Source: Pseudomonas sp. Fl4BN1 (GTDB lineage Bacteria; Pseudomonadota; Gammaproteobacteria; Pseudomonadales; Pseudomonadaceae). From it: a stretch of 64,000 bases of DNA. Within the stretch, counting starts at the first letter, position 1, and each line of letters opens with the position of its first letter. Below, one piece after another: positions 1 through 64,000 of the stretch. Both the position numbers and the translations under genes were made by a program. Below the pieces are notes generated by a model. It saw nothing but the letters and a program-made list of their open reading frames with translations, was not told the origin of the DNA and searched no databases. Where the stretch lies: assembly GCF_009908285.1 (NCBI RefSeq), contig NZ_JAAARM010000004.1:248001-312000 (forward strand), in the 5' to 3' direction.

Positions 1-1216
1 AACTCTTCATCTGCTTGGCTATCTGCGAAATCTTGCTTGCGTAGTCCGGGTCGGTTGCATACCCAGCTTTTTGCAACTCGCGAACAAACTGTTCTGGTTT
101 ATCGGCCGCCTTCAACACTTCTTGATAGCGATTGTTGCTCTGCAACAAGGTCACCAGATCGTGGAAGCTGTCCTGGTAGGAATCGTAGGAACGGAACGCC
201 GCCGTCTCCTTGACCATCTCGCCATTTCTGAACTCGCTGGTGATCGCTCGAGCCTGGGCACCCTGCCAACTGCTGCCAGCCTTGATGCCGAACAGATTGT
301 GACTGCTGCTGCCGTCCTGCTGGCGCATCACCGATTTGCCCCAGCCGGTTTCCAGTGCGGCCTGAGCTACCAGGTAGCGCGGGTCGACGCCGATTCGCTG
401 GGCTGCCTGCTGCGCCATCGGCAGCATGGTGGCAACAAAATCATCAGAGGAGCTGAAGGCACGCTTGGCCGGTGCCAGCGGTGGCTGAGCCATCGCCCGG
501 CCGTAAACCCGCATCTTGCCCTGGGCTGCGGCATATCCCTGGTTGACCCGCCATTCACCACGCAACACCGCATCGGCGGCGGCCGTGGTACGCGTCGGCG
601 CGACATTCTGGGTAGCGGCGTCAGCCACCCCGCCAGCCGAAGGCACGATACCGCTCAACAGCCGATCGGTAAGTTTGCTTGGCAACGACAAGCGTCGCTG
701 GTTGAGCAAAGCCATGTCGTTATGCGCCACGCTAGTACGCAACGGATCCTGGGCACGGGAAGCCCACATTGGCCGCTGGCCATTGACCCGGCTCAACGGA
801 CCATTCTGGGCAGTGGTGCCGGCAGCAATCGGGGTCGGCGTGGCGACCGGTGCCGCCGCATGCGTTGCAGCACCCGGGTGAACCGGCTTGTTCTTCATCA
901 TCTGGCGCATCAGCACGTTGGCCAGGCCAATGCCGCCGCCCTCGCGCGACAGGGAAACCGCCAACTGCTGGTCGTACATGTCCTGGTATTGCTTGGTCGC
1001 CGGGGTATTGAGCGGGTTGTCCTGGCCCACCACGTCGGTGGCCTTGCGCATGGACTTGAGCATTTCGTTGAGAAACAGCGACTCGAACTCCTGCGCCACC
1101 TTGCGTACGTTGGCCTCGCCATCCTTGTCACCGACCTTGAGCTGCTGCAGGCGGTTGAGGTCGGAGTAGGACCCGGAGTCTGCGCTACCGATCAATCCGC
1201 TCTTACGTATATCCAT
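1..1216 (-). CDS. flgJ: Flagellar rod assembly protein/muramidase FlgJ (3' end cut by window)
   Basis: FlgJ caps the growing flagellar rod in the periplasm and cuts peptidoglycan so the rod can pass. The reading frame opens with MDIRKSGLIG and stays open to the window edge, giving 405 residues, close to the usual full length of about 400. The N-terminal third carries the rod-scaffold domain (VRKVAQEFESLFLNEMLKSM). A low-complexity Ala/Pro/Thr linker follows, then a GH73-type glucosaminidase domain with the ALETGWGKSVM motif, whose Glu is the likely catalytic acid. It lies 10 bases after flgI in the flgFGHIJ operon. Only the last residues and the stop codon are missing. Confidence 0.95.
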   Translation of the reverse strand, partial: MDIRKSGLIGSADSGSYSDLNRLQQLKVGDKDGEANVRKVAQEFESLFLNEMLKSMRKATDVVGQDNPLNTPATKQYQDMYDQQLAVSLSREGGGIGLANVLMRQMMKNKPVHPGAATHAAAPVATPTPIAAGTTAQNGPLSRVNGQRPMWASRAQDPLRTSVAHNDMALLNQRRLSLPSKLTDRLLSGIVPSAGGVADAATQNVAPTRTTAAADAVLRGEWRVNQGYAAAQGKMRVYGRAMAQPPLAPAKRAFSSSDDFVATMLPMAQQAAQRIGVDPRYLVAQAALETGWGKSVMRQQDGSSSHNLFGIKAGSSWQGAQARAITSEFRNGEMVKETAAFRSYDSYQDSFHDLVTLLQSNNRYQEVLKAADKPEQFVRELQKAGYATDPDYASKISQIAKQMKS

Positions 1217-1226
1217 GGCCGTCACC

Positions 1227-2348
1227 TCAAATCACGATCAGGTCGGCTTGCAGCGCGCCGGCCTGTTTCAAGGCTTCGAGAATCGCCATCAGGTCGCCTG
1301 GCGCAGCCCCCACCTGGTTCACCGCACGGACAATCTCATCCAGGGTGGTGCCAGGGCCGAACTTGAACATCGGCTTGGCTTCCTGCTGGGCATTGACCCG
1401 CGAGCGCGGCACCACCGCCGTCTGGCCATTGGACAGAGGGCCGGGCTGGCTGACGATCGGATCTTCGGTAATGGTCACGGTCAGGCTGCCGTGGGTCACC
1501 GCAGCGGGCGACACCTTGACGTTCTGGCCAATCACGATGGTACCGGTACGCGAATTGATAATGACCTTGGCCACCGCCTGCCCCGGATCGATTTCCAGGT
1601 TTTCCAGGATCGACAGGTAGTCCACACGCTGGCTTGGGTCCAAGGGCGCAGTCACGCGGATCGAACCGCCATCGACCGCCTGGGCCACGCCAGGGCCGAG
1701 CATGTCGTTGATCTTGTCGACAACGCGCTTGGCGGTGGTGAAGTCCGAACGGTTGAGGTTCAAGGTCAGGCTGTTGCCCTGATTGAAACCACTGGGCACG
1801 GCGCGCTCTACCGAGGCACCACCGGGAATACGGCCGGCCGACGGTACGTTAACCGTGATCTTCGAGCCGTCTCGCCCTTCGGCGTCGAAACCGCCCACCA
1901 CCAGGTTGCCCTGGGCAATGGCGTAGACGTTGCCGTCGATACCTTTGAGCGGGGTCAGCAGCAAGGTGCCGCCGCGCAGGCTCTTGGAGTTGCCGATGGA
2001 GGAAACCGTGATATCCACCTGCTGGCCCGGCTTGGCAAAGGCTGGCAGGTCGGCGCTCACCGATACTGCCGCAACGTTCTTCAACTGCACATTGCCGGAC
2101 CCGGCCGGAACCTTGATACCGAACTGCGACAGCATGTTGTTGAACGTCTGCAGGGTGAACGGTGTCTGGGTTGTCTGGTCGCCCGTGCCGTTAAGCCCGA
2201 CCACCAGGCCATAGCCAATCAACTGGTTGGAACGCACGCCGGAAATACTGGCGATATCCTTCAACCGCTCAGCCTGTACGCCAAGGGACGTGGACAGCAA
2301 CAAAGCCGCCGCCAGCAGGTGCTTGAAATTCAGCATGAGACTTTTCAT
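1227..2348 (-). CDS. flgI: Flagellar P-ring protein FlgI
   Basis: FlgI forms the P ring, the peptidoglycan-layer bushing around the flagellar rod. A Sec signal peptide ends near GVQA, and the mature protein begins [26 protein letters not shown], the family signature. The length, about 370 residues, is normal. The ATG at 2348 directly follows the flgH stop, which suggests translational coupling. An in-frame ATG at 2336 ([10 protein letters not shown]) would give 369 residues and an equally good signal peptide, so the exact start is uncertain. It sits between flgH and flgJ. Confidence 0.96.
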
Positions 2349-2351
2349 CAC

Positions 2352-3047
2352 CTAGAAAGGGAACAGCGGGCTGAGGAAGAAACGGTCGAACCAGCCAGGC
2401 TGGTTGGCATCGGCGAACGAACCGGTGCCCGAATAGGTGATGCGCGCATCCGCCACCCGAGTCGAAGAAACGGTGTTGTCAGTGGCAATATCGTCCGCCC
2501 GTACCAGGCCGGCAATGCGCACCAGCTCGTCGCCGGTGTTGAGGGTCATCCACTTCTCGCCGCGTACCGCGATGATGCCGTTGGGCAACACGTCGGCCAC
2601 AGTTACGGTGATCGAACCGGTCAGGCTGTTGCTTTGGGCTGCCTTGCTGTCGCCCTTGGTGGCGCGGTTGCCGTTGTAGCCGGCATTCAGGGTCAAGTCA
2701 CCGCTGCCCAGGGGGTTGTTGGTGTTGGGCACAGCACCAAACAGCGAAGTCAGGCCAACGCTATTGGAACTGGTCTTGGTCAGTGCCGAGTTGGCCCCTT
2801 TACTGGCCGCGGTCTTCTCGTTGAGGGTGATGGTGATGATGTCACCGACCCGAAACGCTTTGCGATCGCCGTACAGGTTCTGCTCGAAGCCGGCCTGATA
2901 GATCGAACCATTATTGGACGCGGAAGGCAGCGGTGTACGCGGCAACACTGGCGCGTAGTAAGGGTCATTGGGCTTCGGCGGCGGGGCGACACAGCCCACG
3001 AGCACGGCACTCCCAGTCAGCGCTAGAACACAAATAAACCGATTCAT
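2352..3047 (-). CDS. flgH: Flagellar L-ring lipoprotein FlgH
   Basis: FlgH is the outer-membrane L-ring subunit of the flagellar basal body. The 231-residue product starts [19 protein letters not shown]. The lipobox LVGC places the lipidated cysteine at about residue 19, typical of FlgH. The central [20 protein letters not shown] stretch is the conserved L-ring motif, and the protein ends with the usual aromatic [10 protein letters not shown]. An AGGAAGG ribosome-binding site precedes the ATG. It is third in the operon, 58 bases after flgG and contiguous with flgI. Confidence 0.97.
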
Positions 3048-3105
3048 GACCCTTCCTCACGATGTTGCAGGTACGCCTCGCATCCGAAGCGACCTCAAGA
3101 CTTGA

Positions 3106-3891
3106 TTACAGCTTCTGCGTTACGAACGAGAGCATCTGGTCAGCGGTGGAGATCACCTTGGAGTTCATCTCATAGGCACGCTGAGTGGTGATCATGTTGA
3201 CCATCTCCTCAACGGTGCTGACGTTGGATGCTTCCAGAGTGTTCTGCAGCGTGGTACCGAAACCGTTGAGGCCCGGGCTGCCGATTTGCGGCGCACCGCT
3301 GGAGGCGGTTTCCAGGAACAGGTTATTGCCCTGGGCCTGCAGGCCGGCCGGGTTGATGAAGTCGGCGGTTTGCAGGTTGCCGATCACCTGGGAAGCCGGG
3401 TTGCCGGCAATGGTGATGGACACGGTGCCGTCCTGGCCTACGGTAAAGGTCTGCGCGTCGTTGGGCACGACGATCGCAGGCTCCAGGGCAAAGCCGCTGG
3501 CAGTGACGATCTGACCGTTGGCGTTGAGGTGGAAGGTACCGTCACGGGTGTAGGACGTAGTGCCATCGGGCTGCAGGATCTGGAAGAAACCACGGCCATT
3601 GATCGCCAGGTCCAGAGGCTGCTCGGTCGTCTGCAGACTGCCGGCGGTGAAGTTCTTCTGGGTACCGACAATGCGCACACCGGTACCGACCTGCAAACCG
3701 GTGGGCAGCTCGCTGTCCTGGGTGGACTGAGCACCCGGCTGGCGCTTGATCTGGTACAGCAGGTCCTGGAACTCAGCACGATCACGTTTGAAACCCGTGG
3801 TCGAGACGTTCGCCAAGTTGTTGGAAATAACACTCAGGTTGGTGTCCTGAGCGGACAGACCGGTTTTGGCAACCCATAGAGCCGGAAGCAT
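3106..3891 (-). CDS. flgG: Flagellar distal rod protein FlgG
   Basis: FlgG makes the distal rod of the flagellum. The 261-residue protein opens with MLPALWVAKTGLSAQDTNLS and has the N-terminal rod motif NNLANVSTTGFKRDRAEFQDL. It closes with the C-terminal motif SNVSTVEEMVNMITTQRAYEMNSKVI shared by axial rod and hook proteins. The length equals that of the family. AGGAG lies 7 bases before the start. It lies 45 bases downstream of flgF in the same transcription unit. Confidence 0.98.
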   Translation of the reverse strand: MLPALWVAKTGLSAQDTNLSVISNNLANVSTTGFKRDRAEFQDLLYQIKRQPGAQSTQDSELPTGLQVGTGVRIVGTQKNFTAGSLQTTEQPLDLAINGRGFFQILQPDGTTSYTRDGTFHLNANGQIVTASGFALEPAIVVPNDAQTFTVGQDGTVSITIAGNPASQVIGNLQTADFINPAGLQAQGNNLFLETASSGAPQIGSPGLNGFGTTLQNTLEASNVSTVEEMVNMITTQRAYEMNSKVISTADQMLSFVTQKL

Positions 3892-3936
3892 TCGATTCTC
3901 CTCTTGCGCCTGTTTTACGGCGCCAGGTACTGGTAA

Positions 3937-4677
3937 TTAGCTGATTTGCAAGACCCGAGCCATGGCCTGGTCATCTTCTTTGGCGCTGTTCATCATCTTC
4001 ACGTGCAATTCGAACTGGCGGGACAAGGCCAGCACTGCGGTCATCTCGTGCACGGCATTGACGTTGCTCGACTCGAGGAAGCCCGACACCAACTGCACAT
4101 TGGCATCGGCCGGCGCCGGCTGGCCATCCTTGGTCTTGATCGAACCATCAAGCCCCTTGGTCAGGTTCTTGATGTCCGGATTGACCAGCTTGATGCGGTC
4201 AACCTCAGCCATGACCCGCGGGCCTTCGCCCATGGCACGAATGCTGATAGTGCCGTCCTGGCCGACTTCGATTTTCTGTTCCGGCGGCACGGCGATCGGA
4301 CCGCCATTGCCCATCACCGGCATGCCATTACCGGCACGCAAGACACCCAGGGCGTCGACATTCAGGCTGCCGGTGCGCACATAGCTTTCACTGCCATCGG
4401 GACTCTGTACGGCAATCCAGCCATTACCGCTGACAGCCACGTCCAGGTCACGACCGGTCTCCACCAACGAGCCCGGGGAAAAATCCGTTGCCGGCCGTTC
4501 GGCCATGGCAAAAGCCCGCGCCGGAAAGCTGTCACCGAACACCGGCATCGAGCGCGCCTGCTCCAGGTCACGCTGAAAACCATTGGTGGAGATGTTCGCC
4601 AGATTGTTGGCATGAGCCTTCTGCGCCAGTGCATTCTGGCTGGCGCCGGTCATTGCCACATAAAGGTACTTGTCCAC
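3937..4677 (-). CDS. flgF: Flagellar proximal rod protein FlgF
   Basis: FlgF is a proximal rod subunit. The start is taken as a GTG at 4677, giving M(V)DKYLYVAMTGASQNALAQ and 246 residues, the usual length. Starting further upstream would add a cysteine- and tryptophan-rich tail that no rod protein has. The NNLANISTNGFQRDLEQA motif and the C-terminal SNVNAVHEMTAVLALSRQFELHVK motif are the flagellar axial signatures. It is the first gene of flgFGHIJ, and a sigma-54 promoter lies about 57 bases upstream. Confidence 0.96.
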   Translation of the reverse strand: MDKYLYVAMTGASQNALAQKAHANNLANISTNGFQRDLEQARSMPVFGDSFPARAFAMAERPATDFSPGSLVETGRDLDVAVSGNGWIAVQSPDGSESYVRTGSLNVDALGVLRAGNGMPVMGNGGPIAVPPEQKIEVGQDGTISIRAMGEGPRVMAEVDRIKLVNPDIKNLTKGLDGSIKTKDGQPAPADANVQLVSGFLESSNVNAVHEMTAVLALSRQFELHVKMMNSAKEDDQAMARVLQIS

Positions 4678-4733
4678 AGTCTTTCCTCTGTCTGCCGGAC
4701 GTTTGCCGCCCACCGCTGTACTGCGAAGCCATA

Positions 4734-4749
4734 AGCAATAAGCGCACCA
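4734..4749 (-). promoter_or_regulatory. Sigma-54 promoter for flgFGHIJ
   Basis: Read on the minus strand the site is TGGTGCG-N4-TTGCT, matching the sigma-54 consensus TGGCACG-N4-TTGCW with the invariant GG and GC correctly spaced. Initiation would fall about 45-50 bases before the flgF GTG. Pseudomonas rod and ring genes are known to be RpoN/FleQ-FleR dependent, which fits. Confidence 0.85.
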
Positions 4750-4957
4750 ACTTTCCCCCAGAAGGTAGATCACCAAGCGGGGTAAGGCTTTGCCCTGTCC
4801 GAGAGCAATCCGGGGATTGGCACGAGAGACGGAAAAACGGCGGTCTTATGCCGCAAACGGCAAGTAACGGCCCGGATACACTCCGGACTGCCGCACCATC
4901 ACCCTGGACCTGATGCGCAACCCAGGATGTGAACGCGGCATGTGCCTGCGGCAGTGA

Positions 4958-6511
4958 CTACAGCTTGCCGACTTCGTATTCCCGCAATTTGTTGGCGATG
5001 GTGGTGTGGGACACCCCCAGCCGCTTGCCCAACTGGCGGCTGCTGGGGTGCTCGGCATACAGGCATTCGAGCACGGCCTTTTCAAACCGCCCGACAATCT
5101 GTTCCAGGCCGCCCTCCAGGGAAAAATCGCCAAGAGGCTGACGCGCACCATAGTCCGGCAGACGAATATGCTCGACCTTGACCGTGCCGCCATCACACAG
5201 CGATACCGCCTGGAACAACACATTTTCCAGCTGCCGGACATTGCCCGGCCAATGGTAATGACTGAGACGCTCCATCGCCGCCGGCGCCAGCCGCGGCAGC
5301 GGGCAGCCGATCTGCCGGCTGGCCTGGTCGAGGAAGTGCTCCACCAGCGGCGTCAAGCCATCGAGGCATTCGCGCAGCGGCGGAATATGCAGGGACAACA
5401 CATTCAGTCGGTGGTAGAGGTCCTGGCGAAACTCGCCGCGGGCACACAGCTCGGACAGATCCACCTGGGTCGCACAGATCACCCGCACATCCAGGTACAC
5501 CTCTTCATCACTGCCGACCCGGCGAAAGCAGCCGTCCTGCAGAAAGCGCAGCAACTTGACCTGCAAGCGCGGGCTCATCTCCCCTACCCCATCAAGAAAC
5601 AGGGTGCCGCCGGCAGTCAACTCCAGCAGCCCGAGCTTGCCTTCCGCTCGCGCCCCTTCAAACGCCCCGGGGCCATAACCGAACAACTCGGTTTCGGCCA
5701 TGGACTCTGGCAGCCCGGCGCAGTTCAGCGCCATCAGCGGCGACTGCCCGCGCGGGCTGGCCAGGTGACAGGCACGGGCCAGCAACTCTTTGCCGGTACC
5801 GGTTTCCCCCTCGATCAGCAATGGCGCATCCAGCGGCGCCATGCGCCGGGCTTCACGCACCACCGCAGCCATGACTTTCGAGCTCTGGAAGATGCTGTCG
5901 AAGCCCCGCAACTCTTGCTTGCGCACGTTGTAGATACGCTCGCCCACCCGATCCGCCCGATGCAGGGTCAGTACCGCGCCGGCCATGGCCTCGCTGTCAT
6001 CGTGCTCGGATTGCAGCGGTGCGATGTCCGCCAGGAACACATCCCCCTTGACCTTGACCCGCAGCCCGTTGATCCGTGACTTGTTGGCCCGCACCAACTC
6101 CGGCAGATCGAAATCCTCGGCGTAGCGCGACAGGGGAATTCCTGGCACTTCATCCACTCGCACCCCCAGCAGTTGCGCTGCGGCACGGTTGGCGGCAACG
6201 ATCGAGCCCCCCATGTCGATAGACAGCACCGGGAACTCCAGCGCACCCAGCAGCGCGTTGAGCTCCATGTGCCGGCGCTCGCTGGGCATCAATCCGACCC
6301 GCTTCACGCCAAACACCCCGGCAATCGATTCGAACTTGGGCCGCAGCGCCTGGAACTGCAGATTGATCAGGTTAGGACAATGCAGATAGATGGCATTGCC
6401 ATGCTCACCGCCCACCTCACCACGGGCGACGTTGATCCCGTACTCCACCAGCAGATTGAGGATGTCCCGAAGGATGCCAATGCGGTTCTGGCAGTGAACT
6501 TTGATGCGCAT
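4958..6511 (-). CDS. phhR: TyrR-family regulator of aromatic amino acid catabolism PhhR
   Basis: PhhR activates phhABC in response to phenylalanine or tyrosine. The start MRIKVHCQNRIGILRDIL at 6511 gives 517 residues. Upstream in-frame codons add a non-conserved tail. Domains in order are ACT (about 1-70), PAS (about 75-190), AAA+ (about 205-430, Walker A GETGTGKE, Walker B GGTLFLDGVGEM) and a Fis-type C-terminal helix-turn-helix ending GVSHTTIANKLREYEVGKL. The loop that in true sigma-54 activators reads GAFTGA is GAFEGA here, as in TyrR-like proteins that work with sigma-70 polymerase. It is divergent from phhA. Confidence 0.95.
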   Translation of the reverse strand: MRIKVHCQNRIGILRDILNLLVEYGINVARGEVGGEHGNAIYLHCPNLINLQFQALRPKFESIAGVFGVKRVGLMPSERRHMELNALLGALEFPVLSIDMGGSIVAANRAAAQLLGVRVDEVPGIPLSRYAEDFDLPELVRANKSRINGLRVKVKGDVFLADIAPLQSEHDDSEAMAGAVLTLHRADRVGERIYNVRKQELRGFDSIFQSSKVMAAVVREARRMAPLDAPLLIEGETGTGKELLARACHLASPRGQSPLMALNCAGLPESMAETELFGYGPGAFEGARAEGKLGLLELTAGGTLFLDGVGEMSPRLQVKLLRFLQDGCFRRVGSDEEVYLDVRVICATQVDLSELCARGEFRQDLYHRLNVLSLHIPPLRECLDGLTPLVEHFLDQASRQIGCPLPRLAPAAMERLSHYHWPGNVRQLENVLFQAVSLCDGGTVKVEHIRLPDYGARQPLGDFSLEGGLEQIVGRFEKAVLECLYAEHPSSRQLGKRLGVSHTTIANKLREYEVGKL

Positions 6512-6609
6512 AGATAGGGGCCCGAAACAGGTAATGGAGGGCATAAACGCCGACAACCGACGTTTTTGACGCCAGCCGTCGCTGATTTTCTGCGGGGTGA
6601 CGCAGATAA

Positions 6610-6629
6610 CCGTCAAGATTATGTGACGG
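6610..6629. promoter_or_regulatory. Inverted repeat in the phhR-phhA intergenic region
   Basis: CCGTCA-N8-TGACGG is a perfect 6-base dyad about 100 bases upstream of the phhR start. The 8-base spacing equals that of the TyrR-type box at 6684, but the half-sites differ. It may be an autoregulatory site or a binding site for another protein. No protein can be assigned from the sequence alone. Confidence 0.4.
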
Positions 6630-6683
6630 ATTCAGGCTTTTTCAAACCGAAAAACAGCCAATAGCACGGCACGCGAAGCAGAT

Positions 6684-6701
6684 CGTAACGAATACTTTAC
6701 G
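6684..6701. promoter_or_regulatory. Probable PhhR (TyrR-type) operator upstream of phhA
   Basis: CGTAAC-GAATAC-TTTACG follows the TyrR box TGTAAA-N6-TTTACA: the GTAA/TTAC cores are separated by exactly 8 bases. It lies 115 bases before the phhA start, in the region shared with divergent phhR, as expected for an activator site. The rest of 6512-6815 holds no gene. Confidence 0.65.
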
Positions 6702-6815
6702 AATCCTTCCCCAGAGCCTCTCTAAAAACACGCCCCTGCCTGCTGCAAAACGCCGCACCTCGGGGTAACACTGCGGTCAACAGAACAAGAACGCATCCCC
6801 TTGCAGGAGAGCAGC

Positions 6816-7607
6816 ATGAAACAGACGCAGTACGTGGCCCGCGAGCCCGACGCGCAAGGTTTTATCGACTACCCAGCCGAAGAACACGCAGTATGGAACA
6901 CCCTGATCACCCGGCAGTTGAAGGTCCTCGAAGGCCGTGCCTGCCAGGAGTACCTGGACGGCATCGACAAACTCGACCTGCCCCACGACCGCATCCCGCA
7001 ACTGGCGGAAATCAACAAGGTCCTGGGTGAAACCACCGGCTGGCAAGTGGCCCGGGTGCCAGCATTGATCCCCTTCCAGACCTTTTTCGAATTGCTCGCC
7101 AGCAAGCAGTTTCCAGTGGCAACCTTCATTCGTACCCGAGAAGAACTGGACTACCTGCAAGAACCGGACATCTTCCACGAGATCTTTGGCCACTGCCCGC
7201 TGCTGACCAACCCCTGGTTCGCCGAATTCACCCATACCTACGGCAAGCTTGGCCTGCAAGCCACCAAGGAAGAGCGGGTGTACCTGGCGCGCCTGTACTG
7301 GATGACCATCGAGTTCGGCCTGATGGACACTCCAGAAGGACAGCGGATTTATGGCGGCGGCATCCTCTCCTCGCCCAAGGAAACCGTGTACAGCCTGTCC
7401 GCAGAGCCGGAGCACCAAGCCTTCGACCCACTGGAAGCCATGCGCACGCCATATCGCATCGACATCCTGCAGCCGGTCTATTTCGTCCTGCCCAACCTCA
7501 AGCGCCTGTTCGACCTGGCCCATGAAGACATCATGGCCCTGGTCCACCAAGGCATGCAGCTGGGCCTGCACGCACCCAAGTTTCCGCCAAAACCCAAGGC
7601 GGCCTAA
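6816..7607 (+). CDS. phhA: Phenylalanine 4-monooxygenase PhhA
   Basis: PhhA is a non-haem iron, tetrahydrobiopterin-dependent enzyme that hydroxylates phenylalanine to tyrosine. The start MKQTQYVAREPD at 6816 is preceded by GCAGGAGAG and gives 263 residues, the bacterial length. The iron-binding signature EPDIFHEIFGHCPLL supplies the two histidine ligands, and the conserved downstream Glu follows in the RLYWMTIEFGL stretch. It is the first gene of phhABC, divergent from phhR, with a TyrR-type box upstream. Confidence 0.98.
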   Translation: MKQTQYVAREPDAQGFIDYPAEEHAVWNTLITRQLKVLEGRACQEYLDGIDKLDLPHDRIPQLAEINKVLGETTGWQVARVPALIPFQTFFELLASKQFPVATFIRTREELDYLQEPDIFHEIFGHCPLLTNPWFAEFTHTYGKLGLQATKEERVYLARLYWMTIEFGLMDTPEGQRIYGGGILSSPKETVYSLSAEPEHQAFDPLEAMRTPYRIDILQPVYFVLPNLKRLFDLAHEDIMALVHQGMQLGLHAPKFPPKPKAA

Positions 7608-7676
7608 GCGGTTCGCACTCGCGAGCCGCTGCGAAAGATAGTAACTTCCAACAAGAATTGATTTCGGGAACCCACC

Positions 7677-8033
7677 ATGACCGCTCTGAACCAAGCCCAC
7701 TGCGAAGCCTGCCGCGCCGATGCCCCCCAGGTCAGCGACGAAGAACTGCCGGTATTGATCAAGCAGATTCCTGACTGGAACATCGAAGTTCGCGACGGCG
7801 TAATGCAGCTGGAAAAAGTCTTCCTGTTCAAGAACTTCAAATTTGCCTTGGCCTTCACCAATGCCATGGGCGAGATTTCCGAGGCCGAAGGCCACCACCC
7901 GGGCCTGCTCACCGAATGGGGCAAAGTCACCGTGACCTGGTGGAGCCACTCGATCAAGGGCCTGCACCGCAACGACTTCATCATGGCTGCCCGCACCGAC
8001 GAAGTGGCCAAGACTGCAGAAGGACGCAAGTAA
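7677..8033 (+). CDS. phhB: Pterin-4a-carbinolamine dehydratase PhhB
   Basis: PhhB regenerates the pterin cofactor by dehydrating the 4a-carbinolamine made by PhhA. The 118-residue product carries the family active-site region [20 protein letters not shown] followed by [14 protein letters not shown], with the conserved His-His pair. It lies 69 bases after phhA, and its stop shares a base with the phhC start (TAATG), so translation is probably coupled. Confidence 0.97.
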
Positions 8034-9229
8034 TGCATTTCGACGCCATCGGCCGGGTACCCGGCGACCCGATTCTCGGCCTGATGGGGGCCTACGCCAG
8101 CGATCCCAACCCGAACAAGTTCGACCTCGGCGTGGGGGTCTACAAGGACTCCCAGGGCCTGACCCCGATTCCACAATCGGTGAAGCTGGCAGAGCAGCGC
8201 CTGGTAGACCGCCAGACCACCAAGATCTACATCGGTGGCCACGGTGACCCGGCCTTCGGCAAGGTGATCAATGAGCTGGTACTGGGCAGCGACTCGCCAC
8301 TCATCGCCGCGCAACGTGCCGGCGCCACCCAGACCCCGGGCGGCACCGGCGCCCTGCGCCTGAGTGCCGACTTCATCGCCCACTGCCTGCCAGGCCGTGG
8401 CGTATGGCTGAGCGACCCGACCTGGCCGATCCACGAAACGATCTTCGCCGCAGCCGGGGTCAAGGTCAGTCACTACCCTTATGTGGGCAGCGACAACCGC
8501 CTCGACGTCGAGGCGATGCTGGCGACCCTGAACCAGGTGCCCAAGGGTGACGTGGTACTGCTGCACGCCTGCTGCCACAACCCCACCGGTTTTGACCTGA
8601 GCCACGACGACTGGCACCGGGTGCTGGAAGTGGTGCGCAGCCGCAACCTGTTGCCGCTGATCGACTTCGCCTACCAGGGCTTCGGCGACGGCCTGGAGCA
8701 GGATGCCTGGGCGGTTCGACTGTTCGCGGCGCAACTGCCGGAACTCTTGATCACCAGCTCCTGCTCGAAGAACTTCGGCCTGTACCGTGATCGCACTGGC
8801 GCCCTGATCGTCTGCACCCAGGATGCCGAGAAGCTGCTCGATGTGCGCAGCCAACTGGCCCACATTGCCCGCAACCTGTGGTCCACACCTCCGGATCACG
8901 GGGCTGCAGTGGTTGCCACCATCCTCGGTGACACCGAGCTCAAGCGCCTGTGGATCGACGAAGTGGAGGCCATGCGCCAACGCATTGCGCAACTGCGCGC
9001 CGGCCTGGTGGAAGCCCTGCAACCCCATGGCCTCGCCGAGCGCTTCGCGCATATCGGCGTGCAACGCGGAATGTTCTCCTACACCGGCCTGAGCCCAGCC
9101 CAGGTGCAGATGTTGCGTGAGCAGCACAGCGTGTACATGGTCAATTCCGGCCGGGCCAACGTGGCCGGAATCGATGCTGCGCGCCTGGACCTGCTGGCCG
9201 CGGCCATCGCCTCCGTCTGCAAAGGCTGA
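8033..9229 (+). CDS. phhC: Aromatic amino acid aminotransferase PhhC
   Basis: PhhC is a PLP-dependent class I aminotransferase that converts tyrosine or phenylalanine to the keto acid, completing the operon's route towards homogentisate. The start [18 protein letters not shown] at 8033 overlaps the phhB stop and gives 398 residues. The PLP lysine is in SCSKNFGLYRDRTGAL, and the cofactor-anchoring CCHNPTGFDL and DFAYQGFGDGL motifs are present. The fold and length match the TyrB/AspC group. Confidence 0.96.
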   Translation: MHFDAIGRVPGDPILGLMGAYASDPNPNKFDLGVGVYKDSQGLTPIPQSVKLAEQRLVDRQTTKIYIGGHGDPAFGKVINELVLGSDSPLIAAQRAGATQTPGGTGALRLSADFIAHCLPGRGVWLSDPTWPIHETIFAAAGVKVSHYPYVGSDNRLDVEAMLATLNQVPKGDVVLLHACCHNPTGFDLSHDDWHRVLEVVRSRNLLPLIDFAYQGFGDGLEQDAWAVRLFAAQLPELLITSSCSKNFGLYRDRTGALIVCTQDAEKLLDVRSQLAHIARNLWSTPPDHGAAVVATILGDTELKRLWIDEVEAMRQRIAQLRAGLVEALQPHGLAERFAHIGVQRGMFSYTGLSPAQVQMLREQHSVYMVNSGRANVAGIDAARLDLLAAAIASVCKG

Positions 9230-9248
9230 AGCCAACCGTTACGCATCC

Positions 9249-9282
9249 CCCCGGCATCTGCGTCGTCGTGCAAGTGCCGGGG
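9249..9282. terminator. Candidate terminator hairpin between phhC and the anti-sigma gene
   Basis: CCCCGGCA and TGCCGGGG form a perfect 8-base stem with an 18-base loop between two convergent genes. There is no clear U-run, so this is a weak terminator call. Confidence 0.35.
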
Positions 9283-9346
9283 TTGCTCAATAGATCACTC
9301 GCCCCTTCGCTCCCACCCTCCCCCGAAGGCACTCACGCACAGGCCT

Positions 9347-10117
9347 TCAAAGACTGTGCCGGATCAATTGTCCCAGCGTCTCCAACTCGCCTTGCTCAAG
9401 GTCTGAAACCAGAATAAAACGCAGGTGAGCGTGCCTCCAGGCAACCAGGTTGTAGCCACGCAGAGACAACGTCTGCGCAGATGCATCCGCCTCCGTCGTA
9501 GGCAAGATGAACAGATTGATCAGGTGCCGAGCATGACCGTAGGTCAAGGCTGCGGCGCTTTGCTGCTGCAGGTAGTCGAGGCGGCCGCCCAAAAGCGGGT
9601 AACCCTGTTCGCGGAAGTCGAAAACCGGTGGGGCAAAGTCGAGCTTGCCAGTGAACCAGGGCTTGACCGTATGCCGGTCCGAGGACGCCACATCATTCAA
9701 ATGATCAACCATGAGCGAACGCACATGGCTCGACACCGCCTCGTCCAGCCACGGACGCTCACTGGAAGGCGCCGCCAGGTAAAGCACCAGGGACAAGACC
9801 AGCGCCAACGCTGAAAACACCGGCGCCAGCCAACGGGCACTGCCCCTTCCCAACAGCCCCTGCAACAACCCGCCTTGTTGCGCCACAGGTGCCGCGACAC
9901 TGGCCCGTACCCGCTGGCTCAGGGCAGCTGGCGCAAGATGATAGGGCGCATGCGCCTTGACCTGAGCAATCAGGCGCCGAGCGTCAGCGCACTGCCGCGC
10001 ACACTCTGCACAATGCCGCAGATGCTCCGCCACCTCGGCGGCCGCGTTCACTTCCAGCTCGTTGTCGAGGTAGCCGTGCAGCCATTCACCGCAAGACTTG
10101 CAGCCGATGTCATTCAT
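9347..10117 (-). CDS. Membrane anti-sigma factor with zinc-finger domain
   Basis: This 256-residue protein starts MNDIGCKSCGEWLHGYLDNEL and has the ZAS-type Hx3Cx2C motif in HLRHCAECARQC, as in anti-sigma factors that hold ECF sigma factors. One membrane segment is visible near residues 90-112 (WLAPVFSALALVLSLVLYLA), leaving a periplasmic C-terminal domain that probably senses a signal. Its start overlaps the stop of the sigma gene by 4 bases, the classical sigma/anti-sigma arrangement. The sensed signal is unknown. The copper-type and Tat-exported neighbours suggest an envelope cue. Confidence 0.85.
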   Translation of the reverse strand: MNDIGCKSCGEWLHGYLDNELEVNAAAEVAEHLRHCAECARQCADARRLIAQVKAHAPYHLAPAALSQRVRASVAAPVAQQGGLLQGLLGRGSARWLAPVFSALALVLSLVLYLAAPSSERPWLDEAVSSHVRSLMVDHLNDVASSDRHTVKPWFTGKLDFAPPVFDFREQGYPLLGGRLDYLQQQSAAALTYGHARHLINLFILPTTEADASAQTLSLRGYNLVAWRHAHLRFILVSDLEQGELETLGQLIRHSL

Positions 10118-10623
10118 GATGAGCAGGACTTCTGCAGTTGCAGCCGCAGCATGGCCCGGGCCCGGGCCAGGCGCGACATCACCGTCCCTAAAGGAATGTC
10201 GACGATTCTCGCAATGTCCTTGTAGGCCATGTCTTCCAACTCCTTGAGCACTATCACCTCACGAAAAGCCGGAGCCAGGGCCAGGAGCGCCTGCTGCAGC
10301 CGTTCGACCTCCTGCCCCTGGATGAGCTGCCATTCCGGCGTTCGCCCATCGGACAGCGCCGGTTCATCCTCCAGGCCCGCCTCATCGAAGACCACGGTGC
10401 CATGGCGGGACGACGCCTTGAGCCAGTTGTAGCTTTCGTTGCGGACGATGGTCAGAAACCAGGCCTTGGGGTTGCCACCGTCGAAACGATGGAGAAACTT
10501 CACCGCCCTGTAGGCGCTCTCCTGCACCACGTCCTGGGCCGCACTGTCGTTGTCGGTGAGCCAGCGCGCGAGGTTATAGGCCGCATTCAGATGCGGCAGG
10601 AACAATTCCTCGAATCGCGTCAT
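10114..10623 (-). CDS. ECF-family RNA polymerase sigma factor
   Basis: The 169-residue protein has region 2 (NLARWLTDNDSAAQDVVQES and VKFLHRFDGGNPKAWFLTIV) and region 4 (LLALAPAFREVIVLKELEDM, then IARIVDIPLGTVMSRLARAR) and lacks regions 1 and 3, as ECF sigma factors do. It overlaps the downstream anti-sigma gene by 4 bases. Upstream, a GGAAT-N17-CGT promoter and a mirrored copy facing the phosphoesterase gene suggest autoregulation plus control of the divergent genes. Its ECF subgroup cannot be assigned by eye. Confidence 0.92.
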   Translation of the reverse strand: MTRFEELFLPHLNAAYNLARWLTDNDSAAQDVVQESAYRAVKFLHRFDGGNPKAWFLTIVRNESYNWLKASSRHGTVVFDEAGLEDEPALSDGRTPEWQLIQGQEVERLQQALLALAPAFREVIVLKELEDMAYKDIARIVDIPLGTVMSRLARARAMLRLQLQKSCSS

Positions 10624-10648
10624 GGTGGCTCCATTTCCTTTGCACCCT

Positions 10649-10724
10649 ACAACGGTAAAAAACCGGGTTTTATTCCCGAAATAAAATCTGTTCTTTCGGA
10701 ATAAAGCCCTTCACCGCACGGTTT
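10649..10724. promoter_or_regulatory. Back-to-back ECF-type promoters
   Basis: On the minus strand GGAATAAA (10676-10669) is followed by CGTTGT (10654-10649). On the plus strand the identical GGAATAAA (10698-10705) is followed by CGGTTT (10719-10724). Counted from GGAAT, the spacers are 17 and 16 bases, the ECF range. In both, the -35 is flanked by TTCG upstream and a CCC shortly downstream. One copy would drive the sigma/anti-sigma genes and the other the phosphoesterase and cupredoxin. Confidence 0.65.
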
Positions 10725-10771
10725 TACAGATGTCAGCTCAATCACTGTAGACCGCTACCGAGGGCGCCCCC

Positions 10772-11743
10772 ATGGATACTCACGCCACATCGCCGAGCCA
10801 ACCCACCGATGGCCCGCAGAACCCTGATCGCCGCACCCTGCTCAAATGCTCGGCCTGGGCCGGTGCCGGGGTCATCTGGGCGTTGAGCGGGGGAATTCCA
10901 CGGGCCTTCGCCCTGGATCAGAACGGCCAACCATCCGATCCCGCCGCACTTAACAGCAGCTTCCACTTTGTGCAGATCAGCGACTCGCACATCGGTTTCA
11001 ACAAAGAGGCCAACCCCGAGCCGGCGAAAACCCTGCAGGTAGCCATCGACAAAGTGCTTGCCCTGCCCAAGCCGCCCTCGCTGATCCTGCATACGGGAGA
11101 CATCACCCACCTCTCCAGACCTGCGGAGTTCGATACCGCCGCACAACTGCTCAAGGGCCTGCCCGCGACCGTGCACTATGTGCCGGGCGAGCACGACACC
11201 CTCGATGAAGGGGCCGGCCAGTTGTATCTGCAACGTTACGGCAAAGGCACCAAAGGCAACGGCTGGTACAGCTTCGACCAGCAGGGCGTGCACTTCGTCG
11301 CCCTGGTGAATGTCTTCAACTTCCAGGCCGGCCATGAAGCCAACCTGGGGGCCGAGCAGCTCGCCTGGCTGGCGGACGACTTGCGGGCAGTGACCAGCAG
11401 CACGCCCATCGTGGTGTTCACCCATATCCCCCTGTGGACCATCTACCAGCCCTGGGGCTGGGGCACCGAGGACGGCGACCAGGCCATCGCCCTGCTACGC
11501 CGCTATGGCTCGGTGACCATCCTCAACGGCCATATCCACCAGGTTATCCAGAAGGTCGAGGGCAACATCACCTTTCACACCGCCCGCGGCACCGCCTATC
11601 CGCAACCGGCGCCGGGAGCCGCGCCCAACCCCGGCCCGATGACCGTGGCCGCCGACCAGTTGCGCAACTACCTGGGCATCACCGATGTCCTGGCCACCCA
11701 GGGCGAACACCCGCTGGCCCTGCTCGATTCCACCCTGATCTGA
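10772..11743 (+). CDS. Tat-exported calcineurin-like metallophosphoesterase
   Basis: The 323-residue protein has a Tat signal: DRRTLLKCSAWAGAGVIWAL near residues 18-38. It then shows the five metallophosphoesterase blocks, SDSHIGF, HTGDITH, VPGEHDT, FTHIPLW and NGHIHQV, which supply the Asp, His and Asn ligands of a two-metal centre. Tat export implies it folds with metal before reaching the periplasm. The substrate is unknown. It is divergent from the ECF sigma gene, behind a matching ECF-type promoter, and 13 bases before the cupredoxin gene, so the two are probably co-transcribed. Confidence 0.88.
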   Translation: MDTHATSPSQPTDGPQNPDRRTLLKCSAWAGAGVIWALSGGIPRAFALDQNGQPSDPAALNSSFHFVQISDSHIGFNKEANPEPAKTLQVAIDKVLALPKPPSLILHTGDITHLSRPAEFDTAAQLLKGLPATVHYVPGEHDTLDEGAGQLYLQRYGKGTKGNGWYSFDQQGVHFVALVNVFNFQAGHEANLGAEQLAWLADDLRAVTSSTPIVVFTHIPLWTIYQPWGWGTEDGDQAIALLRRYGSVTILNGHIHQVIQKVEGNITFHTARGTAYPQPAPGAAPNPGPMTVAADQLRNYLGITDVLATQGEHPLALLDSTLI

Positions 11744-11756
11744 AGGTGCCGGCCCG

Positions 11757-12074
11757 ATGAAGATGCTCCTGCAACTCTTGCTGCTGGGCTGCCTGGCAAC
11801 GCCGGCCTGGGCCCAGGAAGTGAAGATCGATATCCGCGAGTTCATGTACAACCCCAAGGATGTGCAAGTGACGGCCGGCACCCAGGTCACCTGGGTCAAT
11901 GACGACCAGATACCCCACACCGTGGTGGAGACCCACAAGCTGTTCCGCTCCGCGGCACTGGACACCAACGACAGCTTTTCCTATGTGTTCGATACCCCGG
12001 GCACCTATGAATACTTTTGCGCCCTGCACCCACAGATGGTCGGCAAGATCATCGTCAACCCGCCCCAACCCTAG
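11757..12074 (+). CDS. Periplasmic cupredoxin (plastocyanin/amicyanin-like)
   Basis: The 105-residue protein has a signal peptide ending TPAWA|QEVKID and one cupredoxin domain. Type 1 copper ligands are visible: His in QIPHTVVE, then Cys, His and Met in FCALHPQM. Such small blue-copper proteins carry electrons or bind copper in the periplasm. It lies 13 bases after the phosphoesterase gene and probably belongs to the regulon of the adjacent ECF sigma factor. Its redox partner is unknown. Confidence 0.88.
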   Translation: MKMLLQLLLLGCLATPAWAQEVKIDIREFMYNPKDVQVTAGTQVTWVNDDQIPHTVVETHKLFRSAALDTNDSFSYVFDTPGTYEYFCALHPQMVGKIIVNPPQP

Positions 12075-12302
12075 CCGCGACGCTCGACGCAACGCCGTTT
12101 CCAGCGTTGCGCCGAGCCACTGCTGCCGGGACCGTGAAGCAGTGTCCCCGTCGGATGCAGCACCAAGGGTTCAGACCAACGAGCATCGATCGAGGGAAAT
12201 AAACATCTTTCTGTCATTTGTACTGCTGTATCCTGCCCAAGCTTTTTAAAAGCGCGGATCTACCCAGCGATTTAAAAAACAGACTTTGCGAGGAGCAACG
12301 AC

Positions 12303-12434
12303 ATGCATGAGATTCCGAATCTCCCCTTCCCAAGCCTGCACGAAACTGAGCAGACAACCCCGCCACAAGCCAGTGCTGAAAAGCCTGTAGCGAAAGAAGC
12401 CGCCGACAGCCGCAAGGCCGACAGCGAAAGCTGA
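12303..12434 (+). CDS. Small hydrophilic protein of unknown function (43 aa)
   Basis: A short frame, MHEIPNLPFPSLHETEQTTP and on to a Lys/Ala/Glu/Ser-rich tail ending SRKADSES, begins 8 bases after a good AGGAG site. It has no membrane segment or cysteine and is likely disordered. It may share a transcript with the small gene at 12518. I do not recognise the family. The good ribosome-binding site and codon use typical of its neighbours are the support. Confidence 0.5.
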   Translation: MHEIPNLPFPSLHETEQTTPPQASAEKPVAKEAADSRKADSES

Positions 12435-12517
12435 TAGAGCAGCAACCAGACCGTGTGGAAAGCGCTACTCAAGCGCTTTCCACACCGCCTGAAACCTCCC
12501 CCGAGCCCCACCGAACC

Positions 12518-12700
12518 ATGACCGACTCCTTCAGCGAAACCCAAGCCAGCGTACTGATCGGCACTGCAGAGCAGATGATCGCGGTGTGGAATCGTCTCAG
12601 CGCGGAAAAACAGGCAATCCTGCTCGCCCGCTTCGGCACCCAGGAAAACGCCCTGGCCGCCTTGGTCACCACGCAACTGCTGGGTGCCAAAGACGCCTGA
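12518..12700 (+). CDS. Small conserved hypothetical protein (60 aa)
   Basis: The frame [20 protein letters not shown] runs to [12 protein letters not shown]. It is predicted all-helical and soluble ([20 protein letters not shown]). An upstream in-frame ATG at 12455 would add a Pro-rich tail and is less likely. It lies 83 bases after another small gene and about 118 bases before an MFS gene. The function is unknown. Confidence 0.55.
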
Positions 12701-12818
12701 GCCTGCGCCAGAGCAGGTAAAGATCTGCACAACGCGCCGATTTCTCCCCCTGCATCCCGGCCCACATCGGTATCATAAGCAGCCTATCTATTCAGCTGTC
12801 GCAGTGGACCCACCCCCC

Positions 12819-14018
12819 ATGCCAGATACCCCACTCCCTTCAGTGGTCACGATACAAGTCGTCTCCATCGTCTTGTTCACTTTTATCGGCTACCTGAATA
12901 TCGGCATTCCCCTGGCAGTATTGCCGGGCTACGTCCACAGCGACCTGGGTTTCGGTGCGGTGATCGCCGGCCTGGTGATCAGCGTGCAATACCTGGCGAC
13001 CTTGCTCAGCCGCCCCTATGCCGGACGCATCATCGACAACCTGGGCAGCAAGCGCGCAGTGATGTACGGCTTGGCCGGCTGCGGCCTGAGTGGAGTATTC
13101 ATGCTGCTCTCGGCCTGGCTGCAGAGCGTACCGACCCTGAGCCTGATCAGCCTGCTGATTGGTCGCCTGGTACTGGGTAGCGCGGAAAGCCTGGTGGGCT
13201 CGGGCGCTATCGGCTGGGGGATTGGCCGGGTCGGAGCACCAAACACCGCCAAAGTGATCTCCTGGAACGGCATCGCCAGCTACGGCGCGCTGGCCGTCGG
13301 CGCGCCGCTGGGGGTGCTGCTGGTCAATCGCCTGGGGCTGTGGAGCATGGGCGCGAGCATCATCCTGCTGGCGCTGATCGGTCTGTTGCTGGCCTGGCCG
13401 AAACTTGCCGCGCCCATCGTTGCCGGTGAACGCCTGCCGTTCATCCACGTGCTGGGCAAGGTTTTCCCCCACGGTTGCGGCCTGGCGCTGGGCTCCATAG
13501 GGTTCGGCACCATCGCCACCTTCATCACCCTGTATTACGCCACCCAGCACTGGTCCGACGCAGTACTGTGCCTGAGCCTGTTCGGCGCCAGCTTCATCGG
13601 CGCGCGCCTGCTGTTCGGCAACCTGATCAATCGCCTTGGCGGCTTTCGCGTGGCGATCGCCTGCCTGTCGGTGGAAACCCTCGGCCTGCTGCTGCTGTGG
13701 CAGGCCCCCGATGCGCACTGGGCGCTGGCCGGTGCAGCCTTGAGCGGTTTTGGCTTCTCCCTGGTGTTCCCAGCCCTGGGCGTGGAAGCGGTGAATCTGG
13801 TGCCCGCCTCCAGCCGTGGTGCAGCAGTGGGTGCCTATTCGCTGTTCATCGACCTGTCATTGGGCATCACTGGGCCGCTGGCCGGGGCGATTGCCGCCGG
13901 CTTCGGTTTTGCCTCGATCTTCCTGTTCGCCGCCATTGCGGCCTGCAGCGGTCTGGTGCTGAGCCTGTACCTGTATCGCCAGGCCCCCACGCTGCGCAGG
14001 GACCGCGAAGCGCACTAG
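12819..14018 (+). CDS. MFS transporter (YhhS/YfcJ-like)
   Basis: This is a 399-residue inner-membrane carrier with about 12 hydrophobic segments. The start [16 protein letters not shown] at 12819 places the first helix correctly, and the upstream codons are not hydrophobic. The loop between helices 2 and 3 has the MFS motif [20 protein letters not shown], and the C-terminal half includes [21 protein letters not shown], as in the YhhS group of uncharacterised exporters. The substrate is unknown. Its stop overlaps the convergent arfB stop by 4 bases. Confidence 0.85.
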
Positions 14019-14428
14019 AAATCCACCTTGCCGCGACCGGCCTTGATGTTGCCGCGCTTGGCCTTGGTCTCCAGGCGACGCTTCTTCGAGCCTAGGGTCG
14101 GCTTGGTGGGACGGCGTTTCTTTTCCACCTTGATGGCGCTGAGAATCAGCTCGACGAGGCGCGCCAAGGCATCGGCGCGGTTCTGCTCCTGGGTGCGGTA
14201 TTGCTGGGCCTTGAGGATGATCACGCCGTCACTGGTGATACGGCTGTCGCGCAGCTCCAGCAACCGCTCCTTATAGAAAGGCGGCAAGGACGAAGCCGGA
14301 ATGTCGAAGCGCAGGTGCACCGCGCTAGACACTTTGTTGACGTTCTGCCCACCGGCACCCTGGGCGCGGATGGCCGTCAATTCGATCTCGGCATCCGGCA
14401 GATGCACGTTGTTGGAAACCCTCAGCAT
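14015..14428 (-). CDS. arfB: Alternative ribosome-rescue factor ArfB
   Basis: ArfB (YaeJ) enters stalled ribosomes lacking a stop codon and hydrolyses the peptidyl-tRNA. The start [17 protein letters not shown] gives 137 residues. The catalytic GGQ is in [20 protein letters not shown], and the tail is very basic ([20 protein letters not shown]), as needed to thread the mRNA channel. Its location near phh and aroP genes is known from other pseudomonads. Confidence 0.95.
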
Positions 14429-14567
14429 TGCACTCTCATAGCGACTCCTAAAATATCCAAGCATCCATAAAGCCCTTTATTATTAGGGCCATAGGAGTTC
14501 TTCCGTTGTTTCAGTGCTTCACTATACAACGTGACTTTTAAGGCAAAACGGGAAATAAACGGGAGAA

Positions 14568-14690
14568 ATGGCCAAGCGCATTCGACTGACAGAAAAGGAA
14601 GCCTACAACGTCAGAGACAAGACATCCGAACCTGTCGAAACCAGTGGCAAAGGCTCCCTAACACTCGAACGCAAACAGCTGGGTTCATAA
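14568..14690 (+). CDS. Possible small protein (40 aa)
   Basis: MAKRIRLTEKEAYNVRDKTS continues to ERKQLGS. A GGGAGA site lies just before the ATG. It is basic and soluble with no recognisable domain. It stands alone between arfB (divergent) and a gene-poor stretch. The ribosome-binding site and reasonable codon use favour a real gene, but family support could not be checked. Confidence 0.4.
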   Translation: MAKRIRLTEKEAYNVRDKTSEPVETSGKGSLTLERKQLGS

Positions 14691-15261
14691 ACGGCTAGTG
14701 CCGCGAGCTTGCGGCGTGAGGCAAAATTCGTCTATTCACATACCGTAACGTCCGCGTCAGCGCTGAAATCTTGATAGCCCGCCCGGCATCAGTACCGAAG
14801 TGCCTGCTCGGCGGCTGTCACATGAACGTAGTGGCATACAGCCCAAACACCACGACCGCTATGGCTACTGACCGGAAAACGCGCAGCCCTGGAGCAATTG
14901 GGGGCGCCACCTGGATGCTTTGGCAAAGGGAGATAACTCTGCCTGCAATGACGCTTGATTGACTGCAGATAAAAATCCAACGAACTGGCGTTATGTATGC
15001 CATTTCCGAACATATACCCCTATATGTACCGACGAGGAACTTTTCTGCTGGCTCAAAACAGGAGACGCAGCGAGCGAATGAGGTTATTGAATTGCTATCG
15101 TACAAGTGAGCGCCCGTTTAACTACGCAGGCATGTTCGCCTGACGCTTACACCTTGCGAACCTTGGTTTAGAACACCGAACAACCTTGCAACATTTACCG
15201 TACGACGCAGCTACCCGATTGCATTACCCTCCCCGTTTTTTATCGCAGAAGGGACAACCCT
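14691..15261. other. Gene-poor stretch before the glycosidase-like gene
   Basis: No frame here has a convincing start site or family signature. A small GCCGC/GCGGC hairpin (about 14700-14715) could end the upstream small transcript. The segment marks the edge of the accessory patch. Confidence 0.5.
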
Positions 15262-17517
15262 ATGCCATCCCAGCATCGCTGCCTGTGCGTTGCACTCCTA
15301 ATCGGTGCCGCAATGCTCTCGCCTTGGGCCATCGCCAACGCCGTGCTGGAAAACCTGCTCTGGCGCGTTGAAATCGACCCCGCGACGCTGGCAATCCAAG
15401 TAACACCGACACAGAGCCCGACCATACAAGCCTCCGCCGGGGTCAACGCACACACCGTCAACGACCTCGTTCAAACGCCCAGCCGGATCGACTGGCAATG
15501 GGACAACGGCGCCTGGGTGCTGAGCGCCAGCCTCGATCAACGCGATCTGTCGCTATCCATCACCGCCCGCGATCCCGGTGAACTAGGTTTCCTCAATCAA
15601 CCTGGTAGCGCCATGGGCAAAGGCTTGATCTGGCCATTGGCCGAGGGGCATTACGTGCCGGCGGGGGATGCGTTGTGGCAAGACTTTCTGCTCGATCAAG
15701 GTGAACTCAATACCACCCAGGATCTGAGCCTTCCGCTATGGGGCGTTGATCACGGCCGCTTCACCCTGAACTGGCTGCTGACCAACCCGTACAACAATCA
15801 CCTGACCTTCAGCACCGATGGTAAGGCCCTGGGGTTGGCAGCCCGTCATGAATTCACTTCGCTTGCGCCAGGCACACCGCTGACCTTCAAGTTATCGTTG
15901 GGCGATGCTAATCCGCTGTCGGGTGCCAAGCGCTATCGGCAATGGCTGAGAGACAACGGGCAATACGAATCCCTTGACGATAAATTTCTGAAAACCCCAG
16001 AGGCGAAAAAACTGCTGGGAGCCAGTCACGTGTATCTGTGGGGCAGCGACCTACTCGGACCGGATGATGTGCGCAGTTGGCCTGCGCTGTTGAAGCTGTT
16101 GCGGGGCAACGGTGCGTTGGTTAGCGAGTTGCGCGGCAGCTTTGATGCTGAAACTCGCAAGCTCCTGACCAAGGAGCAAGCAACGCTGGATCGCTATGAA
16201 CAAACCACCTTGCTGCGCAACCTAAATAGCGCGCTTAACACCAAGGCGCGGAGCGGTTGGCAGATGGTCGCCGAACCGGACATGCAAAAACTCGCCGAGG
16301 GTTATGGCCGATTGCGCACGCAAGTGGCAACAGTCTTCGACAAGGCGCTGACGGCCTCCCCAGAACGCTGGGGCAGCACGTTGACGCCAAAAACGTTCGA
16401 GCAGTTGCAAACCGCGGGGTTGTCACGCTTGTGGCTAGGCCTCGGCGAGGGTTGGGAGGGCGGACTCTGGCATCCCGAAGCGGTACGCCAAGGTGTGGCG
16501 GCCGGGTATCTGGTGGCGCCTTACGACTCTTACGAAACCGCGTTGAGCGCCACTGAAAACCCGGACTGGAGCACCGCGCACCTCGGCTCACGGGCCAACA
16601 CTGAGTGTGCGATTATCTTGAACGGCGGCGCGTTCAAAAGTGGTTTCCAGCAGTCCGGGCATTACACCGATCCACGTTGTGTGCGGCCATTACTTGAGGC
16701 CCGAATCAAAGCCGTGCAGGCCAAGGCCGGGTTCAATAGCTGGTTTCTCGACGCCTACGCCACAGGCATGGTATTTGACAGCTATCGTCTCAGCGCCTCC
16801 ATGACCCAAGCCCAAAACGCCGAGGGCAACATCGACGCCTCGCGCTGGCTGAACGAGACGCTGCGGTTGCCTGCTGGATCCGAGGATGGCAATGCCACCA
16901 CGGCCCGGGGCGTGCTGTTTGCCCATGGCATGCAGACACCGGTGATCGGCTGGGGGGATCCGGACATGAGCCAAAATCCCCAATCGCCCTATTACCTGGG
17001 GCGCTGGTTTCCCAACGAAAAACCTCAGGTGTTCTTCAAGGCCGTGCCGCTCAAGGAACCCTATCGCACCGTGCACTTTGCCCCACAGACGCGGTTGCCG
17101 CTGTATCAGGCGGTGTTCCACGGCTCGGTGATCACCACGCATCACTGGTTGTTCGACAGCCTGAAACTGAGCAACGTGCGAACCGAGAGTGAGCTGACTC
17201 AGTTGCTCTATAACGTGCCGCCGCTGTATCACCTGAGCGCCGACACATTGCAACAACGGTTACCGGCGATGGTTCGCCAGGATGGGTTTTTCCGGCCACT
17301 GCATGAGCGTCTGGCAACACAGGCAATGACGGATTTTCGGTGGTTGAGCGAAGATCGGCTGCTGCAGCAAACCACGTTTGCCGATGGGACACGGCTGGTG
17401 GCGAATTTTGATTCAGGTGAGCGTGAGGTGGAGGGACGGCGATTAGAAGGACAGAGCATCACGGCACTGGACGTTGGTGGAACTGCAGTGACTTATCAGA
17501 TAAATACACAGCGCTGA
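15262..17517 (+). CDS. Secreted glycoside hydrolase-like protein
   Basis: This large protein (751 residues) has a Sec signal peptide, MPSQHRCLCVALLIGAAMLS, ending near ANA. A beta-rich N-terminal domain of about 200 residues precedes an apparent TIM-barrel-like region with SWFLDAYATGMVFDSY, where the Asp sits like the nucleophile of GH101/GH129-related enzymes. A beta C-terminal domain follows (ITALDVGGTAVTYQINTQ). It resembles the GH101/GH129-like group I remember in pseudomonads, but the assignment is tentative and the substrate unknown. It is monocistronic, with GAAGGG before the ATG. Confidence 0.55.
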   Translation: MPSQHRCLCVALLIGAAMLSPWAIANAVLENLLWRVEIDPATLAIQVTPTQSPTIQASAGVNAHTVNDLVQTPSRIDWQWDNGAWVLSASLDQRDLSLSITARDPGELGFLNQPGSAMGKGLIWPLAEGHYVPAGDALWQDFLLDQGELNTTQDLSLPLWGVDHGRFTLNWLLTNPYNNHLTFSTDGKALGLAARHEFTSLAPGTPLTFKLSLGDANPLSGAKRYRQWLRDNGQYESLDDKFLKTPEAKKLLGASHVYLWGSDLLGPDDVRSWPALLKLLRGNGALVSELRGSFDAETRKLLTKEQATLDRYEQTTLLRNLNSALNTKARSGWQMVAEPDMQKLAEGYGRLRTQVATVFDKALTASPERWGSTLTPKTFEQLQTAGLSRLWLGLGEGWEGGLWHPEAVRQGVAAGYLVAPYDSYETALSATENPDWSTAHLGSRANTECAIILNGGAFKSGFQQSGHYTDPRCVRPLLEARIKAVQAKAGFNSWFLDAYATGMVFDSYRLSASMTQAQNAEGNIDASRWLNETLRLPAGSEDGNATTARGVLFAHGMQTPVIGWGDPDMSQNPQSPYYLGRWFPNEKPQVFFKAVPLKEPYRTVHFAPQTRLPLYQAVFHGSVITTHHWLFDSLKLSNVRTESELTQLLYNVPPLYHLSADTLQQRLPAMVRQDGFFRPLHERLATQAMTDFRWLSEDRLLQQTTFADGTRLVANFDSGEREVEGRRLEGQSITALDVGGTAVTYQINTQR

Positions 17518-17630
17518 ATGCCTGTTTACCAGGCATGGATCAGCGTTTAGAAAGAATGAGCTTTAGCTGCTCTAGGTTAAGCCGTTGACACTCAACTTCA
17601 TACACTTGATCCTTTGAGGCAGCACCACCC

Positions 17631-18317
17631 ATGATATTAAAACAAATCTATCTCTACCCTGACCTCGTAGAGTTTCACAATCGTGCAAAAGACACTTCCA
17701 TCATCAGGGATCAAACACGCCACATCTGCAACTATCTTGAACGACAACTTTCCTCATTGAAATTCAACTCTGAAAAATTCAATAAAATCTGCATCATAGG
17801 ATATAGCAATCCACAAAACGAAATGTATGTAGCATCCACGAACGCTCTTGCTGTGCCGATCGGCTTTGACATAGACCACTGCCGATCAACCCCTAAAGAG
17901 CTACTTGCCAGATATTACATAGACCTACTGATTGATGGACTAAAAAAAGCCTCATCAGCGTTTGACATCCCGCTTGACCACCTACTTGAATGGCTTGACG
18001 ACTTCAAAGCCGGTGGACTGCGCAACGAATGGGTATTTAAAGATAAAAATTTCCGCCACATTGGAATAAGATGCCGACTCGACTGTTCCATGACACTTGA
18101 CGAATTCAAACTCAAGCTACATGCATCCAAGAAAGAAAGAACTGTATTCGAGCGTGTGATTCTCATCACACCTCCAGACGAAGTGGCCTTCCATTACAGA
18201 TTTAAAGACATTCTCATTGAAGATGAAAAACTAGTCATCACAACAAGAATCAATACTGGAGGTGAGCGTATTTTATACTCGGCACCGCTATCAGAACTAC
18301 AATCCATGGCTGATTAA
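17631..18317 (+). CDS. Orphan AT-rich hypothetical protein, possibly an immunity protein
   Basis: The 228-residue soluble protein MILKQIYLYPDLVEFHNRAK is encoded with many A/T-ending codons, unlike its neighbours. It has no signal peptide, membrane segment or motif I recognise. It lies immediately upstream of Rhs core debris, and two further AT-rich genes follow. By position and composition it resembles the orphan toxin-immunity genes that collect beside Rhs loci. That role is inference only. Confidence 0.6.
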   Translation: MILKQIYLYPDLVEFHNRAKDTSIIRDQTRHICNYLERQLSSLKFNSEKFNKICIIGYSNPQNEMYVASTNALAVPIGFDIDHCRSTPKELLARYYIDLLIDGLKKASSAFDIPLDHLLEWLDDFKAGGLRNEWVFKDKNFRHIGIRCRLDCSMTLDEFKLKLHASKKERTVFERVILITPPDEVAFHYRFKDILIEDEKLVITTRINTGGERILYSAPLSELQSMAD

Positions 18318-18400
18318 TCATCTATTCTTTGTTCCTGCCGAAAGTCTTGACGACAGGGTCACCCTCAGCGAAAAATCAGCGCGAGCGGCACAATGTAACG

Positions 18401-18666
18401 GTTCCACTACCACAGTTGAACCCGCCTTATCCACGCCCAATCCTGGCAAGGCCTGCGCCTGCTCCAGGAACAACACGTCGACCGTCGCAGCCTCTACATC
18501 TACGAACCCGGTAGCTAAGCCCCACAGGCCCGCGTCGAGAACAACCCTGAACACACGAAGCAGGGAGGTTCACCACGCAGGATGCATGAAGTTGATGGGT
18601 GAGGATAATCCCTATCGGCATGCGCCGAATGCGCTGGGTTGGATTGGTCGGTGGGGAGAGCTGTAG
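18401..18666 (+). pseudogene. Decayed fragment of an Rhs-family core
   Basis: Two stretches of the Rhs core survive. At 18444-18540 the frame reads WQGLRLLQEQHVDRRSLYIY, then EPGS, a stop where Tyr is expected, and APQARVE. This matches the Rhs pattern WDGLRLLQE...SLYLYEPGSYAPLARVD. At 18604-18660 it reads DNPYRHAPNALGWIGRWGEL, matching the end of the core (NPY.YAPNPLGWIDPWGL) just before a toxin tip would begin. The stops and the missing segment show that it is non-functional. It explains the AT-rich orphan genes on both sides. Confidence 0.75.
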
Positions 18667-18825
18667 TTCTGCCTTGCAAGAAGTCTAGGTGGCGCATCAA
18701 GAGCTGTGCACAATGCTCAGCCTATTGTCATGTCTAACTCAATTGAATCCAAGACAGGGCCAGCCAAACCCCAAGAACAACGTAATAACGGAAAAACCCG
18801 TATTGCCGCGAAGCAAGGAATCGCA

Positions 18826-19455
18826 ATGAAAGATACTTTACAGTCATTATTTGAAGACAACAGAAACAAGTATCCAGACTTTTTAAAACGAACAAAGCAA
18901 GAATCAACATCAACCCAATGGGGAACCGGAGTAATGCCAGCCTATGACTTACTCCCTTACAATGCAGAGTTACTTGGCCACAAAGCAGGAAGAATGTTAA
19001 AAAAGGAGTCAGAACCGGGGAACAACAAACAGTGTTACCACCTAGAAAAGCATGGGGAAATAATTAGCGAAACAGAATATGCAGAATACAACTCAAGAGA
19101 GGGGTACTGGCTGGTCTATCAACGGTTTTTTATTTATCAGCCAGATCACGCAATTGAATTTGCCTTTGGCAGTTCCCGAGACAGCGACACAGAAGCCAAC
19201 CTGAATTTTGTGAAGTGGGCAAAGCTCGAAAATAGCACAACAACAAATTCATACCTTTTTAACCGCCGCGGCGAATACACAGAACTAGACTACAACTACC
19301 AAAACAACAAAATCACCACAATAAACCAAAGATCATGGCTAACAGATGAAATCATTGCACACCGACTCTATCAATTAAACCATGCCAGTAATGGAGTGAT
19401 TATTACCGAGATCCTGCCGGACGGGAGCATACATAAAATTTTTCCAAAAAAATAA
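18826..19455 (+). CDS. Orphan AT-rich protein, candidate Rhs immunity protein
   Basis: The start MKDTLQSLFEDNRNKYPDFL at 18826 has AAGGA upstream and gives 209 residues. An earlier in-frame ATG would add 40 low-complexity residues. It is soluble and acidic/polar, with low GC. The C-terminal half has a beta-strand repeat feel (SYLFNRRGEYTELDYNYQNN) reminiscent of Rhs or immunity folds. It begins 160 bases after the end of the Rhs core remnant, where an immunity gene normally lies. The function is inferred from position. Confidence 0.6.
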   Translation: MKDTLQSLFEDNRNKYPDFLKRTKQESTSTQWGTGVMPAYDLLPYNAELLGHKAGRMLKKESEPGNNKQCYHLEKHGEIISETEYAEYNSREGYWLVYQRFFIYQPDHAIEFAFGSSRDSDTEANLNFVKWAKLENSTTTNSYLFNRRGEYTELDYNYQNNKITTINQRSWLTDEIIAHRLYQLNHASNGVIITEILPDGSIHKIFPKK

Positions 19456-19559
19456 CCCTGGATCAGCGCGACCTGGACCACTATTCAATTAATCACTCGT
19501 AGGGCGCGCCTCTCGGGCCCAGCTATTGACCTGCACTTTTGCCATAGGAAACCTGAGCC

Positions 19560-19979
19560 GTGAGCAACTTAAATTTGTCGATCGTCAGTAAAATCGAGGT
19601 GGGCAACCTGCTAGAGAATCAAGGCAAGCCTCAGGAGGCACTAGAGATATACCTATCGACTTGGAAAGACATGGACGCATTGAAATCCGAAAAATACCAA
19701 ACAGAAGAAGCACGGCGGCTGATTAACTGCATTTACGAAGTGCATATTCAATTAGGCGATTATCAAACTGCAAAAAAATGGCCGGAAGATATTTTCAAAT
19801 GCAACATCCCTGACGCCGGAACCTCAGAACTGATAGATCTAAGAAAAATACACTTTGAGCTTGGCGAAGAAGATAAATCTTTTGAGTTTTTTCTAAAGGC
19901 ATATGAAAAAGGCAAGGATAGAGCCTTCAAGGAATACGCCCCTAAGTACCTTGCGTTTTTTGAAGCACATCAAAAATAG
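19560..19979 (+). CDS. Small TPR-like protein, orphan of the Rhs patch
   Basis: The start is a GTG (MSNLNLSIVSKIEVGNLLEN) after AGGAAA. The product has 139 residues of paired helices: NQGKPQEALEIYLSTWKDMD, EVHIQLGDYQTAKKWPED and FELGEEDKSFEFFLKAYEKG are three TPR-type helix pairs. Small TPR proteins of this size occur as cytoplasmic immunity or adaptor proteins next to polymorphic toxins. With the Rhs debris upstream and low GC, that is the best guess. Confidence 0.65.
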   Translation: MSNLNLSIVSKIEVGNLLENQGKPQEALEIYLSTWKDMDALKSEKYQTEEARRLINCIYEVHIQLGDYQTAKKWPEDIFKCNIPDAGTSELIDLRKIHFELGEEDKSFEFFLKAYEKGKDRAFKEYAPKYLAFFEAHQK

Positions 19980-20020
19980 CTTGGAAGGCGGTCTCAGCCC
20001 CCACAAAGATTACACGCATG

Positions 20021-20042
20021 AAAAACCCGGCCGGAGCCGGGT
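20021..20042 (-). terminator. Rho-independent terminator of aroP
   Basis: On the minus strand a perfect 7-base stem (ACCCGGC/GCCGGGT, 4-base loop) is followed by a U-run (A-run at 20021-20025 on the plus strand), 22 bases after the aroP stop. Confidence 0.85.
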
Positions 20043-20063
20043 CTGTCATTGCCGGGGTCGCGC

Positions 20064-21485
20064 TTACTTCAGCGAAGCGCTGGCCGCCTGCAGCGCATGC
20101 TGGGCACTGCGCTTGTTCTTGATGACATAGCAGACCCACATGAACACCACCCACACCGGGATCGCGTACACCGAGATCTGGATGCCCGGGATCAGCAGCA
20201 TGATGCCAAGGATGAACACCACGAACGCCAGGCAGATGTAGTTGCCGTAGGGGTACCACAGGGCCTTGAACAGCGAGGTCTGGCCGGTACGGTCCATGTG
20301 CTGGCGGAACTTGAAGTGCGAGTAGCTGATCATCGCCCAGTTGATCACCAGGGTTGCCACCACCAGGGACATCAGCAGCTCCAGGGCATGCTGAGGAATC
20401 AGGTAGTTGAGCACGACGGCGATAAAAGTCACCACCGCCGAGGCAAGGATCGACATCACCGGTACACCACGCTTGTCGATCTTGGCCAGGGCTTTGGGTG
20501 CATCGCCTTGCTCGGCCATGCCCAGCAGCATGCGGCTGTTGCAGTAGGTGCCGCTGTTGTACACCGACAGCGCCGCGGTCAGGACCACGAAGTTGAGAAT
20601 ATGCGCCGCGGTGTTGCTGCCGAGCATCGAGAACACCTGGACGAACGGGCTGCCGCTATAGGCATCGCCGGACGCGTTCAGGGACACCAGCAGGCTGTCC
20701 CACGGGGTCAGCGACAGCAGCACCACCAGGGCACCGATGTAGAAAATCAGGATGCGGTAGATCACCTGATTGATCGCTTTGGGGATCACGGTTTTCGGCT
20801 TGTCGGCCTCAGCTGCGGTGAAACCGAGCATTTCCAGGCCACCAAACGAGAACATGATGATCGCCATCGCCATCACCAGGCCACTGACGCCATTAGGGAA
20901 AAAGCCGCCATGTTCCCAGAGGTTGCTCACTGAAGCTTGTGGGCCGCCGTTACCGCTGACCAGCAGGTAACTGCCCAGGGCAATCATGCCGACGATCGCC
21001 ACCACCTTGATGATCGCGAACCAGAACTCGGCTTCGCCGAAGACCTTGACGTTGGCCAGGTTGATCGCATTGATCATCACGAAGAACACTGCAGCCGAAG
21101 CCCAGGTCGGTACTTCCGGCCACCAGTAGTGCACGTACTTGCCGACGGCAGTCAGCTCCGACATGCCCACCAGGATGTAGAGGATCCAGCAGTTCCAGCC
21201 GGAGAGGAAACCGGCAAAACCGCCCCAGTACTTGTGCGCAAAGTGGCTGAAGGAACCGGCCACGGGCTCTTCGACGATCATTTCGCCCAGTTGGCGCATG
21301 ATCATGAAGGCGATGAAACCGCAGATGGCGTAACCGAGGATCATCGACGGGCCGGCGGATTTGAGCACCCCGGCCGAGCCCAGGAACAAACCGGTTCCAA
21401 TCGCACCGCCCAGGGCGATCAGTTGAATATGACGATTTTTCAGGCCGCGTTTCAGCTCGCCCGAATGCGAGTTTTGTCCACTCAT
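20064..21485 (-). CDS. aroP: Aromatic amino acid permease AroP
   Basis: This is an inner-membrane APC-family symporter for phenylalanine, tyrosine and tryptophan. The start MSGQNSHSGELKRGLKNRHI at 21485 gives 473 residues and 12 membrane segments. Nearly every block aligns with E. coli AroP as I know it: QLIALGGAIGTGLFLGSA, MRQLGEMIVEEPVAGSFSHF and FSFGGLEMLGFTAAEAD. It supplies substrate to the phh pathway 11 kb away. It is preceded by a short leader ORF with Phe and two Trp codons and followed by a strong terminator. Confidence 0.94.
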   Translation of the reverse strand: MSGQNSHSGELKRGLKNRHIQLIALGGAIGTGLFLGSAGVLKSAGPSMILGYAICGFIAFMIMRQLGEMIVEEPVAGSFSHFAHKYWGGFAGFLSGWNCWILYILVGMSELTAVGKYVHYWWPEVPTWASAAVFFVMINAINLANVKVFGEAEFWFAIIKVVAIVGMIALGSYLLVSGNGGPQASVSNLWEHGGFFPNGVSGLVMAMAIIMFSFGGLEMLGFTAAEADKPKTVIPKAINQVIYRILIFYIGALVVLLSLTPWDSLLVSLNASGDAYSGSPFVQVFSMLGSNTAAHILNFVVLTAALSVYNSGTYCNSRMLLGMAEQGDAPKALAKIDKRGVPVMSILASAVVTFIAVVLNYLIPQHALELLMSLVVATLVINWAMISYSHFKFRQHMDRTGQTSLFKALWYPYGNYICLAFVVFILGIMLLIPGIQISVYAIPVWVVFMWVCYVIKNKRSAQHALQAASASLK

Positions 21486-21544
21486 GAAAAGGTTCTCACG
21501 CAAGGTTTGATGATGTATGCAAGACGTTGCCGCCCGGTCAAGGC

Positions 21545-21607
21545 TTAAGCGGCACGGATCAAATCCCAGCGCAGGCACCAGAAGCTCAGCGTTTCTTTAA
21601 CGGTCAT
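21545..21607 (-). CDS. Putative leader peptide upstream of aroP
   Basis: A 20-codon frame, MTVKETLSFWCLRWDLIRAA, begins 6 bases after AGGTGA, a strong ribosome-binding site, and ends 59 bases before the aroP ATG. It contains Phe-Trp-Cys and a second Trp, residues carried by the permease it precedes. This suggests translation-dependent control (attenuation, ribosome arrest or coupling) of aroP. No clear terminator hairpin is visible between leader and gene, so the mechanism is open. It is too short to be certain. Confidence 0.6.
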   Translation of the reverse strand: MTVKETLSFWCLRWDLIRAA

Positions 21608-21674
21608 GCGTCACCTGTTTGTTTTTATCTGTGACGAAATCGAACCCACCACGCTCGTGACGCGGCGGAGTGAA

Positions 21675-21691
21675 CAAGGTGGATAACCTTG
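21675..21691. repeat. Inverted repeat upstream of the aroP leader
   Basis: CAAGGT-GGATA-ACCTTG is a perfect 6-base dyad 68 bases before the leader ATG. It may be an operator or a hairpin in the 5' leader RNA. It does not match the TyrR/PhhR consensus. Confidence 0.45.
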
Positions 21692-22387
21692 AGTTTATTG
21701 GCCCGGCAGAGGTGTTTTCAGCAACGCGCAGACAAGCTGAAAACGGCTGCCCTGGCGCAAAATGCGCGGGTACGCAGTTGGGTCACAGTTAAAACGCCGC
21801 GCATTGTACACCCCTGACCCCCTGCCGCCAGACACCGCTGTTTCAGCGTGCCGGTAACCGGGATCTCATGGGGCCAGCTCGATGCTCGGCATCGACGGCG
21901 GAAAGTTGGACGGGCCGCGTGCGGTCGTCAATGAAGGTGCGATGACCATCGCCCTTCGAAGGGTGTCGGTGAAAGTCGGTTACGGCGTTCATTGCGCCTC
22001 CTTCTTGTTATGCACCTGTACGCAGGCAGGTGTGCATCACACCTGCCTTGGCGCCCCGGAACAAGCGGACCAGAGCCTTGCAGGCCGAATTATCCAGCGC
22101 CTTTCGGAAGCTTTTCCTTACAGCTCGCCAAGCACTACGCATTCAGTGCCCAGAACGCCCGATTCCGTAATGATTTCTTTACAGTGCGTAACATAAAATT
22201 GCCAAAACAGATCCACTCAACGACAGACTACAAATTGACGCCGACCACTCCAATGCGAGCGCAAAGCCTTAGCTTTTTGTTTTCCGGCAATAAATTTTCC
22301 AGCATCAAAATAGAAAATAAAGTTCAGTAGAAAATAATCTAATTATTTTTTTGCACTTCAAAATGCCCTGGACTAGGTTTCCAGCCA

Positions 22388-22412
22388 CTTGCCGGATCCA
22401 ATATCCGGCAAG
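22388..22412. repeat. 10-base perfect hairpin upstream of the peptide gene
   Basis: CTTGCCGGAT-N5-ATCCGGCAAG could fold into a stable stem about 100 bases before the peptide ATG. There is no U-run, so it is more likely an operator, a 5' RNA stabiliser or a REP-like element than a terminator. Confidence 0.5.
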
Positions 22413-22512
22413 CCCGAGGAACGGCTGACAGCACTCGCAACCATCCCGTTCGCCGCTGTTGATCTGTTCCGCCAATGGACTGCAATGCGCAATGTCATCT
22501 AGGAGAGTCACC

Positions 22513-22650
22513 ATGCAAACACTGGAACAAGACCTGGAAACCGAGCTGCAACTGGACGATTGGTTCGAAGTGACAACCCATGATGCCGCAGTGGAAATGA
22601 TGCAGGCTGACGCGGTGGTTCCGTTCGGCACGGCGATGTGGCCGATGTAA
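22513..22650 (+). CDS. Acidic 45-residue peptide, candidate RiPP-like precursor
   Basis: The frame begins MQTLEQDLETELQLDDWFEV after AGGAGAGTCACC, an excellent ribosome-binding site, and ends AVVPFGTAMWPM. It has ten Asp/Glu, one His and no Lys or Arg. The charged helical N-terminal part resembles a leader peptide, and the C-terminal dozen (Pro, Phe, Gly, Thr, Met, Trp, Pro, Met) resembles a core that an enzyme could modify. A terminator-like hairpin follows at once, then an M29/NicX-like enzyme gene. No signal peptide is present. I do not recognise a named family, and the precursor role is inferred. Confidence 0.65.
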   Translation: MQTLEQDLETELQLDDWFEVTTHDAAVEMMQADAVVPFGTAMWPM

Positions 22651-22658
22651 GGCGCCCG

Positions 22659-22695
22659 GACCGGAGCAGGCCCAGCGCCTGCCCCGGTCATTTTT
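22659..22695 (+). terminator. Terminator/attenuator between peptide and enzyme genes
   Basis: GACCGG-A-GCAGGC pairs with GCCTGC-C-CCGGTC (12 pairs, one A/C mismatch, 5-base loop) and is followed by ATTTTTGT. It starts 9 bases after the peptide stop and ends 18 bases before the enzyme start. Partial termination here would give far more peptide mRNA than enzyme mRNA, as in many precursor-peptide operons. Confidence 0.8.
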
Positions 22696-22713
22696 GTCCT
22701 CCAGGGAGGTTTT

Positions 22714-23679
22714 ATGGACCAGACCCGCGCCATCCGCCATTTCCTGTACTACCTCGAACGTCACCCGGCCCTGAGCAACACCCAGCCATCGAAGGTAGTG
22801 ATCGGCCATACCGCCGAGTATCAGGCCATGAGCCGCGCCATCATCGAACAATCCCGCCAGTCCACGCCACTGGCGGTCAGCGCCCTGCGCCTTGATCTGG
22901 AGCCTGCCGAGAGCCTGGCCCAGGCAATTATCGACTGTGACCTGTACATCTTTTTCTATGACTCCTCGACCCTGCCTCAGCCGCGCCCAGATGGCCCGGA
23001 ATTTCTCCGACCGCTGCATGGGCTGATGGCCGAGCACTGGAAAAAATCCCTATTGTTCAAGGATTACGGCGAGTACTTCTACGATACCTTCAGCATCGAG
23101 CCGCAGCGGATCGCCGACCTCAATGCGACCCTGATCCGGCGCTTGTCCCAGGCCGGCACCCTGAGTTTCAGCGACCCTCAGGGCTCGTATTTCGAAGCAC
23201 CACTCAATAGCGTGAAGAAGTGGACCGACATCAACGGCGTGGGCAATTACGACCTGGCGCCAGGTGAAATCGCCACCCACAGCGAGGCGATCAATGGCCA
23301 TGTACGATTTCTCGGCACCTTCCTCAGCACCATTCCGTTTGCCCGCAAGTACGGGGTGCTGCAAACGCCACTGGAGCTGTGGATCGAGAATTCGAGCATC
23401 CGCCAGGTGGCGACCGAAGTCCCTGGACTGGCCACTGATTTCAACAAGTACCTGGATGCCAACCCGTCGAATCGGCGCATCGAGGAGCTGGGGATCGGCA
23501 CCAACGAGGGCATCAAGTCCTTGTATGGACGCAACTCCGGTTTTGAAGAGCGTCACTGCGGCCTGCACCTCGGCCTGGGCGGTGGAGCCAAGGGCAGCCA
23601 TCATCTGGACCTGATCTTCAGCGCCGGGGTACTGGCGGTGGACAACAAGCCAGTGTTCGACGGCCAGTTCGCCTTCTAG
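22714..23679 (+). CDS. M29/NicX-like metalloenzyme paired with the acidic peptide
   Basis: The protein has 321 residues and no signal peptide, and is preceded by CAGGGAGG. The C-terminal half carries the pattern of metal-dependent M29 aminopeptidases and the related 2,5-dihydroxypyridine dioxygenase NicX: GEIATHSE (Glu185), GIGTNEGIKSLYGRN, then FEERHCGLHLGLGG (Glu278 or Glu279, His285) and SHHLDLIF (His297, Asp299). These are probable metal ligands. The N-terminal half (IRHFLYYLERHPALSN) is not one I recognise. It could be a peptidase acting on the peptide, an oxygenase modifying it, or unrelated. The gene order favours a functional pair. Confidence 0.7.
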   Translation: MDQTRAIRHFLYYLERHPALSNTQPSKVVIGHTAEYQAMSRAIIEQSRQSTPLAVSALRLDLEPAESLAQAIIDCDLYIFFYDSSTLPQPRPDGPEFLRPLHGLMAEHWKKSLLFKDYGEYFYDTFSIEPQRIADLNATLIRRLSQAGTLSFSDPQGSYFEAPLNSVKKWTDINGVGNYDLAPGEIATHSEAINGHVRFLGTFLSTIPFARKYGVLQTPLELWIENSSIRQVATEVPGLATDFNKYLDANPSNRRIEELGIGTNEGIKSLYGRNSGFEERHCGLHLGLGGGAKGSHHLDLIFSAGVLAVDNKPVFDGQFAF

Positions 23680-23733
23680 CCTCCGCGGTCAGAGCCGGTC
23701 GCCGGCGAAAGCAGTCCGCAGTCCTGCTGACTA

Positions 23734-23756
23734 TTCATCGGCAAGCCGGCTCCTAC
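23734..23756. repeat. Single REP sequence
   Basis: TTCATCGGCAAGCCGGCTCCTAC is of the Pseudomonas REP type, lying between the enzyme gene and the rluB terminator. Confidence 0.7.
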
Positions 23757-23768
23757 GAACCACCAGGC

Positions 23769-23799
23769 AAAAAAAAACGCCAACCCGTGGGTTGGCGTT
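23769..23799 (-). terminator. Rho-independent terminator of rluB
   Basis: On the minus strand the stem AACGCCAACC/GGTTGGCGTT with a 4-base loop is followed by a U-run (nine A on the plus strand), about 20 bases after the rluB stop. Confidence 0.9.
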
Positions 23800-23818
23800 C
23801 TTGTGCACCGACCGGGAT

Positions 23819-25009
23819 TTACTCCGGCTTGCGGCGACCAAAGCCAGGACGCTGGCCGCTACCGGCTGGAGCGCCGCGACGCTTGCCGGATGGCGCATCC
23901 TTGTCCAGCACCAGGCTTGGACGCTTGGACTTCGGCGCCGGCTTGGCCGGGCGCTTGGTGTCCGCCGGACGATCGGCCACTGGCGTGCCACGACCGGTTG
24001 CCGGCCGCGGTGCACGTGACCCGCGCTCGCCGTCCTGACGGGCCGCAGGCTTGCGCCCTGGGCGCTCGCCTTCGATCTGCGGCTCACGGGGGGCACGCGA
24101 TGTGGTTGGGGTGCCGTTGGCCGGACGCAGGGTGCGCACACGCTCGCTCTTGCCCACTGGACGCGAAGATTTACGCTGCATGCGCTCCAGCTTGTCCTTG
24201 GACTTGGCGTTGAGTTGCGGCATCGCCACAGGAGTCAAGCCAACCTCAGCACTGAGGATGTCGACTTCGTACTGGCTCATTTCGCGCCAGCGGCCCATGG
24301 GCAGGTCGGAGTTGAGGAATACCGGGCCGAAGCGCACGCGCTTCAGGCGGCTGACCACCAGGCCCTGGGACTCCCACAGGCGACGTACTTCACGGTTACG
24401 ACCTTCCATCACCACGCAGTGGTACCAGTGGTTGAAACCTTCGCCACCGGGCGCCTGCTTGATGTCGGTGAACTTGGCCGGGCCGTCTTCGAGCATGACG
24501 CCAGCCTTGAGGCGCTCAATCATCTCGTCGTCGACTTCACCACGCACGCGCACGGCGTACTCACGGTCCATTTCATAGGACGGGTGCATCAGGCGGTTGG
24601 CCAACTCACCGTCGGTGGTGAACATCAGCAAACCGGTGGTGTTGATGTCCAGGCGGCCGATATTGATCCAGCGGCCTTCTTTCGGGCGCGGCAGCTTGTC
24701 GAACACGGTCGGACGGCCTTCCGGGTCGTCACGGGTGCAGATCTCGCCGTCGGGCTTGTTGTACATGATCACGCGGCGTACCGATTCGGCAGCCTCTTCG
24801 CGCTTGATCACCTTGCCATCGATGGAAATCGCGTCATGCAGGTCGACGCGCAGGCCCAGGGTGGCCTCTTTGCCGTTGACCTTGATGCGGCCCTGGCTGA
24901 TCCAGGACTCGACGTCGCGGCGCGAGCCGACGCCGATGCGGGCGAGGACTTTCTGCAGTTTCTCGCCGGCTGGACGGATTTCCTGGTCGTTCTGATCGGT
25001 ATCGCTCAT
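23819..25009 (-). CDS. rluB: 23S rRNA pseudouridine synthase RluB
   Basis: RluB converts U2605 of 23S rRNA to pseudouridine. An S4 RNA-binding domain (residues 17-75, LQKVLARIGVGSRRDVESWI) precedes the catalytic domain with IGRLDINTTGLLMFT, where Asp121 is the nucleophile. Residues from about 275 to 396 form a basic, Arg/Pro/Gly-rich, apparently disordered tail that E. coli RluB has only in shorter form. It is probably the last gene of the scpA-scpB-rluB cluster, with a REPIN between scpB and its start. A terminator follows. Confidence 0.95.
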   Translation of the reverse strand: MSDTDQNDQEIRPAGEKLQKVLARIGVGSRRDVESWISQGRIKVNGKEATLGLRVDLHDAISIDGKVIKREEAAESVRRVIMYNKPDGEICTRDDPEGRPTVFDKLPRPKEGRWINIGRLDINTTGLLMFTTDGELANRLMHPSYEMDREYAVRVRGEVDDEMIERLKAGVMLEDGPAKFTDIKQAPGGEGFNHWYHCVVMEGRNREVRRLWESQGLVVSRLKRVRFGPVFLNSDLPMGRWREMSQYEVDILSAEVGLTPVAMPQLNAKSKDKLERMQRKSSRPVGKSERVRTLRPANGTPTTSRAPREPQIEGERPGRKPAARQDGERGSRAPRPATGRGTPVADRPADTKRPAKPAPKSKRPSLVLDKDAPSGKRRGAPAGSGQRPGFGRRKPE

Positions 25010-25202
25010 CTGGGCACCTCCCGGTGTGTCGCTTCAGGCTTGAGTAGCCTGAAGGGTAAAAAACAGAGTCTGTGGCGAAGGGATCGCCAAAGGGTCGCGA
25101 ATCATACGCTCATGGCGGCGGTTGCGCATCACAGACTAGTCGATAAGTCGCGACCCAGGCTTTTTTCCGCCAATCTGTGGCGTCATCTGTGGCGCCAATC
25201 CC

Positions 25203-25294
25203 TGTAGGAGCCGGCTTGCCGGCGAAGGGGGCGAAGGGGGGCTTGAGCCTTGTGGTGAGGCGGCTGACGCCTTCGCTGGCAAGCCAGCTCCTAC
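25203..25294. repeat. REPIN (inverted pair of REP sequences)
   Basis: TGTAGGAGCCGGCTTGCCGGCGAAG (first arm) and its inverted partner GCCTTCGCTGGCAAGCCAGCTCCTAC, about 35 bases apart, form a typical Pseudomonas REPIN. It fills most of the 305-base gap between the scpB stop and the rluB start. Confidence 0.85.
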
Positions 25295-25314
25295 ACAAGC
25301 TGGCCTCTTGCGGG

Positions 25315-26376
25315 TCAGTCGTCCAGCAGGCGGCGCTCACTCTCGATGGCCTCGGCCAGTGCCAGGGCTTCAGCCTCTTCTTCACTCAACTCGGCGGCTG
25401 CCGGCTCCAGCGCAGCCACGGCGGCCAACAACCTGGCCCGGGCCTCGGCCACCCCGAGCACATCGTCCTCAGCTTCCACCGGCGACTCATCCTCAGGCTC
25501 GATCGCAGCGTCGGCTACCTCATCCTGATCGTCTTCCGGCCACCGGCTTGCCTCGTACTCGTCCGACAGCGACGGCAAGGATAAGGCGACGCCATCATCG
25601 ACCATTGCCTGGGGCTTCAGCTGCGGCTCGACAGCGAGATCATCCACCGCATCCGGCGCGCCCTCACGGTGCAGGTCGTCGAAGTCGGTCTTGATCCCCT
25701 CCTCCATCGAGTCCAGCTCCAGCAGCAAGGTGTGGAAGCTGGTTTCCTCCTTGGGCTCTTCCGGTTCGGCGCTGGCGTCGGCCAGTTGCTGCAGGTGCTC
25801 GGGCACCGGAACGTCGTCGAACTCCAGTACCGGCTCGACCTCGATCTCGCGAAGCTCGGCCAGGGGTGGCAGGTCGTCGAGGTTCTTCAGGTTGAAGTGA
25901 TCGAGAAAAGCCTTGGTGGTGGCGAACATCGCCGGCTTGCCCGGCACGTCGCGATAGCCCACCACACGAATCCACTCGCGCTCCAGCAGGGTCTTGACGA
26001 TGTGGCTGTTGACCGCCACGCCGCGCACATCCTCGATCTCGCCCCGAGTGATGGGCTGGCGGTAGGCGATCAGGGCCATGGTCTCCAGCATGGCGCGGGA
26101 ATAACGCTGGGGCCGCTCTTCCCACAAGCGCCCCACCCAAGGGGAGAATTTCTCGCGGATCTGCAGGCGATACCCCGAAGCCACTTCCTTGAGCTCAAAG
26201 GCGCGCCCCTCGCAGGACTTGCCGAGCAGGGTCAGGGCCTTCTTGAAAACCGCCGGATCCGGCCGTTCGGCTTCTTCGAAGAGCTCGAACAGGCGTTCCA
26301 GGGACTGGGGTTTTCCCGAGGCCAACAGAAAGGCTTCGAGCAGGGACGCCAGCTCGCGGGGTTCATTCAAATTCAT
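25315..26376 (-). CDS. scpB: Chromosome segregation/condensation protein ScpB
   Basis: ScpB partners with ScpA and SMC in condensing and separating chromosomes. Two winged-helix domains fill residues 1-185 (LASLLEAFLLASGKPQSLER, AMLETMALIAYRQPITRGEI and VGYRDVPGKPAMFATTKAF). Residues 190-353 are a long Glu/Asp/Ala-rich tail, well beyond the roughly 190-residue Bacillus form but usual in Pseudomonas. It begins 12 bases after the scpA stop, so the two are co-expressed. Confidence 0.95.
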   Translation of the reverse strand: MNLNEPRELASLLEAFLLASGKPQSLERLFELFEEAERPDPAVFKKALTLLGKSCEGRAFELKEVASGYRLQIREKFSPWVGRLWEERPQRYSRAMLETMALIAYRQPITRGEIEDVRGVAVNSHIVKTLLEREWIRVVGYRDVPGKPAMFATTKAFLDHFNLKNLDDLPPLAELREIEVEPVLEFDDVPVPEHLQQLADASAEPEEPKEETSFHTLLLELDSMEEGIKTDFDDLHREGAPDAVDDLAVEPQLKPQAMVDDGVALSLPSLSDEYEASRWPEDDQDEVADAAIEPEDESPVEAEDDVLGVAEARARLLAAVAALEPAAAELSEEEAEALALAEAIESERRLLDD

Positions 26377-26388
26377 GATTTAAGCTCG

Positions 26389-27207
26389 TTATTCGGCTCG
26401 CGCCCGTACATGGATGGCCGCAAAGGGCTCATTCTGCACCAGCTCGACCAGGGATTCCTTGACCAGTTCGAGGATCGCCATGAAAGTCACCACCACACCC
26501 AGGCGCCCTTCTTCAGCGGTGAACAACTCGACAAAGGGTACGAAACCGCCCCCCTTGAGCCGCTCCAGTACATCGCTCATGCGCTCGCGAGTGGACAGGG
26601 CCTCGCGGCTGACCTGATGGCTTTCGAACATGTCGCCTCGACGCAGAACTTCGGCCATGGACATCAGCAACTCTTCCAGGGCGACATCCGGCAACAGCTT
26701 GCGCGCCCGGGCCTCTGGCGCATCAAGCTTGGGCACCACCACGTCACGGCCAACCCGACTCAGGCCGTCGATGCCTTCGGCGGCAGCCTTGAAGCGCTCG
26801 TACTCTTGCAGACGGCGGATCAGTTCAGCCCGAGGGTCATCCTCTTCCTGCTCGACCTCGGCGGAACGCGGCAAGAGCATCCGCGACTTGATCTCGGCCA
26901 GCATCGCCGCCATCACCAGGTACTCGGCGGCCAGCTCCAGGCGCACGGACTGCATCAACTCCACATAGCCCATGTACTGGCGAGTGATTTCCGCCACCGG
27001 AATGTCGAGGATGTTGATGTTCTGCTTGCGGATCAGGTACAGCAACAGGTCCAGCGGGCCTTCGAAAGCTTCGAGGAAGACTTCCAGGGCATCCGGGGGG
27101 ATGTACAGGTCCAGGGGCATTTCCATCACCGCCTGGCCGTAGACCATGGCGAATGGCAACTCCTGCTGGGCGCCGGCCTGCTCGTCGACGGTTTCTACTG
27201 CGGACAT
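26389..27207 (-). CDS. scpA: Chromosome segregation/condensation protein ScpA
   Basis: ScpA is the kleisin subunit that bridges SMC heads. The 272-residue protein has the N-terminal SMC-binding motif LEAFEGPLDLLLYLIRKQNI and NILDIPVAEITRQYM, a variable middle, and a C-terminal winged helix (FLELFTAEEGRLGVVVTFMA-like region). The start directly follows the stop of the YciO-type gene (TAG-ATG), so translation is probably coupled. Confidence 0.95.
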   Translation of the reverse strand: MSAVETVDEQAGAQQELPFAMVYGQAVMEMPLDLYIPPDALEVFLEAFEGPLDLLLYLIRKQNINILDIPVAEITRQYMGYVELMQSVRLELAAEYLVMAAMLAEIKSRMLLPRSAEVEQEEDDPRAELIRRLQEYERFKAAAEGIDGLSRVGRDVVVPKLDAPEARARKLLPDVALEELLMSMAEVLRRGDMFESHQVSREALSTRERMSDVLERLKGGGFVPFVELFTAEEGRLGVVVTFMAILELVKESLVELVQNEPFAAIHVRARAE

Positions 27208-27837
27208 CTAGGCCTCGACCATGAACGGCGCAGGATCGCCGCAACCCGCACGGATCAGCTCAGGTTCACCATCGGCAAGACTGATCACCGTGGAGGACTC
27301 GGTGCTGCCAAAGCCGCCGTCAATGATCAGGTCAACCTGATGCTCCAGCAGTTGGCGCATTTCATAGGGGTCGCTGAGGGCTTCGGTATCGCCAGGCATG
27401 ATCAGACTGACACTCATCAGCGGCTCGCCGAGCTCGGCCAGCAGCGCCAGGGCGATTGGATTGCTCGGCACCCGCAGGCCGATGGTGCGGCGCTTGGGAT
27501 GCAGCAGCAAACGCGGCACTTCGCGGGTGGCATTGAGGATGAAGGTGTACGGACCCGGCACATGCGCCTTGAGCAGGCGGAACGTACCGGTATCGATCTT
27601 GGCAAACAGGCCCAACTGCGAAAGGTCGCTGCAGATCAACGCGAAGTTGTGCTTGTCGTCCAACTGGCGCAAGCGCCGCACCCTCTCGATCGCACCCTTG
27701 TCGCCCATCTGGCAACCGACGGCGTATGAAGAGTCCGTGGGATAGATCACCACGCCACCGCCGCGAATAATCTCGACGGCCTGCTTGATCAGGCGCGGCT
27801 GCGGGTTTTCCGGGTGGATCTGGAAAAATTGACTCAC
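27208..27837 (-). CDS. YciO/Sua5-family threonylcarbamoyl-AMP synthase-like protein
   Basis: The start is a GTG at 27837, giving M(V)SQFFQIHPENPQPRLIKQ, which aligns from the first residue with E. coli YciO. Longer starts are not conserved. The 209-residue product has the YrdC fold signatures IYPTDSSYAVGC, KRRTIGLRVPSNPIA and STVISLADGEPELIRAGCGD. The family includes the tRNA t6A enzyme TsaC, but the YciO branch has uncertain activity. It lies between the PHP exonuclease gene and scpA. Confidence 0.92.
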   Translation of the reverse strand: MSQFFQIHPENPQPRLIKQAVEIIRGGGVVIYPTDSSYAVGCQMGDKGAIERVRRLRQLDDKHNFALICSDLSQLGLFAKIDTGTFRLLKAHVPGPYTFILNATREVPRLLLHPKRRTIGLRVPSNPIALALLAELGEPLMSVSLIMPGDTEALSDPYEMRQLLEHQVDLIIDGGFGSTESSTVISLADGEPELIRAGCGDPAPFMVEA

Positions 27838-27850
27838 TGTCTCTACCTGT

Positions 27851-28711
27851 TCAGGCGGCAATAATTGGGTCATGTTTGAACCGACACCATAGCGGCGGCA
27901 AGTCCTCCGGAACCGGGCGATATTCGCCGATCTCGGACCAGCCTCCTGGACCATGAAAGTCACTGCCGGCGCTGACCAGCAGTCCGAATTCACGAGCAAG
28001 GATAGCCAAACTGCCCACTTGCTCTGCAGGTTGGTGGCCATTGACCACTTCTATGGCATGACCACCGGCTTGAATATAGTCGGCAATCAGCCGGCGACGC
28101 TTGCTGCGGGTGAAATCGTAATGCCAGGGATGGGCCAGGCTGACCCAGGCACCCGCCTCGCGTAGCGTGGCCACGGTCTCTTCCAGGGTCGGCCAGTGCT
28201 GCTTGACGTCCCCCAGCTTGCCGGCGCCCAGCCATTTGCGGAACGCTTCGGCACGGTCCTTCACAAAACCGGCGCGCACCAGGTAGTCGGCAAAGTGCGG
28301 CCGCGCCGGTGCATTGCCGCTGTCGCCGAGTTCCTGCTGGATCGCCCGGGCACCTTCCAACGCTCCCGGCATCCCCTTGAGGGCCAACTTGCGGCTTATT
28401 TCCTCGGAGCGCAGCCAGCGTCCGTCGTGCAATTTGGCAATGGCCTGCACCAGCGCCGGGGCCTGAGTGTCGAAACCGTAGCCCAGGACATGGATGGTCG
28501 CGCCGCCCCAGGTACAGGACAACTCAACGCCGTTGACCAACTGCATGCCCAGGGCGTTCGCCGCTTGGCGGGCCTCAGCCAGGCCTTCGAGGGTGTCATG
28601 ATCGGTCAGGGCCAGGACTCGCACGCCTCGCTCAAACGCCCGCGCAACCAGAACCGCGGGCGCCAGGGCGCCGTCGGAAGCCGTGCTATGGCAGTGCAAA
28701 TCAACATTCAC
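27851..28711 (-). CDS. PHP-domain 5'-3' exoribonuclease (RnaAM/TrpH/YciV)
   Basis: The start is taken as the GTG at 28711 (M(V)[17 protein letters not shown]), the conserved N-terminus, giving 286 residues. PHP metal ligands are visible: DLHCHS, LTDHDT, NGVELS, AHPWHYD and SAGSDFHG. E. coli YciV/RnaAM trims 5' ends of rRNA and degrades short oligonucleotides. The gene is divergent from yciB and ends 14 bases before the YciO-type gene, forming one unit with scpAB-rluB. Confidence 0.9.
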
Positions 28712-28798
28712 AGGACGATAAAACCTCAAGTCAGCTGGCGCTTTCGCTACCAAGGATGTTTGTTATTATGCCGCCACATCCTGCTTCTGGCTGCCACT

Positions 28799-29395
28799 GT
28801 GAAACAATTCATCGACTTCATCCCGCTGTTCCTGTTTTTCATCGTCTACAAAATCGATCCCCGCGTCGTCGACCTTGCCGGTCACGAAGTCACTGTGGGC
28901 GGCATCTACAGCGCCACGGCGGTGCTGATCATCAGCTCCCTGGTGGTCTATGGCGCACTGTTCATTTCCCAGCGCAGGCTGGAAAAAAGCCAGTGGCTGA
29001 CCCTGATCGCCTGCCTGGTCTTCGGCAGCCTGACCCTGGCCTTCCACAGCGAAACCTTCCTCAAGTGGAAGGCCCCGGTGGTCAACTGGCTATTCGCCCT
29101 GGCCTTCATCGGCAGCCATTTCATCGGTGACCGCCTGCTGATAAAGCGCATCATGGGCCACGCCCTGACCCTGCCGGATCCGGTGTGGACCCGCCTGAAC
29201 ATCGCCTGGATCGCCTTCTTCCTGTTTTGCGGTGCCGCCAACCTGTTCGTTGCCTTTACCTTCCAGAGCATCTGGGTCGACTTCAAGGTCTTCGGCAGCC
29301 TGGGCATGACCGTACTGTTCCTGGTGGGCCAGGGCATCTACCTGTCGCGCCACCTGCATGACACCGATCCCACTACCCCGAAAGCCGAGGACTGA
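28799..29395 (+). CDS. yciB: Intracellular septation protein A family, YciB
   Basis: YciB is a small inner-membrane protein linked to cell-envelope integrity and division. The start is a GTG at 28799 giving M(V)[19 protein letters not shown]. The 198-residue product has five or six hydrophobic segments, with the conserved [16 protein letters not shown] and [18 protein letters not shown]. It is divergent from the PHP gene, and its stop lies one base before the YciI gene start, so the pair is an operon, as elsewhere in Pseudomonas. Confidence 0.94.
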
Positions 29396-29396
29396 C

Positions 29397-29696
29397 ATGC
29401 TTTACGCAATCATTGCCACAGACGTCGCCAACTCCCTGGAAAACCGCCTGGCCGCGCGCCCGGCGCACCTGGAGCGCCTGCAGCAACTCCAAGCCGAGGG
29501 GCGCGTGGTATTGGCCGGCCCACACCCGGCCGTGGACAGCAATGATCCTGGCGCAGCCGGTTTCAGTGGCAGCCTGATTGTCGCCCAGTTCGACTCCCTG
29601 GGCGCTGCCCAGGCCTGGGCCGACGCCGACCCTTATGTAGCTGCCGGCGTCTACGCCAGCGTGCTGGTCAAACCGTTCAAGCAAGTCCTGCCGTAA
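29397..29696 (+). CDS. YciI family protein
   Basis: The 99-residue protein [20 protein letters not shown] has the YciI pattern [20 protein letters not shown], where the His is the putative active-site residue, followed by GPHP and a C-terminal Asp-rich [10 protein letters not shown]. Family members are small alpha-beta dimers of uncertain activity. It begins one base after the yciB stop. Confidence 0.93.
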
Positions 29697-29706
29697 ATCC
29701 TCCGAG

Positions 29707-29735
29707 ACGTGATGAACCTTCACCGGTCATCACGT
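29707..29735. terminator. Candidate terminator after the yciB-yciI unit
   Basis: ACGTGATGA-N11-TCATCACGT is a perfect 9-base stem 10 bases after the YciI stop. The following T-rich stretch is short, so terminator activity is moderately supported. Confidence 0.5.
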
Positions 29736-29806
29736 TCTCAATCGCTCATTATTCTCGTTTGACGGCCGACAACCTGCCCAACACTCGATTGGAATCAGGA
29801 GTTTCG

Positions 29807-30217
29807 ATGCGCCAAGGTCCGCTGTGCCTGCTGTTGGTCATGTTGTCGATCGGGGCTCCGGCCCTTGCCGAGGAAACTCAGGAATCCGGTCATTCGACGC
29901 CGCTCTCCCTGAGCGCCGGCAGTCAGATCACCGAGTTGCAGCAACGCTTGAAAGAAAGCGAGCGCCTGCGTGATGAATTGAGCAAACAATTGCAAAGTGC
30001 CGATGCCGAACGGGAAAGCGCCCAGCTGACCCGCTTGCGCCAAGACAATCAGCGCCTCAAGCTACAACTCAAAGAGACCCAGGCCAACCCGGCGCCACCT
30101 CTGATGACCGACCAGCAACAATGGTTCGTGACCGGCGGCGGAGTGGCCCTCATCGCCCTGCTCTGCGGTATCTTTGCCAGTGGCGGACACCGCAAGCGTC
30201 GACAATGGCTAAATTGA
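29807..30217 (+). CDS. Coiled-coil membrane protein of the Cpx-like locus (YgiM-like)
   Basis: The 136-residue protein has a signal peptide (MRQGPLCLLLVMLSIGAPAL ending AEE), a central coiled coil (ITELQQRLKESERLRDELSK) and one C-terminal membrane segment (FVTGGGVALIALLCGIFA) followed by a basic tail. This is the plan of YgiM-type proteins without the SH3 domain. Some pseudomonads label it an IF-2-like fragment, which is not supported here. The start at 29807 has CAGGAG upstream. It lies 7 bases before the response-regulator gene. Confidence 0.7.
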   Translation: MRQGPLCLLLVMLSIGAPALAEETQESGHSTPLSLSAGSQITELQQRLKESERLRDELSKQLQSADAERESAQLTRLRQDNQRLKLQLKETQANPAPPLMTDQQQWFVTGGGVALIALLCGIFASGGHRKRRQWLN

Positions 30218-30224
30218 GTGATTC

Positions 30225-30902
30225 ATGAGCGACCTGTTACTGATTGATGATGACCAGGAGCTGTGCGAGCTCCTGAGCAGTTGGCTGAGCCAGGAAGGCT
30301 TTCTGGTGCGGGCCTGTCACGATGGACTGAGCGCACGCCGGGCGCTGGCCGAGACCGCGCCGGCAGCCGTGGTACTGGACGTGATGTTGCCCGACGGCAG
30401 TGGCCTGGAACTGCTCAAGCAATTGCGCAACGACCATCCCGACCTGCCGGTGCTGATGCTTTCAGCCCGTGGCGAACCGCTGGACCGCATCCTCGGCCTG
30501 GAACTGGGCGCTGACGACTACCTGGCCAAGCCGTGCGACCCTCGCGAGCTCACCGCCCGCTTGCGTGCCGTGCTGCGCCGCAGCCACCCGGTGGCAACCT
30601 CCAGCCAGATGGAGCTGGGCGACCTGTGCTTCAGCCCGATTCGTGGCGTAGCCACCATTGATGAGCAGGACATAACCCTGACGGTCTCCGAAAGTCGCCT
30701 GCTCGAGGCCCTGCTCAAGCAACCGGGCGAACCCCTGGACAAGCAGGAGCTGGCGCAGATTGCCCTGGGCCGCAAGCTGACCCTGTATGACCGCAGCCTG
30801 GACATGCACGTCAGTAACCTGCGCAAAAAGATCGGCCCCCATCCTGACGGCCGCCCGCGGATCGTTGCCCTGCGCAGCCGCGGCTACTACTACAGCCTGT
30901 AA
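30225..30902 (+). CDS. OmpR-family response regulator (CpxR-like)
   Basis: The 225-residue protein has a receiver domain with acidic pocket DDD (8-10), phospho-acceptor Asp52 (VVLDVMLPDGSG) and Lys102 (YLAKPCDP), then an OmpR-type winged helix (LTLYDRSLDMHVSNLRKKIG, then RSRGYYY). Order and partners (coiled-coil protein before, Spy-like protein and sensor kinase after) match the Cpx envelope-stress locus, so its targets probably include the downstream spy-like gene. Confidence 0.9.
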   Translation: MSDLLLIDDDQELCELLSSWLSQEGFLVRACHDGLSARRALAETAPAAVVLDVMLPDGSGLELLKQLRNDHPDLPVLMLSARGEPLDRILGLELGADDYLAKPCDPRELTARLRAVLRRSHPVATSSQMELGDLCFSPIRGVATIDEQDITLTVSESRLLEALLKQPGEPLDKQELAQIALGRKLTLYDRSLDMHVSNLRKKIGPHPDGRPRIVALRSRGYYYSL

Positions 30903-31063
30903 ACAAACCCTGGGGCCTGTCTGCGTTACCGCGACGGAAATTTGTCAGGTCCAGGGATTCTTGTCTTTACCCAAGCTTTACCCTCCGCTGACCGCCGCTG
31001 ACCTTGATCTGCGTAACCTGAGCTCATCCGGAACTCACCGGGAACGAGACAAGGAGACACACC

Positions 31064-31507
31064 ATGCGCAAGACCCTGATCGCTCTGATGTTCGCCGCCG
31101 CTCTGCCGACCGTGGCCATGGCCATGGCCATGCCTGAAGGCAACGGCCCGATGGGCCCAATGGACGGCCCTCGGCACAGCGAACACATGCGCGGCAAAGG
31201 CCTCTTCAGCCAACTGGACCTGAGCCGCGAGCAGCGCCAGCAGATCGGCAAGCTGATGGGCGAGCAAATGCACGAACGCAAAGCGCTCGTAGAGAAATAC
31301 CTGGAGAAACTCTCCCCGGCCGACCAGAAAGCCATGAAAGACGAACAGGCCGCCAAGCAGCAGAAAACCCAGGCCGACATCCGCGCCCTGCTCAAGCCTG
31401 ACCAGCAGAAAGAGTTCGACGCCATGGTAAAGAAACAACAGGAACGTCGCGCCGAGTGGGCGCAGTTCAAAGAGTGGAAGGCGCAACAACCGCAAAAAGC
31501 GCAATAA
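31064..31507 (+). CDS. Spy/CpxP-family periplasmic protein
   Basis: The 147-residue protein has a signal peptide (MRKTLIALMFAAALPTVAMA) with a short repeated Met-Ala run at its end. The helical mature part holds LTxxQ-like motifs (LDLSREQRQQIGKLMGEQMH and LLKPDQQKEFDAM). Spy/CpxP proteins act as periplasmic chaperones and feed back on the Cpx sensor. It stands between the regulator (161 bases upstream) and the kinase (67 bases downstream), with a hairpin before the kinase. Confidence 0.88.
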   Translation: MRKTLIALMFAAALPTVAMAMAMPEGNGPMGPMDGPRHSEHMRGKGLFSQLDLSREQRQQIGKLMGEQMHERKALVEKYLEKLSPADQKAMKDEQAAKQQKTQADIRALLKPDQQKEFDAMVKKQQERRAEWAQFKEWKAQQPQKAQ

Positions 31508-31526
31508 TGTTTTAGCTTTCACCCCT

Positions 31527-31557
31527 AGCCCAGTGGCCTCCCCCCACTGGGCTTTCT
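31527..31557 (+). terminator. Hairpin between the Spy-like gene and the sensor kinase
   Basis: AGCCCAGTGG-N7-CCACTGGGCT followed by TTCT is a perfect 10-base stem 19 bases after the spy-like stop. It probably acts as a leaky terminator, so that the chaperone is made in excess over the kinase. Confidence 0.7.
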
Positions 31558-31574
31558 GCGTTCGAGGAGTTCCT

Positions 31575-32915
31575 GTGCGTTCATTGTTCTGGCGCATCCT
31601 GGCCAGCTTCTGGCTGGCCATCACCCTGGTTGCAGGGCTATCGATCCTGCTCGGGCACATGCTCAATCAGGACGCCTGGATTCTCAGTCGTCATCCAGGT
31701 CTCAACAGTCTTGCCGAAGAGTGGACGCAAACCTACGAGACCCAAGGCGAGGACGCCGCCCAGGACATCCTCCAGCAGCGCAAGCGTCAGTACCACATTG
31801 ACGTGCAGGTACTCAACGAGAGCGGGGACCCGGTGGTCCGCGGGACTTTCCCACGCCGCGCCGCGGCGTTCGAGGCCCGGCAGAACAATGACGACCGGCA
31901 CCTGCCCTGGCGCCGCCTGACAGCGGAATACACCAGTCCGAAAACCAGTGACACCTACCTGTTCATCTATCGCATCCCACACCCGGAACTGGATGCCTGG
32001 CATCGCGACAGCCTGACCTGGCCCCTCAGTGCCCTGGCCATTGCCCTGGTGGTGCTGACGCTGTTCAGCTTGTTGGTGACGCTGTCCATCACCCGTCCCC
32101 TGAGCCGTTTGCGCGGGGCCGTCCACGACCTGGGCCAGGCCACTTATCAGCAGAACAGCCTGGCGCGCCTGGCCAACCGCCGTGATGAGTTCGGGGTCCT
32201 GGCTCGGGACTTCAATCGCATGGGGTCACGCCTGCAGAGCCTGATCGGTAGCCAACGCCAACTGCTCCGGGATGTTTCCCACGAATTGCGTTCACCCCTG
32301 GCGCGCCTGCGCATCGCCTTGGCGCTGGCGGAGCGGGCTGCTCCCGAAGAGCGGGAAAAACTCTGGCCTCGGCTAACCCGTGAATGTGACCGCCTGGAAG
32401 CCCTGATCAGCGAAATCCTGGTACTGGCCCGCGTCGATGCGGACAATGCCAGTGCCGAAGAAGTCGACCTCAACGCCTTGCTGCTGACCCTGCAAAAAGA
32501 CGCGCAACTGGCCTGCCCCGAACAGCCAGTGCAGATCGATGCCCAAGCGCAATTGAGCCTGCGCGGCTGGCCGACCATGCTCGAACGGGCCATGGACAAC
32601 CTGTTGCGCAACGCTCAGCGCTTCAACCCTGTGGGACAACCCATCGAAGTCCTGGCTCAACGCCAGGGCGACAAGATCCTGATCAGCGTGCGTGATCACG
32701 GCCCAGGCGTGGATGCCGAACACCTGAACCAGTTGGGAGAACCCTTCTTCCGCGCGCCGGGACAAAACACATCAGGTCATGGACTGGGACTGGCCATCGC
32801 CCGCCGCGCAGCAGAACGCCATGGCGGCAGCCTGATACTGGCCAATCACAGTCAGAACGGTTTTATCGCGACCCTGGAACTCCCCCTGGTTCCTGGTGCC
32901 CTGGCCCCGGTATGA
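31575..32915 (+). CDS. Sensor histidine kinase (CpxA-like)
   Basis: The start is a GTG at 31575 (M(V)RSLFWRILASFWLAITLV) after GAGGAG, giving 446 residues. Membrane helices lie near 8-28 and 150-172 around a periplasmic domain of about 120 residues. Then come HAMP (SITRPLSRLRGAVHDL), the phospho-acceptor His236 in LLRDVSHELRSPLARLR, and the ATPase boxes (DNLLRNAQRF, DHGPGV and GHGLGLAIAR). It is the partner of the response regulator two genes upstream. The spy-like gene between them supports an envelope-stress role. Confidence 0.92.
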   Translation: MRSLFWRILASFWLAITLVAGLSILLGHMLNQDAWILSRHPGLNSLAEEWTQTYETQGEDAAQDILQQRKRQYHIDVQVLNESGDPVVRGTFPRRAAAFEARQNNDDRHLPWRRLTAEYTSPKTSDTYLFIYRIPHPELDAWHRDSLTWPLSALAIALVVLTLFSLLVTLSITRPLSRLRGAVHDLGQATYQQNSLARLANRRDEFGVLARDFNRMGSRLQSLIGSQRQLLRDVSHELRSPLARLRIALALAERAAPEEREKLWPRLTRECDRLEALISEILVLARVDADNASAEEVDLNALLLTLQKDAQLACPEQPVQIDAQAQLSLRGWPTMLERAMDNLLRNAQRFNPVGQPIEVLAQRQGDKILISVRDHGPGVDAEHLNQLGEPFFRAPGQNTSGHGLGLAIARRAAERHGGSLILANHSQNGFIATLELPLVPGALAPV

Positions 32916-32997
32916 ATGCAACATGGGCAAGCCGCCTCTGCCCCATTGAGCAGAAACGGGCTTGCCCACGGTGCAGCCCAAAACCGGGCCGGAATGA

Positions 32998-33564
32998 TCA
33001 GGCCTTGGCGCTCCAGGCGCTGACGAACTCGGTGGTATCGACTTTCGCCGCGACCCTTGGCTCGTTCAACGGCGTCCCCAGATACAGGAAGGCGATGATC
33101 TCTTCACCTTCCGCCAACCCCAGCCCCTTGGCCACATGGGCCGAGTAGGACAACTCGCCGGTGCGCCACACCGCGCCGATGCCCTGGGCATAGGCCGCCA
33201 GCAGGATGCCATGGGCGGCGCAGCCCGCAGCCAGCAACTGCTCGGACTTGGGAACCTTGAAGTGCTCCTGCAAGCGGGCCACCACCACAACCACCAGCGG
33301 CGCGCGCAAGGGCATCGCCCGGGCCTTGTCCAACGCGGCCGGAGTCACCTCGCCAGCCTCCTGCTGTACCGCTTCTGCCAGCAACTCGCCCAACTGCTGA
33401 CGGGCCTCGCCTTCGACCGTCAGAAACCGCCAGGGGCGCAATTGACCATGATCCGGCGCACGCATGGCAGCGCTGAACAACACCTCACGCTGTGCGGCGG
33501 TAGGTGCAGGCTCCACCAGACGAGGCACGGAAACACGGTTGAGCAAAGCGTCGAGAGCCTCCAT
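32998..33564 (-). CDS. Nitroreductase family protein (YdjA-like)
   Basis: The 188-residue flavoprotein starts MEALDALLNRVSVPRLVEPA after AGGAGGTGG. FMN-binding family blocks are visible: RAPDHGQLRPWRFLTVEGEA, the Gly-rich AAYAQGIGAVWRTG, and FLYLGTP near the end. The length and VPRLVEPAPT match YdjA, a small NAD(P)H nitroreductase. The physiological substrate is unknown. It is divergent from trkH. Confidence 0.9.
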   Translation of the reverse strand: MEALDALLNRVSVPRLVEPAPTAAQREVLFSAAMRAPDHGQLRPWRFLTVEGEARQQLGELLAEAVQQEAGEVTPAALDKARAMPLRAPLVVVVVARLQEHFKVPKSEQLLAAGCAAHGILLAAYAQGIGAVWRTGELSYSAHVAKGLGLAEGEEIIAFLYLGTPLNEPRVAAKVDTTEFVSAWSAKA

Positions 33565-33676
33565 CGGCCACCTCCTGAAAAAAAGTCCGCCCATTCTAAC
33601 CGGCGGAGTGCCGGTTTACATGCCCTGCACCGCAGGTAGAATGAGCGCCCTTCTTTTATCACCCCGAGCGGACCCC

Positions 33677-35131
33677 ATGGCGTTGCCGACTTTACGGATC
33701 ATTGGTTTCATCATCGGCATCTTCCTCATCACCCTGGCCATCGCCATGGTCGTGCCCATGGCGACACTGGTGATCTTCGAACGCACCGGTGATCTGCCGT
33801 CGTTCCTCTGGGCCAGCATGATCACCTTCATCGCCGGCCTGGCCCTGGTGATTCCCGGGCGCCCCGAGCACATTCACTTGCGACCGCGGGACATGTACCT
33901 GCTGACAGTCTCAAGCTGGCTGGTGGTATGCATCTTTGCCGCCCTGCCGTTCCTGCTGACCCAGCACATCAGCTACACCGATTCATTCTTTGAAAGCATG
34001 TCCGGCATCACCGCCACCGGCGCCACCGTACTCAGCGGCCTGGACAGCATGTCCCCGGGCATCCTGATCTGGCGTTCGATGCTGCACTGGCTGGGGGGGA
34101 TCGGCTTCATCGGCATGGCGGTGGCGATTCTGCCGCTGCTGCGCATCGGCGGCATGCGCCTGTTCCAGACCGAGTCTTCGGACCGCTCCGAGAAAGTCAT
34201 GCCTCGCTCACACATGGTGGCGCGGCTGATCGTCGCCACCTATGTCGGCATTACCATCTTCGGCAGCCTGGCGTTCTGGTGGGCCGGCATGACGGTATTC
34301 GACGCCATCAACCACGCCATGTCGGCAATTTCCACCGGCGGTTTCTCCACCTCCGACGACTCTCTGGCCCACTGGAAACAACCAGCAGTGCACTGGGTGG
34401 CGATCGTGGTGATGATCCTCGGCAGCCTGCCTTTCGCCCTGTACGTGGCAACCCTGCGCGGCAACCGCCGTGCGCTGATCAAGGACCAGCAGGTTCAAGG
34501 CTTGCTCGGCCTGTTGCTAGTGACCTGGCTGGTACTCGGCACCTGGTACTGGTGGACCACCGACCTGCACTGGCTGGATGCCTTGCGCCACGTGGCACTG
34601 AACGTGACCTCGGTGGTCACCACCACCGGTTTTGCCCTGGGTGACTACAGCCTGTGGGGCAATTTCTCGCTGATGCTGTTCTTCTACCTGGGGTTCGTCG
34701 GTGGCTGTTCGGGATCGACTGCCGGCGGGATCAAGATCTTCCGTTTCCAGGTCGCCTACATCCTGCTCAAGGCCAACCTCAATCAACTGATCCACCCGCG
34801 CGCGGTGATCAAGCAGAAGTACAACGGTCATCGCCTGGATGAGGAAATCGTCCGTTCGATCCTCACCTTCTCGTTCTTCTTCGCCATCACCATCTGCATG
34901 ATTGCCCTGGCCCTGTCGCTGCTGGGCCTGGACTGGATGACCGCCCTGACCGGCGCCGCCAGCACCGTGTCCGGGGTGGGCCCGGGTCTGGGAGAAACCA
35001 TTGGCCCGGCCGGCAATTTCTCCACCCTGCCGGACGCTGCCAAGTGGATCCTGTCCCTGGGGATGCTGCTGGGCCGACTGGAAATCATCACGGTGTTTGT
35101 ACTGTGTATTCCGGCGTTCTGGCGTCATTGA
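33677..35131 (+). CDS. trkH: Trk-type potassium uptake channel subunit TrkH
   Basis: TrkH takes up potassium across the inner membrane with the NAD-binding TrkA, which is not in this window. The start MALPTLRIIGFIIGIFLITL at 33677 gives 484 residues. The four selectivity-filter regions appear around SGITATGATVLSG, AISTGGFSTSD, VVTTTGFALGD and AASTVSGVGPGLGETIGPAG, each with the key Gly. Its last 44 bases overlap the 3' end of the convergent AraC gene. Confidence 0.95.
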   Translation: MALPTLRIIGFIIGIFLITLAIAMVVPMATLVIFERTGDLPSFLWASMITFIAGLALVIPGRPEHIHLRPRDMYLLTVSSWLVVCIFAALPFLLTQHISYTDSFFESMSGITATGATVLSGLDSMSPGILIWRSMLHWLGGIGFIGMAVAILPLLRIGGMRLFQTESSDRSEKVMPRSHMVARLIVATYVGITIFGSLAFWWAGMTVFDAINHAMSAISTGGFSTSDDSLAHWKQPAVHWVAIVVMILGSLPFALYVATLRGNRRALIKDQQVQGLLGLLLVTWLVLGTWYWWTTDLHWLDALRHVALNVTSVVTTTGFALGDYSLWGNFSLMLFFYLGFVGGCSGSTAGGIKIFRFQVAYILLKANLNQLIHPRAVIKQKYNGHRLDEEIVRSILTFSFFFAITICMIALALSLLGLDWMTALTGAASTVSGVGPGLGETIGPAGNFSTLPDAAKWILSLGMLLGRLEIITVFVLCIPAFWRH

Positions 35132-36149
35132 TCGAGACTGGCATCTCCAGCAGCCGCGCCCGGTACTCACCGGGCGTGACATCGAACCAGCGACGGAATG
35201 CACGGAAGAAGTTGCTCGGATCGGCAAACCCCAGCAGATAGGCAATCTCCAGCAAGGTCATGTTCGGCTGCGCCAGGTACTGCTCGGCCAATTCACGGCG
35301 CGTATCGTCGAGCAGGGTCTGGAAACTGGTGCCCTCTTCCTGCAGGCGGCGTTGCAAAGTGCGCTGGGACAGGTGCAGGGTCTGCGCCACCCTCTCACGC
35401 TTGGGCTCGCCCTGGGGCAGCAAACGGCACAATACCTGCCGCGCCTTGTGAGTCACTCGGCTCTCGGAGAACCGTGCCAGGTATTCGCCGGCAAACCGAT
35501 CATGCAGCAAGGCCATGGCTTCATTGGCAGTGGGCAGTGGCGCTTCCATGTCGGCGCGCAGAAAAATCAGCGCATCGTAGGGTGCGGCAAACACCAGGGG
35601 CGCATGGAACATCTCCTTGTAAGGCTGCACGTCCAATGGTTGCTCCCCTTGCAGCAACACCTTGCGGGGCTGCAATACCCGCCCCGTCAGCCAGCCACAC
35701 AGGGCCAGGGCACAGGCCAGCGAGGCTTCGGCGCTTTGCCGGGTGGGCGGCAGATGATCGCCATGTACGGTAAGGATCAATGCATAACCCTCAGGTAGAA
35801 GGCGAAAGCTCAGATCAGCGCTTTCGGCAATGATCCGCTGATAGCGCACCAGCCGTTGAAAACCCTCTGCCAGCGTACGACTCGACATCAGTGCATAACC
35901 GGCCACATGAAAGGACGCGGGGCGCACCACCTTGCCCATGTTCAAACCGATCGCCGGATTGCCGGAAACCTCGACGGCCCGCTGCCAGAGCCGGGTCATC
36001 GAGTCCTGGGTAAAGCGCGCGTCCGGGTCCTCCAAGGCGCCATAGTCAAGCCCGAGTTGCTTGAACAATGCCCGACAATCAAGGCCATCCATTTCCAGGG
36101 TTTTGACGATTCCCAGGGTCCAACTTGCAGAAGTCGTACGTTCGCTCAT
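35088..36149 (-). CDS. AraC-family regulator with arabinose-binding-like N-terminal domain
   Basis: The 353-residue protein has an N-terminal ligand domain of the OruR/ArgR-like AraC group (LFKQLGLDYGALEDPDARFT, then NPAIGLNMGKVVRPASFHVA) and a C-terminal double helix-turn-helix (VAQTLHLSQRTLQRRLQEEG and EIAYLLGFADPSNFFRAFRR). The effector is unknown. It overlaps the trkH 3' end by 44 bases, which may create antisense interference. No obvious target is next to it. Confidence 0.88.
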   Translation of the reverse strand: MSERTTSASWTLGIVKTLEMDGLDCRALFKQLGLDYGALEDPDARFTQDSMTRLWQRAVEVSGNPAIGLNMGKVVRPASFHVAGYALMSSRTLAEGFQRLVRYQRIIAESADLSFRLLPEGYALILTVHGDHLPPTRQSAEASLACALALCGWLTGRVLQPRKVLLQGEQPLDVQPYKEMFHAPLVFAAPYDALIFLRADMEAPLPTANEAMALLHDRFAGEYLARFSESRVTHKARQVLCRLLPQGEPKRERVAQTLHLSQRTLQRRLQEEGTSFQTLLDDTRRELAEQYLAQPNMTLLEIAYLLGFADPSNFFRAFRRWFDVTPGEYRARLLEMPVSINDARTPEYTVQTP

Positions 36150-36309
36150 GAGGGTTACTTACATGATGAGCCGCATGCTACGGCCAATTTCCCAAGGATA
36201 CTAAAGTGGCGCCTATTGTCACTGGCCAGTACCGCCAAGGACTCTAGACTCAAATAAGCTCCCCGCAGAACATCCCGCTCGCAGAACAACAAGCACAGAG
36301 ATCGCGGCC

Positions 36310-36621
36310 ATGGAAAACACTCGACAGTTCAACAGCTTCGCCGAGTTCTACCCCTACTACTTGAGCGAACACAGCGACAGCACTTGCCGGCGCCTGCATT
36401 TCATCGGCACCAGCCTGGTGATCTTCCTCCTGGCCTTCGCCATCGGCAAAGGTGCCTGGCTGTTGCTGCTGGCCTTGCCCCTGGCCGGCTATGGTTTTGC
36501 CTGGGCCGGGCATTTCTTCTTCGAGAAAAACCGCCCTGCAACCTTTCAGCATCCGCTGTACAGCCTGCTGGGGGATTTCGTCATGTACCGCGACATGATC
36601 CTCGGCAAGGTGCCTTTCTAG
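36310..36621 (+). CDS. Mpo1-like (DUF962) membrane protein
   Basis: The 103-residue protein MENTRQFNSFAEFYPYYLSE contains the HSDSTCRRLHFIGTSLVIFL signature, with conserved His residues, and FAWAGHFFFEKNRPATFQHP. Two or three membrane spans are visible. The yeast homologue Mpo1 is an iron-dependent dioxygenase of fatty-acid alpha-oxidation. Bacterial members are uncharacterised. Confidence 0.9.
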   Translation: MENTRQFNSFAEFYPYYLSEHSDSTCRRLHFIGTSLVIFLLAFAIGKGAWLLLLALPLAGYGFAWAGHFFFEKNRPATFQHPLYSLLGDFVMYRDMILGKVPF

Positions 36622-36719
36622 GCCCGACTGGACAGCAAGCCGTCCCGCACAGCCACTGCGATGGCAAGGGCCAGGCATACACTCGAGTCCTCCAGCCCAA
36701 AACAACAAGAGGATGGCCG

Positions 36720-37310
36720 ATGAGCACTCAAGCACGCTTCACCCATATGCAGGACGGCACCCCCGAGGACTGGGCGATCATCGCCGCGGACTTCAGTGCC
36801 TACGCCAAGCAATTACCCGCACGCATCCTGCTTCACCTGCAACTGCTGAAAGGCGATTTCGGCGGTTTCCCGGTGGATCGCCTGACCCACTCGCTGCAGA
36901 CCGCCAGCCGCGCCTGGCATGATGGGCGCGACGAGGAGTACGTGGTCTGCGCCCTCCTCCACGACATCGGTGACACCCTGGGTTCCTACAATCATCCGGA
37001 CATCGCCGCGGCCATTCTCAAGCCCTTTGTCAGTGCCGAGAACCTGTGGATGGTTGAGAAGCACGGCATATTCCAGGGCTACTACTTCTTTCATCACCTG
37101 GGCATGGACCGCCATCTGCGGGAGCAATTCAAGGATCACCCGCTGTACCAGCGTACCGCCGAGTTCTGCGCCAACTACGACGCAGCGGCCTTCGATCCCG
37201 CCTATGAAAGCCTGCCCCTGAGCTTCTTCGAGCCAATGCTGCAGCGCCTGTTCGCCCAACCTCGGCAATCGCTGTACAAGGCGGCCATGGAACAATCCAG
37301 CCGCGCCTGA
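36720..37310 (+). CDS. HD-domain protein
   Basis: The start MSTQARFTHMQDGTPEDWAI at 36720 gives 196 residues. HD metal-binding features are SLQTASRAWHDGRDEEYVVC and LLHDIGDTLGSYNHPDIAAA (the HD pair), followed by EKHGIFQGYYFFHHLG. Members are metal-dependent phosphohydrolases. This branch looks like the group sharing the QTA..A..DG pattern with gamma-butyrobetaine-linked HD oxygenases, so either activity is possible. It lies 98 bases after the DUF962 gene. Confidence 0.8.
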   Translation: MSTQARFTHMQDGTPEDWAIIAADFSAYAKQLPARILLHLQLLKGDFGGFPVDRLTHSLQTASRAWHDGRDEEYVVCALLHDIGDTLGSYNHPDIAAAILKPFVSAENLWMVEKHGIFQGYYFFHHLGMDRHLREQFKDHPLYQRTAEFCANYDAAAFDPAYESLPLSFFEPMLQRLFAQPRQSLYKAAMEQSSRA

Positions 37311-37330
37311 GGCGTGATCATCGACGCGGT

Positions 37331-38152
37331 TCAGGCCGGCTCCGCCATCTTCACTTGCTCGGCCTTGAGCTGGGCTTCTCGGGCCTGCGCCTCGGCCAGG
37401 CGGTAGAGCTCGATAGTGCCGTCCCAGTGTTCGATCAAGGCTGTGCAGGACTCCACCCAATCACCGCAATTGAGGTAGTCCACCTCGCCGACTTTGCGGA
37501 TCTCGGCATGGTGAATATGCCCGCACACCACCCCGTGCAACTCGCGCTTGACGCACTCATGGGCGATGGCCTCCTCAAAATCGCTGATAAAGCTCACGGC
37601 GGTCTTCACCTTGTGCTTGAGGTAGGCCGACAACGACCAGTAACCGTAGCCGTAGCGCGCCCGCCAGTGGTTGAGCCAGCGATTGAGGGTCAGGGTGAAC
37701 TCATAGGCCGAGTCGCCGAGGAAGGCCAGCCAGCGATGATAACGGGTGATGACGTCGAACTGATCGCCATGGATCACCAGCAGATGGCGCCCGTCTGCGG
37801 TGACGTGCACCGCCTCGTCCACCAACTGGATATTGCCCAGGATAAGCTTGGAATAACGGCGCAGGAACTCATCATGGTTACCGGTGACGTAAATCACCTC
37901 GGTACCGCGCTTGCTCATGGTCAGCAAGCGGCGGATCACATTGGTATGGGCTTGAGGCCAGTACATGCCTCCGCGCAGCTTCCAGCCATCGATGATGTCG
38001 CCCACCAGGTAAATGCGATCGGCGTGATACCCCTTGAGAAACCGTGCAAGGTGCTCCGCCTGGCAATCCCGGGTGCCCAGGTGCACATCTGAAATCCATA
38101 AGGTCCGTACCCGTTGCTTGCGGCTGGGTCTGGCAAGTTCGGCATGAGTCAT
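37331..38152 (-). CDS. UDP-2,3-diacylglucosamine diphosphatase-like metallophosphoesterase
   Basis: The start MTHAELARPSRKQRVRTLWI at 38152 gives 273 residues. Phosphoesterase blocks SDVHLG, GDIIDGW, TGNHDEF, VIHGDQFD and CGHIHHAE form a complete two-metal site. The LpxH/YbbF family removes UMP in lipid A synthesis. This protein is of the longer, second type found in pseudomonads beside a true LpxH, so its substrate may differ. It ends convergently with the HD gene. Confidence 0.82.
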   Translation of the reverse strand: MTHAELARPSRKQRVRTLWISDVHLGTRDCQAEHLARFLKGYHADRIYLVGDIIDGWKLRGGMYWPQAHTNVIRRLLTMSKRGTEVIYVTGNHDEFLRRYSKLILGNIQLVDEAVHVTADGRHLLVIHGDQFDVITRYHRWLAFLGDSAYEFTLTLNRWLNHWRARYGYGYWSLSAYLKHKVKTAVSFISDFEEAIAHECVKRELHGVVCGHIHHAEIRKVGEVDYLNCGDWVESCTALIEHWDGTIELYRLAEAQAREAQLKAEQVKMAEPA

Positions 38153-38284
38153 GGACGCTCTCCGGGATTTTTTGCGAGCTTGCGCCCCAGCGATTAATAG
38201 CCCATGACAAAAATGCGGCAGAGCGATGACAGCGCGAATCGCCCGACCGCCGGTGTAGAATGCCGGTCTGCCAAGGAGACCGTG

Positions 38285-39100
38285 ATGGGTTCTATCCTCA
38301 CCCTGCGCCACTACAGCCACGACCTGATCGCCCACAGCCATGAACACCCGCAATTGGTGTTCGGCCTCTCGGGCCAGCTCGACTTCGAAGTCGAAGGCCA
38401 GGGCAGCCAGGTGCAGCAGCAGAGCTTCGTGGTAGTGCCGGCCGGTGCCCGGCATGTCTGCGGCAGCCCCAGGGGCAGTCATTGCCTGGTGCTGGACGTG
38501 CCCGGCGAACACTGGCTGAAGCAGTCCCTGGGGGAACATGCCGAAGCCAGTCGACGCCTGCTCGACAGCCCCCTGCGCCGGGCCCTGGAGCCAAGCCAGA
38601 GCCGTCTGGTCAACTGGCTGGCAGACAGTCCCGTGGACGACCCATTGATTGCCCAACAAGGGGCCGTACTGCTGTTGGCCAGTCTCAATCATTCGGCGTG
38701 CAGCCACCCCGGCGAACGTCGACTGCCCTACGCCGCCCTGAAGGCCTATATCGATCGCCACGCCGCCCACCCATTGCAAGTGGCCGACCTGGCACGGATT
38801 GCCGATATTTCCGCTGCTCGCCTGCACGCACGGTTCATTGCCGAATACGGGCGCACACCCATGGATTATGTTCGTCACCGACGCCTGGAGATGGCCTTGG
38901 AACTCTTGCGCGGTTCAACACTGCCCATTGGCGAAGTCGCTAGCCGCGTGGGTTACAACTCTCAAAGTGCGTTTGCCGCGGCAATACTGCGTGAGTTCGG
39001 CCATTCGCCGCGCCAGCTCAGGCAGAAGGCGAACGCTAATCTCTCGACAAAAAACGCCAGGATCGCGACAGACGACGCTGCCGGCTCGCTCGTAGACTAA
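38285..39100 (+). CDS. AraC-family regulator with cupin sensor domain
   Basis: The 271-residue protein MGSILTLRHYSHDLIAHSHE has an N-terminal cupin-like domain (HSHEHPQLVFGLSGQLDFEV) and a C-terminal AraC helix-turn-helix (LARIADISAARLHARFIAEY and VASRVGYNSQSAFAAAILRE). A drug/metabolite exporter gene follows on the same strand 51 bases later and is the probable target. The start has AAGGAGACC upstream. Confidence 0.88.
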   Translation: MGSILTLRHYSHDLIAHSHEHPQLVFGLSGQLDFEVEGQGSQVQQQSFVVVPAGARHVCGSPRGSHCLVLDVPGEHWLKQSLGEHAEASRRLLDSPLRRALEPSQSRLVNWLADSPVDDPLIAQQGAVLLLASLNHSACSHPGERRLPYAALKAYIDRHAAHPLQVADLARIADISAARLHARFIAEYGRTPMDYVRHRRLEMALELLRGSTLPIGEVASRVGYNSQSAFAAAILREFGHSPRQLRQKANANLSTKNARIATDDAAGSLVD

Positions 39101-39151
39101 TACCTTTACCGTCTCGAGCCATCACTGGCCGTCTTGTTGTTAAGGATAAAA

Positions 39152-40045
39152 ATGACTCCGCGTACCGCCCTTGGCGCGCTGCATATCGGCGCCCTGATGT
39201 TCGGCCTGACTGGCGTGTTCGGTAAGCTGGCCGCCGCCTCGCCCGCCGTTATCGTGTTCGGTCGCGCCGCCTTTGCCGTACTTGCCCTGGGCTTCTTCGC
39301 CCGTCTGGCGAGCAACACGCCCTGGAAGAAACTGGCCACCGGTGACTGGCAGCGCCTGCTGCTCAGCGGCCTGCTCCTGGCCGGTCACTGGGTGAGTTTT
39401 TTCATCGCCGTGAAAGTTGCCGGAGTAGCTATCGCCACCTTGGGTTTTGCCAGCTTCCCGGCCTTCACGGTGATTCTCGAAGGGTTGATCTTCCGCGAGC
39501 GGATTCGTTTCAACGAGCTGCTACTGGTGGTCCTGGTGAGTATCGGACTGGTATTGGTCACCCCGGACTTCGATCTGGCCAGCCAGGCCACCACCGGCCT
39601 GCTGTGGGCCGTGGGCTCAGGCCTGCTGTTCGCCTTGCTGTCATTGAACAATCGCGCCAGTTCCGGACGGATTCCAGCGGTGCAGGCCGCCTTCTGCCAG
39701 AACGTCGTGGTAGCCCTGTGCCTGTTGCCAGTGGCGGCGCCAGAGCTTGGGCAGGTGCGGGCCATGGACTGGCTGTGGATCAGCCTGCTGGGGATTTTCT
39801 GCACCGGCCTGGCCCATAGCCTGTTCGTCGCCAGCCTGGCGGTGATCAAGGCACGCACCGCCGCGGTGGTCTTTGCCCTGGAACCGGTCTACGGGATTAC
39901 CGTGGCCTGGCTGCTGTTCGGCGAAAATCCGACCCTGCGCATGTTGCTGGGTGGAGCGCTGATCATTGTCGCGATCGTGGTATCGAGCCGACTGTCCGTG
40001 GGCTCAGGCAACAAGACGGCCAGCGTACAGGCCGAGACTCACTGA
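39152..40045 (+). CDS. EamA/DMT-family transporter
   Basis: The 297-residue inner-membrane protein has ten hydrophobic helices in two EamA repeats (MTPRTALGALHIGALMFGLT, and LLWAVGSGLLFALLSLNNRA opening the second half). The start at 39152 has TAAGGAT upstream. The family exports amino acids or other metabolites. The substrate is unknown. It is probably controlled by the AraC regulator upstream. Its stop overlaps the convergent Rdx-family stop. Confidence 0.88.
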   Translation: MTPRTALGALHIGALMFGLTGVFGKLAAASPAVIVFGRAAFAVLALGFFARLASNTPWKKLATGDWQRLLLSGLLLAGHWVSFFIAVKVAGVAIATLGFASFPAFTVILEGLIFRERIRFNELLLVVLVSIGLVLVTPDFDLASQATTGLLWAVGSGLLFALLSLNNRASSGRIPAVQAAFCQNVVVALCLLPVAAPELGQVRAMDWLWISLLGIFCTGLAHSLFVASLAVIKARTAAVVFALEPVYGITVAWLLFGENPTLRMLLGGALIIVAIVVSSRLSVGSGNKTASVQAETH

Positions 40046-40326
40046 CTCCGGTCGTTGTGACCGAGGTCTCGCTCTGGGTCGATCTGGTCGCGAACCCGCT
40101 GCTTCAGGACCTTGGCCTCGGGAAAACCGCCGTCGGCCTTGCGTTCCCAGATCTGGACCCCGTTGCAGGTGATGCGAAAGGTGCCACCGGTAGCGGGCTC
40201 CAGGGATACCTTGCCAAGGTCATCGCTGAAGGTGCTCAACAGCTCCTGGGCCAACCAGGCCGCCCGCAGCAGCCACTGGCATTGAGTGCAATAGGTGATG
40301 ACCACTTCGGGTTTACGTTCAGTCAT
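40039..40326 (-). CDS. SelT/SelW/SelH (Rdx) family thioredoxin-like protein
   Basis: The 95-residue protein MTERKPEVVITYCTQCQWLL has the redox CxxC (Cys13, Cys16) at the place of the selenocysteine motif in eukaryotic SelW, and the family ending TGGTFRITCNGVQIWERKAD, then GGFPEAKVLKQRVRDQI. It is a small cytoplasmic oxidoreductase of unknown partner. It overlaps the end of the DMT gene by 7 bases and is divergent from plpD. Confidence 0.93.
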   Translation of the reverse strand: MTERKPEVVITYCTQCQWLLRAAWLAQELLSTFSDDLGKVSLEPATGGTFRITCNGVQIWERKADGGFPEAKVLKQRVRDQIDPERDLGHNDRSQ

Positions 40327-40395
40327 GGTACATGCCGACTCCTGAGTTCAAGGGCGTCGCTATAATAGCCGGCTTTATCGCCCGCCCCGAGAACC

Positions 40396-42588
40396 ATGAT
40401 GCGCCGCCTGCTGTCCTGCCTGTTGCTCTGCCTGCTGCCTCTGATCGCTCAATCCGCAGAAACTCCACGACCGAAAATCGGCCTGGTGCTGTCGGGCGGT
40501 GCTGCCCGCGGCCTGGCGCATGTCGGTGTGCTCAAGGCCCTGGAAGAACAAGGCATCCGCATTGATGCGATTGCTGGCACCAGCATGGGCGCGGTGATTG
40601 GCGGGCTCTACGCCTCTGGCTACAGCATCGACGAGTTGGAAAAACTCGCCCTGGACATCGACTGGAGGCAGGCGCTATCCGACGCACCGCCTCGGGAAGA
40701 TGTGCCCTTTCGACGCAAGCAGGATGATCGGGATTTTCTGGTCAAACAGAAGCTCAGCTTCCGTGACGATGGCAGCCTGGGCCTGCCCCTGGGGGTGATC
40801 CAGGGCCAGAACCTGGCACTGCTGCTGGAGAGCAAGCTCGCCCACGCCAGCGATACCCGGGATTTCGACAAGCTGCCGATTCCTTTTCGGGCCGTGGCCA
40901 CCGACATCGCCAGCGGTGAAAAAGTAGTGTTTCGCAAGGGCCATCTGCCCCGGGTGATCCGCGCCAGCATGTCGATTCCTGCCGTATTTGCTCCGGTGGA
41001 GCTGGACGGCCGGCTGCTGGTGGATGGCGGCATGACCGACAACATTCCTCTGGACGTGGCCCGGGACATGGGCGTCGACATTGCCATCGTGGTGGATATC
41101 GGCACCCCACTGCGCTCGCGCAAACAATTGAACACCGTCGTCGACGTGCTGAATCAGTCGATCACCCTGATGACCCGGCGCAACTCAGAAGAGCAGTTGG
41201 CAGCACTGCACAAGGACGACGTGCTGGTCCAGCCGTCGCTATCGAGTTTCGGCGTCACCGACTTTGGCCGTGCCCAGGAGATAATCGATGCGGGCTATCG
41301 CGCCACACGCCTGCTCGATGCGCGCCTGGCACGCCTGCGTCCGGCCCATCCGCTGGACGCCGGACTGAGTGCCGCGCGCCAACCCAGCCAGCGCACGCCG
41401 ATCATCAGCGCAATCAAGGTGGAGAACGACTCCAAGGTCAGTGATGACGTGATCCGCTACTACATTCGCCAGCGCATTGGCGAGCCCCTGGACCTCGGTC
41501 GCCTGGAAACCGACATGGGCACGCTGTACGGTCTGGATTTCTTCGAGCAGGTGCAGTATCGCGTCAGCCATAAAGGCCAGGACAACACCCTGGTAATCAG
41601 CGCACGGGGCAAACGCAGCGGCACTGACTACCTGCGCCTGGGCCTGAACCTGTCCGATGACATGCGTGGCGACAGTGCTTTCAATATCGGCGCCAGCTAC
41701 CGCATGAACGGCATCAACAGCCTCGGCGCGGAGTGGCTGACGCGGATGCAGATCGGTGACCGACAGGAGCTCTACAGCGAGTTCTACCAGCCATTGGATG
41801 CCGGCTCGCGCTACTTCATCGCGCCATTTATCGCGGCCGAGGCGCAGAATGTCGAGGCGGTGCTGGATAACGATCCGATCGCCGAGTACCGCGTGGAACG
41901 CTACGGCTTCGGCCTCAACCTGGGCCGGCAGATCGGCAACAGCGGTGAAGTGCGCCTCGGCGTCGGCGAAGCCTGGGGCAAAGCCGATGTGCGTATCGGC
42001 GACCACAGCCTGCCCAGTGAGAACTTCAACGAAGGTTACTACCAGTTGCAGTACTCCTTCGACTCCCTGGACAACGTCTACTTCCCCCACTCCGGCGAAG
42101 ACATCGGCCTGACCCTGCGCCAGTTCGAACCGAGCATGGGTTCGGACAAGCGCTACCGGCAGTGGGAGTTCAAGCTGGACAAGGCACTGAGCAGCGGCCC
42201 CAGCACCTTTGTCTTGGGCGGGCGTTATGGGCGGACCCTGGACAATGCCGAAGTGGTCACCTCCAGTTTCCTGCTAGGCGGCGCCCGACAACTGTCCGGT
42301 TTCCGTCAGGATGCGCTGTCCGGGCAAAACATCAGCCTGGCCCGCGCCGTGTATTTCCGTCGACTGACGCCTCGCGCCTATCTGCCGCTGGATTTCCCGC
42401 TGTATCTGGGTGGATCACTGGAACGTGGGCGGGCATGGAACAACGATAATGCCTTTGACAGCGGCTATATCAACGCGGCGAGTATTTTCCTCGGCTTCGA
42501 CACGCCGCTGGGGCCGTTGAACTTCAGCTACGGCTTCAACGACGACAACCAGAAAGCCTTGTCGCTGAACCTCGGCCAGACCTTCTGA
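40396..42588 (+). CDS. plpD: Patatin-like phospholipase autotransporter PlpD (type Vd)
   Basis: The 730-residue protein has a signal peptide (MMRRLLSCLLLCLLPLIAQS|AE), then a patatin domain with oxyanion loop SGGAARGLAHVG, Ser63 in GTSMG and Asp210 in VDGGMTDN, the catalytic dyad. A POTRA domain (about 340-420, ISAIKVENDSKVSDDVIRYY) and a C-terminal beta barrel ending SYGFNDDNQKALSLNLGQTF follow. This is the full plan of P. aeruginosa PlpD, a secreted phospholipase A1 of class Vd. It is monocistronic. Confidence 0.95.
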   Translation: MMRRLLSCLLLCLLPLIAQSAETPRPKIGLVLSGGAARGLAHVGVLKALEEQGIRIDAIAGTSMGAVIGGLYASGYSIDELEKLALDIDWRQALSDAPPREDVPFRRKQDDRDFLVKQKLSFRDDGSLGLPLGVIQGQNLALLLESKLAHASDTRDFDKLPIPFRAVATDIASGEKVVFRKGHLPRVIRASMSIPAVFAPVELDGRLLVDGGMTDNIPLDVARDMGVDIAIVVDIGTPLRSRKQLNTVVDVLNQSITLMTRRNSEEQLAALHKDDVLVQPSLSSFGVTDFGRAQEIIDAGYRATRLLDARLARLRPAHPLDAGLSAARQPSQRTPIISAIKVENDSKVSDDVIRYYIRQRIGEPLDLGRLETDMGTLYGLDFFEQVQYRVSHKGQDNTLVISARGKRSGTDYLRLGLNLSDDMRGDSAFNIGASYRMNGINSLGAEWLTRMQIGDRQELYSEFYQPLDAGSRYFIAPFIAAEAQNVEAVLDNDPIAEYRVERYGFGLNLGRQIGNSGEVRLGVGEAWGKADVRIGDHSLPSENFNEGYYQLQYSFDSLDNVYFPHSGEDIGLTLRQFEPSMGSDKRYRQWEFKLDKALSSGPSTFVLGGRYGRTLDNAEVVTSSFLLGGARQLSGFRQDALSGQNISLARAVYFRRLTPRAYLPLDFPLYLGGSLERGRAWNNDNAFDSGYINAASIFLGFDTPLGPLNFSYGFNDDNQKALSLNLGQTF

Positions 42589-42673
42589 TCAAAGCGCACA
42601 GCGCAATCCGCATCGGAGCCAGGGGAACGGGAGAACAGGACGAACCGGGGTCAGGCAACCCCGGCTGATGGCT

Positions 42674-43108
42674 TCAGGACTTTTCCAGGTTATCCAGGAT
42701 GCGCCCGTGAACACGCATGCAAACCCGCAGGTCTTCTTCGTCGACGCCAATGAACAGCTCGTGGCGCAAGGCGGTGGCAATGGTCTCGATCTGCTCGATC
42801 AATGGTCGAGCGGAGGGACAGAGAACGATCTTCTTCGCCCGGCGATCTTCTAACACCGATTGGCGCTGGACCAGCCCCTGGGTTTCCAGGCTATCCAGCA
42901 AGCGGGCCAGGGTCGGGCCTTCTACACCGACGCTTTGCGCCAGCTCGCGCTGGGTCGGCGCCTCTTCGAAACGGGCCAGGTGCAGCAGCACCAGCCAGCG
43001 GGCCTGGGACAGGCCGAGTCCGGCCAGGCGGCGGTCCAGTTCGGCACGCCAGCCGCGGGACATATGCGCCAGCTGCATACCAAAACGGTGTTCATCGGTT
43101 AACGGCAT
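42674..43108 (-). CDS. MarR/SlyA-family transcriptional regulator
   Basis: The 144-residue winged-helix repressor MPLTDEHRFGMQLAHMSRGW has the recognition region TQRELAQSVGVEGPTLARLL, and the wing QSVLEDRRAKKIVLCPSARP carries the conserved DRR. Such proteins respond to phenolics or oxidants. No obvious target is adjacent. It may control recQ or itself only. Confidence 0.9.
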   Translation of the reverse strand: MPLTDEHRFGMQLAHMSRGWRAELDRRLAGLGLSQARWLVLLHLARFEEAPTQRELAQSVGVEGPTLARLLDSLETQGLVQRQSVLEDRRAKKIVLCPSARPLIEQIETIATALRHELFIGVDEEDLRVCMRVHGRILDNLEKS

Positions 43109-43227
43109 AAAACACTCATGATCAGACTGAAAATAAAGAGAACCTAATTATTAGTCAGCTAAGCATGCCCCTTGCTCGGAGGCAAGGCCTGTAAGGGACT
43201 GAATCGTTACAACATTGATTCACCCCC

Positions 43228-45354
43228 TTACATTTCAAACTCCGACTGCAATGCCGCGCGTACGCAGTACAACACCCCTTCAGGCACCCGTCCGGCGAAG
43301 GCCTGGAGAACCTCGGCTACCGGCGGCAACTCACCCTCGCCGTCGAGGAAAGCGTCCTGGATTTCCCCCAGCAGGTCTTCCGGTAAATCCAGTGCCTGCT
43401 CCAGGGACAACTGCTGCTTGCCAATGGCCTCGGCCAGCAGGGTGTAGACGTTCTTTTCCGTGCACTGCAGTTGGCCGGCGATCTGCACCGGGGTCATTCC
43501 GGCACGGGCCAGGGTAATCAACTCGTGGCGAACATCGGCGACCACTTTCGGCGCCTCGCCACCGCCCCCCAGCACGTCGAGGAACGCCGCACCGTAACGC
43601 TCCAGCTTGCGTGCACCGACGCCACTGACCTCGGCCATCTCCGACATAGAGCAAGGCTGGCTGCGAAGCATCTCCAGCAACGTCGAATCGGGGAAAATGA
43701 CATAAGGCGGTACCCCATGCTCTTCCGCCAGTTTGCGCCGCAGGGCTCGCAGCGCCTCCCACTGCTCGCGCTCCTCGCCCCGTACCAGCTGGCTGGCCTG
43801 GCTGGAGCCGCTCTTGGGAGTGCTTTGCGGCTTGAGGTCGCGGCGCAGCTCCAGGGTCACTTCCCCCTTGAGCAGCGGCCGGCAGCTGTCGCTCAGGCGT
43901 AGGCCGCCGTAGCCTTCCAGGTCGATATCCGCCAGCCCACGAGCCACCAACTGTCGGAATAGAGAGCGCCATTCACCTTCACTGCGAGCCTTGCCAACAC
44001 CGAATACCGACAGGTGCTGATGGCCGAAACTGCGAACCTTCTCCGTATCCTTGCCCAGCAGTACATCCACCAGATGACCGACGCCGTAACGCTGGCCCGT
44101 GCGAAAGATCGCCGACAGTGCCTGGCGCGCCGGCTCAGTAGCGTCCCAAGTCTGCACCCCATCGACGCAGTTATCGCAGTGGCCACAAGGTTGCGGCATG
44201 TCTTCATCGAAATAGGCCAGCAGGGTCTGGCGGCGGCAGCGGGTTTCCTCGCACAGCGCCAACATTGCGTCGAGCTTGTGCTGCTCGAGACGCTTGTGGC
44301 GCTCGTCGCCCTCGGAGTTCTGCAGCATCTGCTTGAGCATCAGCACATCCTGCAGCCCATAGGCCATCCAGGCATCCGCCGGCAGGCCATCACGGCCGGC
44401 ACGACCGGTTTCCTGGTAATACGCCTCCAGGGACTTGGGCAAATCCATGTGGGCGACAAAACGCACGTTGGGTTTGTCGATACCCATGCCAAAGGCGATG
44501 GTGGCCACCATGATCAGGCCCTCCTCGTTGAGGAAGCGCTTCTGGTTATGGGCCCGCAGGTCGCTGGGCAGCCCGGCGTGATAAGACAGCGCGGTGAAAC
44601 CCTGCTCACACAGGAAGGCCGTGACTTCATCGACCTTCTTGCGCGACAGGCAATAGACGATCCCGGCATCGCTGCGCCGCTCGTTGAGAAAAACCTGCAA
44701 CTGCTTGCGCGGCTGCTCCTTGGGCACGATGCGGTAGAAGATGTTCGGTCGGTCGAAGCTCGAGAGAAAACGCTCGGCGTCCTGCAGGTGCAGGCGATTG
44801 ACGATCTCTTCGCGGGTGCGCTTGTCGGCGGTGGCAGTCAGGGCAATGCGCGGTACATTCGGGAACATTTCCGCCAGTTGCCCCAACTGCAGGTACTCGG
44901 GACGGAAGTCATGCCCCCACTGGGACACGCAGTGGGCTTCGTCAATGGCGAACAGGGCGATGTCGAGATTCTGCAGGAACGCCAACATACGTGGTTGAAC
45001 CAGGCGCTCAGGCGCCAGGTAAAGCATTTTCACCTCGCCACGACGGATGCGCGCAGCCAGGTCACGCTGCTGCTCGGCGCTCAGGGTAGAGTTCAGGGCA
45101 GCGGCTGCAACCCCCAGCTCCTCCAGCGTTGCAACCTGGTCATCCATCAACGCGATCAGCGGCGACACCACCACCGCAAGACCGTCACGAAGCAAGCCCG
45201 GGACCTGGAAGCACAGCGACTTGCCGCCACCGGTGGGCATCAGTACCAAGGCATCGCCGCCACTGGCCACGCGCTCAATGATCGCACCTTGGCGGCCACG
45301 GAAACTGTCGTAGCCGAAGATGTCCTTGAGGACGCGTTGAGCCTGTTCGAGCAT
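43228..45354 (-). CDS. recQ: ATP-dependent DNA helicase RecQ
   Basis: RecQ unwinds DNA 3'-5' in recombination and replication-fork repair. The start [20 protein letters not shown] at 45354 gives 708 residues. Motif [15 protein letters not shown], motif [22 protein letters not shown], the RecQ zinc site (CRRQTLL...[10 protein letters not shown]), an RQC winged helix and a C-terminal HRDC domain ([20 protein letters not shown]) are all present. An extra tail of about 100 residues follows HRDC. Confidence 0.96.
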
Positions 45355-45628
45355 GAAAAACTCCAAAAATCGCTGAAATCCCTGAACGCAGACTGGCCGA
45401 AAAGCCGGCTCGTTTCACCGACATTTGCGTTAGCGGACTTGTCCGGGCTCGCCGCCATGCCTGCAGGGCATCACAAAACGCGCGAGTATACCCGAGCCCT
45501 TCCCGACACAGGGCGCCGACTATGGACCGCCGGTAACCTTTAGAACCGCTCAAATCTGCCCCGCGGCTGGCTTGAGCGCTCAAGAAAGCCTAGAATTCAG
45601 CATCGTTTATTCCCAAGGTAGCCCGTCA

Positions 45629-46216
45629 ATGTCCTTCGCTGAGCAACTAACCCGCCTGCAAGTCTTCCTCGACGCAGATGATCTGCATGACGAGGCGCTG
45701 GACTACGTGGCCGCTCACGGCTACCTGACCGCCCTGTCGATCTGTTCGGAAAGCGTACCCGACCGTGAGTGGATCGATGCGCTGTTCGCCGAAGAGCCTC
45801 ACTACCGCGACGACGCCGAGCGCGAAGTGATCGAATCGACCCTGCTGGCGCTCAAGGCGCACATCGCCCGCCAACTGGCCTCCGACGAAGAGTTCGAGCT
45901 GCCCTGCGACCTCGACTTGGGCGACGTCCCGGACGACTCCGACCTGCGCGGCTGGTGCATCGGTTTCATGGAGGGCGTGTTCCTGCGCGAAGAGGCCTGG
46001 TTCGAAACCGCCGAAGATGAAGTCAGCGAAATGCTCCTGCCGATCATGGTGGGGTCCGGCCTGTTCGATGAACAGCCAGAGTTCTCCGATATCGCCAGCG
46101 ATGCCAACCTGATGGACGACATGATCGTGCAGATTCCAGAAGCACTGACCGCGTTGTACCTGCTGTGCAACGCTCCCGACGAAAAGCCGGCGCTGCTCAA
46201 GCCTCGCCACCACTGA
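45629..46216 (+). CDS. YecA/UPF0149 family protein
   Basis: The 195-residue acidic helical protein MSFAEQLTRLQVFLDADDLH has the family core (HDEALDYVAAHGYLTALSIC and RGWCIGFMEGVFLREEAWFE) and lacks a C-terminal SEC-C zinc finger. The function is unknown. The start at 45629 avoids a divergent upstream tail. It is followed 10 bases later by the YbaN gene and is divergent from recQ. Confidence 0.88.
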   Translation: MSFAEQLTRLQVFLDADDLHDEALDYVAAHGYLTALSICSESVPDREWIDALFAEEPHYRDDAEREVIESTLLALKAHIARQLASDEEFELPCDLDLGDVPDDSDLRGWCIGFMEGVFLREEAWFETAEDEVSEMLLPIMVGSGLFDEQPEFSDIASDANLMDDMIVQIPEALTALYLLCNAPDEKPALLKPRHH

Positions 46217-46226
46217 GTCGCCGCCT

Positions 46227-46622
46227 ATGGCCAAGCCCATAGGCCAACGCCCCCTGCTATTGCGTTACGTTCTACTGGCCTGCGGCTGGCTGAGCGTAGC
46301 GCTGGGGGTACTCGGCATCTTCCTTCCGGTATTGCCCACCACGCCTTTCCTGTTGCTGGCAGCCGCCTGCTTCGCTCGCAGTTCGCCGCGTTTCTATCAC
46401 TGGCTGGTGCAGCACCCGCGCCTGGGTCCCTGGATCCGCGACTATCTCGACGGCAATGGCATTCCGCTCAAGGGCAAAGTGTATGCCATCGGCCTGATGT
46501 GGCTGAGCATCGGTTTCTCCTGCTATCTGGTACCACTGCCCTGGGCACGGGGGTTCATGCTGACCAGTGCCGTGCTGGTGACGGTGTACATCCTGCGGCA
46601 GAAAACCTTGCGGCCTGCTTGA
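46227..46622 (+). CDS. YbaN-family (DUF454) membrane protein
   Basis: The 131-residue inner-membrane protein MAKPIGQRPLLLRYVLLACG has the motif LGIFLPVLPTTPFLLLAAAC and FARSSPRFYHWLVQHPRLGP, diagnostic of DUF454, and four membrane segments. The function is unknown. It lies 10 bases after the YecA gene, probably in the same transcript. Confidence 0.92.
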   Translation: MAKPIGQRPLLLRYVLLACGWLSVALGVLGIFLPVLPTTPFLLLAAACFARSSPRFYHWLVQHPRLGPWIRDYLDGNGIPLKGKVYAIGLMWLSIGFSCYLVPLPWARGFMLTSAVLVTVYILRQKTLRPA

Positions 46623-46711
46623 AGACAAGGTGCGATAGCGGAAACTCATAGCCGCTGCGCACCCCATCACAGTCTGCGGCAACGGCTACAGATTGCGGGA
46701 CAGGATCTGGA

Positions 46712-47308
46712 TCAAGGCTTGAGGTGATTGCGCTGGTAAGTGTGTTCACCCATCGCCGCAATCTGCCCTTCGATCAGGGCTTCGAACGGCCGCAACAAAG
46801 GCTCGAACGACAACGGAGCTTCCAGTACCTGCAAGGCCTGGACTATGGCTTCCAGGGTGGACAAGGCTCCAGGCCCCGGAGCCTTGCGCAACCGGTAGCG
46901 CGACTCCAGCACGGTCGCCAGGGTCACTCGCGGCAAGGCCGCCAGCAGCGGATTGTGGTGCAACAATTTGCGCGCCTTGCGCCAAGTGCCGTCTGGCACC
47001 ACCAACAGCAGCGGTTCATCCGACGCCGCATAAGCCTGCAACGGCTGGGCATCATCTGCCGGGAACAACAGGCGCGCCTGGTAACCCGGACGGTTGAGCA
47101 ACGCGGGTAAATCCTCGAACACTTCGCCGACGACCAACTCCGCATTGCTCAGGCCCAAAGCCGCCAGCCGCGCCGTATTCAGCGCGTGGTTGACCTCACT
47201 GGGATGCTGCAACAACAGCACTCGGGTACGACTGGACAGCTCCGGGATCAACAGGCAAAGGCAGTGTTTTTCGGGGCGCAGGCAGCGCTCACAGCGAATT
47301 CTCGACAT
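46712..47308 (-). CDS. DTW-domain tRNA aminocarboxypropyltransferase-like protein
   Basis: The 198-residue protein MSRIRCERCLRPEKHCLCLL has N-terminal zinc-like CxxC and CxC motifs (CERC, CLC) and the DTW region, here PDGTWRKARKLL. The family includes TapT, which makes acp3U47 in tRNA using S-adenosylmethionine. Two DTW paralogues exist in many gammaproteobacteria, so the exact target is uncertain. It begins 10 bases after the LysR stop. Confidence 0.88.
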   Translation of the reverse strand: MSRIRCERCLRPEKHCLCLLIPELSSRTRVLLLQHPSEVNHALNTARLAALGLSNAELVVGEVFEDLPALLNRPGYQARLLFPADDAQPLQAYAASDEPLLLVVPDGTWRKARKLLHHNPLLAALPRVTLATVLESRYRLRKAPGPGALSTLEAIVQALQVLEAPLSFEPLLRPFEALIEGQIAAMGEHTYQRNHLKP

Positions 47309-47317
47309 AGCGCCTCC

Positions 47318-48211
47318 TCAGGCCTGATTGAGCTGGGCTTTCAGCAGATCGCGAAAGGTCTGGATCAGCGGCTCACGACTGCGTCCGCGACGCACAATCA
47401 TCGAGAACGGCGCTTGATAGCCGAAGGTTGCCGGCAACAATACCCGCAAGTCGCCCTTATCGGCCCAGGCCTGGGCGTAATGCTCCGGCAAGTAGCCAAT
47501 GTAGGCGCCGGAAAGCACCAGAATCAGCTGTGCCTCCATGCTTTCCACCGTTGCCGCGCTGTGCTTGAAGCCATGCCGAGCCAATTCGGCCTGGCTCCAG
47601 TAGCCCCGGCCGACCATGCGCTGCTGGGTGATGACCTGCTCGGGAATGCGCCGCTCGTTGTACAGCGAATGCCGATTGCTGCAATACAGCCAGTGCTGCT
47701 CGCGGTACAGCGGCATGTACACCAGGCCGCTCATGCGCGTGGAGAAAGCGCCGATGGCCAGATCCAGGCGGTTGTCCTGCACCCCCAGTTGCAGTTCGTG
47801 GGGGCTCATCACCGACAGGTGCAAGTGTACCGCCGGATGTTCCTGGCTGTAGGCACCGATAGCTTCGGCGAACGGCAGGGCCTTGTCGCTGACGGTAGAG
47901 TCGATCACTCCGAGATTCAGGGTCCCGCGCAACTCGCCCTTGAGGGCTGCGGCGTACTGCTCGAAGCCTTCCAGCTCAGCCAACAGGCGCAGGGTTTCCT
48001 GGTGAAACAGCTCGCCCTTGCTGGTCAGGCTGAAACCGCCACGACCACGATGACAGAGCACCAGGCCCAGGGAGGCTTCCAACTGGCTCATGTAGGTGCT
48101 GATGGCCGAAGTCGAGAGATTGAGCTCGCGCTGGGCATTGGCGAATCCCTGATGTCGCACCACGCTGACGAAGATGCGTAATAGTTTCAGATCAGGTAAA
48201 GCGTTGGCCAT
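47318..48211 (-). CDS. LysR-family regulator, probable GbuR
   Basis: The 297-residue protein starts MANALPDLKLLRIFVSVVRH at 48211 and has an N-terminal helix-turn-helix (GFANAQRELNLSTSAISTYM) and a periplasmic-binding-type effector domain. It is divergent from a guanidinobutyrase-like gene, as gbuR is from gbuA in P. aeruginosa (PA1422/PA1421). By position it activates that gene in response to a guanidino compound. A candidate operator lies between them. The exact effector is inferred. Confidence 0.8.
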   Translation of the reverse strand: MANALPDLKLLRIFVSVVRHQGFANAQRELNLSTSAISTYMSQLEASLGLVLCHRGRGGFSLTSKGELFHQETLRLLAELEGFEQYAAALKGELRGTLNLGVIDSTVSDKALPFAEAIGAYSQEHPAVHLHLSVMSPHELQLGVQDNRLDLAIGAFSTRMSGLVYMPLYREQHWLYCSNRHSLYNERRIPEQVITQQRMVGRGYWSQAELARHGFKHSAATVESMEAQLILVLSGAYIGYLPEHYAQAWADKGDLRVLLPATFGYQAPFSMIVRRGRSREPLIQTFRDLLKAQLNQA

Positions 48212-48422
48212 GACAGGCTCCGGTAACAGGTGAAAAGACACCATCCCTGTGGCAAGAGCACTGGCTGCAACAGGGCAGCAATACCGTCCTGAGACACCCC
48301 AGCATTTTTCCAGCTCGAGCCCACAACCCTGATTGCGCGGGCTGCGCCACTGAGCGGGAGCACGCCCCCCGACCATAAAGGCTTTGGGGAACAGCGCGGG
48401 AGTCTAACGCGCCCACGGCCAA

Positions 48423-48444
48423 TAGTTTAGAAAAAACTGAACTA
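48423..48444. promoter_or_regulatory. Candidate LysR operator between gbuR-like and gbuA-like genes
   Basis: TAGTT-N12-AACTA, with a nested AGTTT/AACT, is an AT-rich imperfect dyad of the T-N11-A type, about 126 bases before the ureohydrolase start. The remaining gap (48212-48569) holds no gene. Confidence 0.45.
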
Positions 48445-48569
48445 AGTATTTGTTCGTAGCGATTCTTTCCCCGCACTACATTTCGCAGAATCAGCCCCAC
48501 TCGGTTGGCCGGGCAGGACCTGCTGCGCCGTCGACCCCATAAATATAAAACAACGATGAGGCCTATCCC

Positions 48570-49520
48570 GTGGACAAGATTCTCCACCAACCACTGGGCG
48601 GCAATGAAATGCCGCGCTTCGGCGGCATCGCCACCATGATGCGTCTTCCCCACTTGCAATCCGCTGCCGGCCTGGACGCTGCGTTCATCGGCATTCCCCT
48701 GGACATCGGTACCTCGCTGCGCGCCGGCACCCGTTTCGGCCCGCGGGAAATCCGCGCCGAATCGGTGATGATCCGTCCTTACAACATGGCGACCGGCGCG
48801 GCACCGTTCGACTCGCTGTCGGTGGCCGACATCGGCGACGTGGCAATCAACACCTTCAACCTGTTGGACGCGGTCCGCATCATCGAAGAAGCCTACGATG
48901 GCATTCTCGAACACAACGTGATTCCCCTGACCCTGGGCGGCGACCACACCATCACCTTGCCGATCCTGCGGGCCATCCACAAGAAACACGGCAAGGTCGG
49001 GCTGGTGCACATCGATGCCCACGCCGACGTCAACGAGCACATGTTCGGCGAGAAGATCGCCCACGGCACTACCTTCCGCCGTGCCGTGGAAGAAGGCCTG
49101 CTGGACTGCGACCGCGTGGTCCAGATCGGCCTGCGTGCCCAGGGCTATACCGCCGAAGACTTCAACTGGAGCCGCAAGCAAGGTTTCCGAGTGGTCCAGG
49201 CCGAAGAATGCTGGCACAAATCCCTGGAACCGCTGATGGCCGAAGTCCGCGAGAAAGTTGGCAACGGCCCGGTGTACCTGAGCTTCGACATCGACGGCAT
49301 CGACCCGGCCTGGGCCCCTGGCACCGGCACCCCGGAAATCGGTGGCCTGACCACGATTCAAGCCATCGAGATCGTCCGTGGCTGCCAGGGCCTGGACCTG
49401 GTGGGCTGCGACCTGGTGGAGGTCTCGCCGCCTTACGACACCACCGGCAACACCTCGCTGCTGGGCGCCAACCTGCTGTATGAAATGCTCTGCGTACTGC
49501 CCGGCGTGGCCCATCGCTGA
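48570..49520 (+). CDS. gbuA: Guanidinobutyrase/agmatinase-family ureohydrolase
   Basis: The 316-residue enzyme MDKILHQPLGGNEMPRFGGI hydrolyses a guanidino compound to urea and an amine. Manganese ligands are in LGGDHTITLP, HIDAHADVNE and SFDIDGIDPAWAPGTGTPE. The sequence and context (LysR gene divergent, sodium symporter downstream) match the P. aeruginosa gbu locus, so 4-guanidinobutyrate is the likely substrate. Agmatine or guanidinopropionate paralogues are close in sequence and cannot be ruled out. Confidence 0.85.
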   Translation: MDKILHQPLGGNEMPRFGGIATMMRLPHLQSAAGLDAAFIGIPLDIGTSLRAGTRFGPREIRAESVMIRPYNMATGAAPFDSLSVADIGDVAINTFNLLDAVRIIEEAYDGILEHNVIPLTLGGDHTITLPILRAIHKKHGKVGLVHIDAHADVNEHMFGEKIAHGTTFRRAVEEGLLDCDRVVQIGLRAQGYTAEDFNWSRKQGFRVVQAEECWHKSLEPLMAEVREKVGNGPVYLSFDIDGIDPAWAPGTGTPEIGGLTTIQAIEIVRGCQGLDLVGCDLVEVSPPYDTTGNTSLLGANLLYEMLCVLPGVAHR

Positions 49521-49915
49521 GTCCCGGCCATGACCGAGCACGAGCATATGCCTCGCGCCGCCAGGCCGTTTTCGGCACTCAGTGCCGCTACCAGCTTCAT
49601 CTTTACCCCGTCCTCGGTTGCTGTTGCGCAATGCCCAGAAGGCATTAGCCGGCCCGATGACGGGCTACGGATGGTTCCGAGGTGCTGTGGTGCACCTCGA
49701 ACAACGCCGTCGTCCGCCCACAAGGGGACGTCGTCGGGTTGACTCATGACGCAGCCACGAAGCTGCGCATGCAAGGGGAGCAAGACTTCAGCCAGGAACG
49801 CGAGACCCTTGGGTCTTGCACAAAACAACAAGGCCTCTGGCTGGCCTGTCACAACTATTTGTCCGCTATGCCGGAAGGGCTGCCACCCCCTTAGCCAATG
49901 TGATCGGAGCAGATC
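49521..49915. other. Structured non-coding or degenerate stretch
   Basis: Short frames here have no family match that I recognise. Several hairpins occur in a row: GAGGTGC/GCACCTC (about 49680-49700), CGCAGC/GCTGCG (about 49751-49768) and AGACCC/GGGTCT (about 49800-49818). In P. aeruginosa this position holds the small gene PA1420, so it could be decayed coding sequence or a leader RNA. Confidence 0.35.
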
Positions 49916-50131
49916 ATGAATAACAACAAAGAAAAAAGCCTCAGCCACATCGCAACCAGCGGGATCGGACCGATCCTCGAGCACAAGCGCGGCACCAGGC
50001 CTTGCGACCTGTTTCGCCTGACCTTCGGCCTGCCCAGCACGGCCATCGACACCCTCAAAGCGACGCACTCCAGCATCGCCAGCCGCAGGCTCAGCGGGCT
50101 GCTGGCGGGGCGCGCACTGCTGCCCGGATAA
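49916..50131 (+). pseudogene. Remnant of a second permease (NCS1/PA1419-like N-terminus)
   Basis: The frame MNNNKEKSLSHIATSGIGPI continues LEHKRGTRPCDLFRLTFG, which resembles the N-terminus of cytosine-permease-type carriers (IPEDKR...DLFRLTFGAN), then diverges into 35 unrelated residues and stops after 71. P. aeruginosa has such a transporter (PA1419) exactly between gbuA and the symporter PA1418. The gene here is probably the stump left by a large internal deletion. It has its own GGAG site. Confidence 0.5.
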
Positions 50132-50263
50132 CCTCCTGGAGCCGCCGGCCCCGCGATAGAGCCCTTGAGTCCTGCAGAGGATTCAACCCCGCCTCCGCTG
50201 AGTAGCCAGCCCCTGCATGAACCGTTTGTTTCACATAAAAAAGATAATCGGAGACACGCCACC

Positions 50264-51643
50264 ATGGCTTTAGATCTATTCGTCGTACTCATCTATGCCG
50301 CCGGCATGCTCGTGCTCGGCTACTACGGCATGCGCAAGGCCAAGACCCACGAGGACTACCTGGTGGCCGGCCGCAATCTGGGCCCGACCCTGTACATGGG
50401 CACCATGGCCGCCACCGTACTGGGTGGTGCGTCCACCGTCGGCACCGTACGCCTGGGCTACGTCCACGGCATCTCCGGGTTCTGGCTCTGCGCCGCGCTG
50501 GGCGCGGGGATCATTGCCCTGAACCTGCTGCTGGCCAAGCCGCTGCTCAAGCTGCGCATCTTCACCGTCACCCAGGTCCTGGAAAAGCGCTACAACCCCA
50601 TGGCTCGCCAGGCCAGTGCGGTGATCATGCTGGCCTACGCACTGATGATCGGAGTGACCTCGATCCTCGCCATCGGCACTGTGCTGCAAGTACTGTTCGG
50701 CCTGCCATTCTGGATCTCGGTGTTGCTGGGCGGCGGCGTGGTCGTGGTCTATTCGGCAATCGGCGGCATGTGGTCGCTGACCCTGACCGACATCGTCCAG
50801 TTCGTGATCAAGACCGTCGGCCTGATGTTCATCCTGCTGCCGATCTGCCTGTACCGCGTAGGTGGCTGGGATCAACTGGTAGCCAAGCTGCCGGCGTCCA
50901 ACTTCAGCTTCACCACCATCGGCTGGGACACCATCATCACCTACTTCATGATCTACTTCTTCGGCATCCTGATCGGCCAGGACATCTGGCAGCGGGTGTT
51001 CACCGCCAAGACCGAGAAAGTCGCGAAGTATGCCGGCACCCTGGCGGGCGTCTACTGCATCCTCTATGGCCTGGTTTGCGCACTGATCGGCATGGCCGCC
51101 CACGTCCTGCTGCCGGACCTGGACAACGTCAACAACGCCTTCGCCGCCATCGTCAAAGCCTCGCTGCCAGACGGCATCCGTGGCCTGGTGATTGCTGCCG
51201 CCCTGGCCGCCATGATGTCCACCGCCAGCGCCGGCCTGTTGGCAGCCTCCACCACCCTGACCGAAGACCTGCTGCCAAGACTGCGCGGCGGCAAACAGTC
51301 GAGCCTGGGAATCAACCGCCTGTTCACCTTTCTCACCGGCATCGTGGTCCTGGCCATCGCCCTGGTAGTCAACGACGTGATCAGTGCCCTGACCCTGGCC
51401 TACAACCTGCTAGTGGGCGGCATGCTGATTCCGCTGATCGGCGCGATCTTCTGGAAGCGCGCCACCACCGCCGGCGCCATCACCAGCATGGGCCTGGGCT
51501 TCGTTACCGCTCTGGTGTTCATGTTCAAGGACGGCCTGGACGCCAACACGCCGATCTACTACAGCCTGGCCGTGGGCCTGGTGAGTTTTGTGGTGGTCAG
51601 CCTGCTGTCTCGGCGCCCGGCGCCTCTTGCCAATGCGATCTGA
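50264..51643 (+). CDS. Sodium:solute symporter (SSS family) of the gbu locus
   Basis: The 459-residue protein MALDLFVVLIYAAGMLVLGY has 12-13 membrane helices. SSS signatures are FVVLIYAAGMLVLGYYGMRK, DYLVAGRNLGPTLYMGTMAA and MMSTASAGLLAASTTLTEDL. It lies 743 bases downstream of the ureohydrolase and probably imports its guanidino substrate or a related compound. The start has CGGAGACACGCCACC upstream. A strong terminator follows. Confidence 0.9.
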   Translation: MALDLFVVLIYAAGMLVLGYYGMRKAKTHEDYLVAGRNLGPTLYMGTMAATVLGGASTVGTVRLGYVHGISGFWLCAALGAGIIALNLLLAKPLLKLRIFTVTQVLEKRYNPMARQASAVIMLAYALMIGVTSILAIGTVLQVLFGLPFWISVLLGGGVVVVYSAIGGMWSLTLTDIVQFVIKTVGLMFILLPICLYRVGGWDQLVAKLPASNFSFTTIGWDTIITYFMIYFFGILIGQDIWQRVFTAKTEKVAKYAGTLAGVYCILYGLVCALIGMAAHVLLPDLDNVNNAFAAIVKASLPDGIRGLVIAAALAAMMSTASAGLLAASTTLTEDLLPRLRGGKQSSLGINRLFTFLTGIVVLAIALVVNDVISALTLAYNLLVGGMLIPLIGAIFWKRATTAGAITSMGLGFVTALVFMFKDGLDANTPIYYSLAVGLVSFVVVSLLSRRPAPLANAI

Positions 51644-51674
51644 CCTGAGGTCGGATGCCTGAAGCTTTTCTTCG

Positions 51675-51710
51675 ACGGTTGCGGCGTCGGTGGCCGCAGC
51701 CGTTTTTTTT
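51675..51710 (+). terminator. Rho-independent terminator after the symporter
   Basis: ACGGTTGCGGC pairs with GCCGCAGCCGT (11-base arms, one G/A mismatch), followed by eight T. It lies 31 bases after the stop. The rest of 51644-51948 holds no gene. Confidence 0.9.
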
Positions 51711-51948
51711 CGTCGGTAGAAAAGTCTCACGGCGCAGTTGACGGGGCCTCCAGCCCCAACCCTGCCACCCTTGAAGGGACGAATGGTCACCGCATGGGGA
51801 AAAAACCTGTGCTGTACTCTGTTTCAGCGACGACTGTTCCTGCAGGAGAACAGTACAAGGATCGCTGGCAGCCTCAATGCGCGCTATCGCTTCACCCTTG
51901 GACGGGGTCATAAAACAACAAGAACCTCTACCCTGCCCTGAGGTGTTT

Positions 51949-52215
51949 ATGGACCGTTTCGACATCCAACAAAGCATCCGCCACGCCATCGAGGCGCAGA
52001 TGGCCTTGAAATGGTCGATTCCATCCTGCCAGGCCCTCAGCAACGATACTTACTCACTGGACTTGAAGGCCCTGCTGCATAGCCTGGAATGCGAGTTCAA
52101 CGTCAGGCTCGACCCCGAGCACGACTTGTACTGGATCAGCTCCATCAACGACCTCAGTCAATTCATCCTGGAAAAAACCCGCCGCCACGAGCCACACCCC
52201 TCCCGCCAGACATGA
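51949..52215 (+). CDS. Acyl-carrier-like small protein, carrier Ser retained
   Basis: The 88-residue helical protein MDRFDIQQSIRHAIEAQMAL aligns with acyl carrier proteins: YSLDLKALLHSLECEFNVRL matches [20 protein letters not shown] of ACP, with Ser36 at the phosphopantetheine site. The usual preceding Asp is Tyr. The C-terminal ISSINDLSQFILEK fits helix IV. It lies 25 bases before a second ACP-like gene. Whether Ser36 is modified is unknown, and no synthase or ligase gene is adjacent. Confidence 0.65.
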   Translation: MDRFDIQQSIRHAIEAQMALKWSIPSCQALSNDTYSLDLKALLHSLECEFNVRLDPEHDLYWISSINDLSQFILEKTRRHEPHPSRQT

Positions 52216-52240
52216 CTGCCTGAGCCTGCGGGGCTGGCTG

Positions 52241-52501
52241 ATGAAGCGCACCGAAGCGCGTCAGGCCGTGTACTCACTCATCCGCCAATGGCTGGGTGAG
52301 CGCACTTGCCTGGACGACTGCAGCCGCCTGCAAGCGCTAGGACTGGACAAGGGTGATATCGAAGAGATGCTTTGGCGCCTGGAGGACAGGTTTGATCTAT
52401 GCGTCCCGGCCCTTGAAGAACAACGAGGAATCAGCACCGCGGAGAGTGTCCACGACCTGATCGAATGGCTGCTGGAAATGTCCCGGCAAAACGAGGATTG
52501 A
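52241..52501 (+). CDS. Acyl-carrier-like small protein lacking the carrier Ser
   Basis: The 86-residue protein MKRTEARQAVYSLIRQWLGE shares the ACP fold pattern: LQALGLDKGDIEEMLWRLED RF-type helix II, then ISTAESVHDLIEWLLEM. The DSL of true ACPs is replaced by DKGD, so the phosphopantetheine-bearing serine is missing. It probably acts as a non-acylated partner or dimer mate of the gene just upstream. The function is unknown. Confidence 0.65.
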   Translation: MKRTEARQAVYSLIRQWLGERTCLDDCSRLQALGLDKGDIEEMLWRLEDRFDLCVPALEEQRGISTAESVHDLIEWLLEMSRQNED

Positions 52502-52551
52502 CCCGATAACCTCGGACCTATGGTCCAGCACCTCGTTGTCAGGAAAGCCAA

Positions 52552-52582
52552 GCGAGAGCCGGAGTCTGGACTCCGCTCTCGC
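52552..52582. terminator. Strong hairpin between convergent small genes
   Basis: GCGAGAGC-C-GGAGTC pairs with GACTCCGCTCTCGC (14 pairs, one bulged C, very tight loop) between the ACP-like gene and the PA1414-like gene, which converge on it. There is no U-run on either side. It could stop transcription from both directions or be the 3' hairpin of a small RNA. Confidence 0.45.
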
Positions 52583-52588
52583 GTCAGC

Positions 52589-52717
52589 TCAACGACGGCG
52601 TTGCCGACGGCGCCGCAGCTCTTCGTCGGTAGGAATCGGCACCGGTTGCAGCGGTGGCTCGATCAGGCCCAGTGCGACGCCAAGGTCGTGTAGCCAGCTT
52701 TGCAGTTTGTCTTTCAT
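52589..52717 (-). CDS. PA1414-family small protein (42 aa)
   Basis: The frame MKDKLQSWLHDLGVALGLIE runs through PPLQPVPIPTDEELRRRRQR to RR. It has a short amphipathic helix and then a very basic tail, and a TGAGGGGGCACT region precedes the ATG. It resembles what I remember of the PA1414 family. The neighbourhood agrees: gbu genes (PA1418-PA1422) on one side and a LysR gene (PA1413) on the other. In P. aeruginosa the PA1414 transcript is the small RNA SicX. No Anr box (TTGAT-N4-ATCAA) was found here. Confidence 0.6.
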   Translation of the reverse strand: MKDKLQSWLHDLGVALGLIEPPLQPVPIPTDEELRRRRQRRR

Positions 52718-52850
52718 AGTGCCCCCTCAGGGTCGTGCCGAGCAGCGATACTGTGCCGCCTTCAGCAGATGATAGCCCTAACTTTTCCACCGCGCAGCCC
52801 TGCAATAGCAATGAACTGTTACTGGATTTAGGCAAATCGGCCATGGGTAT

Positions 52851-53744
52851 TCAGCCCATGGCATGCAGCGGCTGCGCGCCGTTCCCGCCAGCGCCCTGCT
52901 GCAGCTCGATCCAGGCATTGAGATTGGCCCCGAGCATGCCCTTGCGCCACATCAGCCAGGTAGTGGCATGGGCGAACGGCTCGGCCAGCGCATGCACCGC
53001 TACACTCTCGCGACCCGGCAGGCTGTCGAGCATCGACTGGGCCATCAACGCCACCCCGGAGCCGGCGATCACGCAGGCCAGCATGCCCTGATAGGACTCG
53101 ATCTCCATCGCCCGCCCCATGACCGCATGGTAATGGGCAAACCACGACTCCAGGCGCATGCGATAGGAACAGCCTTGGCGAAAAGTGAACACCGAGCGCC
53201 CCTCAACATCCCGGGCGGTGCGCACCGGAGGGTGATCGGCCTCGCTGATCAGCACCAGGGTTTCATCACACAAAGGCACGCCATCCAGCCCCGCCAACTG
53301 CAGCGGCCCATCCACCAGGGCCGCGTCCAGGCGACCGGTGAGCAGCCCTTCCAACAGCTCGCCACTGGGCCCGGACTGCACCTGCAGGTTCACCGCCGGA
53401 TAGGCCCGGTGGTAGCGCGCCAACAGTTCCGGCAAATGAATCGCCGCGGTGCTATACATGGTCCCCAAGACAAAATCCCCCGCTGGCTGACCGCCCTGCA
53501 CCGCGGCATGGGCCTCGTCGTGCAGGGCAAACAGGCGCCCGGCGTAATCCAGCAACACCTTGCCCGCCGGCGACAACTGCAGGCGCTGGCGCTCGCGCAG
53601 GAACAGCTCGACCCCCAGTTGCTCTTCGAGCTGCTTGAGCCGTGTCGAGAGATTCGACGGCACCCGATGCAGCCGCTCAGCAGCCCGGGTGATAGAGCCT
53701 TCTTCGGCTACGGCCTGGAAAATGCGCAGTTGGCTGAACTCCAT
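52851..53744 (-). CDS. LysR-family transcriptional regulator (PA1413-like position)
   Basis: The 297-residue protein MEFSQLRIFQAVAEEGSITR has an N-terminal helix-turn-helix (ITRAAERLHRVPSNLSTRLK) and a full effector domain. It is divergent from a YbfB-type MFS gene 104 bases away, the most likely target, and upstream of the small PA1414-like gene on the same strand. The effector is unknown. The start at 53744 is preceded by TTGGAGAATGGT. Confidence 0.9.
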   Translation of the reverse strand: MEFSQLRIFQAVAEEGSITRAAERLHRVPSNLSTRLKQLEEQLGVELFLRERQRLQLSPAGKVLLDYAGRLFALHDEAHAAVQGGQPAGDFVLGTMYSTAAIHLPELLARYHRAYPAVNLQVQSGPSGELLEGLLTGRLDAALVDGPLQLAGLDGVPLCDETLVLISEADHPPVRTARDVEGRSVFTFRQGCSYRMRLESWFAHYHAVMGRAMEIESYQGMLACVIAGSGVALMAQSMLDSLPGRESVAVHALAEPFAHATTWLMWRKGMLGANLNAWIELQQGAGGNGAQPLHAMG

Positions 53745-53848
53745 ACCATTCTCCAAAACTGAACAAGTTACTCAGTATTATTCATTTTTAAAGAATTTCA
53801 ATCAGCCCTAGCCTGGCGGTCATTGTCCTTGCCGATGGAAAACCGAGC

Positions 53849-55009
53849 ATGTCTCCCCTACTGCGCTTACTCGCCAGTTTCATTGCCCTGATGATGGCCA
53901 TGGGTATTGGTCGTTTCGCCCTGACGCCACAACTGCCGCACTTGATCAGCGAAGGCCTGGTCGACCTGACCGCTGCCGGACTGATCGCCGCGGCCAACTA
54001 CCTGGGCTACCTCATCGGGGCGCTGGACGCCATGTTCGCCCGACGCCCGACCCAGGTGCGCAAGCGCCTGCTGGGAGGCCTGTGGCTATGCGTACTGCTG
54101 ACCCTGGCCTCGTTCTGGGCCCAGGGCTTCTGGGCACATCTGCTGCTGCGTTTCGGCACTGGGGTGGCCAGTGCCTGGGTGCTGGTGATGATCACTGCCC
54201 TGAGCCAGCCCCTGGCCCTGGCTGCTGGTCGGCCACGCCTGGGGGCCCTGGTGTTTGCCGGTCCGGGGCTGGGCATCATGCTCACTGGCCTGCTGGCCTT
54301 GGGGGCCAACGCGCTGGGGCAGAGCTCCGCCAACCTGTGGTTGCTGTATGCCGGTGTCGCCTTGCTGATGTTGCTGGTGATCCTGCCGATACTGCCGCAG
54401 GCCCAGACAACGCTCAGTCCCACCCGGCAAAACGCCTCACCAAATGAGCAGAGCGTGTGGCGCCTCGGGCTGGTCTATGGCCTGTATGGCGTGGGTTACA
54501 TCATCCCCGCGACCTTCCTCTCGCAGATGGCCAACGTACGCTTTCAGGGCCAGTGGCAAGCCGATCTGTTCTGGCCCGCCTTCGGCCTGGCCGCTGCCCT
54601 GGGTGTCGCCCTGGTCAGCCTGCGCCGAAATACCCCAGGCAGTACCCGCCAATGGTTGATCGCAACCTTGTGGCTACAGGCCCTCGGGGTTTTCGCCTGC
54701 CTGCTGGGCAGTGGCCTGGGGCTGGTGCTGGGTGTATTGCTCTGTGGCACGCCATTTCTGGCCTGCATGCAACTGGTCATGCAGCGCTCCCGGGAACTGG
54801 CGCCACAATCAGCCCAACGCAATGCCGGCCTGCTCACTGCCTGCTTCGCCGTGGGCCAGTTGAGCGGTCCATTGCTGGCAGCCCTGAGTAGCCACATCAG
54901 CGGCAACCTGCAACTGGCCCTGATGCTGGCAGGATGTGGTTTGTTGATCAGTGGCGGATTGCTGTGGCAACAACGGCCAGTGCCGCAGCACTGCGCAGCG
55001 CTGCCATGA
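53849..55009 (+). CDS. MFS transporter (YbfB/YjiJ family)
   Basis: The 386-residue membrane protein MSPLLRLLASFIALMMAMGI shows the family signature MGIGRFALTPQLPHLISEGL and AANYLGYLIGALDAMF, and about 12 helices. The substrate is unknown. LysR-controlled export of small metabolites is typical of this group, and the LysR gene is divergent. The stop is followed 43 bases later by a convergent DMT gene. Confidence 0.88.
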   Translation: MSPLLRLLASFIALMMAMGIGRFALTPQLPHLISEGLVDLTAAGLIAAANYLGYLIGALDAMFARRPTQVRKRLLGGLWLCVLLTLASFWAQGFWAHLLLRFGTGVASAWVLVMITALSQPLALAAGRPRLGALVFAGPGLGIMLTGLLALGANALGQSSANLWLLYAGVALLMLLVILPILPQAQTTLSPTRQNASPNEQSVWRLGLVYGLYGVGYIIPATFLSQMANVRFQGQWQADLFWPAFGLAAALGVALVSLRRNTPGSTRQWLIATLWLQALGVFACLLGSGLGLVLGVLLCGTPFLACMQLVMQRSRELAPQSAQRNAGLLTACFAVGQLSGPLLAALSSHISGNLQLALMLAGCGLLISGGLLWQQRPVPQHCAALP

Positions 55010-55052
55010 GTGCATCGGTCGCAGCCCCCCCGCCGAGGAGAACCGCGGCTCG

Positions 55053-55976
55053 CTACAACCAGCGCTGGATCCGCCGGCGCAGCCATTGCTCGGCGCTGAC
55101 AAAGGTAATGCCCAACAGCACCAGCATCGCGCCAAACACAAAGTTGAGGCTCAAGGGCTCACCCAGCAATACGACGCCGAAGGTTACGCCGAACATCGGC
55201 GTCATGAAGGAAAACACCGCCAGGTTCGCCGCCAGATAACGACGCAGCAGCCAGAACCAGGTCAAGTAGCTGAAAAACGATACCACCAGGCCCTGGAACA
55301 ACACACTGGCCACGGCCACCGGGGTCAGGCTGACCTGGGTCACCTGGCCGCTGAGCACAGCAATCAACAACAAGCCGACAAAGCCGACAATCAATTGATA
55401 GAACAGGGTCAGGGTTGCCGGCGCCTCGGACAATCGCGAAGCACGTACCACCACCGTGGTAGCGCCCCAGGCCAACCCCGCCAAAACCCCCAGCGCGTCG
55501 CCCAGGAGCATGCGCCGATCCAGGTTGTCCAGTGAGATCCCCCCGGCAAAAGCAATGCTGATGCCGACAAAGGCAAGGACAATCCCCAGCCACTGCAAAG
55601 GGCGCAAGCGCTCACTGGGCAGCAGCCAATTGACCCCGAGTGCGGTAAAGATCGGCGCGGTATAAAGAAACACCGACATGTGCGCCGCACTGGTCAGTTT
55701 CAGGCCCTCGGCAATGCACAAGAACTCCAGGCCGAACAGAGCGCCGGCCAACAAGCCACCGCGCCAGGTACTGGAAACCTGGGACCATCCGCCTTTCCAG
55801 CACATCAGCAGGGCCACCAGCAGCGCCGAGATCCCGGAACGGGCGGCAGCCTGCATCACCGGCGCAATATCTGCCGCCGCCCATTTGATCATCACCTGCT
55901 GCACGCCCCAAATCAGGCACAGCCCCACCATCACCTTCAGGGCAAATCCATCGACGTTGCGTCGCTCGATACTCAC
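55053..55976 (-). CDS. EamA/DMT-family transporter
   Basis: The 307-residue protein MSIERRNVDGFALKVMVGLC has ten hydrophobic helices and two EamA repeats (GGLLAGALFGLEFLCIAEGL in the first and ALGVLAGLAWGATTVVVRAS in the second, with FGVTFGVVLLGEPLSLNFVF at the end). It is a metabolite exporter of unknown substrate, convergent with the YbfB-type gene and transcribed alone. Confidence 0.87.
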   Translation of the reverse strand: MSIERRNVDGFALKVMVGLCLIWGVQQVMIKWAAADIAPVMQAAARSGISALLVALLMCWKGGWSQVSSTWRGGLLAGALFGLEFLCIAEGLKLTSAAHMSVFLYTAPIFTALGVNWLLPSERLRPLQWLGIVLAFVGISIAFAGGISLDNLDRRMLLGDALGVLAGLAWGATTVVVRASRLSEAPATLTLFYQLIVGFVGLLLIAVLSGQVTQVSLTPVAVASVLFQGLVVSFFSYLTWFWLLRRYLAANLAVFSFMTPMFGVTFGVVLLGEPLSLNFVFGAMLVLLGITFVSAEQWLRRRIQRWL

Positions 55977-56086
55977 CGCCCCTCCTCACATTGATGCAAC
56001 AACATGCTACTTACCCGATATATAAAGACAGCTCCCCGAGAACCGCCGGGGGCGAATGATGATGAAAAACCGTCAAGCAAGACCGC

Positions 56087-56515
56087 TTAGCCCCGTGGCC
56101 CAGAACCTGCAACGGGCGCCCAACGACCAGCACAATAGACACCGAAACTGCAGGCCAGGGCACTGACCACCAAGCCCCAGGCCATGTCCATTACGGCCAG
56201 CGACGCCGACCAGCCCTTCAAGGTCGCCCAGTTGCTCAGGTCATAAGTGCCGTAGGCCACCAGCCCGAGCAGCGCCCCCAGGCGTGCCGCACGCTGCCAG
56301 CCGCCCTGAAGCAGGGCAGGCCGCACCGCGAACAACACACAACCCGAGACGTAGAGGAGATAGAACAGCGCCGCTGGCAGCAGCCGCGGCTGTTCAAGCA
56401 GCAGTGAACCCAGTTGGGCCCGGTAGGTGGGGCCCATCATCAGCCCCAGCCACAGTGCGTCGAGCAGCAAAAAAGCCAGTAAGGTGGCGAACCAGGCAAC
56501 CAGCGTGGTTTTCAT
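56087..56515 (-). CDS. DUF2177 membrane protein
   Basis: The 142-residue protein MKTTLVAWFATLLAFLLLDA has four membrane helices and the family pattern LDALWLGLMMGPTYRAQLGS, with LVAYGTYDLSNWATLKGWSA near the middle and VMDMAWGLVVSALAC at the end. The function is unknown. Confidence 0.88.
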   Translation of the reverse strand: MKTTLVAWFATLLAFLLLDALWLGLMMGPTYRAQLGSLLLEQPRLLPAALFYLLYVSGCVLFAVRPALLQGGWQRAARLGALLGLVAYGTYDLSNWATLKGWSASLAVMDMAWGLVVSALACSFGVYCAGRWAPVAGSGPRG

Positions 56516-56543
56516 GAGCGTCGACCGCAGGATGAAATGCGTT

Positions 56544-57380
56544 TCAGCTTAGCTCGATGCGATCTGCATGAATGACAATCTGGCCCTGTTTGTAGAGCGT
56601 GCCGATAGCCTTCTTGAAGTTACCCTTGCTGACCCCGAACAAACTGCTGATCAATGCAGGATCGCTCTTGTCACTGACCGCCAGGGTGCCATTGCTTTCC
56701 CGCAACTTGGCGAGGATCTTCGAGTTCAGGCTGGTGGCCGCCTGTTCACCCACCGGTTGCAGGCTGAGGCTGATCTTGCCATCGGTTCGTACTTCCTTGA
56801 TGAAGCCCTTCTCTTGCATACCGGAACGCAGGAACTTGAACACTTCGTTCTTGTGAATCAGACCCCAGTGCTTGTTGTTGATAATCGCCTTGAAGCCCAT
56901 GTCGGTGGATTCTGCCACCAACAGGTCGACTTCCTCGCCCGCCTTGTAAGTGGCCGCAGTCTTGTCCAAGTAGCGGTCCAGGCGGGCCGTGGCGGTGATA
57001 CGGCGGGTGTGCTTGTCCAGGTAGACATGCACCACGCAGTACTCGCCGGCCGTCATCTGGCGCTTTTCCTCGGAGTACGGCAGCAGCAGATCCTTGGGCA
57101 GCCCCCAATCCAGGAACACCCCGATGCTGTTAACTTCGACAACTTTAAGACTGGCGAACTCGCCGACTTGAACTTTCGGCTTCTCGGTAGTTGCGATTAA
57201 CTTGTCAGCACTGTCCAGATAAACAAAAACATTCAACCAGTCTTCATCTTCACTGGGAATATCCTTGGGAATATAACGATTGGGCAGCAATATTTCGCCA
57301 TCCGCACCACCGTCCAGATACAAACCGAAGTTAGTGTGTTTAACCACTTGCAAACTGTTGTAGCGCCCGACTAAAGCCAT
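56544..57380 (-). CDS. CvfB-like S1 RNA-binding protein (YitL family)
   Basis: The start MALVGRYNSLQVVKHTNFGL at 57380 gives 278 residues. There are three S1-type domains (GRYNSLQVVKHTNFGLYLDG, FASLKVVEVNSIGVFLDWGL and VDLLVAESTDMGFKAIINNK) and a C-terminal winged helix (SDPALISSLFGVSKGNFKKA). CvfB affects virulence-factor expression in Staphylococcus and binds RNA. The Pseudomonas role is uncharacterised. Confidence 0.9.
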   Translation of the reverse strand: MALVGRYNSLQVVKHTNFGLYLDGGADGEILLPNRYIPKDIPSEDEDWLNVFVYLDSADKLIATTEKPKVQVGEFASLKVVEVNSIGVFLDWGLPKDLLLPYSEEKRQMTAGEYCVVHVYLDKHTRRITATARLDRYLDKTAATYKAGEEVDLLVAESTDMGFKAIINNKHWGLIHKNEVFKFLRSGMQEKGFIKEVRTDGKISLSLQPVGEQAATSLNSKILAKLRESNGTLAVSDKSDPALISSLFGVSKGNFKKAIGTLYKQGQIVIHADRIELS

Positions 57381-57732
57381 TTCCAATACCCTCATTGCGT
57401 GGGCGACATTCTACCTGTTTTCCGCGCCGGCGTTGACGCTCCTGAAACGCCAATGGGGAAAATCCATGAGGAGCCTTGATTTTCTGGCCCTCTTGACGAG
57501 CCGCTACCCATTCGTCCGGCGGACAAAGGGCTATCATGCCCGTACAAACGCGTTGCAACGCGTACTCCTGGTAAAAGGTCCTTATTTAAAACAGCCACTT
57601 AGGAAGATTTCAGCGAGATAAACTTAGGGAAAAAGCATAAAAGCACGCCATCATTCCCAATAATATTTGCCAAGCAATTGTCAAGCATTTCTGATAAGAT
57701 GCCTGGCCAAATTAATTTTCCCGACAGGTTAA
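57381..57732. other. Intergenic region upstream of the small gene at 57733
   Basis: The stretch is AT-rich near 57590-57730 and holds no supported frame. It presumably contains divergent promoters for the CvfB-like gene and the small gene, but no clear box was identified. Confidence 0.4.
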
Positions 57733-57921
57733 ATGGCCGCCATGCGAGTAAAAGCCTCCAACAGCAAAGCAAAACCAGCTCCCGCCGTTGAAACCAGCGA
57801 ATCGATCAACGAACAAATCGCGGCCTTCCTGAAATCGGGCGGCGAAATCCAGCAAATTGACAAAGGTGTCAGTGGCCAGACTTTCGGCCCATCCAAACAG
57901 ATCAGCCTCGGCAAAAAGTAA
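57733..57921 (+). CDS. Small basic conserved hypothetical protein (62 aa)
   Basis: The frame MAAMRVKASNSKAKPAPAVE has a disordered Lys/Ala-rich start and a helical core (SINEQIAAFLKSGGEIQQID) ending KGVSGQTFGPSKQISLGKK. An in-frame ATG at 57742 is an alternative start. It resembles the small basic proteins co-purifying with ribosomes or nucleoids, but I do not recognise the family. It stands alone. Confidence 0.6.
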   Translation: MAAMRVKASNSKAKPAPAVETSESINEQIAAFLKSGGEIQQIDKGVSGQTFGPSKQISLGKK

Positions 57922-58118
57922 CCCCCCGCACTATTCTGGTCCCTTAGCGCTTTGCCCTCAAAGCGCTAGGACTGGCACCTTCATCCCCCCTCCTATCTGT
58001 GAACAAATCGACGAACGGCCCTCATCCCCAGGCATTCGCCGGTATTCTTGCGACCTTCTAGATCAATCGTTTCAACCGACTTTCAGGTTGTCACTCCGCG
58101 CAGTCCTGGGAGTGCTGC

Positions 58119-58838
58119 ATGCTCAAACCCTCAGTCCTGGTCGTCAGCCTGCTGCTGGCCTCCCCCCTCGCCCAAGGGCAGATTTTCCAGCGTGAACTGG
58201 GCGACTTCGACCTCAAGCTGGGCACCAGCCCAAGCCGCAGCATGGCCCAGGGACTGGTCAAACCCTCATCCAGTGGCTCCTTCCATGGCGGCCTCGACCT
58301 GAGCCACGACAGCGGCTGGTACTTTGGACAATGGTCCCCGAGCATGGGCCTGAGCCCTTCGAGCAATCTAGAAGTGGACTCCTACCTGGGCTTCAAGCAG
58401 CCCTTCGATCAGACCCTGGGCTACGAGTGGGGGATGATCCACTACAACTACCCGCAACTGCACACCCAGGACAGCCAGGAGTTCTACGGCGGCCTGAGCC
58501 TGCTGGGCAGCCGCTTCGGCGCGGCCTTCAGCAATGATCCAGACAAACGCAACAGCACCCTGTTCGCCGACCTGGGCGGCAACCCGCCGTTCGGCATAGG
58601 CGTCAGCGTCAAATACACCACTCACCAGTTGAACAATGGCGTGTCTGTAGCCAACGGCGGTTATGTCGCCGGCTTCAGCGACTGGTCGATCAAACTCTCG
58701 CGGCCCTGGCTGGGGATCGACCTGAACCTGATCTACAGTGACTCCAGCCTCAACGGTACGGACTGCTCCGCCTACTCCGGACACAACGCCGAATGCGACG
58801 GCCTGCTCACCTTCAAGGCCGAGCGGGCGTTCTATTAA
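58119..58838 (+). CDS. TorF-family outer-membrane protein
   Basis: The 239-residue protein has a signal peptide (MLKPSVLVVSLLLASPLAQG) and then alternating beta strands (SSNLEVDSYLGFKQPFDQTL and YEWGMIHYNYPQLHTQDSQE). The family signature of putative porins is SGSFHGGLDLSHDSGWYFGQ, with WSPSM following. The C-terminus ends in aromatic Phe-Tyr, as outer-membrane barrels do. The substrate is unknown. It is probably monocistronic. Confidence 0.8.
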   Translation: MLKPSVLVVSLLLASPLAQGQIFQRELGDFDLKLGTSPSRSMAQGLVKPSSSGSFHGGLDLSHDSGWYFGQWSPSMGLSPSSNLEVDSYLGFKQPFDQTLGYEWGMIHYNYPQLHTQDSQEFYGGLSLLGSRFGAAFSNDPDKRNSTLFADLGGNPPFGIGVSVKYTTHQLNNGVSVANGGYVAGFSDWSIKLSRPWLGIDLNLIYSDSSLNGTDCSAYSGHNAECDGLLTFKAERAFY

Positions 58839-58903
58839 GCGGCTGAACTGCCAGAGGTCTTCCGGGTTCAGATGAAAGACCCCGCACTCGCCAGGACTCG
58901 AAC

Positions 58904-59773
58904 ATGTCGCGCCGGTGGCACCTGCTTATCCCGCTCCTGATCCTCAGCCTGCTGCTCAGTGCCTGCAGCCGGGTCGGCCTGGCCTATCGCAACCTGGATG
59001 TGATCATCCCCTGGTCCCTCAACGACTACCTGGACATGCGCAGCGAACAGAAGAGCTGGTTCGACCAGCGTCTGCAGCAGCACCTGAACTGGCATTGCAC
59101 CACCCAGTTGCCGGGCTACCTGGACTGGCTCGATCGCCTGCAACTGATGGTGCAAGACAACCAGGTCAATGACCAGGCGCTACAGGCCCGTACCCAGGAA
59201 GCGAAACAAGCCATCGCCGCAACCGCACGACAAATCGCTCCGTCAGCAGTGGAACTGCTGCAGGACCTGGACGACCAGCAGGTCAAGGACATGAATGCAG
59301 CCTTCGCCAAGGACCTGCAAAAGCACCAGGAGCAATACCTCAAGCCGCCCCTGCCACGACAGATCGAGCAACGCAGCCAACGCATGAGCAAGCGTCTGAA
59401 TGCCTGGATGGGCCCCTTGAGTCCAAGCCAGCAGCAGCGAGTCGAGCAGTGGTCCGCGTCACTGGGGGAGCAGAACCAACAATGGATCGCCAACCGCGCG
59501 CACTGGCAGGCACAGTTCAGCGCGGCCGTGGAACAGCGCCAGAACAACGACTTCCCTCAACGCATCGAGCAGTTGCTGGTCAACCGCGAAAGCTTATGGA
59601 CAGCCGACTACCGCCGGGCCTACGCCCACACCGAACAGGCCGCGCGCAGCCTGTTGGTGGACCTGATGGCCGCAAGCAGCCCGGGCCAACGCCAGCGCCT
59701 GCTGCAGAAGATCGACGGCATACGCAAGGATTTCACCGCCTTGAAATGCCTGCAGAACGCCCACCAGGGCTAG
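58904..59773 (+). CDS. DUF6279-family lipoprotein
   Basis: The 289-residue protein starts MSRRWHLLIPLLILSLLLSA with lipobox LSAC, giving a lipidated Cys near residue 21. The mature protein is helical and Gln-rich (SVELLQDLDDQQVKDMNAAF-type helices), with the family motif VIIPWSLNDYLDMRSEQKSW. It is periplasmic and membrane-anchored, with unknown function. It follows the TorF-family gene by 65 bases. Confidence 0.85.
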   Translation: MSRRWHLLIPLLILSLLLSACSRVGLAYRNLDVIIPWSLNDYLDMRSEQKSWFDQRLQQHLNWHCTTQLPGYLDWLDRLQLMVQDNQVNDQALQARTQEAKQAIAATARQIAPSAVELLQDLDDQQVKDMNAAFAKDLQKHQEQYLKPPLPRQIEQRSQRMSKRLNAWMGPLSPSQQQRVEQWSASLGEQNQQWIANRAHWQAQFSAAVEQRQNNDFPQRIEQLLVNRESLWTADYRRAYAHTEQAARSLLVDLMAASSPGQRQRLLQKIDGIRKDFTALKCLQNAHQG

Positions 59774-59789
59774 CTAGCCCTATCATCGT

Positions 59790-60182
59790 CTAGGCGATCT
59801 GGGCCTTGGACGCCACCTCGTCAAAGGTTTCCGGGGCCAGCCCGTCAACCTGCTCATCCAGCACCTGACGCGGGTGATCATGACCCGGAATACTGCTGTC
59901 GATCAGGCACAGCAGACTGGAGCCACGGGGCGTCAGCACGAAGTTCTCGCCATTGCCCCCTTCGACCTCCGGCCTGGCCTGAATAAAGCGCCTGTCCAGC
60001 AGCAACTTTTCGTATCCGCTGGCCATGCCTTTCAGGTCATCCAGATTGCCAGAGGGCTCCCCCGCCACCGCCTTCGCGGCGGCATGCTGCTCGGCATAGG
60101 CGCGCGGGGTGAAACTGTGGCCGGCACCGTTCTGCACCTCGTGCAGCAGTCGTTCGATCAGATCCCAGTTATACGTCGTCAT
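59790..60182 (-). CDS. DUF2513-like hypothetical protein
   Basis: The 130-residue protein MTTYNWDLIERLLHEVQNGA begins like DUF2513 proteins (DWDLIRKILLE). It has a winged-helix-like pattern, with helix ASGYEKLLLDRRFIQARPEV, then FVLTPRGSSLLCLIDS. This suggests a small regulatory or phage-derived fold. It is convergent with the DUF6279 gene and divergent from the DUF899 gene. The function is unknown. Confidence 0.65.
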   Translation of the reverse strand: MTTYNWDLIERLLHEVQNGAGHSFTPRAYAEQHAAAKAVAGEPSGNLDDLKGMASGYEKLLLDRRFIQARPEVEGGNGENFVLTPRGSSLLCLIDSSIPGHDHPRQVLDEQVDGLAPETFDEVASKAQIA

Positions 60183-60377
60183 CCTGATTCAACCTCCAGA
60201 CAAGAGAATGAACTGCCTTTCACAGGTTGTGACCGGCAGGGCTTTGTGCCGTTCAGCAAATACCCCGCTCCGAGGTGACCCCTGATCGGAAAACCACTGG
60301 GCAGCTTGTCGACCCACGACCACGCCAAACGACTAGCGTGTGTAAGACCTATCGCCCCTGCCGTGAGGAGAGACGCC

Positions 60378-61124
60378 ATGAGCATCACCGATCACCCCGT
60401 GGTCTCCCGGGAACAATGGCTGCAAGCGCGCAAGCAACACCTGATCCACGAAAAGGCCTTTACCCGCCAACGCGACCAACTCAGTGCCGAACGTCGGGCG
60501 CTGCCCTGGGTAAAGATCGACCAGCCCTATCGCTTTCAGGGCCCCAAGGGCCCGCTGAGCCTGGCGGAGCTGTTCGGCGGTCGCAGCCAGTTGCTGGTCT
60601 ATCACTTCATGTTCGGTGCCGGCTGGGAGGATGGCTGCAAAGGCTGTTCATTCCTCGCCGACCATTTCGATGGCGCCAACCAGCACCTGGCCCATCACGA
60701 CGTGGCCCTGGTGGCGGTGTCCCATGCGCCCTATGCCGAATTCCAGGCCTTCCGCCAGCGCATGGGCTGGCGCTTCGACTGGTATTCCAGTGCCGGTGAC
60801 AACTTCAACCGGGACTTCGGGGTCAGCCTCAGTGCCGAGCAACTGGCCGAGGGCAGCGCGACCTACAACTATGAAAGGGCCAGTGGCGGCGAAGAGGAAT
60901 TGCCGGGGCTGAGCGTGTTCTATCGCAACGACCAGGGTGAGATCTTTCATACCTACTCCACCTACGCCCGTGGCCTGGATCTGTTGGTGGGGGCCTACAA
61001 CTTCCTGGACCTGACCCCCAAGGGGCGAAATGAGCAGCAGATCATGGGTTGGGTTCGCCATCACGATCGGTATGAGGAAGCATCGAAGAACAAGGGCAGC
61101 TCCGGTTGCGGCTGTGAGGATTGA
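60378..61124 (+). CDS. DUF899 thioredoxin-like protein
   Basis: The 248-residue protein MSITDHPVVSREQWLQARKQ has the family order EKAFTRQRDQLSAERRALPW, the GAGWEDGCKGCSFLADHFDG motif with its CxxC pair, and a C-terminal GAYNFLDLTPKGRNE region. DUF899 members have a thioredoxin fold. The enzyme role is unknown. The C-terminus is Cys/Gly-rich (GSSGCGCED). A REPIN lies just downstream. Confidence 0.88.
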   Translation: MSITDHPVVSREQWLQARKQHLIHEKAFTRQRDQLSAERRALPWVKIDQPYRFQGPKGPLSLAELFGGRSQLLVYHFMFGAGWEDGCKGCSFLADHFDGANQHLAHHDVALVAVSHAPYAEFQAFRQRMGWRFDWYSSAGDNFNRDFGVSLSAEQLAEGSATYNYERASGGEEELPGLSVFYRNDQGEIFHTYSTYARGLDLLVGAYNFLDLTPKGRNEQQIMGWVRHHDRYEEASKNKGSSGCGCED

Positions 61125-61131
61125 GAGCGCT

Positions 61132-61181
61132 TTCGCCGATAAACCGGCTCCTACCCCCGTAGGAAGCGGATTGTCGGCGAA
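61132..61181. repeat. REPIN (short-spaced pair of REP sequences)
   Basis: TTCGCCGATAAACCGGCTCCTAC and its inverted partner GTAGGAAGCGGATTGTCGGCGAA are separated by 4 bases, just after the DUF899 stop. They could form a stable hairpin in the transcript and protect its 3' end. Confidence 0.8.
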
Positions 61182-61244
61182 TGACCAGCACAAACCTGTC
61201 GCAGACTGCGACGGCGATCCTGCCCAGCCAACTAAGCTTCAATC

Positions 61245-62192
61245 ATGACCGCCGCCTATCACAGCCTCCACGAATACACCCTGCGCATGAGCCGTGTTCT
61301 GGAGCATATCGACCAACACCTGGACCAGCCCCTGGAGCTGGCGGATCTGGCGCGGGTGGCGCATTTCTCGCCCTACCACTTCCATCGCCTGTTCAGCGCC
61401 TGGGTCGGCGAACCGCTGGGCGCCTATCTACGGCGCCGGCGCCTGGCCTGTGGCGCCTACCTCATGGCCAGCCGCCCCGAGGCCTCGATCCTGGAAATCG
61501 CCCTGGAGGTTGGCTTCGGCTCGGGAGAGGCATTCTCCCGCGCCTTCAAACAACACTTCTCAGTCTCCCCCAGCACCTGGCGCGACACCGAACCAAAACG
61601 CTGGCACCGTCGCCTCGACGACATCCGCGAACGCCGTTTGCGGGAATTGAGCAATCCTGATCAGACCCACATCCCCGCCTTCGACGATCCTGACGCCTTC
61701 ATGCACCTGAAGGACACCACCATGAACGTCACCCTGCAGCAGCTGCCCACCAGCCGCGTGGCCTACCTGCGCTACATCGGCGCCTACGGCCCGGGCATCG
61801 GCCTGTTCTGGCGCGAAACCGCCGCGCCCTGGATGCTTGCGCACAACCTGTTCAACCGCGTGCGCTACGGTATCGGTCACGATGACCCGGACGTCACCCC
61901 GGCCGACAAATGCCGCTACGACGCCTGCGTGGAAGTCCCTGAAGACTTCAATGCCCGAGCCCCCGCCGTAGTCACCACCCTGCCCGGTGGCCTGTATGCC
62001 GTGGCCTCCTACCGAGGGCTTGGCCCGGCCATCGGCGATGCCTGGATCGAACTGTGCCGCGACTGGCTGCCCAAGAGCGGCTTGCAATTCGACCCGCGCC
62101 CGGCCTTCGAGCGCTATCCGGTGGATGCCTATTACGACGTCAAGACGGGGGAGCTGGAGTGTGAGATCTGCATTCCGGTGAAGGCGCTTTAG
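61245..62192 (+). CDS. AraC-family regulator with GyrI-like effector domain
   Basis: The 315-residue protein has the DNA-binding domain first (LADLARVAHFSPYHFHRLFS and EIALEVGFGSGEAFSRAFKQ), then a C-terminal GyrI-like/BmrR-type ligand domain (VAYLRYIGAYGPGIGLFWRE and YYDVKTGELECEICIPVKAL), the SoxS/Rob-like layout. It probably responds to a hydrophobic cation or toxin. The target is unknown, and nothing regulated is obvious beside it. Confidence 0.9.
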   Translation: MTAAYHSLHEYTLRMSRVLEHIDQHLDQPLELADLARVAHFSPYHFHRLFSAWVGEPLGAYLRRRRLACGAYLMASRPEASILEIALEVGFGSGEAFSRAFKQHFSVSPSTWRDTEPKRWHRRLDDIRERRLRELSNPDQTHIPAFDDPDAFMHLKDTTMNVTLQQLPTSRVAYLRYIGAYGPGIGLFWRETAAPWMLAHNLFNRVRYGIGHDDPDVTPADKCRYDACVEVPEDFNARAPAVVTTLPGGLYAVASYRGLGPAIGDAWIELCRDWLPKSGLQFDPRPAFERYPVDAYYDVKTGELECEICIPVKAL

Positions 62193-62215
62193 CGCAGAAC
62201 CCACCCGGAAACGAC

Positions 62216-62246
62216 ACGGGGGAGCCAATGCTCCCCCGTATTTTTT
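62216..62246 (+). terminator. Rho-independent terminator of the AraC-GyrI gene
   Basis: ACGGGGGAGC-N4-GCTCCCCCGT is a perfect 10-base stem, then A and six T, 23 bases after the stop. Confidence 0.93.
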
Positions 62247-62266
62247 CCGCTTGAGCCCTGCGCGCC

Positions 62267-63748
62267 CTAGAGGCTGTCGCTGGTGGAGAAGCTTCCACCG
62301 TCGCGGGAACGGGTACTGCTCGAAGAAGTACTGAACCCAGAACTGCTCGACGAAGCCTCGGAGCCAGTGCCACTCGAGGATGTGCTAGCACCTGAAGATT
62401 TCCACGAACCGCTGGAACTGGAGCTGGTGCGACTCGATGAAACTCTTGAGTCTGAGCCTTTCAACAAATCGCTGAAAGCAGAGCTGCTGGACGCACGGCT
62501 AGCACCTGAGTCGCCCCACGAACTGCTGGATCTGGAGGGCCCGGAATTAGGGCTGTTGCCCAAAGTCGCTTCGGCTAATGCATTCGCTACCGTAAAGGCA
62601 CTTTTCACCAAACTCAGCACCGCAGCCCTACCCTCGCCGGCACTGGATTCGTCGGCCTCATCAGCCTCCTCCTCTTCCTCCAGCAGGCGTTCTATCCGCT
62701 TGGCCTGCTTATATTCCTTGCGAGCCTTCTTACACTTGCGCTCTAGAAGCGGCACACGAACCTGCAGCTCATCCAGCTCGACACGCATTCCTCGGACTTG
62801 CAACACCAGCGCATCATCCTCTGGGCCTACCGTCTGCGCGGCCAGTCGCTCCAACTCCTGAATACTCATATCGTTCAATTGCTCAGCCAGCAGCTGCGAC
62901 GCCCGGACCAGATGCTGATCACGCCTGAGACTGAAGACCTCCAGTTCGGCGTAGACTTCCTTGGCCTGAACCTTGGCCGCGTCCAATGCCTGCGCTCCTG
63001 CTCTGAGAGCCTGCTGCAACTTCACAAAATCAAAAGCTGCGGAAAACCGGCTATGCAAATTGGACACTTTGGCCTGCTGGGCCGCCAGCTCCCGTTCAGC
63101 CTGACGGAGAGCCGCTTCGCTGGCCTCCTGAATGGCAAGCAGGGTCTGCTCGGCCTGCCAGTTTGCAGTGAAGTTGCAAAGCTTGGCGACCCACCGATCC
63201 AAGCCCCGCCAAGGCGTCCAACGCGGGTACGTCTCGGTACCAAACTTGCGCACTTTAAGGTACAGATACAGCCGATCCACCTGAAAGCTCCGCAACTTGG
63301 TCGCGCACTCGTCACGCAACTCTCTACAGGATTCGGCCGCAGCAGCTTGCGCCGCCTCAGTGGCGTGCAAGGCATGAACCTGCTGCTGATACTCAGGGTC
63401 TTCAGCCAACTGGCGATCGAGCGCCGCACTCTGGGCCTGAACCTCTGCAGAGACCTCCAGCAACATCTGTTGATGCCGCTCCACGCCAGCCTCAGCCTTC
63501 GCCTGACGTTCAGCTACCTGGGCCTCTTCGTTTTTGCGCTGTTCCAACAAACGCGTAATCTCAAGAGACTGTTGCAAATCTCCCTTGAGTTGATAACGGG
63601 CGATCTGGGCCAACGCGTAACTGATCTCCTGCCGCAGGCTCAGCTCCCGACTATGGGCCAGGGATAACTCTTGCTGGAGAGCGCGCAGTTCACTGTCATA
63701 GCGCTGCAAATCGTCACTCATAGGCATCAGCGTATTATTTGAGCTCAT
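62267..63748 (-). CDS. Coiled-coil protein with Ser-rich tail, unknown function
   Basis: The ATG at 63748 overlaps the stop of the upstream gene (TGATG), giving 493 residues. Coiled coils run through about residues 10-120 and 185-355, an acidic stretch (LLEEEEEADEADESSAGEG) follows, and the last 100 residues are Ser-rich with repeated SSSS runs. There is no signal peptide, so the tail is probably a cytoplasmic low-complexity segment. It is co-transcribed and probably translationally coupled with the cut-off upstream gene. I do not recognise the family. Confidence 0.8.
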   Translation of the reverse strand: MSSNNTLMPMSDDLQRYDSELRALQQELSLAHSRELSLRQEISYALAQIARYQLKGDLQQSLEITRLLEQRKNEEAQVAERQAKAEAGVERHQQMLLEVSAEVQAQSAALDRQLAEDPEYQQQVHALHATEAAQAAAAESCRELRDECATKLRSFQVDRLYLYLKVRKFGTETYPRWTPWRGLDRWVAKLCNFTANWQAEQTLLAIQEASEAALRQAERELAAQQAKVSNLHSRFSAAFDFVKLQQALRAGAQALDAAKVQAKEVYAELEVFSLRRDQHLVRASQLLAEQLNDMSIQELERLAAQTVGPEDDALVLQVRGMRVELDELQVRVPLLERKCKKARKEYKQAKRIERLLEEEEEADEADESSAGEGRAAVLSLVKSAFTVANALAEATLGNSPNSGPSRSSSSWGDSGASRASSSSAFSDLLKGSDSRVSSSRTSSSSSGSWKSSGASTSSSGTGSEASSSSSGFSTSSSSTRSRDGGSFSTSDSL

Positions 63749-64000
63749 CACCACTCCAGGATGTAGGCAGGCTTGGCGGTGGTCCGCCCTTTGAGGAACT
63801 TGAAGCTCAAGGAGTTGGCATCCTTGCTGCCCAGGCGCCGGTTATCCACATGGCCATCGGCAAGCTTGTCGTTCTTGACCTCCTGATAGGTGGCCTGATC
63901 GACCCGCACACCGAACATCTTGGCGTAGCGCTTCTCCCCGGTCTCGATACTGGTGATCGGCACCGGCATCACATTGCCGGCCGTGTCGGTAGCCTCGATC
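63748..64000 (-). CDS. C-terminal part of an unidentified protein (5' end outside window)
   Basis: The frame is open to the window edge and ends SLSFKFLKGRTTAKPAYILE, then W and TGA. The visible 83 residues (IEATDTAGNVMPVPITSIET and EKRYAKMFGVRVDQATYQEV) do not match a family I know. Its stop overlaps the start of the coiled-coil gene, so the two work in one operon. Confidence 0.7.
   Translation of the reverse strand, partial: IEATDTAGNVMPVPITSIETGEKRYAKMFGVRVDQATYQEVKNDKLADGHVDNRRLGSKDANSLSFKFLKGRTTAKPAYILEW

Follow-up and report, generated by a model that had tools for sequence, protein, structure and literature searches.

The closest described system to the present locus is the biosynthesis of crocagin, in which two related proteins handle a short precursor peptide. 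In the available text of the crocagin paper (PMC10070186), both CgnB and CgnE are reported to bind the crocagin precursor, CgnA; CgnB holds metals and is thought to be catalytic, and CgnE is assigned the recruiting role. The same text describes single-copy CgnB/CgnE members which have intact metal sites and for which putative precursors were found by RiPPER, and contigs with two copies are given there as much rarer than those with a single copy. Apart from this paper, no title or abstract on a peptide-enzyme pair of the present kind was found in the literature, the supplementary RiPPER list of PMC10070186 being set aside. The present peptide may stand in that supplement, because the paper mined single-copy homologues for precursors. 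Three further papers (PMC12710340, PMC13174530 and PMC10885120) merely mention crocagin in their available text.

In our study, a locus of this solitary type has been analysed in a 64,000-nucleotide stretch of a Pseudomonas genome, the whole of which is called the window. The following features were recognised:

22351..22379, + strand: predicted promoter-like block TTGCAC-17 nt-TAGGTT, with 3 of 6 consensus letters in each hexamer
22388..22412, + strand: palindrome CTTGCCGGAT-CCAAT-ATCCGGCAAG of 10 pairs, between the promoter-like block and the peptide gene
22501..22506, + strand: AGGAGA, ribosome-binding site of the peptide gene, 5' of its ATG, kept in 30 of 30 aligned loci
22513..22650, + strand: gene of a 45-residue precursor-like peptide, MQTLEQDLETELQLDDWFEVTTHDAAVEMMQADAVVPFGTAMWPM (open reading frame, found in 105 of 298 Pseudomonas genomes; dN/dS)
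22597..22647, + strand: near-invariant C-terminal segment MMQADAVVPFGTAMWPM, codons 29-45, the presumed core (dN/dS)
22659..22689, + strand: intergenic hairpin GACCGG...CCGGTC (folding, shuffles), followed by ATTTTTG at 22690-22696
22703..22709, + strand: AGGGAGG, ribosome-binding site of the enzyme gene (sequence)
22714..23679, + strand: gene of a 321-residue CgnB/CgnE-family protein with intact metal residues (open reading frame, alignment, predicted model)

Both genes exist, co-occur and are conserved, the peptide being under strong purifying selection, and the proposed metal residues are kept. The pair matches the solitary CgnB class in having a conserved leader, a frozen Trp segment and one metal-intact protein, and a RiPP-type precursor with its modifying protein is therefore favoured. 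We place the probability at roughly 70% that the two genes form such a pair, in which the peptide is likely the precursor. For the CgnB/CgnE-family protein, binding to the acidic leader and modification of the C-terminal AVVPFGTAMWPM are predicted; the chemistry would most likely take place on the Trp residue or beside it. As expected for a RiPP, a short, ribosomally encoded precursor under amino-acid selection was found together with a linked and co-occurring protein, which would act on the peptide. The preliminary description had recorded a very acidic 45-residue peptide gene with a strong ribosome-binding site, M29/NicX-type metal-site motifs in the enzyme and no adjacent transporter or separate protease, and all of these have been upheld, none of the latter being recognised among the flanking open reading frames. 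Its statement that no described pathway with this pair is known has to be corrected, as the protein family is that of CgnB/CgnE of the published crocagin biosynthesis (PMC10070186).

The locus is not a crocagin cluster (PMC10070186), because there is no second copy, no adjacent CgnC-type gene and no Tyr-Trp core, and because the leader is acidic. The crocagin cluster has two copies within 2.1 kb, one of them with a broken metal site, whereas a single copy is present here, and no CgnE-like mutated copy and no CgnD- or CgnL-type gene was recognised beside the pair. In contrast to the C-terminal Tyr-Trp of crocagin, the present core ends in FGTAMWPM, the window's peptide has no Tyr, and the leader is basic in crocagin.

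The peptide has 10 Asp/Glu and no Lys or Arg among its 45 residues. In the 211 Pseudomonas locus records, the distinct peptide genes number 148, of which 143 have 45 codons and five have 44; all 143 distinct 45-codon genes were compared in register and the five 44-codon genes were left out. The overall dN/dS in this set is 0.087, with 0.336 for codons 1-11, 0.053 for codons 12-28 and 0.005 for codons 29-44 (MMQADAVVPFGTAMWP), the lowest value of the peptide, and 25 of the 45 positions are invariant. The last residue, position 45, is variable (L in 88 genes, F in 45, M in 9 and V in 1) and is absent in some lineages. Relatives in other lineages keep A-V-[VI]-P-x-[GA]-T-[AS]-[ML]-W; within Pseudomonas, P37 is replaced by A in three loci, and in L114, L119 and L120 the peptide reads AVVAFGTAMWPF. 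The peptide is hence a real gene, because codons 29-44 evolve at a dN/dS of 0.005, and the pattern is not due to chance, since the frame is strongly constrained at the amino-acid level and the spacer hairpins beat their shuffles. Neither peptide nor enzyme gave a Pfam or NCBIfam match at E up to 10, with a Pfam release that does not contain PF26231.

The enzyme, fragments included, was matched in 143 of 398 Pseudomonas genomes. A separate peptide search of 298 of the genomes, taken as G000-G297, found the peptide in 105, and all 105 also have the enzyme gene, which is frame-broken near its end in one (G216, locus L113). The other enzyme-positive genomes among G000-G297, namely G034 (L124) and G250 (L121), have enzyme fragments only and no peptide. 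Decayed, truncated or frame-broken enzyme copies were thus seen at L113, L121 and L124, and also at L260 (G424). A strict-motif peptide lies upstream of the enzyme in 210 of 221 enzyme-match loci. Of the remaining 11, L114, L119 and L120 carry the AVVAFGTAMWPF peptide and L220 has its enzyme at the end of a contig; L214 and L215 are two views of one broken copy, L121 and L124 are partial genes, and L122, L123 and L222 are distant relatives with 27-29% identity. Among the Pseudomonas records whose enzyme gene is complete or almost complete, the peptide is upstream in 211 of 211, some genomes being counted twice from two collections. By the motifs used, no PFGTA-type peptide was found beside the enzyme relatives of L122 and L123 (two Pseudomonas genomes) and L261 (a distant genome), which are about 27-31% identical to the enzyme over its C-terminal part.

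The pair was also found outside Pseudomonas, where the labels Burkholderia-like and Xenorhabdus-like rest on the nearest named proteins (P0068 of Burkholderia ubonensis and P0062 of Xenorhabdus szentirmaii). The enzyme is present in 51 of 65 Burkholderia-like genomes, with the peptide upstream in all 30 loci returned and also in L256 and L276-L286. The same order was seen in Piscirickettsia (L213/L255, identical to P0047) and in L258, from another genus in the enterobacterial family of the Xenorhabdus-like genomes. The Xenorhabdus-like genomes carry the enzyme in 9 of 30; at the eight loci with readable order the peptide is upstream in three (L269, L270, L275) and downstream on the same strand in five (L257, L271-L274). 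At L259, also Xenorhabdus-like, no peptide was found in the 1.5 kb before the enzyme, and the contig ends right behind the enzyme. Relatives of the enzyme are also listed from Chromobacterium, Photorhabdus, Vibrio and Aeromonas. A search of plasmids with P0104 gave three large Burkholderia replicons with no annotated features under the match. Further samples gave one of 250 genomes in one order (the very genome on which that sample was centred), 3 of 119 in one family and 1 of 3 in another.

It had been asked in the preliminary description whether the peptide always lies just before the enzyme and has a conserved C-terminus, and enzymes without the peptide in most genomes or a peptide without amino-acid conservation had been named as outcomes that would speak against a pair. 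Adjacency held in every full-length locus with both flanks readable, whereas the fixed order did not, given the five Xenorhabdus-like exceptions. The C-terminus proved to be the most conserved part of the peptide, and neither adverse outcome occurred, as can be seen from the 105 of 105 and 211 of 211 pairings and the overall dN/dS given above.

The enzyme is predicted from its structural model to have the M29/NicX/CgnB fold. The CgnB/CgnE label PF26231 is carried by P0001, which is 93% identical to it, and other close relatives are likewise labelled CgnB/CgnE. Glu185, Glu278, Glu279, His285, His297 and Asp299 are invariant in the alignment of 79 sequences, in agreement with the intact metal sites described for single-copy CgnB/CgnE members in PMC10070186. 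The Peptidase_M29 model of Pfam gave no match to the enzyme at E up to 10. A single enzyme match was obtained in our own genome by protein search and by profile, and no second copy was seen by either.

The spacer between the two genes holds a hairpin of 12 pairs with one mismatch (22659-22689). The 43-base stretch 22658-22700 folds with -24.4 kcal/mol (z -4.75, 0 of 200 shuffles as stable), and the longer stretch 22645-22720 is less marked (z -1.57, 11 of 200). Among 186 distinct spacers, the hairpin is better than dinucleotide shuffles in 177 (at most 1 of 60 shuffles as good). The covariation set comprised 44 distinct 31-base hairpins, all of the 45 except that of L120; all had been picked for pairing, which favours structure, and 96% of their pair cells are paired. 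The cells changed on both sides number 69 against a shuffled mean of 17.9 (0 of 500 as high), with 2-14 for slid structures. Four of five covariation measures are above shuffles; the number of pairs with changes on both sides is not (8 against 7.1, 181 of 500 as high). Hence the spacer hairpin looks to be selected. A U-run, defined as 5 or more T within the 9 bases that follow the stem, occurs in 61 of the 186 spacers, compared to 2.8% of shuffles, and is lacking in 125. Judged by these sequences, the terminator character is lineage-dependent, and the words terminator and attenuator, both used for this hairpin in the preliminary description, may therefore fit some lineages only: the hairpin itself is general, whereas its U-run is lineage-limited and the peptide can also follow the enzyme. 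The 22659-22689 hairpin is not in the output of the terminator scan; the mismatch in its stem and the A ahead of the T-run are the apparent reasons. An Rfam search of 21600-24000 gave no match.

Upstream of the peptide gene, the promoter-like block is a poor match to the sigma-70 consensus by its letters. In an alignment of 30 selected Pseudomonas loci, its TTG and CTA columns do not vary at all and the columns next to them hardly do. The consensus promoter scan did not list 22351-22379 and gave a site at 22311-22338 instead. The palindrome at 22388-22412 could be an operator or an RNA stem; an unbroken stem of at least 7 pairs occurs at this stretch in 18 of the 30 aligned loci.

By Pfam, the pair is flanked on one side by an amino-acid permease; on the other side lie a RluB-type pseudouridine synthase, ScpB and ScpA. 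Of 230 candidate records, 80 named Pseudomonas ones were kept; among these, the permease is upstream in 78, both misses being contig ends, and RluB is downstream in 75, the misses being four contig ends and one real case (L149). This fixed chromosomal place in Pseudomonas is most simply explained by vertical inheritance. A Pfam scan of the eight flanking open reading frames between 15262 and 27207, two of which have no Pfam match at all, showed no oxygenase. The stretch 15262-19979 of the window encodes a GH129-type glycosyl hydrolase of 751 aa and, after it, three small open reading frames of 228, 249 and 139 aa. Pfam matches are lacking for the first two and are weak, of TPR type, for the third; these genes look lineage-specific. 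The closest hint of added biosynthetic steps comes from the P0104-type sub-family (L258, L276-L280), whose peptide ends in AVIPFATALWA. Directly 3' of these enzymes lies a protein of roughly 475 residues with weak TPR and glycosyltransferase-9 (GT9) matches, and in L258 (9061-11434) a 2OG-Fe(II) oxygenase match follows it; these matches are below the Pfam cut-offs and come from a scan of the L258 proteins only. No relative of the TPR/GT9-like protein was found in our own genome, by a search that had no positive control there.

In the proposed mechanism, one promoter near 22351-22379 would give a transcript of both genes, and the hairpin after the peptide stop would lower the enzyme output relative to the peptide, either by partial termination or by protection of the upstream RNA. 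Recognition by the enzyme would rest on the conserved LQLDDWF..TH.AAVE region of the leader, and the C-terminus would be held at a Zn/Fe-type metal centre formed by Glu185, Glu279, His285, His297 and Asp299. On the conserved Pro-Phe-Gly-Thr-Ala-Met-Trp-Pro run, the enzyme may then carry out a dehydration, a cyclisation or an oxidation. Finishing and release of the product are left in this scheme to a general peptidase and to an unlinked exporter, if one exists, because neither was recognised beside the pair.

The enzyme may alternatively process the peptide rather than tailor it, as an M29-fold metallopeptidase which frees a short conserved C-terminal signal such as PFGTAMWP. The modelled M29 aminopeptidase fold with its metal residues, the name leucyl aminopeptidase given to its relatives in public records and the lack of a recognised adjacent protease are in line with such cutting. 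M29 enzymes, however, are known to act at N-termini, whereas the constraint on this peptide is strongest at its C-terminus, and the enzyme lacks a Pfam M29 match. Moreover, in the available text of PMC10070186 neither CgnB nor CgnE showed aminopeptidase activity, and we regard processing as unlikely. Considerably less probable still is a peptide that is never modified and serves as a small stable subunit, chaperone or inhibitor of the metalloprotein. Its strict co-occurrence with a single partner and the conservation reaching into residues 12-28 would suit this role, whereas the strongest constraint falls on a hydrophobic C-terminus with a variable last residue, CgnB-family proteins bind substrate peptides according to the available text of PMC10070186, and the fused model, though weak evidence, showed no confident peptide contact or fold.

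The peptide could also be a regulatory leader in cis, where a ribosome pause at the ..TAMWPM end would set the read-through of the hairpin into the enzyme gene. A precedent for ribosome pausing by a leader peptide is provided by TnaC-like arrest peptides, and in the window the W-P-x-stop end indeed lies just before a hairpin with a U-run, a hairpin that is widely kept and whose pair cells covary. On the other hand, residues 12-28 are strongly constrained too, 125 of the 186 distinct spacers have fewer than 5 T in the 9 bases behind the stem, and the swapped order in five of the eight readable Xenorhabdus-like loci speaks for a role of the peptide as a product instead of a cis leader. This is the least probable of the accounts considered here.

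Some observations also count against the RiPP-type reading of the pair. The crocagin core needs CgnC in addition to CgnB and CgnE, as far as the available text of PMC10070186 describes it, and nothing recognisable as a protease, exporter, oxygenase or second copy lies beside the pair in the window. The similarity to the CgnB sequence is not significant (E 1.2 with a 27-row profile), and CgnB is absent from the list of the 79-row profile. In a predicted model of a read-through peptide-enzyme fusion, the enzyme part is confident and the peptide was not placed on the enzyme; its pLDDT is about 30, so no docking is readable. The enzyme is rare outside a few genera (3 of 369 genomes of a class sample and 8 of 398 of a phylum sample, our own genome being in both). 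The last residue of the peptide, moreover, is not fixed. Finally, to our knowledge, near-total conservation of the core is unusual for RiPPs used in warfare.

The frozen core and the fixed chromosomal place in Pseudomonas have led us to speculate on a housekeeping product. It is a tentative idea, rather doubtful at present, that in Pseudomonas, Burkholderia, Xenorhabdus and Piscirickettsia alike the solitary CgnB-type metalloprotein converts the AVVPFGTA(M/L)WP end into a single, shared Trp-based small molecule, as a two-gene, oxygenase-free RiPP serving as a cofactor, metal ligand or signal and not as a weapon. For a lone CgnB-type protein without CgnC and a CgnE twin, the pair narrows the question of function down to two genes of a soil Pseudomonas, one of which encodes an obvious candidate for the substrate. 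Should the peptide be modified, about a third of the Pseudomonas species sampled and several other proteobacteria would make small molecules of one class with a nearly fixed structure, and the leucyl aminopeptidase names would be wrong.

In comparison with other known systems, the predicted enzyme model shares its fold and metal ligands with the M29 aminopeptidases AmpT (2ayi), AmpS (1zjc) and PepS (4icr/4icq/4ics). The identity to them is 11-15% over aligned residues, and the enzyme has 321 residues whereas these have 397-413; unlike them, it has no Pfam M29 match and is genetically tied to one peptide. The closest fold to the model by Z score (22.9) is the 2,5-dihydroxypyridine dioxygenase NicX (7cn3), which is similar in length and 17% identical. 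NicX opens the pyridine ring in nicotinate breakdown, and we know of no peptide partner for it. The peptide in turn may be compared with PqqA of PQQ and MftA of mycofactocin, which are short precursors with a nearly fixed core across distant bacteria. PqqA and MftA are served by radical-SAM and partner enzymes, whereas a CgnB-type protein stands beside the peptide here.
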